Below are positions 1 through 64,000 of a stretch of 64,000 nt of DNA, in pieces. Each line of letters begins with the position of its first letter. Position 1 is the first letter of the stretch. The stretch covers positions 62,001 through 126,000 of the forward strand of contig CANRSX010000003.1 in the NCBI GenBank assembly GCA_947642555.1, in the 5' to 3' direction. Made by a program: the position numbers and the translations under genes. The notes under the pieces were generated by a model. The model made no database searches. It saw only the letters and a list, made by a program, of their open reading frames with translations, and was not told where the DNA came from. The stretch is from an uncultured Roseburia sp. GTDB taxonomy: Bacteria; Bacillota; Clostridia; Lachnospirales; Lachnospiraceae.

Positions 1-775
1 CGGAATAGCCGGCCTGCAGGGCGTAATTCCCGTTCATCACGACGAAGGCGACCTCCGGGATGACGCGCGGTACCTGCGCTGCCTCGAGCTCCTGGATCTC
101 GATATTGTGCGGATTCTCCGCGATATCGTTTTTGGTTGCCGCAAGCCCTGCGCCTTCCTTTAACGTGATGATGCCGTTTGCCTGCAGAAGCAGTAGGGCT
201 CTGGCCTCGTTTGTGGTGTCGTTGGGAACAGCGATCACATCACCGTCGGCAAGGTCGGCGAGGTCGCTTTTGGTTCCAGGATAGATCCCGAACGGCTCGT
301 AATGGATTTCGCCGGCGCTGACAAGGTGTGTGCCGTGCTCCGTGTTAAAATCATTTAAGTATGTGATGTGCTGAAAATAGTTGGCGTCAAATTCATCGCT
401 TTCAACGACGTCATTCGGAAGAATGTAGTCGTCGAAGACCTTAATCTGAAGATCCCAGCCCTGCTCCGCCAAAATCGGCTTTGCCTGCTCTAACAGCTCC
501 GCGTGCGGCGTTGCGGAAGCCGCCACGGTGATGGTTCCCTTTGTGTCTGCCGCGCCCGCCGCATCATCGTCTGCGTCTGCCGCATCGCCCGCACCGTCCG
601 CGTCGCTGCCGGCGGCGTCCTCCGTGCCGGCCGGTTCCTGCTCCCGGGCGGGGGAACCTGTCTGCGCGCCTGCATCGGCATTGTTTCCCGTGTCTGCATC
701 TTTATTGCCGCAGCCTGCCAGCGCTGTGACTGCCAGTATGCCTGCAAGAATGGTTGTCAGTACTTTTCTTTTCAT
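1..775 (-). CDS. metQ: MetQ/NlpA-type methionine-binding lipoprotein (3' end cut by window)
   Basis: Substrate-binding component of the MetNIQ methionine importer, anchored outside the membrane by a lipid. The reading frame starts at an ATG whose first 22 residues form a lipoprotein signal peptide ending in the lipobox LAGC (Cys22). An Ala/Asp/Gly-rich linker runs to about residue 75. The NlpA-family domain follows, beginning TITVAASATPHAELL and containing the family-typical stretches FDANYFQH and AVPNDTTNEARALLLL. About 258 residues are visible and the C-terminus lies outside the window. It is last in the order metN-metI-metQ on the minus strand, 101 bp after metI. The family call is firm; the exact ligand (L- or D-methionine or a derivative) cannot be read from sequence. 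Confidence 0.93.
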   Translation of the reverse strand, partial: MKRKVLTTILAGILAVTALAGCGNKDADTGNNADAGAQTGSPAREQEPAGTEDAAGSDADGAGDAADADDDAAGAADTKGTITVAASATPHAELLEQAKPILAEQGWDLQIKVFDDYILPNDVVESDEFDANYFQHITYLNDFNTEHGTHLVSAGEIHYEPFGIYPGTKSDLADLADGDVIAVPNDTTNEARALLLLQANGIITLKEGAGLAATKNDIAENPHNIEIQELEAAQVPRVIPEVAFVVMNGNYALQAGYS

Positions 776-799
776 AATCTCCCTCTTTTCCGCCGCCTG

Positions 800-815
800 C
801 ACTGCGGTTGCAGTG
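800..815 (-). other. Hairpin in the metI-metQ spacer
   Basis: A 6-bp perfect inverted repeat, CACTGC with GCAGTG around a 4-nt loop, sits in the 101-bp gap between metI and metQ. Such intercistronic hairpins often mark processing sites or stabilise the mRNA of the more abundant binding protein. That role is an inference; there is no T-run, so it is not a terminator. Confidence 0.35.
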
Positions 816-876
816 ACCGCGGCTGTGATATACGGTTATAATCTGGCGGTATGCCGTGCACCCGCTTTCCGGACCG

Positions 877-1536
877 CTATCTCCTGCGGTCCAGCCGGGA
901 TGCGACGCGCATGCCGATGGTCTGAAAGATCTGTACCAGGATGACCAGAAGAATCACGGTTACGACCATGATATCCGTCTCATACCGGTGATATCCGTAA
1001 CGGATCGCGATATCGCCGAGCCCGCCGCCGCCCACGGCGCCTGCCATGGCGGAATAGCCCAGGATCGTGCCGATCGCGATCGTACTTCCCGTGATCAGGG
1101 AAGTCTTTGCCTCCACGAGGAGCACCTTTGTGATAATGGTCAGATTGGATGCGCCCATGGAGCGGGCCGCCTCGATCACGCCGTTGTCGACCTCCTTTAA
1201 GGAAGATTCGACCATCCGCGCGATGAAGGGGGCAGCCGCTACGACGAGGGGAACGACGGTTCCGGTCGGGCCGTAGCTCTTCCCGATGATGGCCCTGGTG
1301 AAGGGGATCAGCAGGATTAAAAGGATCAGGAACGGAATGCTGCGGATGATATTGGCCACGACATCCAGTACTTTATAGATGACGGCATTCGGCCGGATCC
1401 CGTCGCGGTCCGTGACGGCGAGGAGGATTCCCATCGGAAGCCCCAGCGCGTAGCCCAGGATCGTGGAGCCTAAGGTCATATATAAGGTTTCGCCGATCCC
1501 CTGTATGATCATGGTTATGATTTCACTGCTCCACAT
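877..1536 (-). CDS. metI: Methionine ABC transporter permease
   Basis: Membrane permease of the MetNIQ importer, 219 residues, the usual size for MetI. About five hydrophobic segments are visible. The conserved cytoplasmic EAA loop that docks to MetN reads EAARSMGASNLTIITKVLL at about residues 140-160. The start ATG is preceded by a consensus GGAGGTGA located inside the 3' end of metN; the two genes overlap by 14 bp, which points to translational coupling. High confidence from the EAA loop and from the neighbours metN and metQ. Confidence 0.95.
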   Translation of the reverse strand: MWSSEIITMIIQGIGETLYMTLGSTILGYALGLPMGILLAVTDRDGIRPNAVIYKVLDVVANIIRSIPFLILLILLIPFTRAIIGKSYGPTGTVVPLVVAAAPFIARMVESSLKEVDNGVIEAARSMGASNLTIITKVLLVEAKTSLITGSTIAIGTILGYSAMAGAVGGGGLGDIAIRYGYHRYETDIMVVTVILLVILVQIFQTIGMRVASRLDRRR

Positions 1537-2575
1537 CGTCCGTCACCTCCTCCAGCTCCAGTCCTTTTTCCAGCAGGTATGCTTCCATCTCGCGCTGCAG
1601 CGCCTCGCCCGCGGGAAGCCCCAGGATCATCTCGCCCTTTGCGACGCCGCCCACGTTTTTCGTGTCCGCGCGCAGGATATTGACCGGCGTCTGAAACTTT
1701 AACACCATATTGGCGATCACAGGCTCAAACGCCGAATTTTCGGAAAAGACGATACGCAGCTTCCGATCCTCCCGCAGACGGTCGATCTGGCCGTCCGCGC
1801 GGTTTGCCGCGGAGCCTTCCCAGCTTCCCTCCGGCCGGTCCTTTAAGATCATGTCCCTTGCGGCCTTTGACTTCGGGTGGTTAAAAATATCCTCCACCAG
1901 TCCCTGCTCGACCAGGACGCCCTGCTCGACGATGGCCACATGGCTGCAGATCTCGCGGATGACTGACATCTGATGCGTGATGATCACGATCGTGATGCCG
2001 AAATCCCGGTTGATGGATTTTAACAGCGATAAAATGGAGGCGGTGGTCTGCGGGTCGAGCGCGCTGGTCGCCTCGTCGCAGAGCAGGATCTTCGGGTCTG
2101 AGGCAAGCGCCCGCGCGATGGCGACGCGCTGCTTCTGGCCGCCGGAGAGCTGGGCGGGATACGCCTTTGCTTTTTCCGAAAGCCCCACGATCTCCAGAAA
2201 TTCCATTGCCTTTTCTTTTGCTTCTTTTTTGCTCTTTCCCTGGATCTGCATCGGAAAACAGACGTTATCCAGGACATTTTTCTGCATCAGCAGGTTAAAA
2301 TGCTGAAAGATCATGGCGATATCGCTGCGGAACCCGCGGAGCTCACGCTCCGAGAGCGCGCCAAGCTCCTTCCCGCCGATCAGCACCTCGCCCGAGGTCG
2401 GGCGCTCCAGGTAGTTTAAGCACCGGACCAGGGTGCTCTTCCCGGCGCCGGACATCCCGATAATTCCGTAGATGTCCCCCTCCTCAATCTGAAGTGAGAT
2501 ATCGCGAAGCGCCTCCACGGCGCCTTCCTTCTGTTCAAATGTCTTGTACAGATGACGTACTTCAATTGCCGGCAT
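1523..2575 (-). CDS. metN: Methionine ABC transporter ATP-binding protein with NIL domain
   Basis: ATPase of the methionine importer, 350 residues. The Walker A motif GMSGAGKST lies at about residues 40-48, followed by the signature LSGGQKQR and the Walker B/D-loop LLCDEATSALDP. The last about 80 residues form the ACT-like NIL domain, which in characterised MetN proteins binds intracellular methionine and causes transinhibition. The ATG at 2575 was chosen because AAAGGA stands 8 nt upstream; a longer frame reaching 2623 has no ribosome binding site. It is the first gene of metNIQ, with a sigma-A-like promoter at 2631-2660. No SAM riboswitch was recognised in the short leader, so control is probably by a protein. 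Confidence 0.95.
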   Translation of the reverse strand: MPAIEVRHLYKTFEQKEGAVEALRDISLQIEEGDIYGIIGMSGAGKSTLVRCLNYLERPTSGEVLIGGKELGALSERELRGFRSDIAMIFQHFNLLMQKNVLDNVCFPMQIQGKSKKEAKEKAMEFLEIVGLSEKAKAYPAQLSGGQKQRVAIARALASDPKILLCDEATSALDPQTTASILSLLKSINRDFGITIVIITHQMSVIREICSHVAIVEQGVLVEQGLVEDIFNHPKSKAARDMILKDRPEGSWEGSAANRADGQIDRLREDRKLRIVFSENSAFEPVIANMVLKFQTPVNILRADTKNVGGVAKGEMILGLPAGEALQREMEAYLLEKGLELEEVTDDVEQ

Positions 2576-2630
2576 ATCGTACATCCTTTCTTTTGCTGGT
2601 ATCAGAACAGGAATTCTGACCACAGTTGGT

Positions 2631-2660
2631 AGTATAGCAGAATCCGCGGAAAAGTGTTAA
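2631..2660 (-). promoter_or_regulatory. Sigma-A-like promoter for metNIQ
   Basis: Read on the minus strand: -35 TTAACA (2655-2660), 18-bp spacer, -10 TATACT (2631-2636). The -10 overlaps a TGCTATA element that also occurs twice as an inverted repeat upstream (2679-2701). Confidence 0.55.
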
Positions 2661-2678
2661 TACGAGAAGCCGATAATC

Positions 2679-2701
2679 TGCTATAAGTGATTCCTATAGC
2701 A
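2679..2701. repeat. Inverted repeat TGCTATA-N9-TATAGCA, possible met operator
   Basis: Two 7-bp half sites (2679-2685 and 2695-2701) form a perfect inverted repeat between the degV stop and the metN promoter. A third half site in the TATAGCA orientation (2633-2639) overlaps the metN -10 box. There is no T-run, so a terminator is unlikely. The arrangement fits an operator, but no specific regulator is identified. Confidence 0.4.
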
Positions 2702-2705
2702 AATC

Positions 2706-3557
2706 TCAGTGCACGGCAAAAAAGGATACGCCGATGCTGCCCGGGCCGGTATGCGTACCGATGGTGCTGCCGATCGTGGTGACCGGAAGCGTTTCAACCT
2801 TTGATTTCCACAAATCTTCATGATCCGCTATGTATTTCTGCAGCAGAGAATCGTCGAGTCCCGTGTAGCCGAGGCAGTACGGCATGGAAAAATCAACGCC
2901 GCCGGATTTCGCGAGCTCTTCCTGGATCATGTTGTTGCCGTTTCTGGAACCGCGCGCTTTGCCTAAGATGGCGACCTCGCCGTCCACGATCGCGATCACC
3001 GGTTTGATGGAGAGCAGGTTTCCGGCAAGAGCGGCTGCGCCGGAGATGCGTCCGCCGCGTCTTAAGTACTCGAGCGTATTTAACAGGGCGATCACGCGCA
3101 CGTCTTTTTTGCGGCTGTCAAGCGCCTCCGCGATCTGGGCGGCTGTTTTTCCCTCCTGTAAGAGACGCAGCGCGTACCGGATCAGAATCTGCTCCCCGAT
3201 GCTGACATTTTCGCTGTCGACCAGCCAGATGCAGTCCTCATAGCCTTCCCTGGCGATGGAAGCGCTCTGAAAGCTGCCGGAGAGCCGGGAGGAGAGAACG
3301 ATTACGACCGCGGTATCGCCGGCCTCGCGAATCTTTTTATAAACGGCTTCGTATTCCAGGGGCGGGATCTGGCTCGTGGTCGGCAGACTGTCCGTCTCGA
3401 CCAGCTTCTCATAAAACTGTCTGTGGGAGAGCGTAATCCCGTCAAGAAATTCTTCCTCCCCGAAAATGGTCTTCAGCGGAAGATACATGCAGCCCAGTGC
3501 GTCCGCCTGCTCTTTTGTCAGGTCGGAGGCGGAATCAATCACAATTCTTACACTCAT
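2706..3557 (-). CDS. degV: DegV family (FakB-like) fatty-acid-binding protein
   Basis: 283-residue DegV-family protein. Characterised members (FakB) hold a fatty acid for the kinase FakA, feeding exogenous fatty acids into phospholipid synthesis. The N-terminus MSVRIVIDSASDLT is the typical DegV opening. The family stretches LPLKTIFGEEEFLDGITL, TSQIPPLEYEAVY and LEYLRRGGRISGAAALAG are present, and the C-terminus is of the IGTHTGPGSIGVSFF type. The start was set at the ATG with AGGAG about 6 nt upstream. It is transcribed alone from a near-consensus promoter (3717-3745), immediately followed by three TTTGA-N3-TCAAA boxes. A second DegV lies at 30715-31563. The family is certain; the bound lipid is unknown. 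Confidence 0.93.
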   Translation of the reverse strand: MSVRIVIDSASDLTKEQADALGCMYLPLKTIFGEEEFLDGITLSHRQFYEKLVETDSLPTTSQIPPLEYEAVYKKIREAGDTAVVIVLSSRLSGSFQSASIAREGYEDCIWLVDSENVSIGEQILIRYALRLLQEGKTAAQIAEALDSRKKDVRVIALLNTLEYLRRGGRISGAAALAGNLLSIKPVIAIVDGEVAILGKARGSRNGNNMIQEELAKSGGVDFSMPYCLGYTGLDDSLLQKYIADHEDLWKSKVETLPVTTIGSTIGTHTGPGSIGVSFFAVH

Positions 3558-3663
3558 AATTCTCCTCTTTTCCGCGCTGCGTCGGGTTCGCATCCCGGTG
3601 CGGCGCAATCTGTTGCCTGTAAGGACAGTTCGCGAAATGCGCTGTCCGTTTCTGAATTTATAG

Positions 3664-3708
3664 TTTCGATATCAAATAATTTGACTATCAAAATATTTGA
3701 CAATCAAA
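3664..3708. promoter_or_regulatory. Three 13-bp palindromes spaced exactly 16 bp (FabT-like operator array)
   Basis: Box 1 TTTCGATATCAAA (3664-3676, degenerate left half), box 2 TTTGACTATCAAA (3680-3692) and box 3 TTTGACAATCAAA (3696-3708) begin exactly 16 bp apart. Boxes 2 and 3 are perfect TTTGA-N3-TCAAA palindromes. They occupy the first about 45 transcribed bases of degV. The sequence resembles operators described for FabT-type MarR repressors of fatty-acid synthesis, which fits a FakB-like target. The identity of the regulator is an inference. Confidence 0.7.
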
Positions 3709-3716
3709 TTATGAAG

Positions 3717-3745
3717 ACTATACAGCATAATATCCGGTCTGTCAA
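3717..3745 (-). promoter_or_regulatory. Near-consensus sigma-A promoter for degV
   Basis: On the minus strand, -35 TTGACA (3740-3745), 17-bp spacer and -10 TATAGT (3717-3722). The expected transcription start is about 3710, directly in front of the triple operator, leaving a leader of about 150 nt before the degV start codon. Confidence 0.8.
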
Positions 3746-3837
3746 GAGGTATTCTTACAGGAAATGGAAGAAGCCGCGGCGGCGGTCACGAACTGCCGTT
3801 TTTTACATATGATAAAAGAAAAAACAGGCATGGAATT

Positions 3838-4884
3838 ATGCGTTGTCAGAATAGATTGATTTATACCGTAAAGGAGGGGGATACCCTTTATCGTCTTGCA
3901 AAAACATATCACACGACCGTCTCGGAGCTGATTCTCGGAAACCCGGAGGTAAACCCGTACAATCTTCAGGTCGGGATGAAATTAAAAATCTGTCAGGGAG
4001 AGGCATTTCTGGGGGAGGAGGAAACGCCGTCGTGGAACCGGGAGGGATATTTTAATAGGGAAGAGAATCCCGTCACCCCGAAAGCCATGAGCTGGACGGA
4101 GATCCCGTCCCGTGCGTCAGAGGATGCTGCTGTGCGCCAGCCCGAGGACGCTGTGCGCTGGCCCGAGGACGCTGTGCGCCAGCCAGAGGAGCGGCCATCG
4201 GCCCGTCCGTCGGTGCCGGAGCCGTCAGTCCCAGAGCAGCAGCCGTCTGGTCCGGAGCCGGAGCCATCGGCCCGTCCGTCGATCCCGGAATTGTCAGCCC
4301 GTCTGTCGGTGCCGGAGCCGTCGGTCCCGGAGCAGCAGCCGTCAGTTCCGGAGCCGGAGCCGGCAGCGATGGAACGCCTGGCGGAGCAGATGCTGACCGC
4401 ATGGCTTGACCATGTGTACTGGATGTACATTCTTCTGCTCTTTGAGGATCAGGACGCCGGCAGACGCCACACCGCCGAGGAGGTTTTACTGCGCACGGCG
4501 GATGAAATCGCCGATGCGTTTGCACTGTTTCTCCCGGTCGCCGCGATCCGGCAGCTCCGGAATCTGTTAAACGAGCATGTGGAGCTGGGCGGGGAGGTGA
4601 TCGATGCCCTGCGCGCCGGGCGGAAGGAAAATTATGACAGCTTAATCCGCGAGTGGTACGCAAACTTAAATAAGCTCGCCGTTCTGTTAGGAGAACAGGA
4701 GCCGTACACGGACAGCGTCCGGAAAATCAGAAATATGCTGCTGCAGCATCTGGATCTGACCAGGGAGGAGATCGAATATCAGATCCGGGGCGAATGCCAG
4801 AAAGGCGTGGAGGCATTCTGGAAGGCGCGTGAGCAGGCGATTGCGATGGCCGCTTATTTTGCAAAAGAGGCAGCCGGCCGATGA
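3838..4884 (+). CDS. LysM-domain protein with Pro-rich repeats and helical C-terminal domain
   Basis: 348 residues without a signal peptide. Residues about 8-53 form one LysM domain (YTVKEGDTLYRLAKTYHTT ... NLQVGMKLKI), which binds peptidoglycan or related glycans. Residues about 90-180 are an acidic Pro/Glu/Ser-rich linker built from two kinds of imperfect repeat. The last about 165 residues are predicted helical, with several amphipathic segments that I do not recognise. LysM proteins lacking a secretion signal in spore formers are often spore-coat proteins of the SafA kind; that is an inference here. The stop overlaps the next start by 4 bp (ATGA), so it is co-translated with the DUF4474 gene. 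The ribosome binding site at this ATG is weak. Confidence 0.8.
   Translation: MRCQNRLIYTVKEGDTLYRLAKTYHTTVSELILGNPEVNPYNLQVGMKLKICQGEAFLGEEETPSWNREGYFNREENPVTPKAMSWTEIPSRASEDAAVRQPEDAVRWPEDAVRQPEERPSARPSVPEPSVPEQQPSGPEPEPSARPSIPELSARLSVPEPSVPEQQPSVPEPEPAAMERLAEQMLTAWLDHVYWMYILLLFEDQDAGRRHTAEEVLLRTADEIADAFALFLPVAAIRQLRNLLNEHVELGGEVIDALRAGRKENYDSLIREWYANLNKLAVLLGEQEPYTDSVRKIRNMLLQHLDLTREEIEYQIRGECQKGVEAFWKAREQAIAMAAYFAKEAAGR
4120..4365 (+). repeat. Intragenic imperfect tandem repeats in the LysM gene
   Basis: The motif GAGGACGCTGTGCGC recurs with a 21-bp period (4144, 4165) plus a degenerate copy at 4120. Downstream, a 96-bp imperfect repeat brings back CGGTGCCGGAGCCGTC at 4211 and 4307. All periods are multiples of three, so copy-number change would alter only the length of the Pro-rich linker. 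Confidence 0.7.
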
Positions 4885-5816
4885 GCTTTGCAATCATATA
4901 TATTCTGACCGGCTGCGCGCTCTTCCTCCCGCTGGTGATTCTGATCATTTATGTCATGATACGGAGAAAAAAAGGAAAGCGCAGGGTGCGTATGCTGACC
5001 AGACCGCAAAAGATAAGACTGCTCAATGATCTCGCCGAACCGTTCGGGTTTTCTTACCTGGAAAAACAAGATATTTTCACGTCAAAACCGGATGCATGGC
5101 AGAGAAAATACGGCTATGAAGCGCTGTTTGACCGGGCGGCTGTGGCGGCAAACATGGTGATCGACGCATGGCCGGTGTATTTTGATTACGAGGGCCGTAC
5201 CTGGATGATTGAATTCTGGAAAGGGCAGTACGGGATCAATACCGGCGGCGAGGTGGGCGTTTATCATGCAAAAGAAATCGTGCCGCCTCATTTATACCGC
5301 TTTGCCCACTTTGACGCGGCGGAAGACTACGAGATACCGCTGATCCAGTGCCGCCTGGAACGAAACGGGGTAGAGCTGTATGAGCTTGCCGAGTACTACT
5401 GGTGGCTGACCGGTTTTCGCATGGGCTGCTTTTCAAAGCCGAAAGAGCTTACCCTGCTGGCAGCCATCACCTTTGACCGGCGCTCCATGGCGGAAGCGTT
5501 TTATGAGGGGTTAAAGCGGAGCGGGCAGTCGAAGGAACATTACGGGATCCTGCGAAATGAAGTCGCTGTGAAATTTGACTTTGAACGGAAGCCGCCGGCG
5601 CTGATGCGGCTGCACTGGTCGGTGGTACAGTGCTGTAACCGTATGCTGTGCAGGCTTTACCGGATTCTGGCATATCCGTTTACGGAGACGCCGGACCGTC
5701 TGCTGTTTTTCTACTATCAGGCGCCGGCCTGGTTCAGACGTCTGCTGCGCCAGGGAACGAGCCATGACGCCGGCAGGAAAATATGCGGAAGCGTCAGGCA
5801 CAGGAGGAGAAGCTGA
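4881..5816 (+). CDS. Membrane-anchored DUF4474 domain protein
   Basis: 311 residues. An N-terminal transmembrane helix (about residues 5-28, ending in the basic stop-transfer RRKKGKRR) is followed by a cytoplasmic or surface domain. Its conserved Trp/Tyr/Gly pattern, with stretches DAWQRKYGYEALFD, IDAWPVYFDYEGRTWMIEFW and GQYGINTGGEVGVY, I recognise as the DUF4474 family of Clostridia. No catalytic motif is evident. The ATG overlaps the LysM stop codon, and a metallophosphoesterase follows after 33 bp, so the three form one operon. The function of the family is unknown to me; the family name is given with fair confidence. Confidence 0.82.
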   Translation: MSFAIIYILTGCALFLPLVILIIYVMIRRKKGKRRVRMLTRPQKIRLLNDLAEPFGFSYLEKQDIFTSKPDAWQRKYGYEALFDRAAVAANMVIDAWPVYFDYEGRTWMIEFWKGQYGINTGGEVGVYHAKEIVPPHLYRFAHFDAAEDYEIPLIQCRLERNGVELYELAEYYWWLTGFRMGCFSKPKELTLLAAITFDRRSMAEAFYEGLKRSGQSKEHYGILRNEVAVKFDFERKPPALMRLHWSVVQCCNRMLCRLYRILAYPFTETPDRLLFFYYQAPAWFRRLLRQGTSHDAGRKICGSVRHRRRS

Positions 5817-5849
5817 CAGAACAGGGACAGAAGAATGGGGGAGTGACAG

Positions 5850-6656
5850 ATGGGATGTCAGAAACGGATCAACAGGGCATTGCAGCGTGCCCTGCACCTT
5901 CCGCTGCATGACGGCAGCCGGTACATTATCATCAGCGACTGCCACAGGGGGGAGGGGACGACAAACGATAATTTTTTAAAAAACCAGTATCTTTATATCG
6001 CGGCGCTGCGCCATTACCTGAACTGGGGCTTTTATTACCTGGAGCTGGGCGACGGCGAGGAGCTGTGGGAGAACCGCAGTCTGGCGCGGATTAAAAACTG
6101 TCATGAGGACGTATACCTTCTGCTGGACCGCTTCAGACAGCAGAACCGCATGGTGCGGCTGTACGGAAACCACAATATGGAATGCAGGGATCATCTGCCG
6201 GAAGCGCTGATTCTTGACAATCAGGAGGGCGGTTCGGACATCTGCATGATACACGGGCATCAGGCCGATTTTTTTAATTCCGTCTGCTGGAAGCTCTCGC
6301 GGTTTCTCGTGCGCTATCTGTGGAAGCCGTTAGAGCGCTCCGGCGTCAATGACCCGACGAGCGCGGCGCGGAACTATAAAAAGACGGTGCGCTATGAGAA
6401 CTGCCTCACGGAGTGGACGACGGAGCACGGCATGTATCTTGCGGCCGGGCATTCCCACCGGCCCAGGCTTCCCGCGGCCGGGGACGATAAGGCGGGATAT
6501 CTGAATGCGGGAAGCTGCGTGCACCCGGGCTGCATCACGGCGATCGAGATTGAAAACATGCATTTTACACTTGTAAAATGGCTGATCGGGACGCGGCCCG
6601 ATATGACGCTTTACGTCTCGCGGGAGATCCTGGCAGGTCCGGTCCCGATCACTTAA
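5850..6656 (+). CDS. Calcineurin-like metallophosphoesterase
   Basis: 268 residues carrying the full set of metal-binding motifs of the calcineurin-like superfamily in order: SDCHRG (D-x-H, about residue 30), GDGEE (about 68), GNHN (about 109), HGHQ (about 133) and GHSHRP (about 201). No signal peptide or membrane segment is apparent, so it is probably cytoplasmic. The start ATG has GGGGGAG 7 nt upstream. It is third in an operon with a LysM protein and a DUF4474 protein. The overall layout resembles UDP-diacylglucosamine-type or generic phosphodiesterases, but the substrate cannot be deduced. Confidence 0.88.
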   Translation: MGCQKRINRALQRALHLPLHDGSRYIIISDCHRGEGTTNDNFLKNQYLYIAALRHYLNWGFYYLELGDGEELWENRSLARIKNCHEDVYLLLDRFRQQNRMVRLYGNHNMECRDHLPEALILDNQEGGSDICMIHGHQADFFNSVCWKLSRFLVRYLWKPLERSGVNDPTSAARNYKKTVRYENCLTEWTTEHGMYLAAGHSHRPRLPAAGDDKAGYLNAGSCVHPGCITAIEIENMHFTLVKWLIGTRPDMTLYVSREILAGPVPIT

Positions 6657-6691
6657 AAGAAAGGAAAAATGGCGTTTTCGAAAAAAATCAT

Positions 6692-6720
6692 TTGACGGAA
6701 CCGGAATTTATGATTAATAT
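6692..6720 (+). promoter_or_regulatory. Promoter for aspartate kinase gene
   Basis: -35 TTGACG (6692-6697), 17-bp spacer, -10 TAATAT (6715-6720). The leader to the start codon is only about 40 nt, with no room for a lysine riboswitch. Confidence 0.55.
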
Positions 6721-6767
6721 AGATAGCGGACTATGGCGACCAGTCGTAATTGGAGGAGCAAAAGAAA

Positions 6768-8087
6768 ATGATAAAAGTTGTGAAATTCGGCGGCAGCTCT
6801 CTGGCGAGCGCAGAGCAGTTTGCGAAGGCAGGAAAGATCATACAGGCTGATAAGGAGCGCAGGTATGTGGTTCCAAGCGCCCCGGGCAAGCGCAATGCAA
6901 AGGATACCAAAGTGACAGACATGTTATATGCATGTTATGATCTGGTGGAAGCGGGAGAGGACTTCCGGGTTCCTCTGATGAAGATAAAGGATCGCTATGA
7001 CACGATTATCAACGGGCTGAACCTGCGGCTGTCTCTGGAGGAGGAATTTCAGAAGATCAGCGAGCAGTTTAAATGTGGCGCGGGCCAGGACTATGCGGCG
7101 TCCCGCGGGGAATATTTAAACGGAATCGTGATGGCGGGATTTCTGGGGTACGAGTTTGTGGACGCCGCGGAGGTAATCTTCTTTGATGAGGACGGAAATT
7201 TTGACGCGGACCGGACGAACCAGGTGCTGGCGAAGCGTCTTTCGGGCATTGAACGCGCGGTGATACCGGGCTTTTACGGCTCTGCGCCGGACGGGACGAT
7301 CCGGACATTCTCAAGAGGCGGCTCCGATATCACGGGATCGATCGTCGCGCGTGCGGTGCGTGCGTCCTGCTATGAGAACTGGACGGACGTATCCGGATTT
7401 CTCATCGCGGATCCGCGCATCATAAAAGACCCGCAGACGATCAAGACGATCACCTACCGCGAGCTGCGCGAGCTTTCCTACATGGGGGCAAGCGTGCTGC
7501 ATGAGGATGCGGTTTTCCCGGTCAGAAAAGCGGGCATTCCGATCAATATCCGCAATACGAACGCGCCGGAGGACGAGGGAACCTGGATTGTGGAGAGTAC
7601 CTGCCAGCAGTCGAAGTACACGATTACCGGAATTGCAGGGAAAAAAGGGTTTGTCTCGGTCAGCATCGATAAGGATATGATGAACGCGGAGGTCGGGTTT
7701 GGGAGAAAGGTGCTCTCGGCTTTTGAGGAGAATGAGATTTCATTTGAACATATGCCCTCAGGGATCGACACGATGACGATCTTTGTACATCAGCCAGAAT
7801 TCGAGGGGAAAGAACAGGCAGTGATTTCGGCGATCCACCGGCTGGCGCAGCCGGACAGCATCGAGCTGGAGGGAGACCTTGCGCTGATTGCCGTGGTAGG
7901 ACGCGGAATGAAGTCCACCAGGGGAACGGCGGGAAGAATTTTTTCCGCGCTGGCGCATGCGAATATCAATGTAAAAATGATCGACCAGGGATCCTCGGAG
8001 CTCAACATCATCATCGGTGTCAGCAACGCCGATTTTGAGAATGCGATCCGTGCGGTATACGATATTTTTGTAGAGACGCAGATATAA
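6768..8087 (+). CDS. lysC: Aspartate kinase
   Basis: 439-residue monofunctional aspartokinase that phosphorylates aspartate, the entry step to lysine, diaminopimelate, methionine and threonine. The N-terminal KFGGSS (residues 6-11) is the catalytic nucleotide-binding signature. FSRGGSDITGSIVA and the ENWTDVSGF stretch belong to the kinase domain. Two ACT repeats occupy about residues 295-439, with the second reading LALIAVVGRGM. The start ATG was preferred over an in-frame TTG at 6750 because GGAGGAG lies 9 nt upstream of the ATG and overlaps the TTG. It has its own promoter and a terminator. Its position before dpaAB recalls the Bacillus spoVF cluster, where an aspartokinase (dapG) adjoins the dipicolinate genes; here 0.97 kb separates them. 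Confidence 0.95.
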   Translation: MIKVVKFGGSSLASAEQFAKAGKIIQADKERRYVVPSAPGKRNAKDTKVTDMLYACYDLVEAGEDFRVPLMKIKDRYDTIINGLNLRLSLEEEFQKISEQFKCGAGQDYAASRGEYLNGIVMAGFLGYEFVDAAEVIFFDEDGNFDADRTNQVLAKRLSGIERAVIPGFYGSAPDGTIRTFSRGGSDITGSIVARAVRASCYENWTDVSGFLIADPRIIKDPQTIKTITYRELRELSYMGASVLHEDAVFPVRKAGIPINIRNTNAPEDEGTWIVESTCQQSKYTITGIAGKKGFVSVSIDKDMMNAEVGFGRKVLSAFEENEISFEHMPSGIDTMTIFVHQPEFEGKEQAVISAIHRLAQPDSIELEGDLALIAVVGRGMKSTRGTAGRIFSALAHANINVKMIDQGSSELNIIIGVSNADFENAIRAVYDIFVETQI

Positions 8088-8102
8088 CGAAAAAAAGACA
8101 TG

Positions 8103-8143
8103 AAAAGGCGGCATCCGTTCACTTCTGACTGATGCCGCCTTTT
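8103..8143. terminator. Bidirectional intrinsic terminator
   Basis: A 13-bp perfect stem, AAAAGGCGGCATC paired with GATGCCGCCTTTT, has a 15-nt loop. On the plus strand it ends lysC. On the minus strand it is followed by a longer T-rich tract, so it would also end the orphan transcript starting near 8845. Confidence 0.88.
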
Positions 8144-8845
8144 AAGCTATTTCATCCATTGGACGATACCCCTTTCTGAAATTTCAGATCTTATCTCCTT
8201 CCAATTCCGATTCTGCTTTCTTTTTGTTTCCGATTCAGCTCCTTTTGCAAACCCCGGATCCTACTTCTGTTCGGATATCAATCCTACTTTCGTTCGGATG
8301 TCAGAATTCTTTCACTCAGATGTCAGATTCCTTTTTTCTCTGCTGATCTCAGGACTGTTTCGTTCAGATGCCGGTTCCGTATCTTTTTATTATGTCTGAT
8401 CCTGCTGTCTTTCAGATATAAAATCTTACTTTTTCCCTTTCTGTACGGATCTTTTCATTCTGCGAATATCAAACCTGATCTCTTTTGAAGATGAAATTCT
8501 GTTTTTCTGTCTCTGGATGCTGATCTTTGTCTCCTTTGAAAGAAAATCTTTTTTTCGGAGTACAGATCTTATTTCTTATTATGATCTCTTCGCTTTTTCC
8601 TTCATCCCTTCTGTTCATTTCTTATGACAACTGGATTGTATCATATCTGAACGAATTCTGTCTGATAACTAATCCTGATTCCATCTGATGGAGTGTCATG
8701 TTTTCCTTCTGCGGCTGAAAGTAAAACGAAGGTTCTCACCTGTACACTGGACTGTACCTCCTTTACTTAGATTTTGTCTGGGTAATTCTTTACGTGTTCG
8801 GTGGTCTGTACCTCTCTTTCTTTTTATTTGTGTTTCGTTCTTTGT
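8144..8845 (-). ncRNA. Putative orphan non-coding transcript with degenerate repeats
   Basis: This 0.7-kb stretch lies between a consensus minus-strand promoter (8852-8880) and the terminator at 8103-8143, and holds no convincing gene. Read on the minus strand it is purine-rich. Between about 8160 and 8470 it consists of loosely repeated units of 21-27 nt resembling ATCTGACATCTGAACGAAAG followed by TAGG. The best copies lie near 8270-8345. Nearer the promoter a 12-nt direct repeat, GGWCTGTACCTC on the plus strand (8749-8760 and 8803-8814), appears twice. The only open frame with a ribosome-binding-like sequence is 26 codons (8699 to 8619). I do not recognise a known RNA family. Confidence 0.45.
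8160..8470. repeat. Degenerate about-24-bp direct repeats
   Basis: On the plus strand, variants of TTCGTTCGGATGTCAGA recur at irregular 21-27 bp steps: near 8267, 8290, 8313 and 8361, with weaker versions on either side. Copies differ at several positions and no constant spacer length exists, so this is neither CRISPR nor a clean satellite. Confidence 0.5.
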
Positions 8846-8851
8846 GATTAC

Positions 8852-8880
8852 ATTGTATCGAATAAAATACAAAATGTCAA
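8852..8880 (-). promoter_or_regulatory. Consensus sigma-A promoter directed away from dpaA
   Basis: On the minus strand, a perfect -35 TTGACA (8875-8880), 17-bp spacer and -10 TACAAT (8852-8857). Transcription would start near 8845 and run leftward through the non-coding repeats to the terminator at 8103-8143. No protein-coding gene explains it. Confidence 0.75.
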
Positions 8881-9013
8881 GCACTATTTTCAAAAAAATA
8901 AAAGTTTTTTCTGAAAGAATTAGATAAAAAGTTTAAAAAATATTAATAATTCAGAAAATTAAAACAGGCTGGAAAAATGGCTGCTTTGATACAATTTTAA
9001 CGGGCGGGAATGA

Positions 9014-9041
9014 ACACCAGAGGCGGATCCCTCATATGATA
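9014..9041 (+). promoter_or_regulatory. Sigma-K-like promoter for dpaAB
   Basis: CATATGATA at 9033-9041 fits the CATANNNTA -10 box of sigma-K promoters. AC dinucleotides at 9014-9017 lie 15-17 bp upstream, as expected for its AC-type -35. The predicted start, about 9048, leaves a very short leader that still includes the GGGAG ribosome binding site. In Bacillus the orthologous spoVF genes are sigma-K dependent. The motif is short, so confidence is moderate. Confidence 0.4.
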
Positions 9042-9062
9042 AAGGGAAGGGAGCGTAATTTT

Positions 9063-9905
9063 ATGAACAGACAGACAGTACTTCTTATTAGTGATATGCG
9101 TCAGGTGTACCTGGCAGAGATCCTGACCAAGAAAGGAATCAATGTGCGCTGCCTGGATATCAGAAATAGTGAGACAGTCCCAGAACAGCTGGAGAAGCTG
9201 AAGATGTTTCTGGTGGAGGCAGATATGTTGATTCTCCCGATTCCAGTGTCAAAGGTTCCGGAGCAGAAACTCTTAAATGATATATTGAACAAAAATCTGA
9301 CAAACGGTACGCTGGTGCTCGGCGGATGCTTTTCGGCGGAACAGGTGGAGCTGTTAAAACGCCGGGACATTCATTATCTCGATTTTATGGAGGATAAGAT
9401 CGTGACGGAGGAGAACGCGGTTGCGACAGCGGAGGGAACCATCGCGGAGCTGGTAAACAACAGCCCGTACAATCTCGACGAGGCCAAGATTATCGTGGCG
9501 GGCTACGGCTGCTGCGGGAAGGCGATCGCCGACCGCTTAAAGGCCCTCGGGGCGCGGGTGACCGTGCTCGCAAGGCGCAGGGAGGTGCGCAAACAGGCCA
9601 AGAAGGACGGATTTTATGCGGTGGATTTTGCATTTGGCCCGGAGGAGGCCATGGGCGCCGCGATTATCGTCAACACCGTCCCGGCTCCTGTGATCACGCG
9701 CACCATCATCCGGGAGCTGCCGCGCGACGCGTATATTTTTGACATCGCGTCAAAGCCGGGCGGAACAGATTTTGCTTATGCGAAGGAATCAGGAATCCGG
9801 GCAGATCTGGTGCTGGGAATACCGGGAAAGTATGCGCCGAAGGAGAGCGCGTGTATATTGGCCCGGGCGATGGAACGATTTACGCTCCGGGAAGGAGTGG
9901 AATGA
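9063..9905 (+). CDS. dpaA: Dipicolinate synthase subunit A
   Basis: 280-residue dehydrogenase-like subunit of dipicolinate synthase, which converts dihydrodipicolinate to dipicolinic acid in the mother cell during sporulation. A Rossmann motif VAGYGCCGKAIADRLKALGA lies at about residues 144-165, followed by VTVLARR. The DIASKPGGTDFAYA and LVLGIPGKYAPKESA stretches are typical of DpaA/SpoVFA. The ATG at 9063 was chosen because AAGGGAAGGGAG precedes it; a frame opening at 9036 lies inside the promoter-like region. It is directly followed by dpaB, whose ATG begins on the base after the dpaA stop. It marks the organism as a spore former. Confidence 0.94.
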   Translation: MNRQTVLLISDMRQVYLAEILTKKGINVRCLDIRNSETVPEQLEKLKMFLVEADMLILPIPVSKVPEQKLLNDILNKNLTNGTLVLGGCFSAEQVELLKRRDIHYLDFMEDKIVTEENAVATAEGTIAELVNNSPYNLDEAKIIVAGYGCCGKAIADRLKALGARVTVLARRREVRKQAKKDGFYAVDFAFGPEEAMGAAIIVNTVPAPVITRTIIRELPRDAYIFDIASKPGGTDFAYAKESGIRADLVLGIPGKYAPKESACILARAMERFTLREGVE

Positions 9906-10493
9906 ATGGATTTTTCGAATTATAATATCGGACTGGGAATCACCGGTTCTTTTTGTACCTTTGCGAAGACAAGAAGGGAGATCAAACGTCTGTGCGATAT
10001 GGGAGCCAATGTGGTTCCGGTTTTTTCATTTAACGCGCAGACCTGCGACACGCGCTTCGGCAGTGCAAAAGAGTACGTGGACGGGATCTGTGAGATCACG
10101 GGAAACGAGGGGATCCGCACGATCTGCGCGGCGGAGCCGATCGGGCCGAACAATTTCCTGGACATTATGGTGATCGCGCCCTGCACGGGGAACACGGCGG
10201 CAAAGCTCTGCGCCGGGATCACCGACACGCCGGTGCTCATGGCGACGAAGGCGCATATGCGCAACGGAAAGCCTTTGGTGATCGCGATATCGACAAATGA
10301 CGCGCTCGGAGCGGGATTTAAAAATATCGGGATGCTGATGAATATGAAAAATATTTATTTTGTCCCCTTCGGGCAGGATAATTATAAGAGCAAGCCCAAT
10401 TCCATGATCGCAAAAATGGAGCTTCTGCCGGAGACGATCGAGGCGGCGCTAAACGGAAAACAGCTGCAGCCGATCTTACAGACGCCGGTGTAG
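9906..10493 (+). CDS. dpaB: Dipicolinate synthase subunit B
   Basis: 195-residue flavoprotein-like subunit of dipicolinate synthase. The N-terminus GLGITGSFCTFAKTRREI and the central DIMVIAPCTGNTAAKLCAGITDTPVLMATKAHMRN belong to the Dfp/UbiX-like flavoprotein fold characteristic of SpoVFB. GGAAGGAG lies at the end of dpaA; with zero spacing between stop and start, the two subunits are translationally coupled. A large hairpin terminator follows within 10 bp. The length and the neighbouring dpaA match the family. Confidence 0.94.
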   Translation: MDFSNYNIGLGITGSFCTFAKTRREIKRLCDMGANVVPVFSFNAQTCDTRFGSAKEYVDGICEITGNEGIRTICAAEPIGPNNFLDIMVIAPCTGNTAAKLCAGITDTPVLMATKAHMRNGKPLVIAISTNDALGAGFKNIGMLMNMKNIYFVPFGQDNYKSKPNSMIAKMELLPETIEAALNGKQLQPILQTPV

Positions 10494-10500
10494 GCAATTG

Positions 10501-10561
10501 AAAACCAGCCCGTCTGGAGCAGGATATCATAATGAGATATCCGCCCCGGAGGGCTGGTTTT
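10501..10561. terminator. Terminator after dpaB
   Basis: The outer stem AAAACCAGCCC (10501-10511) pairs with GGGCTGGTTTT (10551-10561). An inner perfect stem, GGATATC with GATATCC (10522-10528 and 10536-10542), sits in the loop. The A- and T-flanked outer stem would work on both strands, ending dpaAB and the convergent TSCPD gene. Confidence 0.75.
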
Positions 10562-10622
10562 GTGACGGTCCGTTGTCCTGCGGGCCGGGCGGGCGGCCCG
10601 GTACAGGGGTCGAAGTGCAGAT

Positions 10623-10886
10623 CTACGCCTGCGTCTGCGCCGCCTCGTACGCCTCGCGGCAGGCCTTTGCGAGCTGGTCGCCGCAGGAGGTCGGGCGTCC
10701 GTTGCAGGAGATGCCGCCGATCTTCTTCTCGATCTCCTCCACGGTGAGACCTTCCACGAGCTTCGGGATGGCCTGGAGGTTGCCGTTGCAGCCGCCGGTG
10801 AACTTTACGTTGTGTACGACATTTCCCTCGATGTCGAGATCAATCCGGGTGGAACAGGTTCCTTTGGTCTTATATGTATAGGTCAT
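10623..10886 (-). CDS. TSCPD domain protein (TIGR03905-like)
   Basis: 87-residue small protein with four conserved cysteines, in GTCST, GGCNGN, GISCNG and TSCGDQLA, the pattern of the TIGR03905-type TSCPD family. TSCPD domains also occur at the C-terminus of some ribonucleotide reductases and probably bind a metal through the cysteines; no activity has been assigned to the stand-alone form. AAAGGAGGG precedes the ATG, and its own promoter lies at 10939-10967. It is monocistronic and convergent with dpaB. Confidence 0.88.
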   Translation of the reverse strand: MTYTYKTKGTCSTRIDLDIEGNVVHNVKFTGGCNGNLQAIPKLVEGLTVEEIEKKIGGISCNGRPTSCGDQLAKACREAYEAAQTQA

Positions 10887-10938
10887 ATGAAGACCCTCCT
10901 TTCAAAATATTCGTCTGACGTATTTCATCTACCATATC

Positions 10939-10967
10939 AGTATAATCAGGAAACAGGCTGTATGCAA
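10939..10967 (-). promoter_or_regulatory. Promoter for the TSCPD gene
   Basis: Minus strand: -35 TTGCAT (10962-10967), 17-bp spacer, -10 TATACT (10939-10944). Confidence 0.6.
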
Positions 10968-11030
10968 GTGTTTTTCCGCGATCCGGTTATAGTTAATAAA
11001 AAATTTACAATTCATTTCCTGTTTTTTTTG

Positions 11031-11059
11031 TTGAGCCAGGGATCAAAAAGTGCTACAAT
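11031..11059 (+). promoter_or_regulatory. Promoter for secA
   Basis: -35 TTGAGC (11031-11036), 17-bp spacer, -10 TACAAT (11054-11059). The leader contains a short perfect palindrome, CGGAGGACTGTCCTCCG (11072-11088), which could fold ahead of the secA ribosome binding site. Confidence 0.65.
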
Positions 11060-11146
11060 ATTCCTATTATGCGGAGGACTGTCCTCCGGTATGGTTTAGA
11101 ATCAGCCTGCGCCTTATATGCGGCACGGGCAGGGATAGGAGCTTTT

Positions 11147-13717
11147 ATGAGTGCGTTGACAAAATTCTTCGGAACCCACAGCGAGCGGGAGTTAAAGCGG
11201 ATTTACCCGCTGGCCGATCAGGTGGAGTCTTACCGGGAGGCCATGACGGCGCTTTCCGATGAGGAGCTTAAGGGAAAGACCAGGGAATATAAAGAGCGTT
11301 TTGAGAAGGGGGAGACTCTCGACGAGCTGCTCCCGGAGGCATACGCGACAGTGCGCGAGGCGGCGCGCCGGGTACTCGGCATGGAGCATTACCGCGTGCA
11401 GATCATCGGCGGTATCATCCTGCATCAGGGCCGTATCGCGGAGATGAAGACAGGAGAAGGAAAGACACTTGTCTCCACACTGCCGGCCTACTTAAATGCC
11501 CTGGAGGGAAAGGGCGTGTGCGTCGTGACGGTGAATGATTACCTGGCGAAGCGTGACGCCGAGTGGATGGGACAGGTTCACGAGTTCCTCGGCTTAAAGG
11601 TGGGCGTCGTGTTAAATTCCATGAACAACGACGAGCGCCGCGAGGCGTATAACTGTGATATCACCTATGTCACGAACAATGAGCTCGGGTTTGATTACCT
11701 GAGGGACAACATGGTGATCTATAAGGAGCAGCTGGTGCAGCGCGGACTTCACTATGCGATCATCGACGAGGTGGACTCGGTTTTAATCGACGAGGCGCGT
11801 ACGCCTCTGATCATTTCCGGACAGAGCGGCAAATCCACAAGGCTTTATGAGGCGTGCGATATTCTTGCCTGCCAGATGAAGCGCGGCGAGGATATGCCGG
11901 AGTATTCCAAGATGGATGCCATCATGGGTGTGGAGCAGGAGGAGACGGGCGATTTTATTGTCAATGAGAAGGACAAGGTCGTCAGCTTAACCCAGGAGGG
12001 CGTCAGGCGCGTTGAGCAGTTCTTTAAGATCGCCAATCTCGCGGACGCCGAGAATCTTGAGATTCAGCATAATATTATCCTGGCGCTTCGTGCGCATAAT
12101 CTGATGTTCCGCGATCAGGATTATGTGGTAAAGGATGACCAGGTCATGATCGTCGATGAGTTTACCGGGCGTATCATGCCGGGACGCCGTTATTCGGACG
12201 GGCTGCATCAGGCGATCGAGGCGAAGGAGCACGTGAAGGTAAAGCGCGAGAGCAAGACGCTTGCGACGATCACGTTTCAGAATTTTTTCAATAAGTTCGA
12301 GAAGAAGAGCGGCATGACCGGTACCGCGCTGACGGAGGAGAAGGAGTTCCGTGATATCTACGGGATGGACGTCGTGGAGGTCCCCACGAACGAGCCGGTA
12401 CAGCGTGTCGATCTGCAGGATGTTGTATACAAGACGAAAAAAGAGAAGTTCCGCGCGGTGGTCGAGGCCGTAAAGGAGGCAAACGCCAAGGGGCAGCCGG
12501 TGCTGGTCGGCACGATCACGATCGAAACCTCGGAGTTAATCAGCGGCATGTTAAAGCGCGAGGGGATCCATCATACGGTGCTGAACGCGAAGTTTCACGA
12601 GATGGAGGCTGAGATTGTGGCCGGGGCCGGCGTGCACGGCGCGGTGACGATCGCGACGAATATGGCGGGCCGTGGTACGGATATCAAGTTAGACGAAGAT
12701 GCCAGGGCGGCCGGCGGGCTTAAGATCATCGGCACCGAGCGCCATGAGTCGAGGCGGATTGACAATCAGCTGCGCGGGCGTTCCGGACGTCAGGGAGACC
12801 CGGGTGAGTCGCAGTTTTATATTTCCTTAGAGGACGACCTGATGCGTCTGTTCGGCTCCGAGAAGCTGATGGGGATGTTTAACGCGCTCGGCGTGCCGGA
12901 GAATGAGCAGATCCAGCACAAGATGCTGACCTCCGCCATCGAGAAGGCGCAGAAGAAGATCGAGGGCAACAACTTCGGTATCCGTAAGAATCTGTTAGAA
13001 TACGATCAGGTCATGAACGACCAGAGGGAGATTATCTACGGGGAGCGTCTTCGCGTGTTAAACGGCGAGAATATGCGCGACGCGGTGTTTAAGATGATCA
13101 CGGACCGCGTGGAGAACAGTGTGGACACCTGTATTTCCGCGGATATCCCGAAGGATGAATGGGACCTGAATGAGTTGAATCAGCTCATTCTCCCGATTAT
13201 CCCGATGCAGCCGGTGACGGCGGCAGATGTCGATGAGGTGAAGAATAATAAGGAGTTAAAGCATCTGTTAAAGGAGCGCGCCGTGAAGCTGTATGAGGCC
13301 AAGGAGACGGAGTTCCCGGAGCCGGAGCAGTTCCGCGAGCTCGAGCGCGTGGTGCTGCTTAAGGTGATTGACCGCAAGTGGATGGATCACATCGACGATA
13401 TGGACCAGCTGCGGCAGGGCATCGGTCTGCAGTCCTACGGGCAGAGAGACCCGCTCGTGGAGTACAAGATGGCGGGCTTTGACATGTTTGACGATATGAC
13501 GGCGAGTATCCAGGAGGATACGGTACGTCTGCTGTATCACGTGAAGATCGAGCAGAAGGTGGAGCGTGAGCAGGTGGCGAAGGTGACCGGCACGAATAAG
13601 GACGACACCGCAGTCAATGCGCCGAAGCGGCGCGCTTCCGCGAAGGTGTATCCGAACGATCCGTGTCCGTGCGGTTCCGGCAAAAAGTATAAGCAGTGCT
13701 GCGGCAGACTTGCATAG
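11147..13717 (+). CDS. secA: Preprotein translocase ATPase SecA
   Basis: 856-residue motor of the Sec pathway. The N-terminus [19 protein letters not shown] is typical. Walker A MKTGEGKT lies near residue 100 and the [19 protein letters not shown] stretch near 205-225. The helicase motifs [12 protein letters not shown] and [13 protein letters not shown] are present. The C-terminal zinc-binding SEC-C motif, [13 protein letters not shown], ends the protein and binds SecB or ribosomes in characterised SecA proteins. The ATG at 11147 has AGGA 8 nt upstream; an upstream in-frame extension to 11069 overlaps the leader hairpin and is unlikely to be translated. Full length for the family. Confidence 0.98.
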
Positions 13718-13897
13718 CGCATGACGCCGGTATGCGGCGCGGGCTGAAAATCCTGCAAAGCAGTGCTGAACTTTTATGTTAAAATTTGATGCGGTAATAC
13801 CGGGCGGCCGCCCGTTACAATCTGCGCCGGATGGGGCGGATCGTGGCGGGCGTTCGTCATGAAAATTTTATATGAGAAAGCTGACAGGAGGAAAGAA

Positions 13898-15103
13898 ATG
13901 TATCATACGAGGAAAATTACAAATGACGTAATGTGGATCGGGGCAAATGACAGACGGCTGGCGCTGTTTGAGAACCTGTTTCCGGTTCCGCGGGGAGTGT
14001 CCTACAATTCGTATCTGATCCGGGATGAGAAGACGGTTCTGATGGACACCGTGGACAGCAGTGTGGCGGGACAGTTTTTTGAGAATCTGGAGCATGCGCT
14101 TGACGGGCGCGCCCTGGATTACCTGGTCGTCAGCCATATGGAGCCGGATCACTGCGCGATGATCGGCGATATCGTGCGCAGATACCCGGATGTGAAGATC
14201 GTCGGGAACGCGAAGACGTTTACGATGATCGGGCAGTTTTTCGGGGATGATGTTTCGGATCGTGCGGTTGTGGTAAAGGAAGGTGATACGTTATCCTTTG
14301 GGGCGCACACGCTTCACTTTGTGATGGCGCCGATGGTGCACTGGCCGGAGGTCATGGTGGCGTACGACGAGAAAGATAAGATTCTGTTTTCCGCGGACGG
14401 ATTCGGGACATTCGGCGCGCTAAGCGGCAGTATTTTTGCGGACGAGGTGGAGTTTGACCGCGGCTGGCTGGATGATGCAAGGCGCTATTACACGAATATT
14501 GTAGGTAAATACGGCGCGTCCGTGCAGGCTCTGTTAAAGAAGGCGGCAGGGCTTGACATTGCGGTGATCTGCCCGCTGCACGGCCCCATCTGGAGGGAGA
14601 ACCTGGGCTATATCCTGGAAAAATATCAGAAGTGGAGCAGATACGAGGCGGAGGAGCAGGCGGTTGTGATCCTCTACGCGTCGGTCTACGGCAACACGGC
14701 TTCCGTGGCGGACGCGCTGGCCGGACAGCTGGTGGAGAAAGGCGTAAAGAAGGTCGCTGTGTATGATGTTTCCAATACGCATGTCTCGGAGCTGATCAGT
14801 GAGATTTTCCGCGCGAGCCACCTTGTCTTTGCGTCGACGACGTATAATGCGGGGATCTATCCGGCGATGGAAAATCTGCTGTCGGATATGAAGGCGCTCA
14901 CGGTGCAGAATAAGACGGTGGCGCTGATTGAGAACGGCAGCTGGGCGCCGACCGCGGCAAAGCAGATGAGAGAGAAGCTCTCGGAGCTTAAGAACGTGAC
15001 GGTGCTGGATACGCAGGTGTCCGTAAAGTCGGCGCTGCATTCCGGTCAGGCGGAGACGCTTCTGGCGCTGGCGGAGGCGATCGTGGAGACGATGTCAGAA
15101 TAA
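13898..15103 (+). CDS. fprA: Flavodiiron protein (FprA-type A-type flavoprotein)
   Basis: 401 residues. The N-terminal metallo-beta-lactamase-like domain carries the diiron ligand motif HMEPDH (about residue 80), a further MVHWPEVMV stretch and PLHGPIW. The C-terminal flavodoxin domain starts near residue 255 (VVILYASVYGNTASVADALA) and includes FASTTYNAGIYPAMENLL. Such proteins reduce oxygen or nitric oxide to protect anaerobes. AGGAGG lies 7 nt before the ATG at 13898. A possible extended -10 (TGTTAAAAT, 13777-13785) is the best promoter candidate. The macro-domain gene begins 10 bp downstream, suggesting co-transcription. Confidence 0.95.
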   Translation: MYHTRKITNDVMWIGANDRRLALFENLFPVPRGVSYNSYLIRDEKTVLMDTVDSSVAGQFFENLEHALDGRALDYLVVSHMEPDHCAMIGDIVRRYPDVKIVGNAKTFTMIGQFFGDDVSDRAVVVKEGDTLSFGAHTLHFVMAPMVHWPEVMVAYDEKDKILFSADGFGTFGALSGSIFADEVEFDRGWLDDARRYYTNIVGKYGASVQALLKKAAGLDIAVICPLHGPIWRENLGYILEKYQKWSRYEAEEQAVVILYASVYGNTASVADALAGQLVEKGVKKVAVYDVSNTHVSELISEIFRASHLVFASTTYNAGIYPAMENLLSDMKALTVQNKTVALIENGSWAPTAAKQMREKLSELKNVTVLDTQVSVKSALHSGQAETLLALAEAIVETMSE

Positions 15104-15113
15104 GAGGAAAGAT

Positions 15114-16373
15114 ATGCCGCTTCAAATAGTTAGAAACGATATCACAAAGATGGAATGCGACGCCATCGTCAATGCCGCAAATGAGTCGCTGGGCGGGGGA
15201 GGCGGGGTCGACGGTGCGATCCACCGGGCGGCAGGCCCGGGGCTGCATGAGGAGTGTATGACGCTCGGCGGGTGCAGAACCGGGGATGCGAAGGTGACCG
15301 GCGGATATGCGCTCTCCTGCCGGTATATCATCCATACGGTGGGGCCGCGCTACCGCGACGGGAGACATGGCGAGAGGGAGCTTCTCGCGTCGTGTTACCG
15401 GACTTCACTGCGCCTTGCCATGGAATGGGGGTGTGAATCGGTGGCATTCCCGCTGATCTCCGCCGGGATCTACGGTTATCCGAAGGAGCAGGCGATGCAG
15501 GTTGCGGTCAGCGAGATCAGCCGCTTTCTGTCGGAACATGAGCTGACCGTGTACCTGGTGGTCTATGACAGGGACTGCTTCTGGATCAGTAAGAAGCTGG
15601 TCAGCGACATTGCCGAGTACATTGATGAGAATTATGTGGAGACACATGAGGACCAGAGCGACCGGAGCCGGGAGCTTTTCCGGGCCGGGGCAGACGATAT
15701 GCCGGATTTTCCGGCGGCCCCGACAGGAGCGCCGCCGGTGCCGGCATCTCCGCTGCCGGGAAGCGCGCCGCCGCCGGCGATGGCAGCTGCCCCGATGTCC
15801 GCGCCGCCCGCGGCTTCGATGCCGGCTGCGGCGTCCCCGCAGATGCAGTATGCACAGCGGGAAGCCTCCGGGAAACCGAAGGCCGCGAAAAAGCCGAAAG
15901 CGCCGGGAAAGAAGAGGAGCCTCTGGCGCTCTGCAGCGGAGCGCCTGGAAGGGAAGATGCCGCCGGACGCCGCGCCGCCCATGGAGGATGCAGCGGGGCT
16001 CGGGGAGCTGGTAAATCAGCTGGACGAGAGCTTTTCGCAGATGCTGCTGCGCAAGATCGACGAGCGCGGGATGACGGATGCGGAGTGCTACAAGAAGGCA
16101 AATGTAGACCGCAAGCTGTTTTCCAAGATCCGCGGCGATGTGTATTACAGGCCGGGGAGGATGACAGTGCTCGCGTTTGCCGTCGCGCTGGAGCTTTCGC
16201 TTGCGGAGACGCAGGATATGATGAGGAAGGCGGGGTTCGCGCTTTCCCACAGCAATAAGGCGGATATCATTGTCGAATATTTTATCACAAGGCGGATTTA
16301 CAATGTCTTTGAGATCAATGAGGCGCTGTTTGCGTTCGACCAGTGCCTGCTCGGGAGCGGGATGCGCCAGTGA
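15114..16373 (+). CDS. Macro-domain (ADP-ribose-binding) protein with C-terminal helical module
   Basis: 419 residues. Residues 1-160 form a macro domain: the ADP-ribose loop AIVNAANESLGGGGGVDGAIH (about 19-39), and GPRYRDG and PLISAGIYGYP (about 110-120), as in O-acetyl-ADP-ribose/ADP-ribosyl hydrolases. An Ala/Pro-rich linker covers about 195-250, followed by a Lys-rich patch. The last about 115 residues (from LVNQLDESFSQMLLRKIDERG) form a compact helical module, with DERGMTDAECYKKANVDRK and FALSHSNKADIIVEYFI. It resembles a stand-alone phage- or Firmicutes-type helix-turn-helix-like domain. It follows fprA by 10 bp and precedes a VWA gene. The reaction is inferred from the N-terminal family only. 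Confidence 0.85.
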   Translation: MPLQIVRNDITKMECDAIVNAANESLGGGGGVDGAIHRAAGPGLHEECMTLGGCRTGDAKVTGGYALSCRYIIHTVGPRYRDGRHGERELLASCYRTSLRLAMEWGCESVAFPLISAGIYGYPKEQAMQVAVSEISRFLSEHELTVYLVVYDRDCFWISKKLVSDIAEYIDENYVETHEDQSDRSRELFRAGADDMPDFPAAPTGAPPVPASPLPGSAPPPAMAAAPMSAPPAASMPAAASPQMQYAQREASGKPKAAKKPKAPGKKRSLWRSAAERLEGKMPPDAAPPMEDAAGLGELVNQLDESFSQMLLRKIDERGMTDAECYKKANVDRKLFSKIRGDVYYRPGRMTVLAFAVALELSLAETQDMMRKAGFALSHSNKADIIVEYFITRRIYNVFEINEALFAFDQCLLGSGMRQ

Positions 16374-16472
16374 GATTTGTCGCCTGCCGGGCGACCAGAT
16401 AAATACGAAATCAGGTTATGATGTGGCTGTAACAGAAAACAGGGCAGTCATAGAAAAATGAGGAGGACGCAC

Positions 16473-17270
16473 ATGAAGAATAACCTGACAGAACTGGTAT
16501 TTATCTTAGACCGCAGCGGCTCTATGGCCGGGCTGGAGAGCGACACGATCGGAGGATTTAATTCGCTGATTGAAAAGCAGAAGAAGCAGGAGGGGGAGTG
16601 CTATGTCTCCACGATCCTGTTTGACAATGTGAGCGAGGTGCTGCACGACCGGGTGAAGCTGGATGAGATTCGTCCGATGACCGGGGAGGATTACACGGTC
16701 CGCGGATGTACGGCCCTTCTCGACGCAATCGGGGGCGCGATCCACCATATCGCGAATATCCACAAATACGCGCGCCCGGAGGATGTGCCGGAGCATACGA
16801 TGTTTGTCATTACGACGGACGGGATGGAGAATGCGAGCCACTGCTACGGCGTGGAGCGGGTGCGCGGCATGATCGAGCGGGAGAAAGAACAGTACGGCTG
16901 GGAATTCCTGTTTCTCGGCGCGAATATCGACGCGGTGCAGACAGCGGCGCAGTTCGGAATCGGCGCTGACCGGGCGGTGAATTATCACGCGGATCATGCA
17001 GGGACGAAGGTGATTTATGAGGCCGTGTCGGACGCGGTCTGTCAGATGCGCTGCAGGGCTCCCGTCGCCGCCAGCTGGGGGGAGCGGGTGACGGCGGACT
17101 TTAACAGCAGAAAGAAGAATGAGAAAAGCGACGGGCAGCTCACGGTTCCGGTTCGTTCCAGCCGTATCTGGGGAAGACGGCACGCACCAGAATCTGGGAA
17201 TGAAGGTAAGCGGTCAGGCCTGTTCCGATCAAAAGCAGCGGCCAGAACACGAAAACTCCAAGAGCTGTGA
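16473..17270 (+). CDS. VWA domain protein with aberrant 3' end
   Basis: 265 residues. A von Willebrand factor A domain fills residues 1-200 with a complete MIDAS metal site: DRSGSM (about 12-17), TALLDAIGG (Thr near 80), and TTDGMENAS (Asp near 114). The start ATG has GAGGAGG 6 nt upstream; a longer frame from 16458 is not needed. Homologous proteins, as I recall them, end soon after a SRKK-like tail. Here the frame continues about 45 more residues, all antisense to the 3' end of the convergent yesL-like gene (131-bp overlap), and they look random and basic. A TGA exists in another frame at 17128, so a small frameshift removing the native stop is likely. No signal peptide; probably cytoplasmic partner of the macro protein. 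Confidence 0.82.
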   Translation: MKNNLTELVFILDRSGSMAGLESDTIGGFNSLIEKQKKQEGECYVSTILFDNVSEVLHDRVKLDEIRPMTGEDYTVRGCTALLDAIGGAIHHIANIHKYARPEDVPEHTMFVITTDGMENASHCYGVERVRGMIEREKEQYGWEFLFLGANIDAVQTAAQFGIGADRAVNYHADHAGTKVIYEAVSDAVCQMRCRAPVAASWGERVTADFNSRKKNEKSDGQLTVPVRSSRIWGRRHAPESGNEGKRSGLFRSKAAARTRKLQEL

Positions 17271-17760
17271 CGCACAGGGTGATGACCAGCATGAAAAAGA
17301 CCCAGGAGATATTTTTCACGCCCACCATAAAGGCCATGGCGAACAGGTGTCTCCGGTCTGTGTCAAGCCTTGCCTCCAGCGGAAAAATAAGGGTCAGCAT
17401 CAGCAGATACAGCAGAGCGGGAAGGAGCAGGATCCAGAAGAAAACCTTCGCTTCCGGGGAACCGGCGCGGATCAGAACGGCATAATCCGCGCCGAGAATT
17501 CCTCCGACCGACAATAAAATCAGCCATACGGGAAGAGAGAAGGTAAAATTATCCCGGAATGCTTTCACATAAGCCATAACAATGGAATCGTCATGGTTTT
17601 CCGCCATTTTTAAGGTTACATAATACAGCGCGCTGGACGAGGCTCCGATTGTGACGACCGGAAGGCTGAACAGCGTCCAGAGCAGCGTAAGCAGAAACAG
17701 ATCCGCGATCCGTCCCATGAATTTCCACACCGGATTGTCATAGCGGAATAAATCTGACAT
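17140..17760 (-). CDS. yesL: YesL-like DUF624 membrane protein
   Basis: 206 residues with about five transmembrane helices. The family opening FRYDNPVWKFMGRIADLFLLTLLW and the SLPVVTIGASSSALYYVTLKM stretch identify DUF624/YesL. In Bacillus the gene accompanies rhamnogalacturonan or glycan ABC transporters and YesM/YesN kinases; the biochemical role is unknown. Last gene of the minus-strand glycan operon, 30 bp after the DUF2264 gene. Its C-terminus (YGWNEPEP) ends normally, so it is the convergent VWA gene that has run into it, not the reverse. Confidence 0.9.
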   Translation of the reverse strand: MSDLFRYDNPVWKFMGRIADLFLLTLLWTLFSLPVVTIGASSSALYYVTLKMAENHDDSIVMAYVKAFRDNFTFSLPVWLILLSVGGILGADYAVLIRAGSPEAKVFFWILLLPALLYLLMLTLIFPLEARLDTDRRHLFAMAFMVGVKNISWVFFMLVITLCVTALGVFVFWPLLLIGTGLTAYLHSQILVRAVFPRYGWNEPEP

Positions 17761-17790
17761 GAATGTTCTCCTTTCGTCGGTTACGTCTCA

Positions 17791-19560
17791 TCAGCCACGG
17801 ATCCGGTACTCTGCCGTGACAGCCGTGACCAGTTCGTTTTTTCCTTTATGAATCGTGTAGTGTACGGCCGGAATAAGCGTCGTGGCGTGCAGCAGGTTTG
17901 TGTTCGGGGCGGCCGTGATGATCTCGCCGGCGCCGCAGCCCTGGATGGATTTTACAAGGCAGCTGCTGCAGGTATTGGAGACCTGCGCGCTGTCCGCGGC
18001 GGTATGCAGGAGCAGGCTTTCCGGACGATCTGCCGCAGAAAAACCGCCGCCGGAGCCATCGCAGCTGTCGGGAGATCCGCCGCAGTCAACGGCAAAGCCG
18101 CAGTCTGCGGCTTCGCACTCCCGGTCGCTTGTGATGATATGCCTGCGCGTATGCCCGTGTTCCGTGGGCACGATGATGGTCTCCACCGTGATGCCCTCAT
18201 AAGGGCTCCAGGTGGAGATGACGGAGGAATCCGAGATCTGAAAATCCTCGCAGATTCTGCGCATGTAGACATATCCATTGATCAGGAAGGCAAGCATGCT
18301 GTCCGGCCCTGCTTCGGAGAGCGCAAAGGAGGATTTTGCCACCGAGAAGGCAAACCGCGTGTCATAGGCGAATTTTCCGTATTTTGCGGGCGATCCCCCG
18401 TGGCCGGCCGGGCTGAATACACCGGGAACGAATGCGGTGGTGTGATTCTGGTAACGCCGGATCAGCATATCCGCATGCGGCAGGGCGATCTGCTCCATCA
18501 GCGCCGGCATCGGTTCCGCATCCGCGCGCCAGAAGGGGTGATCGTCCGGGAGCATCAGAAACGCAAAGGTTTTCATCGCCCAGTATGCCGATCCGGGGCC
18601 GTTATAATTTTCAGCCATGATCAGGTTCGGATACCCGTAACCGATCGTTAAGATTTCATCCCGGTCAAAGACGGGCTTTGCGAGCCAGTCGCGCAGGTGC
18701 CGCACGATAAGGCCTTTCATCACACCCGCCGGAAATGCCTCTACGCCGGCCGCCAGGCAGATGCTAAAGAAGCTCACCTGGGCAAAGCGGTAGGTGAGGG
18801 AGCGGCCATAGGGAAGCGCGGCGCCCCCTTCATCGAACCAGTAGATAAAGTCTTTTGCAAATGCCGCGGCGCGTTCTCGGTAAACCCGGCATCGTTTCGG
18901 GTCTTCGTCTTCCATGATCATCGCATAGAACAGCGTGTAAAAGTGAATGGCAAAGGACACATAATAGTCCTTCTGCCCGGAATCGCCGTCCTGATACCAG
19001 CCGTCCCCCAGATAGAAGGTGTCGGCGTCGTTTAAATACCGTTCTAGCATATCAGCGTCATTGCGCCTGCCGCGTGCCTTTAAGGCGAGATTGACCATCA
19101 CGGCAAACAATACCCAGTTGCAGACCGGGAGCGGGTGTTCGTTGATCCCGTAGAGCCAGTCCGCGAGGTGATCCCGCTGCACCTCGGTCAGCGGATCCCA
19201 CAGTGTTTCCGGCGCCAGGATCAGGCCGTAGGAGATGGCGGCCATTTCCACAAAGCGCTGGTCAAACGGGTGAAAGCCGCCCCAGTACTCTGCGCATTCT
19301 GGATCAGTGCCGGCGATCAGGCCCTGTCTGCAGATCTCCTCAAACTGAGGAGCGCTCCCGCCGCCTGCCCAGAAGGGGACGAGCCCCCAGAGCGGGCGGG
19401 AGAAGGCCTCCAGCAAAATGGCGCGTCTGTCGTAGTTTGTTGCGGTGACGCCGAGATCAATCCCGGCTTTTTCTGTTGTGTAATAAGGGAGCAGGGGAGA
19501 GAGGAGATCCAGGAGAAGTCTCTGAAAATCCTCTTTGCTGCTCAGTCTGTCTGTGTTCAT
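17791..19560 (-). CDS. DUF2264 domain protein (putative glycan-degrading enzyme)
   Basis: 589 residues, soluble, no signal peptide. The N-terminal half has the DUF2264 signature: LLLEAFSRPLWGLVPF-like, here AILLEAFSRPLWGLVPFWAGG, with EYWGGFHPFDQRFVEMAAI and YYVSFAIHFYTLFYAM. It probably folds as an (alpha/alpha) toroid, with a C-terminal beta domain that includes a Gly/Ser/Asp-rich loop near residue 515. The catalytic mechanism of the family is not established to my knowledge. The start ATG at 19560 was chosen over one at 19602 because AGGGAC precedes it. Lies between GH88 and yesL in a uronate-oligosaccharide operon, so a role in trimming imported glycans is an inference. Confidence 0.85.
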   Translation of the reverse strand: MNTDRLSSKEDFQRLLLDLLSPLLPYYTTEKAGIDLGVTATNYDRRAILLEAFSRPLWGLVPFWAGGGSAPQFEEICRQGLIAGTDPECAEYWGGFHPFDQRFVEMAAISYGLILAPETLWDPLTEVQRDHLADWLYGINEHPLPVCNWVLFAVMVNLALKARGRRNDADMLERYLNDADTFYLGDGWYQDGDSGQKDYYVSFAIHFYTLFYAMIMEDEDPKRCRVYRERAAAFAKDFIYWFDEGGAALPYGRSLTYRFAQVSFFSICLAAGVEAFPAGVMKGLIVRHLRDWLAKPVFDRDEILTIGYGYPNLIMAENYNGPGSAYWAMKTFAFLMLPDDHPFWRADAEPMPALMEQIALPHADMLIRRYQNHTTAFVPGVFSPAGHGGSPAKYGKFAYDTRFAFSVAKSSFALSEAGPDSMLAFLINGYVYMRRICEDFQISDSSVISTWSPYEGITVETIIVPTEHGHTRRHIITSDRECEAADCGFAVDCGGSPDSCDGSGGGFSAADRPESLLLHTAADSAQVSNTCSSCLVKSIQGCGAGEIITAAPNTNLLHATTLIPAVHYTIHKGKNELVTAVTAEYRIRG

Positions 19561-19611
19561 GATGTCCCTCGATTCTGTGTTCCGAAATCCCGGTACGCGC
19601 ATATCATGTCG

Positions 19612-20793
19612 CTACCAGTAGGGATTCCAGTCTTTCTGGAGCCTTGTTAAGGCTTCCATATAAAAATAATCTCCCCATGAATTGCACTCGTCCACGCCGT
19701 AGTGATTGCAGGTGTTGTAGGGCGAATGGTTGGAGTAAGTGCTGTGCAGCACCAGGCCGTTTGAGACCGCGGGATCCGTCACAGCGTAATGGTCCAGAAG
19801 AGACTTTACCAGCTGCATGGCATACGTCCGCCATACGGCTGCATCGTCCGGCTCCATAAAACGGATCATCTCTAACATGCCGCATGCCGCGATGGAGGCG
19901 GAGGACGAATCTCTCGGCTGGTCATCCCCGTCCGTGAACGTGAGATCCCAGTAGGGAATCATGTCCGCAGGCAGGTGCCGGAGAAAATATTCGCTTACGT
20001 GACAAAACAGGTCGATGTATTCCGGCTGTTTCGTGTAGCGGTACGCGAGGGCGCAGCCGTAAATGCCCCAGGCCTGCCCCCTGGCCCAGGCGGAACCGTC
20101 GCGGTAGCCCTGGCAGGTTGCACCGTGATCCGGCGCGCCTGTCTTCCTGTCAAAGAAAAATGTGTGCCAGGTGGAATAATCCTCGCGGATCACGTTGCGG
20201 ATCGCCGTGTGGATATGTTTTTCCGCAATATCGCGATAGCGCAGGTCGCCGGTCTCATCCGAAGCCCAGTAGAGCAGGGGGAGATTTAAGAGGCAGTCAA
20301 TGATCAGCCGGTAGTTTTCCGGCGCGTCCATCGCCCCCCATGCCTGGATAAATTCCCCGACGGGATGATAGCGCGTGATCAGCTGATCCGCCGCCTTTAT
20401 CGCGGCCTCACGACCCTTTTGATTTCCCGTCAGCTTATAGGCCGCGACACAGGAAGGGGTGTAGAGGAAGCCCATATCGTGGTGGTCGACCTCGATTTTG
20501 CGCACAATGCGGTCAAGAAAGCTTTCCACCTGGATCTCCCCGGCTTTTTTTAGCAATGCGGCGGAAGGATCCCCTGCCGCCGTCATATATTCATAGGAAA
20601 GCCAGATTTCCCCGGTCCAGAAGCCGGTGGTCCAGTCAGTATTTTCAATCGGTTGATAAAAGCTGTGTTCGCTGTATGCCTTTTGGAATTGATACGTAAA
20701 TTCCGGCAGATTGCGGACGACCTGCTCTGCGCAAAAGCGCAGGGCAGCGTCTGTTTCAGCGCCGGTGATGACCGGCATTGTCTCAAAAAGCAT
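19612..20793 (-). CDS. Glycoside hydrolase family 88 (unsaturated glucuronyl hydrolase)
   Basis: 393 residues, cytoplasmic. GH88 enzymes remove the 4,5-unsaturated uronic acid left at the non-reducing end by polysaccharide lyases, through hydration of the double bond. The family landmarks are present: HHDMGFLYTP (first catalytic Asp, about residue 105), IIDCLLNLPLLYWASDETGD (second catalytic Asp, about 165), HTFFFDRKTG, QGYRDGSAWARGQAWGIYG (about 235-255), and a C-terminal SNHSPYNTCNHYGVDECNSWGDYFYMEAL. GGAG precedes the ATG. Between the permease genes and the DUF2264 gene; works logically with the lyase at 27988. GH105 is the main alternative, but the WARGQAW context favours GH88. Confidence 0.92.
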   Translation of the reverse strand: MLFETMPVITGAETDAALRFCAEQVVRNLPEFTYQFQKAYSEHSFYQPIENTDWTTGFWTGEIWLSYEYMTAAGDPSAALLKKAGEIQVESFLDRIVRKIEVDHHDMGFLYTPSCVAAYKLTGNQKGREAAIKAADQLITRYHPVGEFIQAWGAMDAPENYRLIIDCLLNLPLLYWASDETGDLRYRDIAEKHIHTAIRNVIREDYSTWHTFFFDRKTGAPDHGATCQGYRDGSAWARGQAWGIYGCALAYRYTKQPEYIDLFCHVSEYFLRHLPADMIPYWDLTFTDGDDQPRDSSSASIAACGMLEMIRFMEPDDAAVWRTYAMQLVKSLLDHYAVTDPAVSNGLVLHSTYSNHSPYNTCNHYGVDECNSWGDYFYMEALTRLQKDWNPYW

Positions 20794-20812
20794 GTCTTTT
20801 CTCCTTCTCTGG

Positions 20813-21679
20813 TTATCCTTTCAGCCCGGTGGAAGCGACGCCCTCCACGAAGTATTTCTGCAGGCAGAGGAACACGATGATGACCGGGATCAGGGACAGG
20901 ACGGAACCCGCCATGATCAGGCCGTATTCCGAGGAGTACTGTCCGATGAACATCTTTAAGCCGAGCTGGATGGTCTTCTTTGACTCGGATTTTAAATAGA
21001 TGAGCGGTCCGAGATAATCATTCCAGGTGCTGACAAAGGTGAAGATCGTCAGTGTGGAGAGCGCCGGTTTTGAGAGCGGCAGCATGATCTTCGCGTAAAT
21101 CTTATACTCGCTCATGCCGTCGATCCTGGCAGCCTCGCACAGCTCCCCGGGGATTCCCTCATAAAACTGCTTCATCAGGAAAACGCCGAAGGCGGAGAAG
21201 GCCTGTAAGCAGATCATGGCGAGCAGCTTGTCGTTTAAGCCCATCTGGCGCATCATGATGAACTGAGGCACCATGTATACCTGCCATGGCATCGCGATCG
21301 TTGCGATGTAGGCGAGGAAAAGCGCGTTTTTGTGTTTGAATTCAAGCTTCGCGAAGGAATAGGCGGCAAAGCTTGAGGTCAGCAGCTGAAGAAAAGTGAC
21401 TACAATCGTAAGGAATACGGTGTTTTCCACAAATTTCAGCAGAGGGATTTTGGTCCAGATCTTGATGTAATTATCCCACTTCGGGATTTCCGGGATCCAG
21501 ACAAAGGGGTTCATCTGAAAGACCTCGCGGTCCGATTTGATGGAAGCCGAGAGCATCCACAAAAACGGAACGATCATGCAGGCCGTGATGAGGAGCAGAA
21601 TGGCGTAGATCCCGACTTTTCCGAGAATCGCGGCTCTTTTTTTGGAACGGAATTTTTTACTTTTTGCTGTCTGATTCAT
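20813..21679 (-). CDS. Carbohydrate ABC transporter permease (MalG/YesQ-like)
   Basis: 288 residues with six transmembrane helices. The EAA loop reads CEAARIDGMSEYKIYAKIMLPLSKPALST at about residues 180-208. MalG-type C-terminus ending in FVEGVASTGLKG. AGGAGG lies 7 nt before the ATG. Spaced 12 bp from the partner permease upstream and 19 bp from the GH88 gene downstream, so within one operon. The substrate is inferred from GH88 and the lyase to be an acidic oligosaccharide. Confidence 0.94.
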   Translation of the reverse strand: MNQTAKSKKFRSKKRAAILGKVGIYAILLLITACMIVPFLWMLSASIKSDREVFQMNPFVWIPEIPKWDNYIKIWTKIPLLKFVENTVFLTIVVTFLQLLTSSFAAYSFAKLEFKHKNALFLAYIATIAMPWQVYMVPQFIMMRQMGLNDKLLAMICLQAFSAFGVFLMKQFYEGIPGELCEAARIDGMSEYKIYAKIMLPLSKPALSTLTIFTFVSTWNDYLGPLIYLKSESKKTIQLGLKMFIGQYSSEYGLIMAGSVLSLIPVIIVFLCLQKYFVEGVASTGLKG

Positions 21680-21691
21680 GTCGCGGCCTCC

Positions 21692-22741
21692 TTATTCGCT
21701 TATTTTTTTCTCATAACGGAACTGGATCAGCGTGATCACGAGAACCATCAGGAACAGTACCATGGCGATTGCGCTCGAGTAGCCCAGATCCCAGTAGTTG
21801 AATGCGTTCTGGTAAATGTAGTAGACAAGCACCGTCGCGGAGGTGGAGAGCTTGCCGTCGCCGCCGCCCGCTAACATCACGGCGATATCATATACCTTAA
21901 AGCAGTTGATGGTCAGCATGACGACGACAAAAAATGTCGTGGAGCGCAGCTGAGGCCAGGTGATATATAAAAATTTCTGCCAGGTGTTCGCGCCGTCTAA
22001 GCTCCCGGCTTCATAGAGCTCTCCCGAGATGCCCTGAAGTCCGGCGAGATAGATTACCATGTAGTAGCCCATGTATTTCCATACGCTGAACAGGATTAAG
22101 GTCAGCAGTACAAGGCCGCCGCTGAACCACTGGGGCAGATTCTTCTGGTCAACGCCGAATACGGTTAAGAGCAGATAGTTCACCGGGCCCTTCGAGGGGT
22201 GGAAGATCATGCTCCACACGGCGGTGATGGCGACTAAGGACGCCACGTACGGGAAGAATGCCACGGTCCGGAAGAATCCCTTCGCGCGGATCTTCTGATT
22301 GAGCACGATGGCGAGTGCTAAGGACGCAATCATCGTTAAGGGAACCGTCCCGACCACATAGATCAGCGTGTTTTTCAGGGCGGCGACAAAAAAGGTATCC
22401 TGCGGCAGGCGCGCAAAATTGGATAACCCCGCAAAGGAGGGCGCATTGCTTCCGTCCCAGTTCATAAAAGCGAGGACAAACGCGAACAGGATCGGAATCA
22501 GTGTAAATACGGCGAATCCGATGAAGTTCGGCGCGATAAAGGAATAGGCCACCAGATCGCGTTTTGCCTCCCTGCTGATCCGGCGGTTATTCTTGATGGA
22601 ATTTGCCTGACTCTGAATGCGTTCCCGCTTTGCGATCAGCTGTTTCTTTTTTTCGATATCATCCTCCGCCCGGATTTTCCCCATCAGCGCTGCGGCTTCT
22701 GTCTCAAGCTTCTGCAGCCGTGCGGCTTTTTTTTCATCCAT
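21692..22741 (-). CDS. Carbohydrate ABC transporter permease (MalF/YesP-like)
   Basis: 349 residues. The first about 75 residues are a highly charged, helical cytoplasmic extension (Lys/Glu-rich, ending in RRISREAKRDLVAYSFIAP) ahead of the six-helix permease core. That extension is longer than in most MalF-like permeases of Gram-positives. The EAA loop is YEAGSLDGANTWQKFLYITWPQL, about residues 240-265. The ATG at 22741 has GAGGAG 4-5 nt upstream. Pairs with the MalG-like permease 12 bp downstream; a 148-bp gap with strong hairpins separates it from the binding-protein gene. Confidence 0.93.
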   Translation of the reverse strand: MDEKKAARLQKLETEAAALMGKIRAEDDIEKKKQLIAKRERIQSQANSIKNNRRISREAKRDLVAYSFIAPNFIGFAVFTLIPILFAFVLAFMNWDGSNAPSFAGLSNFARLPQDTFFVAALKNTLIYVVGTVPLTMIASLALAIVLNQKIRAKGFFRTVAFFPYVASLVAITAVWSMIFHPSKGPVNYLLLTVFGVDQKNLPQWFSGGLVLLTLILFSVWKYMGYYMVIYLAGLQGISGELYEAGSLDGANTWQKFLYITWPQLRSTTFFVVVMLTINCFKVYDIAVMLAGGGDGKLSTSATVLVYYIYQNAFNYWDLGYSSAIAMVLFLMVLVITLIQFRYEKKISE

Positions 22742-22800
22742 ACTTCTCCTCATTTCCGCTGCGGGGAACCTTAGCCCCTGCGCAGCTGTTGTTCATATGA

Positions 22801-22828
22801 CGGCGTCGCGGCTGTCATGCGGACGCCG
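22801..22828 (-). other. Intercistronic hairpin between binding protein and permeases
   Basis: A perfect 7-bp stem, CGGCGTC with GACGCCG (22801-22807 and 22822-22828), lies in the 148-bp spacer, with a second bulged GC-rich stem near 22756-22785. No T-run follows. Such structures commonly protect the binding-protein mRNA and reduce permease expression; that role is an inference. Confidence 0.5.
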
Positions 22829-22889
22829 GATGTTCAGACAGTTCGGGGCCGGCGATGAATCAGCCAGCCCCTGTGGTAGTAAGAGTGAT

Positions 22890-24287
22890 TTACTGTGCCA
22901 TGATTTTTCCGACTTCCTCATTCATGGAAGCGATTCCTTCGTCAATCGAAACCTCGCGGTTCATGATCGATTTGTGGTAGGTATCAAGGATATCGTTGAT
23001 CGCGGATACGTTCTCTGCGTACGGAACCTCCAGGTACAGGTTGGATACGCTTAACGCTTCTTTGCTCGCCTCGTCAGACGGGAAGCCCTCGAGACCTGCG
23101 ATAATGCCGGATACTTCATCGTTCATCAGCGCCGGGAAGTTTCCGGTCTCAGCCATTACCTTTGCGCCCTCCGCGCCGGATACCCATGCGACGAAGTCAA
23201 ACGCAGCATCTTTATTCTCGGATACGCTTGTCACTGCAAGGCCGGTAATCGTGCCTAAGGTGGAACCCGGCTCCACGCCTTCCGCGTGCGGATATTTTAC
23301 GATTCCCCAGTTGCCGCACAGAGAGGAGTCATACTCGCCGCTCTGTAAGCTTGAGATCAGGGTCGAGATATACCAGGAACCCATGTTTAACATCGCGACG
23401 TCACCGCCGGAGAATGCTGCCGAGTAATGTAAGCCCTCTGCGCTTAAATCCGCATAATTTCTGCAGATCGTATCATCCTCCTGGGAGAGAACCATCTCAT
23501 AGTACGGCTTGAAGAAATCATATTCGCCGTCTAAGATCGAGTGCTGCCCGTCGAGTACGCCGAATAACTGAACCGCGCTTCTCCAGGTGTGGTAGTGTGT
23601 ACCGTAGACCTGTGAGCCGAAGGTCGGATCCGCGACCTGTCTTGCCAGTGCGTCGTATTCCTCGAAGGTCATGTCGTTTGTCGGATAGTCGACGCCTGCC
23701 GCATCGAAGATATCCTTATTATAGAAGATGACCCAAAAGTCGTTCCGGAACGGGAGCTCGTAGAGGCTGCCGTCCACGGTTACCTGCTTATCCACGCCGC
23801 CGTACTGGCTTAAGTCAATGCCTGCGTCGGCGATGTAGGTGTCAAGCGGCTCTAAGGTGTTTTTGGAAACCAGCGTCGCATAACCGGGTACATCCTTGAT
23901 GGTGACGACGTCGAAATCGGAGCCGCTGCCGGAGAGCTCGGTTGCGAGTACGGTCTGATAATCCGCGGAGCCGAGATCGGTCATCTCGATGGTCACGCCA
24001 TCATGCGATGCCTCGTACGCTTCCTTTAAGGCGTTCCAGTACGGGGTGGTGTCCTTATCCCAGATCGCCCATTTTAAGGTGACTGCCTCGCCGCCTGCGC
24101 TCTCTGCGCCGGCATCCGCGTCATCACCGGCGTCATCCGGCGTGTCTGCCTGTGTGGTGTCGGCCGGTGCCGGGGTGTCTGTCCCCGCGTCTGCGTTTCC
24201 GGAATCCTGCGGCTTTGAACCGCAGCCTGCGAGTACAGTAGCCAGCATGGCGCCGGTTAAGAGTACGCTTACCATTTTTCTTCTCAT
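22890..24287 (-). CDS. Sugar ABC transporter solute-binding lipoprotein (YesO-like)
   Basis: 465 residues. Lipoprotein signal peptide with lipobox LAGC (Cys22), then an Ala/Asp/Thr-rich linker to about residue 70, then a family-1 extracellular solute-binding domain. Features include VTLKWAIWDKDTTPYWNALKEAYEASH, the KDVPGYATL region and a long C-terminal lobe. Captures an oligosaccharide outside the cell for the two permeases; the ATPase (usually a shared MsmX-type) is not encoded nearby. AGGAGG precedes the ATG. First gene of the operon, divergent from the YesM-like kinase gene, with a palindrome at its predicted transcription start. Confidence 0.93.
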   Translation of the reverse strand: MRRKMVSVLLTGAMLATVLAGCGSKPQDSGNADAGTDTPAPADTTQADTPDDAGDDADAGAESAGGEAVTLKWAIWDKDTTPYWNALKEAYEASHDGVTIEMTDLGSADYQTVLATELSGSGSDFDVVTIKDVPGYATLVSKNTLEPLDTYIADAGIDLSQYGGVDKQVTVDGSLYELPFRNDFWVIFYNKDIFDAAGVDYPTNDMTFEEYDALARQVADPTFGSQVYGTHYHTWRSAVQLFGVLDGQHSILDGEYDFFKPYYEMVLSQEDDTICRNYADLSAEGLHYSAAFSGGDVAMLNMGSWYISTLISSLQSGEYDSSLCGNWGIVKYPHAEGVEPGSTLGTITGLAVTSVSENKDAAFDFVAWVSGAEGAKVMAETGNFPALMNDEVSGIIAGLEGFPSDEASKEALSVSNLYLEVPYAENVSAINDILDTYHKSIMNREVSIDEGIASMNEEVGKIMAQ

Positions 24288-24336
24288 GTGAGTTTTCCTC
24301 CCTTATTCTTCGTTTTGTTTCCCCTGTGGGTTAACT

Positions 24337-24374
24337 TGTGATCACAGTATAACGGGTTCATTCCCTGTTTTACA
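24337..24374 (-). promoter_or_regulatory. Promoter and TGTGATCACA palindrome ahead of the binding-protein operon
   Basis: On the minus strand a -10 TATACT (24346-24351) with a weak -35 TGTAAA (24369-24374, 17-bp spacer) is immediately followed by the perfect 10-bp palindrome TGTGATCACA (24337-24346). The palindrome would overlap the transcription start and suits an operator. The likely regulators, the AraC-type response regulator next door or another factor, are not resolvable from sequence. Confidence 0.45.
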
Positions 24375-24562
24375 TAGAATAAATCTCAATTTTATTCACA
24401 ATTATTTTACAATTCTTTCCTGTGGTTTGAAAAGATGTAAAATTTTTGTCAAACATGCACTTTTTATCCGGAATCATGTTTTTGCCGGTTTTTACTTCCC
24501 TAAAAAGAATTTACTGTGCTAAAATACATACGGCGGAAGGAATGCAGCCAGAGGAGGCGCTG

Positions 24563-26368
24563 ATGAAAAAGTATCTTCATACGATTCACGCGCGGGTGCT
24601 GTTATGCACCATTTCCATGATACTTCTGATCAGTATTATTATTGCGTGTATCAGCTATGTTTTGGTATCTTCCAATCTGAGGCAGAACCTGATCCAGAAC
24701 TCGGAAATACAGCTTTCGTTTCTGACTTCTTCGATCGATTCGAATATCAATAATGTAAAAGGCTTTGTCTCTTCCTGCAGACGGAGCAGCACAATCGGAA
24801 AATTCGCGATGAGCGACGCCGCGGACAGCCGCAGCAGAGCGGAGGCGCGCGACTATGTGATGGAGACTTATTCCGCAAATGCCGCGCTGCGGTCGCAGCT
24901 GGTACGGCTGGTGATCGTGGGAAACGGCAGGAGCGATATCGTTCAGGTCGTGGAGGCGGAGTATTCCAGCACGACGGTTTCCTCGGAAGCGGTAAAAGAG
25001 CTTTCTTATTTTAATGAGCTTTATGAACAGGCGGGCGTGATATCGGGAGAGATCCGGTCCGACCCGTTTTACCGGGGAAAAGAGACGCCGATGATCGCCT
25101 TTGTCGACACCATCGAACATCCCTACCGCGCCGGGCAGACCGGTTTCATTTTTACAGAAATGTCTACGTCTGTAATTGTGGATGCGCTGTGGAATTATCT
25201 GGCGGATACGGACGGCCGTTTCTATGTACAGACGGGCGGCAGACTGTACCGCTATGAGGATCACGGACTTGTTTTGTGCGGGGATGAATTTGAGCTGCGG
25301 GGGGATTTGTCCGGGCAGGCATTAAGCGGCGATACGAAAATCCGGGAAGCCAGGGATACCGCAGGCGGGGAAAACTGTATTCTGGTGAGCCGTCAGATCG
25401 GCGGGTACGATATGTATGTGACGGAGTGCCTCGACGAGCATGCGCTTACCCAGGATATTCTGTCAACCTTTTTCTTTGTCGCGGTGATCATTCTGGCAGC
25501 TGCCGTTGTAATCGGCGTCGTGCTGTCCTGGTTCCTCTCAAGGACAGTGAATGTGCCGGTGCGGAAGTTAAAGGAGCGGATGAAACGGATCGAGGCCGGG
25601 GATTTTTCCAGGGATCCGTCCACGGAATGGGAGCATGAGCTCGGTGAGATCGGAAAGAATATCAATGATCTGTCGGAAAATGTACTTTCCCTGATGAATC
25701 AGAGACTGGCGGATGAGCGGGAGAAGAAGGATTATGAATACCGGATGCTGCAAAGCCAGATCAACCCGCATTTTTTATACAATACGTTAAATTCGATCAA
25801 ATGGATGGCAACCGTGCAGAACGCGCCGGGGATCGCGGAGATGACGACCGCGCTCTCAAGGATGCTGAAAGATATCGCGAAGGGGACGGAATCAGTGGTT
25901 CCGGTTGCCCATGAGCTGAAGCTGATCGGCGATTATTTTACGATTCAGAAATACCGCTACGGCGGAACGATCCGCATGGACGTTGAGATTGAGGATGAGG
26001 CGCTCACGGAGTGCGGGATTGTGAAATTTACCCTGCAGCCGATTGTCGAAAACGCGATTTTTCACGGAATTGAGCCGAAGGGCAGTGCGGGACAGATTCA
26101 GATCCGCATTTATCAGGATGCAGATACCGATGTCCACATTGACGTCAGGGATGACGGGGTCGGCATGGATGCAGAACAGGTGGAGCATCTGTTAGACGGC
26201 GGCGTATCGGAGCGCACATCGTTTTTCCGGAATATCGGGATCGGGAATGTCCATAAGCGGCTGCAGTATGAATTCGGAGCCGCATACGGGATCCGGGTGC
26301 AAAGCCGGCAGGGGGAATATACGATCGTTTCCGTGATTCTGCCTTATCGGACAAAGGAGACAGTGTGA
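24563..26368 (+). CDS. YesM-type sensor histidine kinase
   Basis: 601 residues. Two transmembrane helices (about 13-37 and 300-322) frame an extracellular sensory domain of about 260 residues. A HAMP linker (RTVNVPVRKLKERMKRIEAGDFS) follows. The His_kinase domain contains MLQSQINPHFLYNTLNSIKW with the phospho-accepting His near residue 402. An HATPase region contains PIVENAIFHGI (near 496) and DVRDDGVGMD (near 530). The ATG at 24563 was selected because GAGGAGG stands 5-6 nt before it; upstream in-frame starts lack a site. An extended -10, TGCTAAAAT (24517-24525), is the likely promoter. Overlaps the response regulator and is divergent from the importer it probably controls. Confidence 0.93.
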   Translation: MKKYLHTIHARVLLCTISMILLISIIIACISYVLVSSNLRQNLIQNSEIQLSFLTSSIDSNINNVKGFVSSCRRSSTIGKFAMSDAADSRSRAEARDYVMETYSANAALRSQLVRLVIVGNGRSDIVQVVEAEYSSTTVSSEAVKELSYFNELYEQAGVISGEIRSDPFYRGKETPMIAFVDTIEHPYRAGQTGFIFTEMSTSVIVDALWNYLADTDGRFYVQTGGRLYRYEDHGLVLCGDEFELRGDLSGQALSGDTKIREARDTAGGENCILVSRQIGGYDMYVTECLDEHALTQDILSTFFFVAVIILAAAVVIGVVLSWFLSRTVNVPVRKLKERMKRIEAGDFSRDPSTEWEHELGEIGKNINDLSENVLSLMNQRLADEREKKDYEYRMLQSQINPHFLYNTLNSIKWMATVQNAPGIAEMTTALSRMLKDIAKGTESVVPVAHELKLIGDYFTIQKYRYGGTIRMDVEIEDEALTECGIVKFTLQPIVENAIFHGIEPKGSAGQIQIRIYQDADTDVHIDVRDDGVGMDAEQVEHLLDGGVSERTSFFRNIGIGNVHKRLQYEFGAAYGIRVQSRQGEYTIVSVILPYRTKETV

Positions 26369-27972
26369 TGATAAAATTACTGATTGCAGACGATGAACCG
26401 CTGGTACAGGCGGGAATTAAGTCCATGATCAACTGGGAGGAATACGATATTCAGATTGTGGGAACCGCCGGAAACGGCGCCGTGGCCTACGATATGATTC
26501 TGGAGTATTCGCCTGAGATTGTGATCACGGATATTAAAATGCCGGTGATGAGCGGTCTTGAGCTCGCGAAGAAATGCACGGAGGAAGAGAGAATCCTGCC
26601 GGTCTTTATCATCCTTACGAGCTATGAGGAATTCGGGTTTGTGAAAGAGGCGATCGCGTATCAGGTGGTGGATTATCTGGTAAAGCTTGAGCTGACGCCG
26701 GAGTCCCTGACGGAGACGGTAAAGCGGGCGGTGGCAAGGGTATCCGAGCTGCGGGTGACGGCGCGGATCGCGGAGGCTTCCGACCACAACCTTTCTCTGC
26801 TAAAGGAGCAGTTCTTTACGAGGCTTGTGCTGAATCTGTTTGAATCGGAGCAGCAGTTTCTGACGCAGGCGGCAAACCTGAATATCAATTTCGAATATGA
26901 GGCGTTCGTGGCCTGCTATGTGGAGATTCACAGTGAAAAGCTCGCGGATATGACGCCGGAGAAGCAGATCACGCTGTACACAAACAGCCTTCAGATGACG
27001 CGGGAGCTGATTCAGAAATATGCGACCTGCCATGTGCTGTCCTTAGATACCCGCCATTTCTGCGTGATCTTCCTGCTCGATCAGGCGGCGGCAAAGGACT
27101 GCCGGCAGGTGATTCTGACTGCGGTGGAACAGGTTTCTGCGATGCTGTTTAACTACTATAGCGTAACGATACTTACAAGCGTGGGGGCGTCTGTGCCGGA
27201 GCCGATGCAGATCGCCGCGTCCTACCAGGATGCAAAACAGATCTTTTCCCAGGTATCGCCGGAAAAGCCGCTGCTGTTTCTGGAGGATGTGCCGGGCGAA
27301 AGGCAGCTGAAAAATGTCTTTAATATGTCGCTGTTTCGCGAGGACATCCGCAAGGCATATGCGGAATTTGACGAGAAAGCGCTCTACGATATTTTCACGT
27401 CCGTGATCGAACTGTTCGGGAATCAGCCGGCACACTATGTGCAGGCGCTGGATGCAGCCGGAAATATTCTCTATCTGTCGCTTTCGCTGCTGGGGGACGG
27501 GGAGCAGGTGGTTTCGGAGATTTTTAAAAATAAGAGCAACGGTTACCGTTCCCTATATGAGCTCACAAATGTAGAGCAGATTCTGGAGTGGCTTGCCATA
27601 TTCCGGGACGGGCTGTGCGAGAGCTTTGCGACGCATAACCGCGATTATAAGAACCATATTGTGTCCCAGGTGAAGAAATATATCAATGAGCACATCGGAG
27701 AAAAGCTGACGTTAAACCGTACGGCGGAGGTTTTTTCCATCAGTCCGAATTACTTAAGCGTCCTTTTTTCAAAATATAATGACGTCGGCTTCAGCGACTA
27801 TATCAACCAGCAGAAAATAGAGGCGGCGAAACGGATGATGACGGAGGGGGATTATAAGGTTTACGAGATTTCGGATGAGCTCGGTTTTGAGAGCGCGTTT
27901 TATTTCAGCCGTGTTTTTAAGAAGGTGACGGGGATGGCGCCGCGGGATTACATGAACAAAAAGCTTTCGTGA
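26368..27972 (+). CDS. YesN-type response regulator with AraC DNA-binding domain
   Basis: 534 residues. N-terminal receiver domain with the acidic pair DDE (8-10), phospho-acceptor Asp55 in ITDIKMP and Lys near 105. A long central region (about 150-420) is typical of YesN proteins. The C-terminal AraC/XylS double helix-turn-helix covers about 435-534 (INEHIGEKLTLNRTAEVFSIS, FKKVTGMAPRDYMNKK). The ATG shares one base with the kinase stop (TGATG), and AGGAG is 8 nt upstream; a GTG at 26365 is the alternative start. Expected to activate the adjacent glycan genes when its YesM partner senses the ligand. Confidence 0.93.
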   Translation: MIKLLIADDEPLVQAGIKSMINWEEYDIQIVGTAGNGAVAYDMILEYSPEIVITDIKMPVMSGLELAKKCTEEERILPVFIILTSYEEFGFVKEAIAYQVVDYLVKLELTPESLTETVKRAVARVSELRVTARIAEASDHNLSLLKEQFFTRLVLNLFESEQQFLTQAANLNINFEYEAFVACYVEIHSEKLADMTPEKQITLYTNSLQMTRELIQKYATCHVLSLDTRHFCVIFLLDQAAAKDCRQVILTAVEQVSAMLFNYYSVTILTSVGASVPEPMQIAASYQDAKQIFSQVSPEKPLLFLEDVPGERQLKNVFNMSLFREDIRKAYAEFDEKALYDIFTSVIELFGNQPAHYVQALDAAGNILYLSLSLLGDGEQVVSEIFKNKSNGYRSLYELTNVEQILEWLAIFRDGLCESFATHNRDYKNHIVSQVKKYINEHIGEKLTLNRTAEVFSISPNYLSVLFSKYNDVGFSDYINQQKIEAAKRMMTEGDYKVYEISDELGFESAFYFSRVFKKVTGMAPRDYMNKKLS

Positions 27973-27987
27973 AGAGGGGAAGAAACC

Positions 27988-29889
27988 ATGTTTTGTGAGA
28001 GGATGAAGGAATACCAGGGCGGATTACAGCCGTTTGCGCCGTATGCGGCGGCAGAGGAGCGAAAGGCGTGGGAGGCGCTTCCTGCCGGCTGGAGGGAGGA
28101 GACCCTGCGCCTGGGAGAGCGGTTTTTGCGGTATTCCTATCCATATTTGTCGGCGACGGACTTTATGGATTTTTCGCGCACCGGAAACCGGGTGCGCTTT
28201 GAGGAGGCGTACTTTGCAAAGCGAAGGGCGCTTTCTGCGCTGGTGCTGGCGGAGTGCGTGGAGGGGAAGGGCCGTTTTATGGATGATGTGATCAACGGCA
28301 TCTTCTCGATCTGCGAGGAGAGCGCATGGCAGCTGCCGCCGCACAATACCTATGTGAGGGATGCCGTGCAGCTGCCGCTGCCGGATGAGACGAAGCCGGT
28401 GCTGGATCTGTTTGCCTGCGAGACGGGGGCCGTGCTGGGATGTGTCAGTTATCTGCTGAAGAGACAGCTGGAGGAAGTGAGCCCGGTGATCACGAAGCGG
28501 ATTCAGAACGAGATAAAGCACCGGATCACAACCCCTTATCGGAATACGCATTTCTGGTGGATGGGGAACGGAAAAGAACCGATGAATAACTGGACGATCT
28601 GGTGCACGCAGAATGTGCTTTTGTCTGTGCTTTTTACGGATGAGGACGAGGCGCAGCGGCGTGCGGTGCTGGAAAAAGCGGTAAAGAGTGTGGATTACTT
28701 TCTGGATGAATACGGGGAGGACGGCTGCTGTGACGAGGGGGCGCAGTACTACCGGCATGCGGGACTCAGCCTGTTTCAGACGATGGAGATCTTAAATGCG
28801 GTTACAGGAGGTTTCTTCTCGGAACAATACCGGGAGGAAAAGATAAAAAATATCGCGGCATATATCCTGAACGTACACGTGGACGGGAAGTATTATATCA
28901 ATTTTGCGGACTGCTCGCCGGTGGCGGGAAGCGCCGGGGCGCGGGAATTTTTATTCGGGGAGCGCACAAAAAATCCGGATCTGATGCTGTTTGCCGCGCG
29001 TGATTTTGCGGAGGGAGGGACGGATACTCTCCTGCTTCCCGAAGAGAATAACCTGTATTACCGCCTGCAGAACGGATTTACGGCAGGCCGGATGCTCTGC
29101 TATGCGCAGGAGAGGACGTCCTGTGCGCTGCATCATCCGGATGTCTGGTATCCGAGCACAGGTCTTCTGGTGGCGCGGGATGAACATCTGTGTATGGCGG
29201 TGAAGGCGGGCGATAACGCGGACAGCCACAATCACAACGACGCCGGGAGCTTCACCGTATATCGGGACGGCAGGCCGCTTCTGATCGACGTGGGGGTGGG
29301 CAGCTATACGAAACAGACCTTTTCCCCGCAGCGCTATGAGATCTGGACAATGCAGTCGGCGTACCACAATCTTCCGCTGATCAACGGCGTGATGCAGAAG
29401 GACGGGAAGGAATACCGGACGACGGATGTCTCCTGCCAGGTCGGGAAGGAATGCTGCCGGATCGATATGGATCTCGCCGGGGCGTATCCGGCGGAGGCGG
29501 GCGTAACATCTTACCGGCGGACGGTTACCCTGATCAAAGGACAGGGGATCCAAATCCATGACCGGTATACAGGAAAAGCTCCCGGACAGGGATCCGGGCC
29601 GGACTGCGGCAGCGGGACGAACGGGCCGGTGGTGTTAAGCCTGATGACATACGGGAAGCCGGATCCGGGATCAGAGTCAGCAGGTGCCGGGCCGGACCCG
29701 GGATCAGAGCTTTGCGTGCGGATCGGGGACCTTGGAACGATCGAGCTCCGCGGCGCGTCCTGGCTTGGCGCGGAGGAGATTCCGATTGCGGATCCAAGGC
29801 TTGCGGCGGCCTGGAAGGGGTCCGTGTGGCGGATCCGCCTTTTGATGACAGGAGAGGAAACCTGGATTTTATTAGGAGGAGAAAAATGA
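27988..29889 (+). CDS. Heparinase II/III family polysaccharide lyase (cytoplasmic)
   Basis: 633 residues. The N-terminal about 350 residues are an (alpha/alpha) toroid (NTHFWWMGNGKEPMNNWTIW and DEGAQYYRHAGLSLFQTMEIL). The C-terminal beta-sandwich is the heparinase II/III-like domain, with DNADSHNHNDAGSFTVYRDG and LIDVGVGSYT near 410-440, where the His/Asn residues are the usual catalytic and metal-adjacent positions. Such enzymes cleave uronic-acid polysaccharides by beta-elimination. There is no signal peptide, so it would act on imported oligosaccharides. A Gly/Pro/Asp/Ser-rich insertion near residues 530-570 contains an 11-residue duplication and looks recently expanded. Starts 15 bp after the response regulator; its stop overlaps the GNAT start by 4 bp. 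Confidence 0.88.
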   Translation: MFCERMKEYQGGLQPFAPYAAAEERKAWEALPAGWREETLRLGERFLRYSYPYLSATDFMDFSRTGNRVRFEEAYFAKRRALSALVLAECVEGKGRFMDDVINGIFSICEESAWQLPPHNTYVRDAVQLPLPDETKPVLDLFACETGAVLGCVSYLLKRQLEEVSPVITKRIQNEIKHRITTPYRNTHFWWMGNGKEPMNNWTIWCTQNVLLSVLFTDEDEAQRRAVLEKAVKSVDYFLDEYGEDGCCDEGAQYYRHAGLSLFQTMEILNAVTGGFFSEQYREEKIKNIAAYILNVHVDGKYYINFADCSPVAGSAGAREFLFGERTKNPDLMLFAARDFAEGGTDTLLLPEENNLYYRLQNGFTAGRMLCYAQERTSCALHHPDVWYPSTGLLVARDEHLCMAVKAGDNADSHNHNDAGSFTVYRDGRPLLIDVGVGSYTKQTFSPQRYEIWTMQSAYHNLPLINGVMQKDGKEYRTTDVSCQVGKECCRIDMDLAGAYPAEAGVTSYRRTVTLIKGQGIQIHDRYTGKAPGQGSGPDCGSGTNGPVVLSLMTYGKPDPGSESAGAGPDPGSELCVRIGDLGTIELRGASWLGAEEIPIADPRLAAAWKGSVWRIRLLMTGEETWILLGGEK

Positions 29890-30656
29890 TTGCGAAACTG
29901 ACAGATACAGCAGGCGCGGAAGCGTTATTTGCCGGATGGGAGGAGTCGCTGCTCTGGTCCTGTCTGCAGGGCGTGATGGGAGAGATCTACGGGGATAACC
30001 CCGAGCATCCGGCGTCCGTGATGGCGATCCTCGGGGATTTCTGCTATTTTGCGGGGAGGCCCTCCGGGGAGCTTGTGGCCTGCAAGCCGGAGCGATACCG
30101 GGGGCAGAAGTTTATCATCATGGTCCCGCAGAATGAGGAATGGGCCGGGCTGATTGAGCAGTGCTTCGGGCCGCGGGCGAAGCGGGTGTCGCGGTATGCG
30201 ATCCGAAAGGAGCCCGGGATTTTTGACGAGGAGCGATTAGGCGCCATGGTAAAGTCCCTGCCCGCGGGGTATGAGTTAAGGCAGATTGACCGGGAACTGT
30301 ATGACCGCTGCCCGAAGCTGGGCTGGTGCCGGGACTGGGTGGCGCAGTATGAGAGCTATGAGCAGTTCTGTGAGTGCGGCCTGGGATTTGTGGTGGAAAA
30401 AGACGGGGAGCCGGTCTCGGGCGCTTCCTCCTACTCGGGATTTCGCGGCGGCATCGAGATCGAGATTGACACAAAGGAGGAGTATCGGAGAAAGGGGCTG
30501 GCCACGGTCTGCGGGGCGGCGCTTGTCCTGGAGTGTGTGAAGCGCGGCTGGTATCCGAGCTGGGATGCGCAGAATCTGTGGTCGGTGGCCCTGGCGGAGA
30601 AGCTGGGGTACCACTACAGCCACACCTATCCGGCCTATGAGATCGACTGGGAATAA
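29886..30656 (+). CDS. GNAT-family acetyltransferase
   Basis: 256 residues. The C-terminal half carries the GNAT core: VVEKDGEPVSGASSYSGF, the IEIEIDTKEEYRRKGLATVCGAALV acetyl-CoA-binding segment with R-R-K-G-L-A (about residues 195-215), and SWDAQNLWSVALAEKLGY. The N-terminal half resembles the GNAT_acetyltran (PF12746) type, often annotated as zwittermicin-resistance-like. The start codon overlaps the lyase stop (ATGA) behind AGGAGG, so it is co-translated with the lyase. The acceptor substrate is unknown, and any link to glycan breakdown is by position only. Confidence 0.88.
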   Translation: MIAKLTDTAGAEALFAGWEESLLWSCLQGVMGEIYGDNPEHPASVMAILGDFCYFAGRPSGELVACKPERYRGQKFIIMVPQNEEWAGLIEQCFGPRAKRVSRYAIRKEPGIFDEERLGAMVKSLPAGYELRQIDRELYDRCPKLGWCRDWVAQYESYEQFCECGLGFVVEKDGEPVSGASSYSGFRGGIEIEIDTKEEYRRKGLATVCGAALVLECVKRGWYPSWDAQNLWSVALAEKLGYHYSHTYPAYEIDWE

Positions 30657-30714
30657 AAAATGGATCTTTGCGGCGCACCGTGCTATAATGGGGATGTCTG
30701 AAAGGAGGAGAACA

Positions 30715-31563
30715 ATGGTTAAGATAATTTCGGACAGTACCTGTGATTTGTCAGAGGAGCTTTTGGCGCGCTATGAGATCGATATCCTGCCGCTGCATAT
30801 TCTGCTGGGCGAGGACGAATACGAGGACGGGGTCAATATCACACCGGACGAGATCTACCGGTGGGCGGACGCGAATAAGACGACGCCGAAGACCTCGGCG
30901 CCTGCAATGGAGCGCGCGATGGAGCTGTTTCGGCCCTATGTGGAGGCGGGGAGGGAGATCGTGTGTTTTTCCATTTCCACGGACATGTCCACCTCGGCCA
31001 ATGTCATGCGCATGGCGGCGGAGGAGCTGGGGACAAATCTCGTGCACGTGGTGGATTCGGAAAATCTCTCCACCGGGATCGGCCTTCTGGTGGTGGAAGC
31101 CGCCATCCTGGCGCAGCAGCAGAAGACGGCGGAGGAGATTGTGCGCCGGGTTATGGAGCTGCGGCCAAAGGTCCGGGCGAGCTTTGTGGTGGACACGCTG
31201 GTCTATCTTCACCGGGGCGGCAGATGCAGCGGCCTCGCGGCGATGGCGGGCGGCATGTTAAAGCTTCACCCGCGGATTGGCGTGGACAACGGTAAGATGT
31301 CGCCCGGAAAGAAGTACCGGGGAAAGATCGATAAGGTGATCCTGGATTATGCGAAGGATATGGAGGAGGAGCTTAAGGCGGCGCTGCCGGAGCGAGTGTT
31401 TATCACGCATTCGGGGTGCGATGCGGCGACGGTGGAGCGCGTGCGGGCGTATCTTGCGTCACTGGATCATTTTCAGGAGATCCATGAGACCAGGGCCGGC
31501 GGGGTGATCTCAAGTCACTGCGGGCCGGGGACGCTCGGGGTGCTGTTTATCGACGGGAGATAA
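30715..31563 (+). CDS. degV: DegV family (FakB-like) fatty-acid-binding protein, second copy
   Basis: 282 residues. Typical DegV opening MVKIISDSTCDLSEELL, the TSAPAMERAMELF loop, FSISTDMSTSANVMRMAAEEL, YLHRGGRCSGLAAMAGGMLKLHPRI, and the C-terminus SSHCGPGTLGVLF. AGGAGG precedes the ATG; the longer frame from 30565 overlaps the upstream GNAT gene and is not needed. An extended -10, TGCTATAAT (30681-30689), with only a weak -35 could start a separate transcript, and a strong terminator follows. No TTGA/TCAA operator like that of the first degV is present, so the two paralogues are probably regulated differently. Confidence 0.92.
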   Translation: MVKIISDSTCDLSEELLARYEIDILPLHILLGEDEYEDGVNITPDEIYRWADANKTTPKTSAPAMERAMELFRPYVEAGREIVCFSISTDMSTSANVMRMAAEELGTNLVHVVDSENLSTGIGLLVVEAAILAQQQKTAEEIVRRVMELRPKVRASFVVDTLVYLHRGGRCSGLAAMAGGMLKLHPRIGVDNGKMSPGKKYRGKIDKVILDYAKDMEEELKAALPERVFITHSGCDAATVERVRAYLASLDHFQEIHETRAGGVISSHCGPGTLGVLFIDGR

Positions 31564-31569
31564 AAGAGG

Positions 31570-31608
31570 CCGGGGAATCGGACAGAGAGCTGTCGGATTC
31601 CCCGGTTT
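31570..31608 (+). terminator. Intrinsic terminator after degV copy 2
   Basis: A 16-bp stem with one mismatch, CCGGGGAATCGGACAG pairing with CTGTCGGATTCCCCGG, with a 4-nt AGAG loop and a following TTTGTCT tract. Confidence 0.88.
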
Positions 31609-31671
31609 GTCTGACTCAGAGGTATAATTCCAGGTTATCATAAACATAGACAACCCATATAAAAGAGAATA

Positions 31672-31700
31672 TTTACAACGGCCGGATTTTATCGTATACT
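31672..31700 (+). promoter_or_regulatory. Promoter for the porCDAB operon
   Basis: -35 TTTACA (31672-31677), 17-bp spacer, -10 TATACT (31695-31700). The leader to porC is about 115 nt. Confidence 0.65.
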
Positions 31701-31819
31701 TATTCATGTTGTCTTTGCGGAAAAAACAAATGTACATGAAGCGGGGACAATGGCCGGAGGGATGCGCGCACGCACAGATCCGGCATCCGACAAAAGACGT
31801 GCGCAGATGGAGGAAAATC

Positions 31820-32392
31820 ATGGCGACGCATACGGAGATACGCTGGCACGGGAGAGGCGGCCAGGGGGCAAAGACCGCGGCGCTGCTGCTGGCGGACGTG
31901 GCATTTATGACAGGAAAGCATGTACAGGGATTTCCGGAATACGGTCCGGAGCGGATGGGCGCGCCCATCACAGCATACGACCGCATCAGTGATGAGGAGA
32001 TCCGGGTACATTCCAATATTTACGAGCCGGATTATGTGGCGGTGGTGGACGATACGCTGCTGCACGCGGTGGATGTGACGAAGGGTTTAAAGGAATCGGG
32101 CGGAATCCTGATCAATACGGAAAAGCCGAAGGAAGAGATTCTTCCGTACTTAAAAGGGTATCAGGGAAAGGTGTATACGATCAATGCCCGCGAGGTCTGT
32201 ATGAGGACGATGGGACAGTATTTTCCGAATACGCCGATGCTGGCGGCGATCGTAAAAATATCGGGAGTGATGGAGCCGGATGTCTTTTTAAGGGAAATGG
32301 AGTCTTCCCTGGCCCATAAATTTGCAAAAAAGCCGGAGGTGCTCGCGGGAAATATGGCGGCACTGAAACTGGCGCTCACGGAGGTGCGGTGA
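31820..32392 (+). CDS. porC: 2-ketoacid:ferredoxin oxidoreductase, gamma subunit
   Basis: 190 residues. Gamma subunit of a four-subunit pyruvate/2-ketoacid:ferredoxin oxidoreductase, which makes acyl-CoA and reduced ferredoxin from a ketoacid. IRWHGRGGQGAKTAALLLAD at the N-terminus is the hallmark of the family, followed by QGFPEYGPERMGAPITAYDRI. Start chosen at the ATG with GGAGG 7 nt upstream; an in-frame upstream extension to 31706 reaches into the leader. First of four tightly packed genes, with a one-base overlap to porD. The ketoacid substrate (pyruvate or another) is not settled by sequence alone. Confidence 0.93.
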   Translation: MATHTEIRWHGRGGQGAKTAALLLADVAFMTGKHVQGFPEYGPERMGAPITAYDRISDEEIRVHSNIYEPDYVAVVDDTLLHAVDVTKGLKESGGILINTEKPKEEILPYLKGYQGKVYTINAREVCMRTMGQYFPNTPMLAAIVKISGVMEPDVFLREMESSLAHKFAKKPEVLAGNMAALKLALTEVR

Positions 32393-32694
32393 TGGCGTTA
32401 AAAGCAGCAGAGATCAATGAGAGTACCAGATGGCAGGATCTGACCGAGGGGTTAAAGATCTTTGAGCCGGCCTCCTCGCGTCTGTTTGAGACCGGAGAAT
32501 GGAGAACCATGACGCCGGTGCTGGACACGGAAACGTGCACGCAGTGTCTGCTCTGCGTCCCCTACTGCCCGGACAGCTCGATTCCGGTGCGGGATGGGAA
32601 GCGTGGGGCGTTTGACCTGGATCACTGCAAGGGATGCGGGATCTGCGCGGCGGCCTGCCCGTTCGGCGCGATTACGATGAAGGAGGGCAGATAG
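32392..32694 (+). CDS. porD: 2-ketoacid:ferredoxin oxidoreductase, delta (ferredoxin) subunit
   Basis: 100 residues with two four-cysteine clusters, CTQCLLCVPYCPD and CKGCGICAAACPFG (each CxxCxxCxxxC), binding two [4Fe-4S] centres that pass electrons from the TPP subunit to ferredoxin. ATG at 32392 shares a base with the porC stop and has GGAGGTG upstream; a GTG at 32389 is an alternative. Ends directly before porA. Confidence 0.93.
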   Translation: MALKAAEINESTRWQDLTEGLKIFEPASSRLFETGEWRTMTPVLDTETCTQCLLCVPYCPDSSIPVRDGKRGAFDLDHCKGCGICAAACPFGAITMKEGR

Positions 32695-33876
32695 ATGGCA
32701 GTCAGAACAAGAATGTCGGGAAATGAGGCGGTATCGCACGCGATCCGGCAGATCAGCCCGGATGTCATGCCGGCGTTTCCGATTACGCCGTCCACGGAGA
32801 TCCCGCAGTACATATCTACAATGATCGCAAACGGGGAGATCGATACGGAATTTATCCCGGTGGAGAGCGAGCACAGCGCGATGAGCGCTGCGATCGGCGC
32901 GGGCGCTGCGGGGGCGCGTGTGTTTACGGCGACCTCCTCCGCGGGGCTGGCCCTGATGTGGGAGGTGGTCTATGTGGCGGCGTCGAGCCGTCTGCCGCTC
33001 GTGATGGCAGTCGTAAACCGTGGGCTGACCGGGCCGTTAAATATCAATGCGGAGCATTCGGACAGCATGGGCGCCAGGGATTCCGGCTGGATCCAGATTT
33101 ACGCGGAAAACAATCAGGAGGCCTATGACAATATGCTTCAGGCATACCGGATCGCGGAGCACGCGGAGGTCCATCTGCCGGTCATGATCTGCCAGGACGG
33201 CTTTATCACGAGCCACGCGGTGGAGAATATCAGCCTGCTGGAGGATGAACCGGTAAAAAAATTTGTCGGGGAGTATGAGCCAGAGCATTTTCTGCTGAAC
33301 GAAAAGGAACCGATGGCAGTGGGGCCGTACGCGGTGTCGAATTACTGTATGGAGGCCAAAAAGGCGCAGGCCGAGGCGATGATCCGCGCGAAAAAGGTGA
33401 TTCTCGATGTGGCGCGGGAATTTGAGGAGCTCTCGGGCCGCACTTACGGATTTTACGAGGCATACCGCATGGAGGACGCGGAATATGCGGTGGTGGCCAT
33501 CGGTTCCGTGTGCGGGACGACAAAGGACGCCGTGGACCGTCTGCGTGAAGCCGGTGTGAAGGCCGGCCTGGTGAAGGTCCGCGTCTTCCGCCCCTTCCCG
33601 GGAGAAGAGCTCGCGGAGGCGCTGCGGGGCTGTAAGGCGGTGGCCATCATGGATCGCTGTGAGAGCTACAGCGGCGAGGGCGGCCCGCTTGGCGCGGAGC
33701 TGACCGCCGCGATGTACCGGGCGAAGCTTGCGGCGGAGACGGTGAATATTGTTTACGGGCTGTCCGGCCGCGATGTCCGCGTGGAGGATATGGAGCGCGT
33801 GTACGACGACCTTCGGAAGATGGCAGAGGAGGGACTGCGCTTTGCGCAGTATCCGTACCTGGGACTGCGGGAGTAA
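32695..33876 (+). CDS. porA: 2-ketoacid:ferredoxin oxidoreductase, alpha subunit
   Basis: 393 residues. Alpha subunit with the pyrimidine-binding domain: MSGNEAVSHAIRQISPDVMPAFPITPSTEIPQYI, VESEHSAMSAAIGAGAAGARVFTATSSAGLALMWE, and the NINAEHSDSMGARDSGWIQIYAENNQEAYDN stretch typical of PorA. A transketolase C-terminal-like domain follows (VVAIGSVCGTTKDAVDRLREAGVKAGLVKVRVFRPFP). AGGAGG lies at the end of porD, 10 nt before the ATG. Assembles with porB, porC and porD. Confidence 0.94.
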   Translation: MAVRTRMSGNEAVSHAIRQISPDVMPAFPITPSTEIPQYISTMIANGEIDTEFIPVESEHSAMSAAIGAGAAGARVFTATSSAGLALMWEVVYVAASSRLPLVMAVVNRGLTGPLNINAEHSDSMGARDSGWIQIYAENNQEAYDNMLQAYRIAEHAEVHLPVMICQDGFITSHAVENISLLEDEPVKKFVGEYEPEHFLLNEKEPMAVGPYAVSNYCMEAKKAQAEAMIRAKKVILDVAREFEELSGRTYGFYEAYRMEDAEYAVVAIGSVCGTTKDAVDRLREAGVKAGLVKVRVFRPFPGEELAEALRGCKAVAIMDRCESYSGEGGPLGAELTAAMYRAKLAAETVNIVYGLSGRDVRVEDMERVYDDLRKMAEEGLRFAQYPYLGLRE

Positions 33877-33907
33877 GGTGCAGCAGGACAGAAAATGGAG
33901 GAGAGAA

Positions 33908-34849
33908 ATGAACGCAACGACGTTTGACTATAAAGAGATACAGGGAAGGGAGGAGCGGCTTGCGCCGGGGCACCGGCTCTGTGCGGGCTGCGGCGCCACG
34001 ATTGCGGTGCGCAACGTGTTAAAGGCGCTTCACCCGGGCGACCATGCGGTGGTGGGCAATGCGACCGGCTGCCTGGAGGTATCTTCCTACACCTATCCCT
34101 ATACCGCATACGAGGACAGCTATATCCACAGCGCGTTTGAAAACGCGGGCGCGACCCTCTCCGGTGTGGAGACGGCATACCGGGTGTTAAAGAAAAAAGG
34201 AAAGATCGGCGCGGATTATAAGTTTATCACCTTCGGCGGGGACGGGGGTACCTATGACATCGGCCTGCAGTCCCTCTCCGGAGCCATGGAGCGCGGGCAT
34301 GACATGGTCTATGTCTGCTATGACAACGGCGCATACATGAACACCGGGATACAGCGCTCGTCCGCGACGCCGCCCTTTGCGGACACGACGACAACGCCGG
34401 CGGGGAAGGTCTCCGCGGGAAAGCCGCAGCCGAGAAAGGATCTGGCGGCCATCATGGCGGCGCACAATATCCCCTATGTGGGTCAGACTACGTTTATCGG
34501 AAATATGAAGGATCTCTACACGAAATCGGAGCGGGCGATCTACACCGAAGGTCCGGCGTTCTTAAATATCATGGCGCCCTGCCCGAGAGGCTGGCGGTAT
34601 GAGGCCCCGGAGCTGATTGCGATCTGTAAAGCTGCGGTGGAGACCTGTTACTGGCCGCTGTTTGAGGTGGTGGAAGGGAAATGGAGCTTAAATTATGAGC
34701 CGAAGAAGAAACTGCCGATCGAGGAATTTTTAAAACGGCAGGGGAGATTTAAGCATCTGTTCACACCGGAAAACGAGCACTGCATCGGCGAATTCCAGGC
34801 GGAGGTGGACCGTCGCTGGGAGGAGCTGCTGGCGCGGTGCGCACAGTAA
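33908..34849 (+). CDS. porB: 2-ketoacid:ferredoxin oxidoreductase, beta (TPP-binding) subunit
   Basis: 313 residues. Beta subunit binding thiamine diphosphate: HRLCAGCGATIAVRNVLKAL with iron-sulfur ligand cysteines near residues 22-25, NATGCLEV, GGDGGTYDIGLQSLSGAMERGHD (TPP/Mg motif, about 113-135), and YDNGAYMNTGIQRSS-type substrate loop. GGAGGAG precedes the ATG at 33908; the longer frame from 33749 overlaps porA and is a shadow. Closes the four-gene operon. The gene order porC-D-A-B matches heterotetrameric enzymes of Thermotoga and archaea rather than the single-chain clostridial PFOR. Confidence 0.94.
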   Translation: MNATTFDYKEIQGREERLAPGHRLCAGCGATIAVRNVLKALHPGDHAVVGNATGCLEVSSYTYPYTAYEDSYIHSAFENAGATLSGVETAYRVLKKKGKIGADYKFITFGGDGGTYDIGLQSLSGAMERGHDMVYVCYDNGAYMNTGIQRSSATPPFADTTTTPAGKVSAGKPQPRKDLAAIMAAHNIPYVGQTTFIGNMKDLYTKSERAIYTEGPAFLNIMAPCPRGWRYEAPELIAICKAAVETCYWPLFEVVEGKWSLNYEPKKKLPIEEFLKRQGRFKHLFTPENEHCIGEFQAEVDRRWEELLARCAQ

Positions 34850-34854
34850 AACCA

Positions 34855-34928
34855 GGAGGCAGACCAGGACGGGCTGTCCCGGCAGGCTTTTTTGCGCCGC
34901 ATCGGGAAATCCGCACCGGTCTGCCTCC
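34855..34928. terminator. Inverted repeat between convergent porB and a binding-protein gene
   Basis: Perfect 11-bp arms, GGAGGCAGACC (34855-34865) and GGTCTGCCTCC (34918-34928), enclose 52 bp that include a six-T run. It lies between converging genes and may end both transcripts, but no T-run directly follows the stem, so the call is tentative. Confidence 0.4.
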
Positions 34929-34957
34929 GTCTCTGTGTGACAGGCATTTCTTCTCTT

Positions 34958-36259
34958 TTATGGCAGGGATTCGTCCTGAAGCCGGTCAAATTCCGCCATG
35001 CATTCGTCCACTGTGGCGCCGTCTAACAGCTGCCGCACAATCAGGCAGGTGTTTCCCCACTGCTCCATGTTCATGTCTGCATTTGCGCCGAGCACATAGA
35101 CATTCTCCTCGATTCTGTCATGCAGTGGTTTTAACGCCGGGATGCATTCTGTTTCCACATTTCTGGAGGGGGAGATGACCCGGTTGATCTCTGCGTAGGT
35201 CTGAAGCGCTTCATCCGAGAGGATCACCTCGAGGACATCCTTCGCATCCTCTGCATGTTCCGCGTTTACGCCGATGGCATACCCTGTCATGGGAATGACC
35301 GGCATCTGTCCGCGGCTGCTGGGAAAGCCGATGACGACCATGTTAAAATCAGGATCCCCATACGCGGTATCGGAATTGGCCGCGCCCCAGTAGGCCATGA
35401 CAATCGGCGTTTTCTGCGCCAGGAAATCCGCGCCTTCCCCCTCGATCGCCTCGCTCACACCGGCTTTTTTAGCGTCGATGTATCCGCAGTCAATCAGCTC
35501 CTGGAGAAATTCAAAGCCGGGACGCATGTAGTCGCTGTATCTTCGCTCGCCGCTGTTTAATGCCGCGATCTCCGCTTCTGTGTTTCCGCCGTTGTACAGA
35601 TCCGCGTAAGCCTGCGCAAAGACAAAGGTCTCTAACCACCAGCGGTTTGCACCTACAGGCGTCTCAATCCCGTTCTCTTTGAATACCCGGCAGCATTCGA
35701 GAAAATCCTCGGGTGTTTCCGGCAGTGCGAGACCATATTCGTCGAACATGTCCTTGTTGACAAACAGGCCGTAGGCCACAACCTCCTGCGGAATTGCCAC
35801 CAGCTTTCCGTCGATCGTATTTGCGGTAATCACGACGTCGCGCAGATTTTTGGCGCACTTCAGGTCGGACAGATCCAGAAGCAGGCCTTCATCTCCAAGA
35901 CTGCGGATCGTATCCGGATTGAGCAGATAAAGATCGTCCATATTATTGCGCGCCCGGTCGAGAGCGACATCGTCGTATGTCTTATCCTGATGGTTTTCCG
36001 CCGTATAAGTGATGTAATGAACGGAGACGCCCAGCGCTTCTTCCGCCATGAGGATTGTTGTATCCGCGGCGCTTCTGGCCATATTTTCCGCATCAGGAGC
36101 TGTTTTTTCCATGGGGCTGAACAGATTTACATTCCGCTCACTGTTTTCTTCCTGTGTCACAAGATTCTGATTGGATGTTCCGCTGCCGCAGGCTGCTGCC
36201 ATACAGATCATGGAGCCTGCCAGGACAGCGGCGGTCAGTCTTTTCACTTTTCCTGTCAT
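34958..36259 (-). CDS. Orphan sugar-binding lipoprotein next to a hybrid kinase
   Basis: 433 residues. Lipoprotein signal with Cys at about residue 24 (MAAACGSG), then a family-1 extracellular solute-binding domain: FVNKDMFDEYGLALPETPEDFLECC, NRWWLETFVFAQAYADLYNGG and a long helical C-terminal lobe. No permease or ATPase gene is adjacent; the gene lies 32 bp downstream of a hybrid histidine kinase on the same strand. It may therefore present a ligand to the kinase's extracellular domain, not feed a transporter. The start was placed at the ATG at 36259 (GAGGA 11 nt upstream); an in-frame GTG at 36277 is possible. Ligand unknown. Confidence 0.88.
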   Translation of the reverse strand: MTGKVKRLTAAVLAGSMICMAAACGSGTSNQNLVTQEENSERNVNLFSPMEKTAPDAENMARSAADTTILMAEEALGVSVHYITYTAENHQDKTYDDVALDRARNNMDDLYLLNPDTIRSLGDEGLLLDLSDLKCAKNLRDVVITANTIDGKLVAIPQEVVAYGLFVNKDMFDEYGLALPETPEDFLECCRVFKENGIETPVGANRWWLETFVFAQAYADLYNGGNTEAEIAALNSGERRYSDYMRPGFEFLQELIDCGYIDAKKAGVSEAIEGEGADFLAQKTPIVMAYWGAANSDTAYGDPDFNMVVIGFPSSRGQMPVIPMTGYAIGVNAEHAEDAKDVLEVILSDEALQTYAEINRVISPSRNVETECIPALKPLHDRIEENVYVLGANADMNMEQWGNTCLIVRQLLDGATVDECMAEFDRLQDESLP

Positions 36260-36291
36260 TTTTACATGATTCCTCACAAATTATTTGATTT

Positions 36292-38457
36292 TTATGATTT
36301 CCGGTGCACATACCGGCTGACGGCTTTCTTTAACAGGTCCACATTGATCGGCTTCGTCAGATGGATGTTCATGCCCGCGCCGAGCGCTTCCTTTTCATCT
36401 TCCACAAACGCGTTTGCCGTCATGGCAAAGATGGGGATCTCGCGTGCATCCCGCCGGTCCAGCGCACGGATCGCTCTCGTCGCGTCATAGCCGTTCATAA
36501 CCGGCATCTGGACGTCCATCAGAATCGCGTCAAACTCTCCCTCGCGCGACTCCGTGAAGCGTTCCAGCACCAGTCTGCCGTTTTCGGCGACCACACAGTC
36601 CGCGCCCTCCAGCGAAAGAATGGTCGAGAGGATCTCCGCATTGATCTCATTATCCTCCGCGGCAAGGAAATGCAGGCCCTTAAGACTGCCCTCCTCCTGT
36701 GCCGCAGGCGCTTCCGTTTCATCCGGCTTTGCTGTCTGGCATGTCGAGATTCTCAGCGGAAGATCCACGCGAAAGAGGCTGCCCCTGTCGACCTCGCTGA
36801 AGACCTCGATGGTTCCGCCCATGAGATCCACAAGATTTTTTGTGATCGCCATGCCAAGGCCGGTTCCCTGGACTTTGTTTGTCGTGCTGTTTTCCGCCCG
36901 TGTAAATACGTCAAAAATGGTTTTCAGATATTCCGGCGTCATACCGTAGCCGTTGTCCTCCACCTCAATCCGGATGTGCTCAAACTGATCCGAGCGCTTC
37001 TGCCCGGCCATGCGCAGCCAGATTTCTCCGCCCTCCTGAGTATATTTGACGGCGTTTGAGAGAAGGTTGATCAGGATCTGACTGATTCTCGTCTCATCGC
37101 CCAGCAGGTATTCGTGCTCCGGATCCGCGATCTCCACATGGAATTCCTGCGCCTTTGCACTGGCCATGGGCCGGATCATCGCATCGATGGAAGAGATCAG
37201 ATCGTTTATGGAAAAGGTATCCTCATTCAGTACGACTTTTCCGCTTTCAATCTTTGAGACCTCCAGAATGTCGTTGATGAGCCCGAGCAGATGCTGACCG
37301 GACGCCATGATCTTTTTCGTGTATTCACGCACCTTGTCGGGATCCTCCGCATCCTTCGCGAGCAGGGAGGTAAACCCGATCACCGCGTTCATCGGCGTGC
37401 GGATATCATGGGACATATTGGAGAGAAACATGGTCTTGGCGCTGCTCGCCAGCTGCGCTGCATGAAGCGCTTCGGTCAGCTGCGCGCTGTGACGCTCCCG
37501 TTCTTCCTCGCGCTCCCGCATGAGCGCTTTCTGCCGGCGCTCGCTGAAATAGTACAGCATACAGCAGAAAAGAAACGCCACCAGCATAATGAGGACGACA
37601 ATAAAGATATTATAGTTTACCGTTTCGCCCTCCTGCTGAATCGCTTCGGTCGGGACATAGCCGACAAGGCAGATCGTACCGTCGTTTACCATCCAGATAA
37701 AATTCAGCGAGCTTTTATTCTGAATATCATGCCCGAACATAATATTCTGCCGGTTTTGGACACAGTCTTCGATTTCCGCCCGAAGGGCCTCCTCATGAAT
37801 ATCGTTTGCCCGGTAAAAATCCTCCAGATTCAGATGACCCGCATTCCGCGCGCCCATGCCCTTTGGCTTTAGCACAAACCGCTCCGTCTCCGTGTCCATA
37901 AGATAGAGCATGGCCTGTTTGTTATAAAAGCCGTCCGGAAGCGAGCGGTCGAGGAAGTCATACGTATATTCGACATAAAGCATACCGATGTCCGTTCCGT
38001 CTTTTGTCACAGGACATTTGATGCAGTAGGCCCATGACCCCATATAGTTTAAGTAGGAGCTGGAGATTTCCAGCCCGTCCGTTCTTTTGCCCGAAGAAAA
38101 AAATACCAGCCCGTCTTCGGAAAAAGCTTCCCCTGTGCTGGAGATTCCTTCTGTTTCCCCTGTACGGATCAGGGCAAGCTTTACCATGGTCTCATTCTTC
38201 TGATAAGAACGGATATATGCTTCGGGGTCTTCCATCCCGGCAATATCCTGCGCCAGCAATATCTGGAACTCCGCTTCGATCTCCCAGACAGACTCTATTG
38301 TGCTTTTTATCATATTCAGATTTTCACTCAGATTCTGGACCGCCGCGTCGGACATCTCTCTTGAGATTTTGCGTGATACCGAGAATACAACGGCGCCAAG
38401 AATGCAGAAAACCAGTATTATGGAAAAAAGTAAAGGAATTCTTTTTTTCTGTTTCAT
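36292..38457 (-). CDS. Hybrid sensor histidine kinase/receiver
   Basis: 721 residues. Transmembrane helix 1 at about 8-27, an extracellular sensory region of about 250 residues, transmembrane helix 2 at about 282-304, and a coiled coil (EREEERERHSAQLTEALHAAQLA). HisKA follows with MFLSNMSHDIRTPMNAVIGF (phospho-accepting His near 348), then HATPase_c with LLSNAVKYTQEGG, DNGYGM and GTGLGMAI. A receiver domain ends the protein, with ILMDVQMPVMNGYDATR (Asp near 648). There is no DNA-binding or other output domain and no separate response regulator nearby. Its operon partner is a sugar-binding lipoprotein. It resembles kinases that read a periplasmic-type binding protein; the downstream output is unknown. 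Confidence 0.93.
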   Translation of the reverse strand: MKQKKRIPLLFSIILVFCILGAVVFSVSRKISREMSDAAVQNLSENLNMIKSTIESVWEIEAEFQILLAQDIAGMEDPEAYIRSYQKNETMVKLALIRTGETEGISSTGEAFSEDGLVFFSSGKRTDGLEISSSYLNYMGSWAYCIKCPVTKDGTDIGMLYVEYTYDFLDRSLPDGFYNKQAMLYLMDTETERFVLKPKGMGARNAGHLNLEDFYRANDIHEEALRAEIEDCVQNRQNIMFGHDIQNKSSLNFIWMVNDGTICLVGYVPTEAIQQEGETVNYNIFIVVLIMLVAFLFCCMLYYFSERRQKALMREREEERERHSAQLTEALHAAQLASSAKTMFLSNMSHDIRTPMNAVIGFTSLLAKDAEDPDKVREYTKKIMASGQHLLGLINDILEVSKIESGKVVLNEDTFSINDLISSIDAMIRPMASAKAQEFHVEIADPEHEYLLGDETRISQILINLLSNAVKYTQEGGEIWLRMAGQKRSDQFEHIRIEVEDNGYGMTPEYLKTIFDVFTRAENSTTNKVQGTGLGMAITKNLVDLMGGTIEVFSEVDRGSLFRVDLPLRISTCQTAKPDETEAPAAQEEGSLKGLHFLAAEDNEINAEILSTILSLEGADCVVAENGRLVLERFTESREGEFDAILMDVQMPVMNGYDATRAIRALDRRDAREIPIFAMTANAFVEDEKEALGAGMNIHLTKPINVDLLKKAVSRYVHRKS

Positions 38458-38594
38458 ATTCGTTCCACCGCGTGTCTTTTTTAAACCTATTTTACACTTT
38501 TTTATCGATTTTTTCTACAATAGAATCTAATTTTTGCAATCCGGTCATATATCTATCATATTCAGAAGGGCGGAACATGATAGTATCTGTCGCC

Positions 38595-39950
38595 TTATTC
38601 CTCTCTCGTGATATTTTTCACCCAGATATACTTTTTATACCGAAGATACACGGCCGGCAGCTTTACGATCTCGTCCATATTTACGATGCAGTATACGGCC
38701 AGCACCGGCAGCTTCAGCGCAAAGGCGGCAAGAAAGCCGAACGGAACCGAGAAGCACCACATCGCGAAAACATTGCCGATCATGTCAAATTTCGAGTCGC
38801 CGCCGGCGCAGAAAATCCCGTCGAGCACGGTGGTGTTCACGGACTGAGCCATGATATTGATACCGCAGAAGATCAGCATATACTGAAGATAGACCGCGGC
38901 GGAATCCTCGATGGGCGCAATTTTAACGATCACGGGCGAAAGGGCAATGAGAGCCGTGCCGGTAAAGATCCCGACTGCGATCGCCAGGTGGGAGAGTCTG
39001 CGTCCGTATTCTTTTGCCAGATCCAGTTTCCCGGCGCCAAGGACATTTCCGATCAGCACGCCTGCGCCGCCGCTGACGCCGCGGATCAGGCAGGAGAGGA
39101 GGCTCTTGGCGATGGAGGTGATGGAATTCGCCGCCACGGCGTCGGATCCCATGTGCCCCATGATGACCGAATAGGAGGAAAACGCCACGCCCCATACCAG
39201 CGAGGCGCCGAGCACCGGTCTGGTATAATGCCAGAAATCCTGTGCCAGAGACCGGTTGGCGGTTCGAAACAGCTTTGACCAGGACACCCGCGCCCGGCCC
39301 GGCCGCAGGCATTCGAAGACGCTCCATGCCAGCTCGATGGCCCTGGCGGTCACTGTGGCGTAGGCGGCGCCTGCCACGCCAAAGGCAGGGAACCCGAGAA
39401 GGCCGAAGATCAGCAGCGCGTTTAAGACAATGTTAATCACGACGCAGGAGGAGCTGATCAGGGAGCTTCTTCCCGCGAAGCCGGTATTTTTCAGTAAGAT
39501 CAGATAAATCTGCGACACGGCGCATAACAGGTAAGAAAAAGAAACCGCCCTTATGTAGACAGCGCCGCATTCGATCAGCTCCGGTTCGCCTGTAAAAATG
39601 CCGATCAGAAGCCGGGGAAAGAAAAAGGCGGCCACGGTAAAAAGAAGGCCCACCGCCAGGTTCACCCGAAGCGCAACCGGCATCACATCCTCGATCGAAG
39701 GGATGTCCTGTTTTCCCCAGTACTGCGCCACCAGGATCCCCGCGCCGACCGATATTCCGCTGATAAAGAGGCTGAGCACAAACTGGATCTGGCCGGCCAG
39801 GGATACGGAGGAAAGAGCCGTCTGGTCGAGAAGGCCGAGCATCGCGGCGTCGGTGGCGCTGACGAGCGCCAGCATAAAGCTCTGAACCGTGATCGGTATG
39901 ACCAGGGATTTTAACATGGTATAAAAATTGTCATCTCTTTTTGCACGCAT
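38595..39950 (-). CDS. MATE family efflux transporter
   Basis: 451 residues with about 12 transmembrane helices in two related halves. Family landmarks include MLGLLDQTALSSVSLAGQIQF, GAGILVAQYWGKQD, and in the second half ANSITSIAKSLLSCLIRGVSGGAGVLIGNVLGAG. Exports cationic drugs or metabolites using a sodium or proton gradient. A near-consensus promoter lies at 40000-40029, and the ribosome binding site AGGAAACAGGT is moderate. Long frames on the opposite strand here are shadows. Substrate not deducible. Confidence 0.94.
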   Translation of the reverse strand: MRAKRDDNFYTMLKSLVIPITVQSFMLALVSATDAAMLGLLDQTALSSVSLAGQIQFVLSLFISGISVGAGILVAQYWGKQDIPSIEDVMPVALRVNLAVGLLFTVAAFFFPRLLIGIFTGEPELIECGAVYIRAVSFSYLLCAVSQIYLILLKNTGFAGRSSLISSSCVVINIVLNALLIFGLLGFPAFGVAGAAYATVTARAIELAWSVFECLRPGRARVSWSKLFRTANRSLAQDFWHYTRPVLGASLVWGVAFSSYSVIMGHMGSDAVAANSITSIAKSLLSCLIRGVSGGAGVLIGNVLGAGKLDLAKEYGRRLSHLAIAVGIFTGTALIALSPVIVKIAPIEDSAAVYLQYMLIFCGINIMAQSVNTTVLDGIFCAGGDSKFDMIGNVFAMWCFSVPFGFLAAFALKLPVLAVYCIVNMDEIVKLPAVYLRYKKYIWVKNITREE

Positions 39951-39999
39951 CTGTTTTACCTGTTTCCTTTGTTCCTGTAATTTGTCGGACTATGATCTG

Positions 40000-40029
40000 A
40001 GTATATACAACTCCCGCGCCGCTTGTCAA
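40000..40029 (-). promoter_or_regulatory. Promoter for the MATE gene
   Basis: Minus strand: perfect -35 TTGACA (40024-40029), 18-bp spacer, -10 TATACT (40000-40005); a TATATA two bases nearer gives a 16-bp spacing. Confidence 0.65.
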
Positions 40030-40068
40030 TACGGGAAGTGCCGGTCAGCGGGAGGCGGCGCGCCGTAC

Positions 40069-40097
40069 TTGCCAGTTTTTCCGGACAGGGGTATAAT
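40069..40097 (+). promoter_or_regulatory. Promoter for the yjbR-like gene
   Basis: -35 TTGCCA (40069-40074), 17-bp spacer, perfect -10 TATAAT (40092-40097). The leader is only about 18 nt. Confidence 0.75.
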
Positions 40098-40121
40098 ACC
40101 CGTAAAAAAGGAGGAACCCAC

Positions 40122-40490
40122 ATGAGATATACCTGGATCGACGCGTATCTGCTGGAGAAAACCGGCGTCACCAAAGACCTGCAGAAGGACTGGAACTGGA
40201 TCCGCTACCACATCGGCGGAAAAATGTTTGCCGCGGTCTGCCTGGGGGAGAATGACGAGCCGTACTATATCACGTTAAAGCTGGAGCCGGCGGAGGGAGA
40301 TTTTCTGCGGTCACAGTACGAGGATATCATTCCCGGCTACTATATGAATAAAATGCACTGGAATTCTATAAAGCCGGACGGAGCGGTGCCGGACGAGCTG
40401 TTAAAGGATCTGCTGGACAAATCGTATCAGCTGGTGCTGGGGAGCTTTAGTAAGAAGAAACAGAAGGAGATTTTGGGGGGCGAGGCATGA
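40122..40490 (+). CDS. MmcQ/YjbR family protein
   Basis: 122 residues. MmcQ/YjbR fold, often described as DNA-binding by structural similarity. Seen: EKDWNWIRYHIGGKMFAAV-type strand (here KDWNWIRYHIGGKMFAAV), YYITLKLEPAEGDFLRSQYEDIIPGYYMNKMHWNSI and the C-terminal helix LLKDLLDKSYQLVLGSFSKKKQ. AAGGAGG is 7 nt before the ATG. The stop overlaps the next start (ATGA), so it is co-translated with a membrane protein of unknown role. Function unknown. Confidence 0.9.
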   Translation: MRYTWIDAYLLEKTGVTKDLQKDWNWIRYHIGGKMFAAVCLGENDEPYYITLKLEPAEGDFLRSQYEDIIPGYYMNKMHWNSIKPDGAVPDELLKDLLDKSYQLVLGSFSKKKQKEILGGEA

Positions 40491-42100
40491 CGGGAGAGAC
40501 GGAAGAAAAAAAGAGACCGGTAAGCGCCGGCGTTTTCGTGACAGCGGCGCTTGCGGCGGCATCTGTTTTGTATCTGGCCAGCCGGGAGGTATTATCCTGG
40601 TCTGGTCTGTACCTGCAGATGCGGGTGGCGATACCGGGAGAGCTCCTTGCCTTTCTCGTCACGCCGGTCTGCTTTTTCATTGTTGTGACGGCCTCTGCCC
40701 TGCGGGCAGGCAGACGCGGGGGCAGGGGAATGCGGGCAGCGGGGATTGTGGTCTGCGCGCTTGCCGCGTTTGCGGGATTTTTCTACCTGACGGTCGGCAG
40801 TCTGATTTATGTTTTCCTGCGGTCGGGTGAGCTGGAGCGGGACAGAAGGGTGGGAGAGGACGGGATCTGGATCGAATCGGTCGGGGAAGAGAGCAGGGGC
40901 CTTGAAAGCTGGCAGGTGTACCGCTATTATGAGCCGGTGGCATGGGTGCTGAAACGTCCGTACGAACCGCTGTCAGAGGTGATGGAGTGGAGAGCGTACC
41001 GGAAATATGGGGAGACGTTTGTCGTCACACCGCAGGACCGCTCCAGGGAGACGGATGAGAAACTTTCGGTCTACACGCTTTTTCTGGAATCGGACCAGGA
41101 GCTTGTGATCCATATGCTGTCCGGGGATTCATTTTATGGTTTTCTGGACGATTATCCGCAGGCGAAGGCGAACCGGCTGCTTTCCATGGATCCGGAGGCT
41201 GGCGGAATCGTGGATTTTTTGACGGCCGGGTCAGAGGAGGATCAGACAGAGACGCTTCTCTCCTGCTTTGCAGCGGCTCCGGTGATTGTCATTGAAGACG
41301 AGGCGGACGGTGACAAAAAGGCGGGGCTGATCGCGCGGGCGGTCGGCAGGGTGGCAGATGAGCCGCTTTTTCATGTGGAAGGGAACGAGGCGGCGGTCGT
41401 GCTGCGGATCTGTTTTCCGGACGGTGGGACGCAGGATATGAGGCTTTCCTTTGGCAACCTGGCAAACCGTTACGTCAATGATTCCGTAAACGGCATGATA
41501 CGGGGAGACTACTATGCGAATGAGGAACACGTGAGGGATGCGATCCGTTACTGGTATGAGGCGCATGAGGCGGATATGCAGGAAGGGTCCGGGCTGCCCG
41601 GGAGCGGCGCCGGCGGTGAAGCCGGCCTGCCAGAGGACGGAGCTACAGGCGATGAAGCCGGCCTCCCGGGAAGCGGAGCCACAGGTGATGAAGCCGGCCT
41701 CCCGGAGGACGGAGCCGCAGACCCGGATACCGTGGAGGGGGCTTACCTGTGTCTGTACCGGGAGATTTTTGTGCCGGAGGGCGCCATCTACGACTGTCGC
41801 TATAATGCGAAGGGCAATTTTTATGCCGTGGTCTCGGAGGGCAGAGGGAAGCCTGCCGCGGATCAGCCAGAGATGGACACCCGGTGTACGGTGGTGTACG
41901 ACCGGGAGTCGGCAAACGGGGAATGCCACCTGTTCGTGTATTATGAAACCTGGTATCAGGAGGATGGTTCCGAATACACGACGGCGATCCGCAATACCTA
42001 TGCGGTAAATAAGTCAACCGGTGAGGTCACGCCGTCCGGGAAGCGGGCATGGGAGGACGTCGGCTCGCAGGACTATCAGGAGGCGGCAGGGGAGAAATAG
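40487..42100 (+). CDS. Membrane protein of unknown function with Gly-rich tandem repeat
   Basis: 537 residues. Three hydrophobic segments lie in the first 110 residues (about 14-32, 50-70 and 82-108); the rest is a large hydrophilic domain, probably outside the membrane. I do not recognise the family. Between about residues 366 and 413 it has four 12-residue repeats of the type EAGLPEDGATGD, encoded by 36-bp tandem repeats. After the repeats a domain with many Tyr/Cys (AYLCLYREIFVPEGAIYDCRYNAKG) follows. The ATG overlaps the stop of the YjbR-like gene. Stretches such as LVIHMLSGDSFYGFLDDYPQAKANRL give no catalytic signature. Confidence 0.8.
   Translation: MTGETEEKKRPVSAGVFVTAALAAASVLYLASREVLSWSGLYLQMRVAIPGELLAFLVTPVCFFIVVTASALRAGRRGGRGMRAAGIVVCALAAFAGFFYLTVGSLIYVFLRSGELERDRRVGEDGIWIESVGEESRGLESWQVYRYYEPVAWVLKRPYEPLSEVMEWRAYRKYGETFVVTPQDRSRETDEKLSVYTLFLESDQELVIHMLSGDSFYGFLDDYPQAKANRLLSMDPEAGGIVDFLTAGSEEDQTETLLSCFAAAPVIVIEDEADGDKKAGLIARAVGRVADEPLFHVEGNEAAVVLRICFPDGGTQDMRLSFGNLANRYVNDSVNGMIRGDYYANEEHVRDAIRYWYEAHEADMQEGSGLPGSGAGGEAGLPEDGATGDEAGLPGSGATGDEAGLPEDGAADPDTVEGAYLCLYREIFVPEGAIYDCRYNAKGNFYAVVSEGRGKPAADQPEMDTRCTVVYDRESANGECHLFVYYETWYQEDGSEYTTAIRNTYAVNKSTGEVTPSGKRAWEDVGSQDYQEAAGEK
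41582..41725 (+). repeat. 36-bp tandem repeat, four copies, inside a coding region
   Basis: Units begin at 41582, 41618, 41654 and 41690, each starting GAAG and coding for 12 residues; units 2 and 4 and units 1 and 3 are most alike, suggesting duplication of a two-unit block. Being in frame, slippage would change only repeat number. Confidence 0.85.
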
Positions 42101-42110
42101 AGCGGGTAAA

Positions 42111-43688
42111 TCAGTAAAGCCACTCTCTCCCGCCCTGTTCTTCTTCCACATCCTTCGGAACCGTGGCGCGGATCGACCACGGCGCGGGGTCGAATTCCGC
42201 GATCTTTGCCATAAGCGCCGTATCGGCGTCCCTGCGGCATTCCGAATGCGCATCAAAGAACATTGTCTCCTTTCCCTCCGCGGTAAAGGGCATCCAGCGG
42301 GGCATACCCTTGTGGTTGGGGTTGCCGGTATACGCGAAGGAGATCAGGGCGCCGGCCATTTCATCCTCCAGCCGGTCGGTCACGCCCGCAAGGTTCGCCA
42401 CCGGCACGCGCGCGGTATTGTGGAAAATGAACGGAATGTCCGAACAGTGCCATGCAGGCGTGCCGCCGTAGACGTCAAAGACGAAGGAAAACTGATAGCT
42501 GTAGCCCGGGGCGGACGGGCCGGACTCGGCCCGCTTCGTCAGGAAAGAGACCGCGTTTGGCCTGGAATGATAATCCAGTTTGGGAAGGACGGATAAATCT
42601 TTTCCCGGATACGCCGCCTGAAACGCCTCGATGAGTTCCGCATCACGACTGCCGTAAATGTTGCGAATGGCCGCCCGTTTCTCCTCTTCGGAAGCGGAGA
42701 CGGGAAGCGTGCGGGCAAAACCGCCGAACTCGGCGATTACATTTCCGACGATTGTAGGAATCGTTTTCGCATAGTCGCGGAAGCCCACATCGCAGGGATG
42801 GCCCAGGTAATAATCGTTTGCCACAGGCCCCCAGTTGATCCCGGTCTGCAGGTGATTGCAGGCCCGGATATAAGCTTTCATCAGCGAGCGGTAGGGAACC
42901 TGTGTAAGCGTTTCATATTCGTCGCGGGGAATGTTCAGCACGGCAAGCATCTCCTCCACGATCGGGGCGTGAGGCGGATCGTCTTCCCGATAAAAATTAT
43001 CGGAGCCGGACATGATCATCGCCTTGTGGTATAACCCGTCCGCCGCCGGCGTCTGAAGAAGCGTGCAGACTTTACCGCCGCCGCCGGACTGACCGAAAAT
43101 CGTCACATTTTCCGGGTCGCCTCCAAAGGCGGAAATGTTTTCATGGATCCACTGCAGCGCGACGACCAGGTCGGTGATGCCTGCGTTGACAGAGTTCGCG
43201 TATTTTTCATCCAGCGACGATACATCCAGATAACCGAGAATGTTCAGGCGGTGATTGACGGTCACGACGACGACGTCCCCGTATCCGCAGAGGGCGTCCC
43301 CCTCATAGGCGACCTGCTCGAGCGCGGAGCCGTTGGCAAAGCCGCCGCCGTGGAACCACACGACAACCGGCTTTTTTGCGGACGGATCGAGCGACGCGGT
43401 CCAGATATTTAAGTACTGGCAGGCCTCGTTTTCCGGCCAGAAGCCGTGGGGGATCAGGATCTCGCAGGAGGGAAGCGGATCTCCGTAGGTGGGCGCGTTG
43501 GGGCCGTAGTTTGTCGCATCCTTTATGCCTTCCCAGGGTTCTGGAAGACGGGCGGGCATAAAACGCTCCGCCACGGCGTACCGGATGCCGCGAAAGATGA
43601 AAATGTCGTCCAGCTCAAACCCCCGGATCTTTCCGTTTGCGGTATCCGCCACGGGATAATCGGGTCTGCAGATAAATGTTCTTGCCAT
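42111..43688 (-). CDS. Type-B carboxylesterase/lipase family protein
   Basis: 525 residues, cytoplasmic (no signal peptide). Alpha/beta hydrolase of the carboxylesterase type: VVVWFHGGGFANGSA (oxyanion hole, about 100-115), QWIHENISAFGGDPENVTIFGQSGGGG with the nucleophile Ser in GQSGG (about 185), and FVFDVYGGTPAWHCSDIPFIFHN near the catalytic His. The family norm at the nucleophile is GESAG, so GQSGG is a variant. The ATG at 43688 has AGGAGG 6 nt upstream; a longer frame to 43757 has none. A terminator separates it from GH31 upstream, so it has its own promoter. May deacylate imported glycans; substrate unproven. Confidence 0.92.
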   Translation of the reverse strand: MARTFICRPDYPVADTANGKIRGFELDDIFIFRGIRYAVAERFMPARLPEPWEGIKDATNYGPNAPTYGDPLPSCEILIPHGFWPENEACQYLNIWTASLDPSAKKPVVVWFHGGGFANGSALEQVAYEGDALCGYGDVVVVTVNHRLNILGYLDVSSLDEKYANSVNAGITDLVVALQWIHENISAFGGDPENVTIFGQSGGGGKVCTLLQTPAADGLYHKAMIMSGSDNFYREDDPPHAPIVEEMLAVLNIPRDEYETLTQVPYRSLMKAYIRACNHLQTGINWGPVANDYYLGHPCDVGFRDYAKTIPTIVGNVIAEFGGFARTLPVSASEEEKRAAIRNIYGSRDAELIEAFQAAYPGKDLSVLPKLDYHSRPNAVSFLTKRAESGPSAPGYSYQFSFVFDVYGGTPAWHCSDIPFIFHNTARVPVANLAGVTDRLEDEMAGALISFAYTGNPNHKGMPRWMPFTAEGKETMFFDAHSECRRDADTALMAKIAEFDPAPWSIRATVPKDVEEEQGGREWLY

Positions 43689-43804
43689 AAAAGCCTCCTT
43701 TTCCATACTGCTGCATGATTCGCTATAGTAAAACTGTAACAAAAACAGATGGGACAATCAATTGTAAGGGGAAAGTCATGACAAAACAGGAATAAAAACA
43801 GATA

Positions 43805-43861
43805 AAACGTCAGGTCATTCGGATGCTTCCCTGTACGGGAAAATCAGATGACCTGACGTTT
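43805..43861. terminator. Terminator between GH31 and carboxylesterase genes
   Basis: A perfect 14-bp stem, AAACGTCAGGTCAT (43805-43818) with ATGACCTGACGTTT (43848-43861), with an inner stem TTCCC/GGGAA in the loop. On the minus strand it is followed by a T-rich tract, ending the GH31 transcript. Confidence 0.85.
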
Positions 43862-43875
43862 GACAAAAAAGGCGC

Positions 43876-45909
43876 TTAAGAGAGTTTTTTAAATACCGGG
43901 ATCACATCGATCGGCGCGTCGCAGCGCAGCGTCTGCCCGCCTTCATATTCGGCATGATCATTGATATTCCGCCATTTTCCTTCCGGAAGATAAACATCCC
44001 TTGCGACCTCGCCCGCGTGCAGAACCGGGGCGACGAGGTATTCGGATCCGAACATATACTGGTCGGATAACTCCCAGCACTTCGGATCATCCGGGAATTC
44101 GTAGAACATTGTGCGCAGCAGCGGGGCGCCGGTTTCGCTCGCCTCCCGCATCAGCCCCTCGATGTAGGGCTTTAAGGAAAGGCGCAGGTCAAGCTGCTTT
44201 TTCATCACGGCAAAGGCGTCGTCACCATAGCTCCACATCTCGTTTGACTGTCCGGTATAGAGGCTTCCGCCGCCGTAAGGCTTGTCGGAGAGCGGCGGGA
44301 TATTATGCGGTCCGCGGTCTCCGTGCAGCCGGAGGATCGGGGAAAATACGGCGAACTCAAACCAGCGGAGTAAGAGCTCCTTAAATTCCGGCGATGCAAA
44401 ATCCTCTGTCATAAATCCGCCGATATCGGTCGTCCACCACGGGATTCCCGCGAGACCCATATTGAGCCCTGCGCTCAGCTGATCCCGCAGACTCTCGAAG
44501 GTGCTCGGCACGTCGCCGGACCAGATCAGCGAGGAATACTTCTGATTTCCCGCCCAGCCGGAGCGTGTTAAAAACAGCATCTCTTTTTCACGTCCCAGGG
44601 ATGTAAAGCCGTCGCAGAAGGTCTTTGCGAACATCTGCGGATAGAGGTTGCTGACCTCAAGCGCGCAGCCCATCGCGTAGCGGTAGTTGTCGTAATCGTA
44701 GACAGCGTAGTCCGGCTCGATGTTGTCCAGCCAGAACATGTCGATGCCGTAGTCGAGATAATTCTTTTTGCACTTCTCCCAGAGAAATTCCCTGGCCTCC
44801 GGGTTGGTGACGTCGATCTCTAAGCAGTCGCCCTGGAAATCATACGTCTGGATGCTCCCGCGCTCGGTTTGGATTAAGAGGCCGCGGTTATAAAGCTCGT
44901 TGAAGTTTTCGCTCCTGCGGTCCACGGAGGGCCATACGGATACGACTACCTTTGTCCCCATCGCGTGCAGCTCGTCGCACATCGCCTTCGGATCCGGCCA
45001 GTATTCGGAGTCGAACTTCCAGTCGCCCTGCATTGTCCAGTGGAAGAAATCGATGACGATGACGTCCAGCGGGATGTTCAGCTCGCGGTATTTTCTGGCC
45101 ACGGAGAGCACCTCCTCCTGGGTGCGGTAGCGCAGCTTGCACTGCCACAGACCTAAAAGGCCGTCCGGGATCATCGGCGCACGGCCCGTCACTGCCGTGT
45201 AATGCTCCACAAGGTCAGCCGGCGTATCGGCCGCGGTGATCCAGTAATCCATCTCCTTTGTCGCATCCATGTGCCACTCGGTGTAGTTCTTTCCAAATGA
45301 AACCTTTCCCACGCCCGGATTGTTCCAGAGAAAACCGTATCCGAGACTTGACACGGCAAACGGGATGCTGATCTGGGAATTGCGCTGCGCCATCTCGAGC
45401 ACGCAGCCCTTTAAGTCCAGATAGGGCTGCTGGTACTGGCCCATGCCGAAGATCTTCTCGCCGTCATTGCTCTCAAACCGCACGGTCAGCCCGTAATCCC
45501 CGCCGATGATCGGCTTGTAGTCCCTGCCGATGATTTTCAGGCAGCAGCTCTCTCTGCTCTCCGTGCCGAGATAATTCCGGTAATATTCCCGGAGAATCAG
45601 CTTCCCGTCCCGGAAAAAAGAGATCACCCCTGCGACATTGATCTTCGCGCTGATCCGTCCGTTTGTGATCGTGGCGCATTTGTCGATCATGCCCCCGGTG
45701 TAGCCGTCCGGGATGCTGCCCTCATTGATTTCAACCACGGCCGTGCGCCCTGTATCCGGCACCGTTTCGCTCAGCGCCCAGTCCGCCCCGGTGAAATCCA
45801 TATACCGGGTCGCGCGCACGCGCAGGGAATCCGCCCCCCACGGCTCGATTATAATCCGCTCACCCTGATGGCGCGCGGTCAGTCTGTTCCCATCCTTCGA
45901 AAAAATCAT
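43876..45909 (-). CDS. Glycoside hydrolase family 31 (alpha-xylosidase-like)
   Basis: 677 residues, cytoplasmic. GH31 retaining enzyme. The TIM-barrel motifs appear in order: LLGLWQCKLRYRTQEEVLSVARKY, VIVIDFFHWTMQGDWKFD (about 283-300), KVVVSVWPSVDRRSENF, DMFWLDNIEP with the probable nucleophile Asp (about 395), and RSGWAGNQKYSSLIWSGDVPSTFESL with the probable acid/base Asp (about 460). The QGDWKFD and SVWPSVD context matches YicI-type alpha-xylosidases better than alpha-glucosidases, suggesting a role in isoprimeverose/xyloglucan-type sugars. GAGGAG precedes the ATG. Divergent from the AraC gene at 46053. The exact specificity is an inference. Confidence 0.93.
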   Translation of the reverse strand: MIFSKDGNRLTARHQGERIIIEPWGADSLRVRATRYMDFTGADWALSETVPDTGRTAVVEINEGSIPDGYTGGMIDKCATITNGRISAKINVAGVISFFRDGKLILREYYRNYLGTESRESCCLKIIGRDYKPIIGGDYGLTVRFESNDGEKIFGMGQYQQPYLDLKGCVLEMAQRNSQISIPFAVSSLGYGFLWNNPGVGKVSFGKNYTEWHMDATKEMDYWITAADTPADLVEHYTAVTGRAPMIPDGLLGLWQCKLRYRTQEEVLSVARKYRELNIPLDVIVIDFFHWTMQGDWKFDSEYWPDPKAMCDELHAMGTKVVVSVWPSVDRRSENFNELYNRGLLIQTERGSIQTYDFQGDCLEIDVTNPEAREFLWEKCKKNYLDYGIDMFWLDNIEPDYAVYDYDNYRYAMGCALEVSNLYPQMFAKTFCDGFTSLGREKEMLFLTRSGWAGNQKYSSLIWSGDVPSTFESLRDQLSAGLNMGLAGIPWWTTDIGGFMTEDFASPEFKELLLRWFEFAVFSPILRLHGDRGPHNIPPLSDKPYGGGSLYTGQSNEMWSYGDDAFAVMKKQLDLRLSLKPYIEGLMREASETGAPLLRTMFYEFPDDPKCWELSDQYMFGSEYLVAPVLHAGEVARDVYLPEGKWRNINDHAEYEGGQTLRCDAPIDVIPVFKKLS

Positions 45910-46052
45910 AATGTGCTTCTCCTCTCTGAAAAATCTGTTATAATAAAACTATAATGATTTACAGACAGAAAAACTTTAACAAATTTCACAGATACTAACA
46001 CGATATTCACATAGCAGTCCTGAGGACTTTTAAGATATGAAGGGAGGTCCGT

Positions 46053-46964
46053 ATGAACGGGGAATATGATCTGCTGCGGGAGCGCAGGAGCCACGGAACC
46101 GCCATGTTTCCGTTTATGATCTATGAGATCGAGACGGATGAGAGAACCGGAGAGCGCGTGGGCTGTCACTGGCATGAGGAGTTTGAGTTTCTGGCGATCA
46201 CGGGCGGGACGGCGGAAGTGACGCTTGACGGGCGCAGCTATACCGCGGGAGAGGGGAACATTTTTATCATTCCGCCGGACTGTCTGCACGCGGTCAACGG
46301 GGAGCCCGGCGTCCCGTTTTCCTTTTTTGCCGTCGATTTTTCCACTGCGCTTTTAAACAGCTTCATGGACGACCGCATTCAGCAGAAGTATATCGACAGC
46401 GTCAGAAACGGCGGGGCGATCTTTCCGCCCCGCCTGATACAAAAGCAGGACTGGGAATGTGAGACGGCCCGCATTCTCGCACAGATCCGGGAGATTTTTA
46501 CAAAAAAGGAACCGGCGTACGAGCTTCTGGTAAAAGCGCGGCTCTATGAGATCTGGTATCTGCTGTACACGCATGCCGGACAGGCGGAATACGGGGCGGA
46601 CGGGAGCAGGTCGGACTATCAGGTCGGGACGGTCCGCTCGGTCATCGAATATTTAAAGGCGCATTATGAGGGAGCGGTCTCGTTAGAGGAGCTGTCAAAA
46701 GAATTCGGGATCAGCCGCGGGCACCTGTGCCGTCTGTTTAAGCAGATCACAAAAATGACGATTGTAGAATATTTGAATTATTACAGAATTACCAGAAGCG
46801 TCCGGTATCTTCGGGAGACGGACCGGGAGATCAGCGAGATCGCGGGGATGACCGGATTTGGCAATATCAGCTATTTTAACCGGGTCTTCCGCAGTTATAT
46901 GCACATGACGCCCACCGAGTACCGGAACGGGGCATTTCTGGTTGACGGCGCGCCTGTCTTATAA
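46053..46964 (+). CDS. AraC-family transcriptional regulator with cupin sensor domain
   Basis: 303 residues. The N-terminal cupin-like ligand pocket (GCHWHEEFEFLAITGGTAEVTLDG, GEGNIFIIPPDCLHAV) is about residues 35-95. The C-terminal AraC double helix-turn-helix covers about 190-290 (LEELSKEFGISRGHLCRLFK, IAGMTGFGNISYFNRVFRSYMHMTPTEYR). The start ATG is behind AAGGGAGG. Divergent from GH31, with TATAAT-like elements at 45939-45944 and 45950-45955 in the shared 143-bp spacer. Probably regulates GH31 and itself; the kinase gene downstream starts about 30 bp after its stop. Confidence 0.93.
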   Translation: MNGEYDLLRERRSHGTAMFPFMIYEIETDERTGERVGCHWHEEFEFLAITGGTAEVTLDGRSYTAGEGNIFIIPPDCLHAVNGEPGVPFSFFAVDFSTALLNSFMDDRIQQKYIDSVRNGGAIFPPRLIQKQDWECETARILAQIREIFTKKEPAYELLVKARLYEIWYLLYTHAGQAEYGADGSRSDYQVGTVRSVIEYLKAHYEGAVSLEELSKEFGISRGHLCRLFKQITKMTIVEYLNYYRITRSVRYLRETDREISEIAGMTGFGNISYFNRVFRSYMHMTPTEYRNGAFLVDGAPVL

Positions 46965-46994
46965 TAGAATGGTTAAAATATGGAGGGCGGCGGG

Positions 46995-48785
46995 GTGGAA
47001 ACGATTCGGGAGCATACACAAAAGAAGGCGGCGGAGCGCGCGGATTATGGACAATATCACGGGGCAAAGAGCTTTGACGGGACGATTTTAAAGATTATCG
47101 CCGCGTTTGTCATTCTGCTTTTACTATTTTTCAGCGTCAATCTCGGTGCAAGATATGTGATCAGCCGGCAGATTAAAAATTCCGCGGAGTCGATCGCGGA
47201 TGCCTACGTCAAAGAAATCGTCTACAAATTCGATACGGCGGACAATTATCTGGCCGACCTGGTCTTTGTGGATAACGATGTGGAGAGCGCCAATTATAAT
47301 TACAGACAGAACCATCTGTGGTTTATTCAGTCGGCACAGAAGATCAATGATAAATTAAACAGCTACCGCTACGCGCTCGGGGAACAGTTCGGGTTTCTCG
47401 TGTATTATGCCAGACATGATTATTATAATATGTCGGAGCGCGGCTCCTTAACGATCAGCGAGGTGAACAATTTAAAAGAAAGCTTAAAGAAATTTATGGA
47501 GGAGGACAGGGAGGACGTGCGGGCGATCTCCGGAACCCGCTGGAGGATCCTGCGCATGAATGCTAAATGGTATGCCGTGAATTACAGCTATTACCACGAG
47601 GTGTACGCGTGCAGCTTTGTGGAGCTCGGGAATCTGGAGCGGGCGGTGGACCGGATTGAGTTCGGGGAGAGCAGCAGCCTGGCATTTGTCTCGGAGGACG
47701 GGGAGTTCTATACGCACAAAGAGGATCTGAAGGAGAGCGGGCTCTCGGGGCAGGCGAAGAGAGCGCTTGCCGACGGGACGCTCTTTGGCTACCGGTATTT
47801 TCTGATCGGACGTGAAGTGCCTGAGGCTGACTTAAAGCTGCTGCTGGTGGTGGAGAACGGCGAGGGGATCATCGGCAGTATGGTCATGCAGTGGGTTCTG
47901 CTTGCAATCATGCTGGTCGCCGTCATTTTCCTGATCTGGATAAGCCGTTACAGCAAACGGATGCTCTTAGACCCCCTGCGGTACTTTTTCGACAATCTCG
48001 AACGAATTTCCGTGGAGGAGGAGAACGCGTATTTTGAAAACAGCGAGATCTTAGAGCTGCAGCAGGCGAATGAGCTTTACAGAAAGATCCTGGATCAGGC
48101 GCATCAGCTGAAGATCGAGGTCTATGAGAAGACGGAGGAGCAGCAGAGACTCCAGATCGAGTACATGAAGCTTCAGATTCAGCCTCATTTTTACATCAAC
48201 TGCATGAACATGATCCACAATATGTCCTGCATGGGAGATGAGGAGGGGGTTCAGATGATGGCGGCCCATGTGTCGGATTATTTCCGGTACATTTTCGGGA
48301 GCAGCCAGGAGGTGGTCGCGCTTCTGGAAGAGCTGAAGCATATCGAAAATTATCTGGAGATCTGCAAAATCCGCTACCGGATGAAGGTGGACTATCAGAT
48401 CGATGTGCCGGATCAGCTGGAGGGGATTCTGATTCCGCCCCTGATTTTACACACCTGTGTCGAAAATTCCGTGAAATACGGATGCCGGCAGGGGGATGTA
48501 TCCGTCATCGGCATCCGGATCCGAAGGCATACGGAGGCGGATGGGGAATATATCTCCATCGAGGTGACGGATGACGGGCCGGGATTTGAGCCGGAGGTGT
48601 TGGAACAGCTGGCGAAGCGGGAGGAGATCGTCACGACACGCGGGACGAGAGTTGGGATTACAAACGTAATAAAACGTATGGAACACCGCTATGGAGAATG
48701 CTTCCGGATGGAATGTTCAAACCGGGAGGGCGGCGGTGCGAGGATCTGGTTTGATATACCGGTGGAAATGGAGCGTGAGGAATGA
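46995..48785 (+). CDS. YesM-type sensor histidine kinase, second copy
   Basis: 596 residues from the GTG at 46995, which has GGAGG 8 nt upstream; an ATG at 46980 is in frame but has no site. A charged N-terminus precedes transmembrane helix 1 (about 30-55). A sensory domain of about 240 residues is followed by transmembrane helix 2 (about 290-312). The linker and His_kinase domain (QLQIQPHFYINCMNMIHNM; note FYIN in place of the common FLYN) come next. An HATPase region has PPLILHTCVENSVKYG and EVTDDGPGFEPE. The stop overlaps the response regulator start. The HFYINCMN box differs from the first kinase, so the two pairs are not recent duplicates. Confidence 0.92.
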   Translation: METIREHTQKKAAERADYGQYHGAKSFDGTILKIIAAFVILLLLFFSVNLGARYVISRQIKNSAESIADAYVKEIVYKFDTADNYLADLVFVDNDVESANYNYRQNHLWFIQSAQKINDKLNSYRYALGEQFGFLVYYARHDYYNMSERGSLTISEVNNLKESLKKFMEEDREDVRAISGTRWRILRMNAKWYAVNYSYYHEVYACSFVELGNLERAVDRIEFGESSSLAFVSEDGEFYTHKEDLKESGLSGQAKRALADGTLFGYRYFLIGREVPEADLKLLLVVENGEGIIGSMVMQWVLLAIMLVAVIFLIWISRYSKRMLLDPLRYFFDNLERISVEEENAYFENSEILELQQANELYRKILDQAHQLKIEVYEKTEEQQRLQIEYMKLQIQPHFYINCMNMIHNMSCMGDEEGVQMMAAHVSDYFRYIFGSSQEVVALLEELKHIENYLEICKIRYRMKVDYQIDVPDQLEGILIPPLILHTCVENSVKYGCRQGDVSVIGIRIRRHTEADGEYISIEVTDDGPGFEPEVLEQLAKREEIVTTRGTRVGITNVIKRMEHRYGECFRMECSNREGGGARIWFDIPVEMEREE

Positions 48786-50386
48786 ACATTCTGATCATGG
48801 ACGATGACGAATATACGGTTGAGACGATCAAAGCGATGATCGACTGGGAAGCGATTGGCGTGGACAGTGTCTTTTCGGCGACCACGGTTTTTTCCGCAAA
48901 GCAGATTTTTGAGGCGGCGCAGCTGGATATCATGCTCTGCGATATCGAGATGCACGATGAGACCGGGCTTGACTTTGTGGAGTGGGCCAGGGGGCAGGGG
49001 AGCATGGCGGAGGTGATATTTCTGACCAGCTTCGCGGAGTTTTCCTATGCGCAGAGGGCGCTTCAGCTCCAAAGCCGCGAATATGTGTTAAAGCCGGTGA
49101 AGTATGAGGCGCTGAATGAGATACTGTATCAGGCGGTGCTCCGGGCGGACCAGATGAAGAAGGTGCGCGGGGAGGGCGAGAAGTGGAAGCAGTCGCTGCG
49201 TCTCCGGAAGGAGGGCTTCTGGAAAAGCCTGATCGGAGGAGAGCTGTCAGAGACGGAGGAAGTGGAGCGCAGAAAGCGTTTCCTGGAGCTGTCCTACACG
49301 CCGGAAGACCGGTTCCTGCTTTTTGTGATCGAGATTTATGATTTCTGCACGATTCTGGAGAAGGTGGAGCGGGGCATGTACGATTTCATCATCCAGAATA
49401 TCACGGAGGAGCTGTTAGGGACCGAGGGGTTTTACACGGAGGTGATTCTGCGCCTGGACGCTGAGGATTCCGCGCAGCTGCAGGTGGTGCTTCAGGTAAA
49501 GGAGGAGGCGGCGGGGCATTATCTGGAGACGATGATGCAGACCGGGGAGAATTATATCGCCCAGATCCGGCAGCGGCTTGACAGTGTCGTCGGCTGTTAT
49601 GTCGGGATGCCGGTTCCTTATACGGATATCATAAAACAGGCGGGGCGGCTCTCGGAAATGCTCCAGGATGACGTGCTCGGCGCAGGCCGTGTCCGTTTCC
49701 TTGAGCAGTATTCGTTCGGCGAGGTGTCATACGTCCGCCCGGAGTTTGCGGAATGGGAGAAGCTGATCTTAGAGAAGAAGGGGCGTCAGATCCGCTGGCA
49801 GATCAGCCAGTATCTGTCGCAGCTTGAAAAAGAGAACAATGCGAACAGCGAGAGTCTGGGGCAGTTTCGGATGGAGTTTGATTACATGATCCTCTCCGTC
49901 TTAAAGAAGCGGAATATCCCGGCCTCGCTGCTCTGGGATGACGTCAGCGCGGACAAAAACAAGGACGCGGTCAAGAGCATCCACAATATGCAGCGGTATA
50001 CCAGAAGGCTCTGCGACAAGGCGCTGGGATTTATGGATCAGGTGGATCATGAGAAATCGATCGTCTACACGGTAAAAAAATATATCGGCGAACATTACGC
50101 CGAGGAGCTGACAAGAGACGACCTGGCGCAGCTGGTCTACTTAAACCCGGATTACCTCTCGCGGATTTTCCGGAACGAGACCGGGGAGAGCTTAAGCAAT
50201 TACCTGATCCGTTTCAGGATCGATCAGGCCAAGGAGCTGCTGCTCTCCACTGATCTTCCGATTCATCAGATTGCGTGTTCGGTGGGATACACAAATTTCT
50301 CATATTTCGCCAAGCTTTTTCGTAAATATACCCAATGCACGCCAAATGAATATCGCAAAAAGACGATAAATAACACAAATCAGTAA
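48782..50386 (+). CDS. YesN-type response regulator with AraC domain, second copy
   Basis: 534 residues. Receiver domain with DDDE near the start, phospho-acceptor Asp54 in LCDIEMHDETG and Lys near 103 (EYVLKPVKYE). The central region is about 140-430. C-terminal AraC helix-turn-helix at about 435-530 (DDLAQLVYLNPDYLSRIFRNETGESLSNYLIRFRI, ACSVGYTNFSYFAKLFRKYTQCTPNEYR). ATGA overlap with the kinase. Its stop codon lies inside the loop of the transcription terminator (50368-50405). Controls, by position, the transporter genes that follow. Confidence 0.93.
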   Translation: MNILIMDDDEYTVETIKAMIDWEAIGVDSVFSATTVFSAKQIFEAAQLDIMLCDIEMHDETGLDFVEWARGQGSMAEVIFLTSFAEFSYAQRALQLQSREYVLKPVKYEALNEILYQAVLRADQMKKVRGEGEKWKQSLRLRKEGFWKSLIGGELSETEEVERRKRFLELSYTPEDRFLLFVIEIYDFCTILEKVERGMYDFIIQNITEELLGTEGFYTEVILRLDAEDSAQLQVVLQVKEEAAGHYLETMMQTGENYIAQIRQRLDSVVGCYVGMPVPYTDIIKQAGRLSEMLQDDVLGAGRVRFLEQYSFGEVSYVRPEFAEWEKLILEKKGRQIRWQISQYLSQLEKENNANSESLGQFRMEFDYMILSVLKKRNIPASLLWDDVSADKNKDAVKSIHNMQRYTRRLCDKALGFMDQVDHEKSIVYTVKKYIGEHYAEELTRDDLAQLVYLNPDYLSRIFRNETGESLSNYLIRFRIDQAKELLLSTDLPIHQIACSVGYTNFSYFAKLFRKYTQCTPNEYRKKTINNTNQ

Positions 50387-50405
50387 GTCTGATTTGTGTT
50401 ATTTT
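50368..50405 (+). terminator. Terminator overlapping the response regulator 3' end
   Basis: A 16-bp perfect stem, AAATAACACAAATCAG (50368-50383) with CTGATTTGTGTTATTT (50389-50404), around a 5-nt loop whose first three bases, TAA, are the stop codon. T-rich follow-on, with moderate AT content in the stem. Confidence 0.85.
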
Positions 50406-50420
50406 ATGTCAGCAGAGTGT

Positions 50421-50449
50421 TAGAGAAACGCCGGAAAGTTTTCTATAAT
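50421..50449 (+). promoter_or_regulatory. Promoter for the LplB/LplC/LipO-type transporter operon
   Basis: -35 TAGAGA (50421-50426), 17-bp spacer, perfect -10 TATAAT (50444-50449). The weak -35 suits a promoter that needs an activator such as the YesN regulator just upstream. Confidence 0.55.
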
Positions 50450-50512
50450 TTTCCTATCAACAAAAGAACGCGTTCGCCGGCCGGGGACGGATTCTTTGGT
50501 AAGGAGGAAATT

Positions 50513-51460
50513 ATGGCAAATGTTACGGAGGCAAAAGCCCCTTCGAAGACCATGCGGCAGATTAAGACCTGGGCTCCCATCTTTCTGATGATGGCGCCGG
50601 GCCTCATCTATCTGTTTATCAACAACTACATGCCGATGGCGGGCCTTGTGATTGCGTTTAAGCAGATCAACTTTTCCGACGGTATCTGGAAGAGCCCGTG
50701 GGTCGGGTTAAAGAATTTCGAGTTCCTGTTCAAATCAAAAGATGCGTTTATCATCACGAGAAATACGATCTGCTATAACCTCGCGTTTATCGTGATCAAC
50801 ACAGTGCTCGGCATCGCGCTGGCGATCCTGATTACGGATATCCGTAAGGACGGCCCGAGAAAGCTCTATCAGAGTGCGATCCTCGTGCCCTATCTGATGT
50901 CGATCGTCATCGTAAGCTACATCACATACGCGTTTTTAAGCGCGGAGAACGGTCTGATCAACAACAGTATCCTTCCGCTGTTCGGGAATACGGAAGGGGT
51001 CAGCTGGTACATGGAAAAGAAATACTGGCCGTTTATCCTGACGCTGGTCAATACCTGGAAGGGAATCGGCTACGGGACGCTGATCTACATCTCGACGGTG
51101 AACGGGATCGACCGCAGCCTCTATGAGGCGGCAAGCCTTGACGGGGCGGGCAAATGGAAACAGATTCTTCACGTCACCCTGCCGTCGTTAAAGGGAACCG
51201 TGATCACGCTGACCCTGTTAAACATCGGACGTATCTTCTACTCGGATTTCGGTCTGTTTTACCAGGTGCCGATGAACTCCGGGCAGCTGAATGAAGTGAC
51301 AAATGTAATTGATACCTATGTATACCGTTCCCTGCTTCAGATGAACAATCCGGGCATGGCTTCCGCGGCGGGCTTCTACCAGTCGATCGTCGGGTTTGTC
51401 CTGGTGCTGGTGGCGAACCTTGTCGTGAGAAAGATTGACGCGGACAGCGCTTTATTCTAG
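50513..51460 (+). CDS. Carbohydrate ABC transporter permease (LplB-like)
   Basis: 315 residues with six transmembrane helices. The opening WAPIFLMMAPGLIYLFINNYMPMAGLVIAFKQINF is typical of LplB/YtcP-type permeases. The EAA loop is YEAASLDGAGKWKQILHVTLPSLKGT, about residues 205-230. AAGGAGG lies just before the ATG at 50513; the long upstream extension to 50396 overlaps the promoter. 12 bp from the partner permease. Works with the LipO-like binding protein; the ATPase is not encoded nearby. Confidence 0.94.
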   Translation: MANVTEAKAPSKTMRQIKTWAPIFLMMAPGLIYLFINNYMPMAGLVIAFKQINFSDGIWKSPWVGLKNFEFLFKSKDAFIITRNTICYNLAFIVINTVLGIALAILITDIRKDGPRKLYQSAILVPYLMSIVIVSYITYAFLSAENGLINNSILPLFGNTEGVSWYMEKKYWPFILTLVNTWKGIGYGTLIYISTVNGIDRSLYEAASLDGAGKWKQILHVTLPSLKGTVITLTLLNIGRIFYSDFGLFYQVPMNSGQLNEVTNVIDTYVYRSLLQMNNPGMASAAGFYQSIVGFVLVLVANLVVRKIDADSALF

Positions 51461-51472
51461 AAGGAGGATCCT

Positions 51473-52378
51473 ATGATACAGTCAAGAAGTGAAAAAATTT
51501 ATCAGGTTGTGGCCCATATCATCCTGATCCTGATGGTATTCTGCATTGCGATGCCCTTTATCCTGCTGTTCATGTCATCCATCACCGATGAGAACACGCT
51601 GATCCAGAACGGGTATTCTTATTTCCCGGCAAAGTACAGCCTCACGGCGTATAAATATATCTGGAATCAGAAGGCGAAGGTATTTCAGGCTTACGGCATG
51701 ACGATCCTTGTGACCGCGGTCGGTACGGTGATCAACATTGCGATGTCCGCGATGTTAGCGTACGGCCTGTCGAAGGCAAAGCTTCCGCTCCGCAGATTTT
51801 TTGCCTTCTATGTCTTCTTTACGATGCTGTTTAACGGCGGACTGGTACCGACCTACATGATGTACACCGGCACCTTCCACATTAAAAATACGGTATTTGC
51901 ACTGATTGTCCCGGCATTCATGATGAGCGCGATGAACGTGATTCTGATCCGGACCTACTATCAGACGAGTATCCCGGACGCCCTCTATGAGGCTGCCGAG
52001 ATCGACGGCGCCGGCCCCTTTAAAGTGTTTACGACGATCGCTCTGCCGCTGGGCAAGCCGATCTTAGTCACGATGGGACTGTTCGCGGCGTTGGGATACT
52101 GGAACGACTGGACCAACGGGCTTTATTATCTGTCCGGTACAGAAGGGCAGAAGCTCTACACGATCCAGAACCTGTTAAATCAGATGATGTCCCAGATCGA
52201 GTTCTTATCTTCGAACAGCAGCGCGGCTTCCGCGGCGAGCTCGGACATCGCGAAGGTGCCGCAGACGGCGGTGCGTATGGCGATCGCGTTTGTCGCGATG
52301 CTGCCGATGTTAGTGATCTACCCGTTCCTGCAGAAATACTTCCAGAAAGGTATTGCCTTAGGAGCGGTGAAAGGTTAA
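51473..52378 (+). CDS. Carbohydrate ABC transporter permease (LplC-like)
   Basis: 301 residues, six transmembrane helices. EAA loop ALYEAAEIDGAGPFKVFTTIALPLGKPI at about residues 160-190, and the C-terminal FLQKYFQKGIALGAVKG typical of LplC/YtcP. A Ser/Ala-rich loop (residues 243-260, SSNSSAASAASSD) near the membrane face varies among relatives. AAGGAGG precedes the ATG. Second gene of the importer. Confidence 0.94.
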   Translation: MIQSRSEKIYQVVAHIILILMVFCIAMPFILLFMSSITDENTLIQNGYSYFPAKYSLTAYKYIWNQKAKVFQAYGMTILVTAVGTVINIAMSAMLAYGLSKAKLPLRRFFAFYVFFTMLFNGGLVPTYMMYTGTFHIKNTVFALIVPAFMMSAMNVILIRTYYQTSIPDALYEAAEIDGAGPFKVFTTIALPLGKPILVTMGLFAALGYWNDWTNGLYYLSGTEGQKLYTIQNLLNQMMSQIEFLSSNSSAASAASSDIAKVPQTAVRMAIAFVAMLPMLVIYPFLQKYFQKGIALGAVKG

Positions 52379-52399
52379 ATCAAAAAGGAGGAACAGACA

Positions 52400-53986
52400 A
52401 TGAAGAAAAAGTTAGTAAGCGCATTGCTGATCGGCGTGATGGCAGTCAGTATGCTGGCGGGCTGCGGCGGAGGAGACGCTGATACCGGGGCAGGATCAGG
52501 CTCCGGCGGCGGAGCGGCGTCCGGGACAGAGGCAGGCGGCGGAGCATCATCCGGCGGAAGCGGGGCTGCGACCGTGACGGACGGGGCGGATCCTTCCACC
52601 TTAGAGCCGTATGAGATTCAGATGGCGTTCGTGGGCGAGAGCTATCCGGATACGGACATCATCGAGGGAAAGATCAATGAGATCATCCAGCCGAAGTACA
52701 ACACGACCTTAAATATCATCCCGATGAGCTGGGGTGAATTCACCAACAAATTAAACCTGATGCTCTCGGGCGATGAGCAGCTTGACCTTGTCCCGTGTAT
52801 CGGAACGTCAAACGGCGTCACCTACTTAAACAACGGCCAGATCATGGATATCAAAGGCCTGTATCAGACCTATGCGCCGGATGTGGCGGGCGTTGTCGGC
52901 GAGGATAACGTCGAGATCTGTACCGTGGGCGGAAAGATGTACGGCCTTCCGGTGTATAAGGAGTATTCGAATTCGGCAGGTGTCATGATGAGAAAGGATC
53001 TTCTTGAGGCAGCCGGACATTCGGTGGACGAGATCAAGTCCCTCGACGATCTGGATCAGATTTTCGCGGACGTGAAGGCGCAGAACCCGGATATGATCAT
53101 GCTGGCAGGACGTCAGGGCGGCACGCCGGGCTTTGACCTGATCACCGGAGGATATTTCGACGGATTAAATGACAATTACGGCGTCATTCTTCCGGATGAT
53201 AAGGAAGGAAAGGTCATCAACTACTTTGAGACGGAAGAGTTCAAAACCGTGATGACGAAGATGTATGACTGGGCGCAGGCAGGCTATATTTCCAAGGACT
53301 GCGCGACCATGACGGACGCACGTCAGAACCAGGTGAAGGCCGGAACCGCATTTGCGTACTTCACACCGTTAAAACCCGGCGTAGACCTTCAGGATTCCCT
53401 GGATACGACCTATGAGATGGTATATGCAACCCTTTCTCCGACCTGGAGAGCAACCGGCCAGGTGGCATGGATCGGCTGGGGCATCGGCAGAAACTGCAAA
53501 TACCCGGAGCGCGTGCTTGAGACCTTCAACGAGTTCTATACGAACGCTGAGATCATGAACTACTTCAACTGGGGCATCGAGGGACAGCACTATGTGTTCG
53601 TCGACGAGGAGAAGGGCATCATCGGATATCCGGACGGCGTGGATTCCCAGAACAAGACCTACGGCTACAACGCGGGCTACGCGATCCCGAACCAGAAGAT
53701 CGCTTATGTGTGGGAGAACAACGACCCGTCGATCTGGGATGAGTATGAGACCTTCAACAATGCGGATCCGCTGATTTCCACCGGCTTTATTTTCGATAAT
53801 TCGAGCGTGAGCACGGAAATCTCCGCATTGAATAACGTATTTGAGTCCTACCGTGACGCTCTTGGCGCAGGCGCCGTGAATCCGGAGGATGTGCTGGAAG
53901 ACTTTAATTCCGAGCTTTACAACTCTGGCCTTCAGACCGTGATGGACGAGAAGCAGAAGCAGCTGGATGCGTTCCTCGGAAAATAG
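52400..53986 (+). CDS. Solute-binding lipoprotein (LipO/LplA-like)
   Basis: 528 residues. Lipobox LAGC (Cys22), then a long Gly/Ser/Ala-rich linker to about residue 60, then a large extracellular solute-binding domain of the LplA/LipO type, longer than the usual family-1 proteins (INEIIQPKYNTTLNIIPMSWGEFTNKLNLMLSG, QVAWIGWGIGRNCKYPERVLETFNEFYTNAEIMNYFNWGIEGQHYVF). AAGGAGG precedes the ATG. Ends the LplB/LplC/LipO operon with a terminator 20 bp downstream. Substrate unknown; the nearby GH31 suggests an alpha-xylosyl or glucan oligosaccharide. Confidence 0.93.
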   Translation: MKKKLVSALLIGVMAVSMLAGCGGGDADTGAGSGSGGGAASGTEAGGGASSGGSGAATVTDGADPSTLEPYEIQMAFVGESYPDTDIIEGKINEIIQPKYNTTLNIIPMSWGEFTNKLNLMLSGDEQLDLVPCIGTSNGVTYLNNGQIMDIKGLYQTYAPDVAGVVGEDNVEICTVGGKMYGLPVYKEYSNSAGVMMRKDLLEAAGHSVDEIKSLDDLDQIFADVKAQNPDMIMLAGRQGGTPGFDLITGGYFDGLNDNYGVILPDDKEGKVINYFETEEFKTVMTKMYDWAQAGYISKDCATMTDARQNQVKAGTAFAYFTPLKPGVDLQDSLDTTYEMVYATLSPTWRATGQVAWIGWGIGRNCKYPERVLETFNEFYTNAEIMNYFNWGIEGQHYVFVDEEKGIIGYPDGVDSQNKTYGYNAGYAIPNQKIAYVWENNDPSIWDEYETFNNADPLISTGFIFDNSSVSTEISALNNVFESYRDALGAGAVNPEDVLEDFNSELYNSGLQTVMDEKQKQLDAFLGK

Positions 53987-54006
53987 GAAACCGCAGACAG
54001 TGACCG

Positions 54007-54036
54007 GACAGGGGGCGGATGGCTCCCTGTCTTTTT
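54007..54036 (+). terminator. Terminator of the LipO-type transporter operon
   Basis: GACAGGG (54007-54013) pairs with CCCTGTC (54025-54031), extended by GG/CT-type pairs, followed by TTTTT. Confidence 0.85.
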
Positions 54037-54091
54037 GCAATAAGCTGGTCCGCGCGGCAGCGTTCCAGATATCCGGATCCGGTGAAAAGGC

Positions 54092-54119
54092 TTGAAAAAA
54101 ATGCGTTGTCTGGTATAAT
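54092..54119 (+). promoter_or_regulatory. Promoter for the 75-residue protein gene
   Basis: -35 TTGAAA (54092-54097), 16-bp spacer, perfect -10 TATAAT (54114-54119). Confidence 0.65.
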
Positions 54120-54155
54120 CAGGGGTACAAAGAATGAGGAGGAACATGACCTGTG

Positions 54156-54383
54156 ATGAACCCTGGATCTGTGATGAAGATGATGAACGCATGGAATAAA
54201 TTTACGGAGACCCATCCGAAATTCGCGGCCTTTTTCCCGGCTGTCTTTTCCGCCGGTATCACGGAGGGAACTGTGATCGAGATCACGGTAAAAAAGCCCG
54301 GAGAGGAGCCGCTCACCACAAATATGAAGGTGCAGCAGTCGGATCTTGACCTGTTAAGCGAGCTGCGCGACATCAGGCCGTAG
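54156..54383 (+). CDS. Small conserved-looking protein of unknown function
   Basis: 75 residues, MNPGSVMKMMNAWNKFTETH onward, rich in Phe/Lys, with HPKFAAFFPAVFSAGITEGTVIEITVKKPGEEP. An alpha/beta mini-domain is plausible, and similar small proteins occur in Lachnospiraceae genomes as far as I recall. AGGAGG at 54137-54142 lies 13 nt before the ATG at 54156; a GTG at 54153 (10 nt) or an internal ATG at 54177 may be the real start. It has its own promoter and is followed after 38 bp by a proline-rich protein. No function proposed. Confidence 0.65.
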   Translation: MNPGSVMKMMNAWNKFTETHPKFAAFFPAVFSAGITEGTVIEITVKKPGEEPLTTNMKVQQSDLDLLSELRDIRP

Positions 54384-54421
54384 CGCACCCTTCCGCTGCT
54401 TCTGCATATGATAAGAGTGAA

Positions 54422-54964
54422 ATGATCGACAGGGAGTACAGAGTGGATTATAATCAGGAGCAGTTTTTCCGGACACAGTATCAGGCGCCGAAGATGCCGT
54501 TTTATATGAGTTATCCGATGCAGAACCTGTATCTGACCGAGATGGAATATGAGAAGGATATGGACCGCATGAAGGAGCTGTATCCGAAGGAGGTCGGCAC
54601 GATCCTTGAGGTTGTGGAGGACGAGTGCGATAAGATGGAATACGAGGGAAGCCTGATGTTCGACGAATACCCGGACCGTCTGATGCTCGAGATGGTGGTG
54701 GACCGGATCTGTGAGCGGATTTCGGGGGAGGAACCGGACATCACGGCGGAGCAGTACTGGGGAGGCATGCAGCCTCCGCCCCCGCCGGGACATCGTCCCC
54801 CTCCGCCCCCGGGGCACCGTCCGCCCCCGCCGCCTCCGCCGGGACATCGTCCCCCGCCCCCTCCGGGGCCGCAGAATCCGTTAAAGAGTCTGGTCGGTGT
54901 GATTTTAAACAATGAGATGTACCGCAGAAGATGCCGGCATCGCAGATGCAGACGCTGGTGGTAA
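54422..54964 (+). CDS. Proline-rich, basic-tailed protein, possible spore-coat protein
   Basis: 180 residues in three parts. Residues 1-110 form an acidic helical domain (MKELYPKEVGTILEVVEDECDKMEYEGSLMFDEYPDRLMLEMV, a conserved-looking core). About 115-150 is a low-complexity tract of GHRPPPPP repeats. The C-terminus is strongly basic with Cys/Arg/His (RRRCRHRRCRRWW). No signal peptide. Domains of the DEYPDRLMLEMVV type occur, as I recall, in spore-forming clostridia with Arg-rich tails, so a coat or DNA-binding role is possible but unproven. The ATG has a weak site; a GTG at 54443 with AGGGAG 6 nt upstream is a good alternative. Confidence 0.75.
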   Translation: MIDREYRVDYNQEQFFRTQYQAPKMPFYMSYPMQNLYLTEMEYEKDMDRMKELYPKEVGTILEVVEDECDKMEYEGSLMFDEYPDRLMLEMVVDRICERISGEEPDITAEQYWGGMQPPPPPGHRPPPPPGHRPPPPPPPGHRPPPPPGPQNPLKSLVGVILNNEMYRRRCRHRRCRRWW

Positions 54965-55007
54965 CCGGAGTAATTCTGAAAAATTAAAAAAGAATCCCGG
55001 GAAATGA

Positions 55008-55036
55008 TTGCGGTTTCAGGGAAAAATGCATACAAT
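55008..55036 (+). promoter_or_regulatory. Promoter for the 841-residue surface protein
   Basis: -35 TTGCGG (55008-55013), 17-bp spacer, -10 TACAAT (55031-55036). The -10 runs into the first bases of a terminator hairpin for the upstream gene, so the two elements are nested. Confidence 0.55.
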
Positions 55037-55069
55037 ATAGCTATCGCTCATTTGCGGTAGCTATATTTG
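55034..55069 (+). terminator. Terminator after the proline-rich protein gene
   Basis: AATATAGCTATCGC pairs (one G-T wobble) with GCGGTAGCTATATT around TCATTT, followed by a TTTG tract. AT-rich stem; overlaps a promoter -10 box. Confidence 0.7.
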
Positions 55070-55123
55070 TTACGATAAACCGGCTCGCGAGGCGCGGCAG
55101 CGTTTGTTACAGGAGGAGCAGCT

Positions 55124-57649
55124 GTGTATAAAGGGATGATAAAGGCAGTTGTCTTATCACTGATATTTATAGTTTCCATATTTGCATTCAGTGCAATGAC
55201 AAATCACACCAACGAGGATCTCACCACTGAGATGGACGGGGCGACGCTTCCGGTCATCTCCATGTATCAGAACGGCGTGCAGGTCAATGAACTGCACGGG
55301 TATTCGACGGAGATGAACGCGGCGTATATGCGGGATTCGATCATGCCGGTGGGGGAGAACCGGAAGCTTCCGATCACGATTCTGACGTATCAGACGGCGG
55401 TGGATACCATCTCCTATGAGATCCGCAGCCTGGACGCGGAGCGGCTGATCGCAAATGCGGACGTGAATTCCTACGAGGAGCGGCGGGGCCGGATCACAGC
55501 GGAGCTGACCATACAGAACCTGCTGGAAAAGGGGGAGGAGTATCTTCTGATCATCCGGCTGGGGATGGGGGAGGATTCCGTGTATTATTACACCAGGATC
55601 ATGGAGCCCGTGGACGCTCATGTGGAGGAATGCGTGGAATTTGCGCTGGATTTTAACAGCAAAACGTTTAACAGCGAGACGACGGGCGCGTTGTCAACGT
55701 ATATGGAAAAGACGACGGGGGATAATTCCACCCTGCACTTTGTCTCCTTACATTCTTCCTTAAAACAGGTGGGCTGGGCCGACTTCGGGGGCGAGCGGCT
55801 GACGGATCCGGTCCCCTCGATCAAGGAGATCACGCCGACCTACAGCGTGGTGGTTCTCGACTATGTGGTGGCCAGAGTCGGCGGGGACGGCGAGAGCGAA
55901 TATTACAATGTGGAAGAATACTACCGCATCCGCTATACCAGCAGCCGGATCTATCTGCTCAACTTTGAGCGCAGGATGGAACAGATTTTCCGCGGGGAAA
56001 ACGACAGCCTCTGCGAGGACGGCATTGTGCTCGGCATCCGCTCGGAGGATGTGGATTATATGACAAACGAGACAGGGGCGAACGTGGCCTTTGTCCAGGA
56101 GGGAGAGCTCTGGAGCTATGATACGGCTGCGAATACCCTGATTAAGGTGTTCAGCTTCCGCGGGTATGAAGGGATTGATAATCGTGAAAATTACGGGGAA
56201 CACGGGGTGCGGATCGCGTCGGTCGATGAGGCGGGAAACGTGGACTATATTGTGTACGGTTATATGAACCGCGGGATTCATGAGGGGCAGGTCGGAATTG
56301 CGGTATACCACTACGACCGCACGGCGAATACCAACGAAGAGCAGGTCTTTATCCCCTCGGACAAATCCTACGAGGTCATGAAATCCGAGCTGGGACAGCT
56401 GATGTATATCAATGACAGGTCCGAGCTGTTTCTGATGATGGACGGGACGGTGTACGGCATTGATCTTTCGACCCTAAAGGTCCGGGAGGTGGTAAGACAT
56501 CTGTCGGGAGAAAACTATGCGGTGTCCGAGTCAAATGCGCTGATCGCATGGACGGATCCGAAGGAGACGGAAAACGGCTGCATCCACGTGCTTGATCTCT
56601 CCGGTCAGAAGACGACGGACATCACGGAGGGGTCGGGGGAGATTCTGCGGCCGCTCGGATTTATGGAGGAGGATCTGGTGTACGGGATTGCCAGAAACGG
56701 GGACCGGTTTCTGGACGCGGCGGGCAATACCACATTTCCCATGTACAAAATCAGGATTGTCGGGATTGCGGACGGGGCGCCGTCCCCGCTTAAGGATTAC
56801 GAAAAATCCGGGTACTATATCTCGGATGTGGCGATCAACGGCTATACGATGTATTTAAACCGGATCAGCTACAACGGAACCGCATACGTGCCGGCGGATC
56901 AGGATATGATTATGAACCGCGAGGGGGACGGGGAAAAACCGGTGAACATCACCACGGGCACGACGCCGGAAAAACAGACGCAGGTGCAGATTGCGTTAGC
57001 GGAGACGATGCCCTCCGGCACGCCGCGGCTTTTGACGCCAAAGGAGACGATTCTTGAGGAGAACCGCACGGTAGCGCTTGAGGAGGAGGGCGGCGGAACG
57101 CATTATTATGTGTACGTAAAGGGCGACGTCGTCCTGACGACAGACAATGTCACGGAGGCTGTCATTGCGGCGAATGAGCGGATGGGAGTGGTCATCGGCG
57201 ATGATCAGGCATATGTGTGGAAACGCGCCAGGAAGGCCGTTTCGCCGGCTTTTTCGGATATCGCGGCCGGAGGGGAAGAGACAGGAGCCGACAGCGTCGC
57301 GGCCTGTATCAGCGCCATGCTGGAACGGGAGGAGATCCACATCAATGTGGGGGCGCTGCTCGCCGGAGGGGAGACGCCGGAGGGCGTGCTGACGAATGCC
57401 ATGCGGGAGTACCGGGTCTTTAACCTGACCGGGTGCACGGTGGACGAGGCGCTCTATTATGTCAGCTGCGGAAGCCCTGTCTTTGCGATGACAGGCGGCA
57501 GTGACGCCGTGCTGCTGACCGGATATGACAGCAGCAATGTGATTCTCTATGACCCGGCGCTGGGGGCGTCCAGACGCGTTTTGCTGGATGAGGCGGACGA
57601 TATGTTTGCGGATGCGGGAAGTATCTTTATTACCTACCTTGGTAAATAA
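55124..57649 (+). CDS. Large extracytoplasmic protein: propeller-like body and C39-like C-terminal domain
   Basis: 841 residues from a GTG with AGGAGGAG upstream. An N-terminal hydrophobic helix (about 6-25) serves as signal or membrane anchor. The central part (about 250-640) has many repeated beta-rich segments (DVDYMTNETGANVAFVQEGELWSYD, YGYMNRGIHEGQVGIAVYHYDR, GQLMYINDRSELFLMMDGTVYGID) that look like a beta-propeller. The last about 115 residues resemble a C39/papain-like peptidase: Cys near 728 (AACISAMLE) and the NVILYDPALG strand. Where the C39 family has the catalytic His, the sequence has GGSDAVLLTGYD, so activity is doubtful. I do not recognise the full architecture. It is transcribed alone. 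Confidence 0.78.
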   Translation: MYKGMIKAVVLSLIFIVSIFAFSAMTNHTNEDLTTEMDGATLPVISMYQNGVQVNELHGYSTEMNAAYMRDSIMPVGENRKLPITILTYQTAVDTISYEIRSLDAERLIANADVNSYEERRGRITAELTIQNLLEKGEEYLLIIRLGMGEDSVYYYTRIMEPVDAHVEECVEFALDFNSKTFNSETTGALSTYMEKTTGDNSTLHFVSLHSSLKQVGWADFGGERLTDPVPSIKEITPTYSVVVLDYVVARVGGDGESEYYNVEEYYRIRYTSSRIYLLNFERRMEQIFRGENDSLCEDGIVLGIRSEDVDYMTNETGANVAFVQEGELWSYDTAANTLIKVFSFRGYEGIDNRENYGEHGVRIASVDEAGNVDYIVYGYMNRGIHEGQVGIAVYHYDRTANTNEEQVFIPSDKSYEVMKSELGQLMYINDRSELFLMMDGTVYGIDLSTLKVREVVRHLSGENYAVSESNALIAWTDPKETENGCIHVLDLSGQKTTDITEGSGEILRPLGFMEEDLVYGIARNGDRFLDAAGNTTFPMYKIRIVGIADGAPSPLKDYEKSGYYISDVAINGYTMYLNRISYNGTAYVPADQDMIMNREGDGEKPVNITTGTTPEKQTQVQIALAETMPSGTPRLLTPKETILEENRTVALEEEGGGTHYYVYVKGDVVLTTDNVTEAVIAANERMGVVIGDDQAYVWKRARKAVSPAFSDIAAGGEETGADSVAACISAMLEREEIHINVGALLAGGETPEGVLTNAMREYRVFNLTGCTVDEALYYVSCGSPVFAMTGGSDAVLLTGYDSSNVILYDPALGASRRVLLDEADDMFADAGSIFITYLGK

Positions 57650-57717
57650 ATATGCATAAAAAAGGACGCAGACACTCAAAATAGTTCGTACACTTTAACA
57701 GTTTTTGTGTAAACGTA

Positions 57718-57746
57718 TTGCAAAAACGGCTTAAAAGGAGTATATT
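57718..57746 (+). promoter_or_regulatory. Promoter for the HPr-like gene
   Basis: -35 TTGCAA (57718-57723), 17-bp spacer, -10 TATATT (57741-57746). Because the predicted start site is about 57753, the in-frame TTG at 57747 cannot be the translation start and the ATG at 57780 is preferred. Confidence 0.6.
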
Positions 57747-57779
57747 TTGAAGAGTACTAACAAGAGGAAGTGGAGGAGT

Positions 57780-58034
57780 ATGAGCAAAAAAGAGATTATT
57801 GTATCAAATGTTTCAGAAGAACATAGTAATCCGATTGCAGAGCTGGTACAGGTTGCATGCCGTTTTGACAGTGAAATCATACTAGAAAGTGACAACCGCA
57901 GAATCAATGCAAAGAGTATTATGGGAATTATGGCATTTAATCCATCGATGGGTATGACAGTGAACATTGTTGCCGACGGCAGGGATGAGGAGGAGGCCCT
58001 GGTGGCAATGGAGAAGTTTCTGGCGTGTGAATGA
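57780..58034 (+). CDS. HPr-like protein with His15 and Ser46 but Asn at position 17
   Basis: 84 residues, the size of HPr, the phosphocarrier of the PTS. With the ATG at 57780 the numbering matches HPr: His15 in EEHSNPIAEL, Pro18 and Ser46 in NAKSIMGIM are present, but Arg17 of the usual HARPA is Asn. Gly-rich C-terminal GMTVNIVADGRDEEEALVAMEKF is typical of HPr. Arg17 normally stabilises the phosphate on His15, so PTS transfer may be impaired; a regulatory, Crh-like role through Ser46 is possible. It has its own promoter; the DUF6465 gene follows 29 bp after its stop. No PTS gene is nearby. Confidence 0.85.
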   Translation: MSKKEIIVSNVSEEHSNPIAELVQVACRFDSEIILESDNRRINAKSIMGIMAFNPSMGMTVNIVADGRDEEEALVAMEKFLACE

Positions 58035-58063
58035 GCATTATGATTGAGGAGGAGCTTATCATT

Positions 58064-58423
58064 ATGGAGAAAAAGACGGATGCAAAGGAAGTTGTCAGAA
58101 CAGAAGAGGTAAAGGAGACGAAGGCTGCAGTTGCGCCGGCGCAGGAAGCGGCGGAAAAGCCGAAGGCAAAGAGAGGGCCCAAGCCCGGATCCACCCGGAC
58201 AAAGAAAGCCGAGAAGGCGGAGTTAAAGCCGGGAATTGTCCTTCAGTTCCAGGGCAGCGAGACCACGGTGGATGAGGCGGTCGAGAAGATTAAGGCACAG
58301 TTTGTGGCGGAGGGACACAGGGTGTCCACGATCAAGGATCTTCAGGTATACTTAAAGCCGGAAGAGGCCGCAGCATATTATGTGATCAATCAGAAGTTTG
58401 CCGGCAGGATTGACCTGTTTTAA
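58064..58423 (+). CDS. DUF6465-family protein with basic linker
   Basis: 119 residues. The N-terminal half is a charged Lys/Glu/Ala-rich region with AKRGPKPGSTRTKKAEKAE, an AT-hook-like basic patch (RGPKPGS). The C-terminal about 60 residues (KPGIVLQFQGSETTVDEAVEKI, STIKDLQVYLKPEEAAAYYVINQKF) form a small conserved domain that I associate with DUF6465. The start at 58064 has GAGGAGG about 11 nt upstream; ATG at 58040 is a possible alternative. Second gene after the HPr-like protein, ended by a perfect palindromic terminator. Function unknown. Confidence 0.78.
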   Translation: MEKKTDAKEVVRTEEVKETKAAVAPAQEAAEKPKAKRGPKPGSTRTKKAEKAELKPGIVLQFQGSETTVDEAVEKIKAQFVAEGHRVSTIKDLQVYLKPEEAAAYYVINQKFAGRIDLF

Positions 58424-58444
58424 AGCCCATAGATACATATAGAA

Positions 58445-58474
58445 AAAAACGTGCGCCGTACGGCGCACGTTTTT
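58445..58474. terminator. Perfect palindromic bidirectional terminator
   Basis: A 30-bp perfect palindrome, AAAAACGTGCGCCG on one arm mirrored on the other, with T-runs on both strands, sits between convergent DUF6465 and prs genes. Confidence 0.92.
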
Positions 58475-58481
58475 GCGTTCT

Positions 58482-59669
58482 TTATTCTTTCTCCCGGTGT
58501 CCCTCCATATAGCGGGTCACCAGCCTGCGGATCCGCTCGCTCGGGATCAGCAGATCGCTGATCGAGCTGTCATGATTTAAGGTATCGATAATATAAGCGA
58601 TATATTTGCTCATGTCGCAGTCGATATAGTACGAGCGCGCCAGAAGCTCCGGCGTCTGATAGGTCAGGTTGGTCGTCACAACCTTGTAGATGATACCGTC
58701 CTCCACGGCCTGGTCAAATTTTTCGAGGCCGCTGGTAAATAAGCCGAACGTTGCGACGGCAAAGATACGTTTTGCCTTTCGCTTCTTCAACTCTGCGGCG
58801 ACATCGATCATACTCTCGCCCGAGGAGATCATATCGTCAATGATGATGATGTCCTTCCCTTCCACGGAGGAGCCGAGAAATTCATGCGCTACGATCGGAT
58901 TGCGGCCGTCCACGATCCGGCTGTAATCACGCCGTTTGTAGAACATTCCCATGTCAAGCCCCATCACGTTTGCGAGATAGACGGCGCGTCCGGTACCGCC
59001 CTCGTCGGGACTCACAACCATCATATGCTCCGCGTCAATGACAAGATCGTCCACCTCGCGCAGAATCCCCTTGATAAACTGATAAGCGGGCTGTACGGTC
59101 TCAAAGCCGTGCAGCGGGATCGAGTTCTGCACTCTCGGATCATGCGCGTCAAAGGTGATGATGTTGTCGACTCCCATGGAGATCAGCTCCTGTAAGGCGA
59201 GCGCGCAGTCTAAGGATTCCCTGCCGTTGCGCTTGTGCTGACGTCCCTCATACAGGTACGGGATGATCGCCGTGATGCGTCTCGCTTTTCCGCCGACAGC
59301 CGCGATGATGCGTTTTAAGTCTGCGTAGTGATCGTCCGGGGACATGTGATTTTTATGTCCGCATACCGTGTAGGTCAGGCTGTAATTGGTGACGTCCACC
59401 ATCAGGTAGAGGTCATACCCGCGGACGGATTCCATGATAACGCCCTTTGCCTCCCCGGTCCCGAAGCGCGGAACACAGGTGGAGATGATGTAGGAGTCAC
59501 GGCGGTAGCCCTTGAAGGCAGCGTCATGCTGGTGCAGATGCTGTCTTCTCTCCCGCCAGCCAACCAGGTACTTGTCCACTTTAAGGCCCAGCGCTTTGCA
59601 GCTGTCAAGGGGGATAAGACCTAAAAGCCCGTCAGGAATGGTTTCTAAGTTTCTTTCATCATTTGGCAT
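58482..59669 (-). CDS. prs: Ribose-phosphate pyrophosphokinase (PRPP synthetase), long form
   Basis: 395 residues, about 80 longer than the common 310-315-residue enzyme, mostly through a divergent N-terminal part (DGLLGLIPLDSCKALGLKVDKYLV). Makes PRPP from ribose 5-phosphate and ATP. Seen: the catalytic-loop-like FYKRRDYS, the SPDEGGTGRA motif, and the PRPP-binding DDMISSGESMIDVAAELKKR (about 275-295). GGAGGAACC precedes the ATG at 59669. Third in a dnaD-dnaI-prs run, 47 bp after dnaI, with no promoter or terminator obvious between them. Family firm; the long N-terminus is unusual. Confidence 0.9.
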   Translation of the reverse strand: MPNDERNLETIPDGLLGLIPLDSCKALGLKVDKYLVGWRERRQHLHQHDAAFKGYRRDSYIISTCVPRFGTGEAKGVIMESVRGYDLYLMVDVTNYSLTYTVCGHKNHMSPDDHYADLKRIIAAVGGKARRITAIIPYLYEGRQHKRNGRESLDCALALQELISMGVDNIITFDAHDPRVQNSIPLHGFETVQPAYQFIKGILREVDDLVIDAEHMMVVSPDEGGTGRAVYLANVMGLDMGMFYKRRDYSRIVDGRNPIVAHEFLGSSVEGKDIIIIDDMISSGESMIDVAAELKKRKAKRIFAVATFGLFTSGLEKFDQAVEDGIIYKVVTTNLTYQTPELLARSYYIDCDMSKYIAYIIDTLNHDSSISDLLIPSERIRRLVTRYMEGHREKE

Positions 59670-59716
59670 GAATGGTTCCTCCATAAAAAAGGTTAACATG
59701 TTGTCAGAGTGCAAAA

Positions 59717-60697
59717 TCAGCGGTTTCGCTTTAAAATGCGGATATCGGCGCCAAACAGCTTGATCAGGGTATAATTGCTGGAAATCCGCGACAACACCCG
59801 TTCGGAATACGTATCCGCCAGCTGGTTCATCCCCAGGTTTGTGGAGATGATCGTGGATCTTTTGCCGAGAATCCGTTCATTCAGGCACAAAAACAGCTGG
59901 GATGCGGTAAAGGAATTTGCCAGCTCTGTGCCGAGATCATCGATGATTAAAAGGTCGCAGTCGAAAATATTCCGGTGAGCGGCGATGGCGTCCGCGTCCT
60001 TCTGGAAGACGCCCCTGCTTAATATATCAAATAACTGGAAGGACGTAAAGTAGATTACGGAATATCCCTGATCCATCAGCGCTTTTGCCACACAGTTGGA
60101 TAAAAAGGTCTTCCCGATGCCGGTGTCGCCGTAAATATAGAGATTGGAAAACGAATCTCCGAAATGGCGGACAAAATCCAGGCATTTCGCCACCGCGTCC
60201 TTTGCCGTGGCCAGGGAAGAGAGCCCGGTGGCCGGATTGATCTCCTCATCGGAATAATAATCAAAAGAAAACGTCTCAAAATTCTCGGCCTTCAGCACCT
60301 CCTTTAAGCTGGACTGTGTGTAGATCAGGTCAATGGCGGCCTGTTTAAAACAGTGGCAGCGTTTCCCGTCGATAAACCCGGTGTCCCGACAGTCCGGACA
60401 GGTGAAGACCGGTTCAAAATAATCCGCGGGAAAGCCGTTTCTGGCAAGCAGCTCCTCCTTTTTCCGGCGGTAGCCGGCCAGCTGCTCCTGCAGGCCGGCG
60501 AGCGCATTCTCCTCGCCGTCCAGAAGCTTTCTGGCCTGCGCGACAGAACAGGACGCGATGGCGTCGTCGATCTCTTTTAACGCAGGGATCCGCGCATAGG
60601 CGTCCGCAATCCGTTTTTCGAGTATCCGGCGGTTTTTTAGCTGCCTGGCGTCGTATCCGCGGAGGATCTCATCATATTGTGAATTTGTCAGGGACAT
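59717..60697 (-). CDS. dnaI: DnaI/DnaC-type replicative helicase loader ATPase
   Basis: 326 residues. Loads the replicative helicase at origins or restart sites. N-terminal helical region with a zinc-binding cluster (CPDC ... RCHCF, about residues 108-125). AAA+ ATPase core with Walker A GDTGIGKTFLSNC (about 195), Walker B DCDLLIIDDLGTE (about 250), sensor-like STIISTNLGMNQL and the arginine-finger region ERVLSRI. Only 16 bp separate it from dnaD upstream, and prs follows after 47 bp. The role, DnaI- or DnaC-like, is inferred from the fold and the partner dnaD. Confidence 0.92.
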   Translation of the reverse strand: MSLTNSQYDEILRGYDARQLKNRRILEKRIADAYARIPALKEIDDAIASCSVAQARKLLDGEENALAGLQEQLAGYRRKKEELLARNGFPADYFEPVFTCPDCRDTGFIDGKRCHCFKQAAIDLIYTQSSLKEVLKAENFETFSFDYYSDEEINPATGLSSLATAKDAVAKCLDFVRHFGDSFSNLYIYGDTGIGKTFLSNCVAKALMDQGYSVIYFTSFQLFDILSRGVFQKDADAIAAHRNIFDCDLLIIDDLGTELANSFTASQLFLCLNERILGKRSTIISTNLGMNQLADTYSERVLSRISSNYTLIKLFGADIRILKRNR

Positions 60698-60713
60698 GGC
60701 ACCCTCCTTCGGT

Positions 60714-61829
60714 TCAGCGGACTGTAGTGGTTAAAAGCAGCTTCTCGAGTTTGTCGTAATCGTACGAGCGCTGCGGGAAATTGTTAAATTTGTTCCTGGA
60801 CGGCATCGCTGCCGCCGGCGCTGCCGCGGTATGCTTTTTCTTTTTCTGATGCTCCGCGTCCAGGGCCGCCAGGTCGGCCGGCGTATGTACATTCTGCCTG
60901 TTCCAGCTGGTTAAGATGGAATCCGCATACGCGAACCCGGGCTCATGGATCGCCTGTATGGTGCGCCTGCAGGCTTCGGCGATCAGCTCGTCCGAAAAGC
61001 CGTACTCGGAGGACCATTTTTTTACCAGCGCAAGCTCGGCCGGAATGAGCTTCCTGCCGGTGATGCCAAATGAGTTCATCACAGTATAGTATACCCTGCT
61101 GTGGATATTGTCAGCCAGCTTTGCTTCCTCCACGGTCGTAATTCCGTCATCGGCCCAGCGCAGCGCGGCTTTTTCGATGTAACGGATGCTGGTATGCCTG
61201 CTGTTGACGCAGGATTCAATCAGATATTCGATCAGCTCGGCGGAAAAGCCGAGGCCGTCGTGCAGATACAGGATGGTCTGAATATCCGTGTCGTTTAACG
61301 TGCGGCCTAAGTAGCGCTCCGCGATAAACAAAAGCTCCTCGATCGCTTCATTCTGACGGAACTGGCGGATGTCATCCCTGGTATAGGACTTTTTCACGGC
61401 GGGAACGGGAGCCGGAGCCTTTTCCGCCGGCAGGGAAGTATTCTGCGGCAGAACGGGATCCGGCGCGGGATCCGCCGGGGCGGCGCTGTCCGTGCCGGCC
61501 GCGTCCGGGGCGGCGCTGGCGCGCGTGCGCGGTGTGGAATCCAGAAGGCAGATCCCGGTCAGGTTTTTGCTCTCGTCGTATTCCAGACGAAGCAGATTCA
61601 TGCGCTCCCAGTAGCAGAGGGCGCGCCTGATATCCTTTTCCGTATGGTCGAACTTGTCCGCGATCGAAGAAATGGAAAAGTCAGCCTCCGGTATATTCAT
61701 CAGACGTAGCAGATAAAGGTAGATTTTGACAAATTCCCCGTTTGCGTCGGACATATATTCATCGATAAACGTATTTGAGACACTTGTAGCAGAAATCGGA
61801 TTGTCGCTGTGAAGTGTGATGTTCGCCAT
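60714..61829 (-). CDS. dnaD: DnaD-domain replication initiation protein
   Basis: 371 residues. Two-part primosome protein: an N-terminal winged-helix domain (ANGEFVKIYLYLLRLMN, SISSIADKFDHTEKDIRRALCYWE, about 28-90), a Pro/Ala/Asp-rich linker (about 100-160), and a C-terminal DnaD/DnaB-like domain (SFSAELIEYLIESCVNSRHTSIRYIEKAALRWADDGI and WSSEYGFSDELIAEACRRTIQAIHEPGFAYADSILTSWNRQ). The ATG at 61829 has GAGGG 8 nt upstream; starts further up overlap the promoter. First gene of dnaD-dnaI-prs, expressed from the promoter at 61876-61904 with a DnaA-box cluster just upstream. GC-rich linker with several Ala/Pro repeats. Confidence 0.92.
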   Translation of the reverse strand: MANITLHSDNPISATSVSNTFIDEYMSDANGEFVKIYLYLLRLMNIPEADFSISSIADKFDHTEKDIRRALCYWERMNLLRLEYDESKNLTGICLLDSTPRTRASAAPDAAGTDSAAPADPAPDPVLPQNTSLPAEKAPAPVPAVKKSYTRDDIRQFRQNEAIEELLFIAERYLGRTLNDTDIQTILYLHDGLGFSAELIEYLIESCVNSRHTSIRYIEKAALRWADDGITTVEEAKLADNIHSRVYYTVMNSFGITGRKLIPAELALVKKWSSEYGFSDELIAEACRRTIQAIHEPGFAYADSILTSWNRQNVHTPADLAALDAEHQKKKKHTAAAPAAAMPSRNKFNNFPQRSYDYDKLEKLLLTTTVR

Positions 61830-61875
61830 AATCATAACCCTCTTTCCAGTATTTTTCCATGCGTCGTGCCCATGC

Positions 61876-61904
61876 ATTATAGCACAGGTTTGCCGGATTG
61901 AGAA
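61876..61904 (-). promoter_or_regulatory. Promoter for dnaD-dnaI-prs
   Basis: Minus strand: -35 TTCTCA (61899-61904), 17-bp spacer, perfect -10 TATAAT (61876-61881). DnaA-box-like sites begin 46 bp upstream of the -35. Confidence 0.65.
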
Positions 61905-61949
61905 GTACATTTTAAAGTACAAAACGGGCGGAAATGACGCCGCGTTTTT

Positions 61950-62055
61950 TGTGGAAAATGTGGATAATACCCGTTTTTTACCAGAATATCTGCGAAAAAA
62001 ATCCACATCCGGCTGTGGAAAAAATTTCCGCGTCTGATGTGGATCATGTGGATAA
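61950..62055. promoter_or_regulatory. Cluster of six DnaA-box-like sites
   Basis: Plus-strand TGTGGAAAA (61950-61958), perfect TGTGGATAA (61959-61967), TGTGGAAAA (62014-62022), TGTGGATCA (62038-62046), perfect TGTGGATAA (62047-62055), and a minus-strand TGTGGATTT (61999-62007) lie within 106 bp. TGTGGATAA is the exact complement of the DnaA box TTATCCACA. The cluster sits in the gap between the murC stop and the dnaD promoter. Function, either DnaA-controlled dnaD transcription or DnaA binding elsewhere, is an inference. Confidence 0.75.
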
Positions 62056-62056
62056 G

Positions 62057-63436
62057 TCAGAGCTTAAGCAGGTGCTCCCCCACATTTACGATATTTCCGG
62101 CGCCCATAGTTATCAACAGATCACCGTTCATACAATTTTCCAATAAAAATTGTTCGACCTCCGGAAATGTCGGGAAATACCGGCAGTCGACGCCGCGCTC
62201 CTTTAAGCGGACCAGGATATCCTGCGAGCTGACCCCGTAGATATTTTTTTCCCTGGCGGCATAGATGTCGGTCAGGACGACGAGGTCGGCCATGGAGAGC
62301 ACCTTTACGAAATCGGGGAGAAACGCCTTTACCCGGGAGTAGGTGTGCGGCTGAAACGCGAGGACAAGGCGGTTATGCGGCCAGGCTGCCGCCGCGTTTA
62401 ACGTGGCCTCGATCTCGGTCGGATGGTGCGCGTAATCGTCGATGATGGTGACGCCGTTTACACAGCCCTTGTACTGGAACCGGCGCTCCGTTCCGCCAAA
62501 GGAAGAGAGTCCGTCCGCGATGATTTCCTCTGAAAGCCCCGCGTCAAGCGTGAGCGCGATGGCAGCCAGGGAATTCATCACATTGTGCATGCCGGGAACG
62601 CCGAGCGATACGGTAAGGACCGGTTCGCCGTGATGCATGGCGGTGAAGGTGGCGCGCGCGTGATCGTCAAATGTAATATCCGCAGGGTAGTAATCGCTCG
62701 TCTCATCCTGGCCGAACGTGATGACCCGCGCGGCGATCCCGTCGACTAACCCGCGGTAATCGGGGATGTCTCCGTTTATGATGACGGCGCCGCCCGCCTT
62801 TGTGTTGCAGGCGAATTTGCGGAAGGAGGCGCGGATATCGTCAAGGTCTTTAAAAAAGTCCATATGCTCCGCTTCCACATTTAAGATCACGCTGTACTTC
62901 GGATAAAAATGCAGAAAGCTGTTCGTGTATTCGCAGGCTTCGGAGATAAAGGTATCCGAGTGCCCGACCTTCAGATTGCTGCCGATCGCCGGCAGGATTC
63001 CGCCGACGGTAATGGTGGGATCGCACTCCGCCGTAAGGAAGATCTGGCTGATGATGGAGGTGGTTGTCGTCTTGCCGTGCGTGCCGGCCACCGCGATGGA
63101 ATTGGAATAATTATCCATGATCTGGCCGAGTAGCTCCGCGCGCGTTAAAAGCGGCAGATTCCGTTTTTTCGCCGCGACAAATTCCGGGTTGTCGGAAGCG
63201 ATGGCGGCGGTATAGACGACCAGATCGATCGTATCGCCCAGATTCGAGGCGTTCTGCCCGATGAATACGGGAATCCCCATGGAAGATAAGTGTTCCGTCA
63301 GCGCGGAGGCCGTCCGGTCGGATCCGGAAACCGTAAATCCTTCCCGGAGAAGGATCTCCGCGAGCCCGCTCATGCTGATTCCTCCGATCCCGATAAAATG
63401 GATATGTATGGGTTTTTTAAAGTTGATTTTATACAT
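62057..63436 (-). CDS. murC: UDP-N-acetylmuramate-L-alanine ligase
   Basis: 459 residues. Adds L-Ala to UDP-MurNAc in peptidoglycan synthesis. Seen: the N-terminal Rossmann-like KPIHIHFIGIGGISMSGLAEILL, the ATP-binding AVAGTHGKTTTTSI, the YTNSFLHFYPKYSVILNVEAEHMDFF region of the central domain, IDDYAHHPTEIEATL, and a C-terminal GDLLITMGAGNI. Length fits the family. The start was set at 63436, where AGGAAGG stands about 9 nt upstream; the longer frame to 63481 has none. Transcribed leftward toward the dnaD region from the promoter at 63480-63508. Confidence 0.96.
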   Translation of the reverse strand: MYKINFKKPIHIHFIGIGGISMSGLAEILLREGFTVSGSDRTASALTEHLSSMGIPVFIGQNASNLGDTIDLVVYTAAIASDNPEFVAAKKRNLPLLTRAELLGQIMDNYSNSIAVAGTHGKTTTTSIISQIFLTAECDPTITVGGILPAIGSNLKVGHSDTFISEACEYTNSFLHFYPKYSVILNVEAEHMDFFKDLDDIRASFRKFACNTKAGGAVIINGDIPDYRGLVDGIAARVITFGQDETSDYYPADITFDDHARATFTAMHHGEPVLTVSLGVPGMHNVMNSLAAIALTLDAGLSEEIIADGLSSFGGTERRFQYKGCVNGVTIIDDYAHHPTEIEATLNAAAAWPHNRLVLAFQPHTYSRVKAFLPDFVKVLSMADLVVLTDIYAAREKNIYGVSSQDILVRLKERGVDCRYFPTFPEVEQFLLENCMNGDLLITMGAGNIVNVGEHLLKL

Positions 63437-63479
63437 ATACTGATACCTTCCTGTTCTTTGATGAGATCTGATATAGCCC

Positions 63480-63508
63480 ATTATAACCCTATCTTATTAA
63501 AATGCAAA
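63480..63508 (-). promoter_or_regulatory. Promoter for murC
   Basis: Minus strand: -35 TTTGCA (63503-63508), 17-bp spacer, perfect -10 TATAAT (63480-63485). Predicted transcription start near 63473. Confidence 0.65.
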
Positions 63509-63623
63509 TTGTTTTGGGATAATTTTTCTTCGACACACCCGGTAAAATGATGTAAAATCCTGACAAGTTTTGTGCAACCTGTCAAAAATTGCAAAGAACA
63601 GGAGAGAAAATTGTGAAAGCTAA

Positions 63624-63652
63624 TATACAGAAAATGCGGGGTGTGTTATACT
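63624..63652 (+). promoter_or_regulatory. Promoter for glgC
   Basis: -35 TATACA (63624-63629), 17-bp spacer, -10 TATACT (63647-63652) with the TG extension, TGT, directly before it. Confidence 0.5.
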
Positions 63653-63724
63653 GTATGTAAATGTAGCGGGCAGTGCCAGGACAGGGAATGGCAGGCGTGC
63701 AGGGAAGGCAGGAGGTAATCTGCT

Positions 63725-64000
63725 ATGATTCGAAAGGAAATGATCGCAATGCTCCTGGCCGGAGGACAGGGGAGCCGGCTGGGGGTGCTCACAGCCGGTG
63801 TCGCGAAGCCGGCCGTCGCCTTTGGAGGAAAATACAGAATCATCGATTTTCCGCTCAGCAACTGTATCAATTCAGGGATCGATACGGTGGGAGTGCTGAC
63901 CCAGTATCAGCCGCTTCGGCTCAATACCCATATCGGGATCGGGATCCCGTGGGATCTGGACCGGAATAACGGCGGGGTTACGATACTTCCGCCTTACGGG
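63725..64000 (+). CDS. glgC: Glucose-1-phosphate adenylyltransferase (3' end cut by window)
   Basis: Only the first 92 residues are in the window. The enzyme makes ADP-glucose for glycogen. The opening [23 protein letters not shown] carries the nucleotide-binding [32 protein letters not shown] and [19 protein letters not shown] are diagnostic of GlgC. AGGAGG is 9 nt before the ATG. In many Firmicutes glgC is followed by glgD; that lies outside this window. The N-terminal sequence gives a firm family call despite the truncation. Confidence 0.93.

Follow-up and report, generated by a model that had tools for sequence, protein, structure and literature searches.

A 16-bp-stepped array of predicted FabT operators at a degV promoter of an uncultured Roseburia sp. 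recurs at the fatty-acid synthesis genes

In Bacillus and Staphylococcus, lipid-responsive control of the fab genes belongs to the FapR regulon, whose protein fold and operator are other than those of FabT. The FabT regulon of the Lactobacillales (Streptococcus, Enterococcus, and Lactococcus) is governed by a MarR-family repressor with acyl-ACP as co-repressor, and in the available portions of two reports this co-repressor is specified as long-chain acyl-ACP and operator binding is described as weak (PMC9083066, PMC13046290). The accessible text of one of them also places the fakAB genes of E. faecalis outside the FabT regulon (PMC13046290). For S. pyogenes, the available part of a further study (PMC10138225) gives a FabT probe, ANTTTGATTATCAAATT, with the same motif as the degV1 boxes described below, together with a degV gene, fakB4 (M28_Spy1638), that has a FabT box between its transcription and translation starts. 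In a fabT mutant, fakB4 was derepressed along with fabT, and the other fakB genes were, as far as that text goes, not FabT-controlled (PMC10138225). For rumen butyrivibrios, the accessible text of another report states that it was not possible to verify FabT there (PMC4478896). Beyond this report, we found no account of FabT in Lachnospiraceae, nor any of tandem FabT operators, in a literature coverage that most subscription papers fall outside.

Here, we analyzed a 64-kb window (the whole stretch of DNA presented above, 64,000 nucleotides), in which the degV1 gene (2706..3557, minus strand) is preceded by a predicted sigma-70 type promoter (TTGACA-17-TATAGT; 3717..3745, minus strand). This promoter had been claimed in the original prediction, and in our promoter scan it scores 11 of 12. 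Likewise confirmed by a reading of the sequence are three 13-bp boxes starting at 3664, 3680, and 3696, two of them perfect TTTGA-N3-TCAAA palindromes and the third degenerate. On the minus strand, predicted operator box 1 (TTTGATTGTCAAA; 3696..3708) is exact and starts 8 bp past the -10 element, box 2 (TTTGATAGTCAAA; 3680..3692) is also exact and lies 16 bp from box 1, and predicted box 3 (TTTGATATCGAAA; 3664..3676), a further 16-bp step on, combines a perfect half with one that has two mismatches. Counted from the start of the -35 element, the half-sites alternate at an 8-bp step, with TTTGA at 37, 53, and 69 and TCAAA at 45 and 61. Since box 1 begins so close to the -10 element, all three boxes would fall inside the first ~46 transcribed bases, as reckoned from an estimated start point. 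Some 106 bases of leader then separate the array from the degV1 gene, and the predicted fold of this leader RNA includes GC-rich hairpins downstream of the boxes.

Single boxes with at most one mismatch are unremarkable in the window, four being found against a shuffled mean of 1.77, with 13 of 100 shuffles reaching four. Mononucleotide shuffling of the local sequence (96 bp, AT-rich), repeated 200,000 times, never yielded an exact 16-bp pair. Boxes 1 and 2 are the only exact palindromes in the 64 kb, and one-mismatch boxes are found elsewhere only at 8484 and 57864, so the second degV gene of the window (30715) is free of them, just as had been claimed. Regulation specific to one paralog, a further part of that claim, holds for those paralogs of the genome that were checked, as degV2 and three others (L335, L336, and L337) carry no box with up to one mismatch, a sixth DegV match having been left out of this comparison.

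The 283-residue degV1 product belongs to the DegV family (PF02645, 232 bits; TIGR00762, 235 bits) and is related to solved DegV and FakB proteins. Its score with the FakB1 equivalog model (NF038249) is 113 bits against a cut-off of 350, for which reason we call it FakB-like only. Putatively, the protein is a FakB that would hand fatty acids to the FakA kinase. The genome contains a match to TIGR03599, which we take to be the FakA family, at 637 bits and over the cut-off. Both fakA and plsX are present above their family cut-offs, and exogenous fatty acids could therefore become acyl-ACP. No exact box was found in the fakA stretch of this genome (L338).

Across the genome, a 4.99-Mb draft of 96.1% completeness, the 16-bp pair (20 fixed positions, of which up to three may mismatch) was found at just two promoters, and a reversed-pattern control gave none. 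A genome-wide search for such pairs at fatty-acid genes had been proposed, and its expectation was borne out, in that the sole other promoter (TTGACA-17-TATACT) is that of a fatty-acid gene run. Its array (C4:43297-43357) consists of boxes ahead of acpP at C4:43313, 43329, and, with one mismatch, 43345, and the 16-bp step extends to a fourth, degenerate box. A lack of the motif from every fatty-acid gene, which had been named as counting against the original prediction, is hence not what this genome presents. On the same strand, the run reads acpP-fabK-fabD-fabG-fabF-fabZ-accDA-fabH-marR (acpP identified by eye), an order that suggests co-transcription. Linked in this way to the fab genes is a FabT-type MarR repressor gene, the fabT-like marR (L016 1261-1710, minus strand), directly downstream of fabH; as the strand continues with an 87-aa frame, fabT is not certainly the last gene. 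The best solved relative of the MarR protein is 6jbx (89 bits versus 48 for the next), titled 'fatty acid biosynthesis transcriptional regulator'. Among NCBIfam models, FabT (NF050133; E 8.6e-36) matches the protein best, though its 123 bits stay below the equivalog cut-off of 200. The FabT palindrome is thus found at the fab genes as well as at the degV1 promoter.

Two other exact single palindromes occur in the genome, neither with a 16-bp partner. We set aside C35:46258 as a further target, for it sits within a reading frame, while C17:82113 falls right where a frame in its longest form opens and may be intergenic. A TPP riboswitch (RF00059; L016:9481-9599; 54.9 bits, gathering score 54.3) was matched at a Thia_YuaJ thiamine transporter gene that runs divergently from the fab genes.

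Within the genus, the DegV1 protein was searched in 60 genomes and the best 30 loci were examined. These comprise 26 orthologs with a readable leader (L160-L185, judged orthologous by their identity of 49-100%), one locus that runs off its contig (L186), and three paralogs at 34-37% identity (L187-L189). Exact boxes were found in the 260-bp leaders of 20 of the 26 orthologs (all of L160-L179 and none of L180-L185), with the similar leaders L169/L170 and L178/L179 each counted separately, and in none of the three paralog leaders; the chance of an exact box is 0.0005 per shuffled leader. The original prediction was to be doubted if the boxes were not conserved in orthologous degV leaders, and within the genus they clearly are. 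In each of the 20 boxed leaders, a TTGACA promoter has a box starting 8-12 bp past its -10, where the choice of promoter favored a box within 40 bp downstream and all those chosen score 10-11 of 12. Additional boxes are mixed. A second exact box at 16 bp is found in four of the 20 (L160, L171, L178, and L179), and ten have an extra box, in one case with two mismatches, that ends 5-6 bp upstream of the -35 and lies 55-59 bp from the first. Both arrangements are combined in L178 and L179, the -35 itself is covered by a box in L177, and seven leaders have one box only. From this constant register and these mixed extras, we conclude that the position of the degV1 box is conserved in the genus and that box number and arrangement vary.

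Regarding the surroundings of degV1, lrgAB stands divergent beside it, with a LysM gene beyond, in five loci (L161, L163, L164, L165, and L168), while in the window and in L162 the LysM gene adjoins degV1 and no lrgAB match was found. The upstream box of the bracketing pairs was considered as a possible part of divergent lrgAB, and this was rejected, as lrgAB is beside degV1 in only five of the ten such loci. Just upstream of LysM in the window (3778-3800, plus strand), there is a terminator-like hairpin with a T run, a kind of site of which chance alone would give an equal number over the region scanned.

Turning to the fab genes, we took leaders from the best 30 of the 53 genomes with a FabK match (those with FabK closest to the one here), which yielded 29 readable acpP leaders. 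All 29 contain a box with at most one mismatch, and in 25 it is exact. In 21 of the 29, the best box has a neighbor (up to two mismatches) at a distance of exactly 16 bp, whereas 200 rounds with shuffled surroundings gave 0.075 on average and never more than 1; at offsets 13-15 and 18-22 there are no neighbors, and at offset 17 there is one. Usually, the boxes stand at -1, +15, and +31, counted from where the -10 ends, and one starting exactly 15 bp after it is found in 22 of the 29 leaders. Exact boxes also precede a second gene, FabK-like, by ~80-125 bp as counted to its aligned part (G412:C1:622801, G445:C12:186877, G449:C1:512678, and G423:C37:113534), possibly a further FabT target in relatives.

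FabT itself (E <=1e-12) was found in 41 of the 60 genomes, including 19 of the 20 with a boxed degV1, G417 being the exception, versus two of the six with an unboxed one. Fisher's test gives p 0.0047 for this association, an optimistic value, since it ignores kinship and the four unboxed genomes without FabT are 82-92% complete. Looked at from the other side, exact boxes occur in 19 of the 21 FabT-bearing genomes of the genus with a readable degV1 leader. In the two others (G431 and G439), FabT is present and the fab promoters are boxed, yet degV1 is without a box.

Farther afield, exact box pairs with a gap of 0-20 were found in 23 of 397 genomes of the family (this one included), with none in the remaining 374 and with a reversed control positive in one genome; 17 of the 28 places listed in them have the 16-bp step. 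In a collection with one genome per species, at least 118 stretches have box pairs. Among the matches listed there, the step is 16 in 56 of 136 successive pairs. Of the 48 step-16 stretches listed, 47 stand just upstream of a match to FabT, FabK, AcpP, or DegV; among the 70 with another step, 18 do. 'Upstream' here means that, going downstream, no more than 300 bp separate the pair from the aligned region of a tblastn match scoring 55 bits or higher, and some of these FabK matches are only 28-30% identical, that is, FabK-like. Pairs before a DegV match account for three of the 48 step-16 stretches listed (L066, L084, and L110). The organisms among the matches listed include Enterococcus, Vagococcus, Clostridium, Lachnospiraceae (in records with a FabK 72-79% identical to the one here), and Acholeplasmataceae, and because exact 16-bp pairs precede fabT matches in Enterococcus and Clostridium, the spacing is not private to the genus.

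This is otherwise for the boxes at degV1. Outside the genus, 40 genomes have a DegV1 match (E <=1e-60), and among the best 29 leaders read (L282 partly readable) an exact box is found in one (L280) and a one-mismatch box in another (L299). FabT was not found in 22 of these 29 genomes, and in the seven that bear it the degV1 relative has no exact box, G008 having a one-mismatch box at -221. In 12 genomes picked for their box pairs, one of the 30 best-matching DegV-family leaders has an exact box, there as a 16-bp pair (L306), and in Parablautia muri a fab pair is present (L045) while the degV1 relative is without a box (L305). The proposed comparison of degV leaders across Lachnospiraceae therefore came out divided, with conservation in the genus (20 of 26 exact) and next to none beyond it (1 of 29). 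As degV1 relatives outside the genus are mostly box-free, FabT control of degV1 would seem to be mainly a trait of this genus.

We also read 20 further box places in nine relatives, four of which are within genes. Others precede a patatin-like gene, sugar transferase genes, DUF4190/TM2 small proteins, and DUF6061 genes. In three relatives (L260, L262, and L263, at about position 1500), exact boxes are 105-124 bp ahead of similar genes, a bacterial sugar transferase by Pfam in L263 and judged by eye in L260 and L262. Another common box context lies 234-236 bp before similar small genes (L256, L258, L269, L270, and L272), that of L256 being DUF6061 by Pfam, and occurs twice in one genome.

Taken together, the boxed degV1 leaders of the genus, their co-occurrence with FabT, the 16-bp neighbors at fab promoters, and the pairs in public genomes uphold the reading of the degV1 boxes as operators of a FabT-type repressor, which the original prediction had put forward and which the array at the fab genes and the FabT-like MarR gene further support. 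Given that degV1 and the fab genes have the same array, we consider it very probable that the boxes are operators of the genome's own FabT-type MarR protein and that degV1 is in the FabT regulon with the fab genes. That another MarR-family protein, or an unrelated repressor, reads the degV1 boxes in place of the fab-linked FabT seems improbable. The FabT-like protein does score under its equivalog cut-off, and two genomes have a boxed degV1 in which FabT was not found (G417, 68% complete, and G048, 93% complete). Such a repressor would, however, have to account for boxes that track FabT in the genus, for identical boxes at the very fab genes that fabT follows, and for a motif equal to the published FabT probe.

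Two other explanations take the boxes away from a repressor of degV1 transcription, and to both we assign very little weight. The array might fold in the 5' leader RNA and so regulate the degV1 mRNA through its translation or termination. In favor of this, none of 200 dinucleotide shuffles folds as stably as the leader (window 3555-3710, minus strand; z -4.2), and the alternating half-sites are able to pair as one hairpin. Any inverted-repeat array gives such pairing, though, and the tandem that makes the hairpin is absent in 16 of the 20 boxed leaders. Moreover, ten of the 20 have a box upstream of the -35, outside the transcript of that promoter, and neither the window nor L160 contains an Rfam family at gathering score, all of which makes control by the RNA highly unlikely. 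It is scarcely credible that the divergent LysM gene (3838-4884, plus strand) is the one for which the boxes are there, their place behind the degV promoter being only incidental. By eye, a plus-strand TTGACA (3697)-16-TATACA (3719) does run through the box at 3696-3708, but it is absent from the promoter scan. The boxes stay with degV1 in relatives while the neighbor changes, LysM being detectable in the flanks of seven of the 30 loci (this one included) and lrgAB standing between it and degV1 in five of those seven, and their place relative to the degV -10 is constant in all 20 boxed leaders.

As for how control by FabT may work, binding of the genome's own FabT to these putative operators is suggested by the motif they share, and by analogy with the described systems its co-repressor may be long-chain acyl-ACP. 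FabT dimers would occupy the boxes that cover the degV1 transcription start and block the gene, boxes over a start point pointing to repression. The same 16-bp array would let FabT block the fab genes, so that degV1 would be switched on and off together with de novo fatty-acid synthesis. Because half-sites alternate every 8 bp, neighboring dimers would be offset by one and a half turns and sit on opposite sides of the helix. A tandem array would then load dimers on both faces and so raise occupancy, and several boxes may in this way strengthen weak FabT binding. A wider proposal, one whose chances we judge to be even, is that FabT repressors across Bacillota read a lattice of half-sites alternating at an 8-bp step, with dimers on both faces of the DNA, in which the 16-bp spacing suffices to mark targets in a bare sequence and offsets weak single-site binding, and that in this genus a degV/FakB gene has been captured, its product being made only during the cell's own fatty-acid synthesis.

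On sequence evidence, a degV gene of Lachnospiraceae is here placed in the FabT regulon. The 16-bp rule may offer a simple, specific signature for FabT targets, and the tandem sites make the strengthening of a weak repressor testable. A FakB-like gene wired with synthesis would be repressed under an ample supply of exogenous fatty acids, and this raises the question of the DegV role, perhaps other than uptake, as suggested for FakB4.

Set against the Lactobacillales FabT regulon, as far as the available parts of the sources describe it, the system here has in common the operator motif, the fab genes as main target, a repressor gene by fab, and a box at the transcription start. In contrast to the Lactobacillales, where fabT is first, the fabT-like gene here comes after fabH, ending the run that acpP begins, and its predicted operators form 16-bp-stepped arrays of two or three, unlike those described there. 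S. pyogenes FakB4 likewise represents a degV/fakB gene with a FabT box, but in the accessible text one box is reported, as opposed to three at degV1, and the bacterial class differs (PMC10138225). FabT control of a degV gene is thus already known from S. pyogenes fakB4, and the same kind of control probably operates here in another class, with an operator array.
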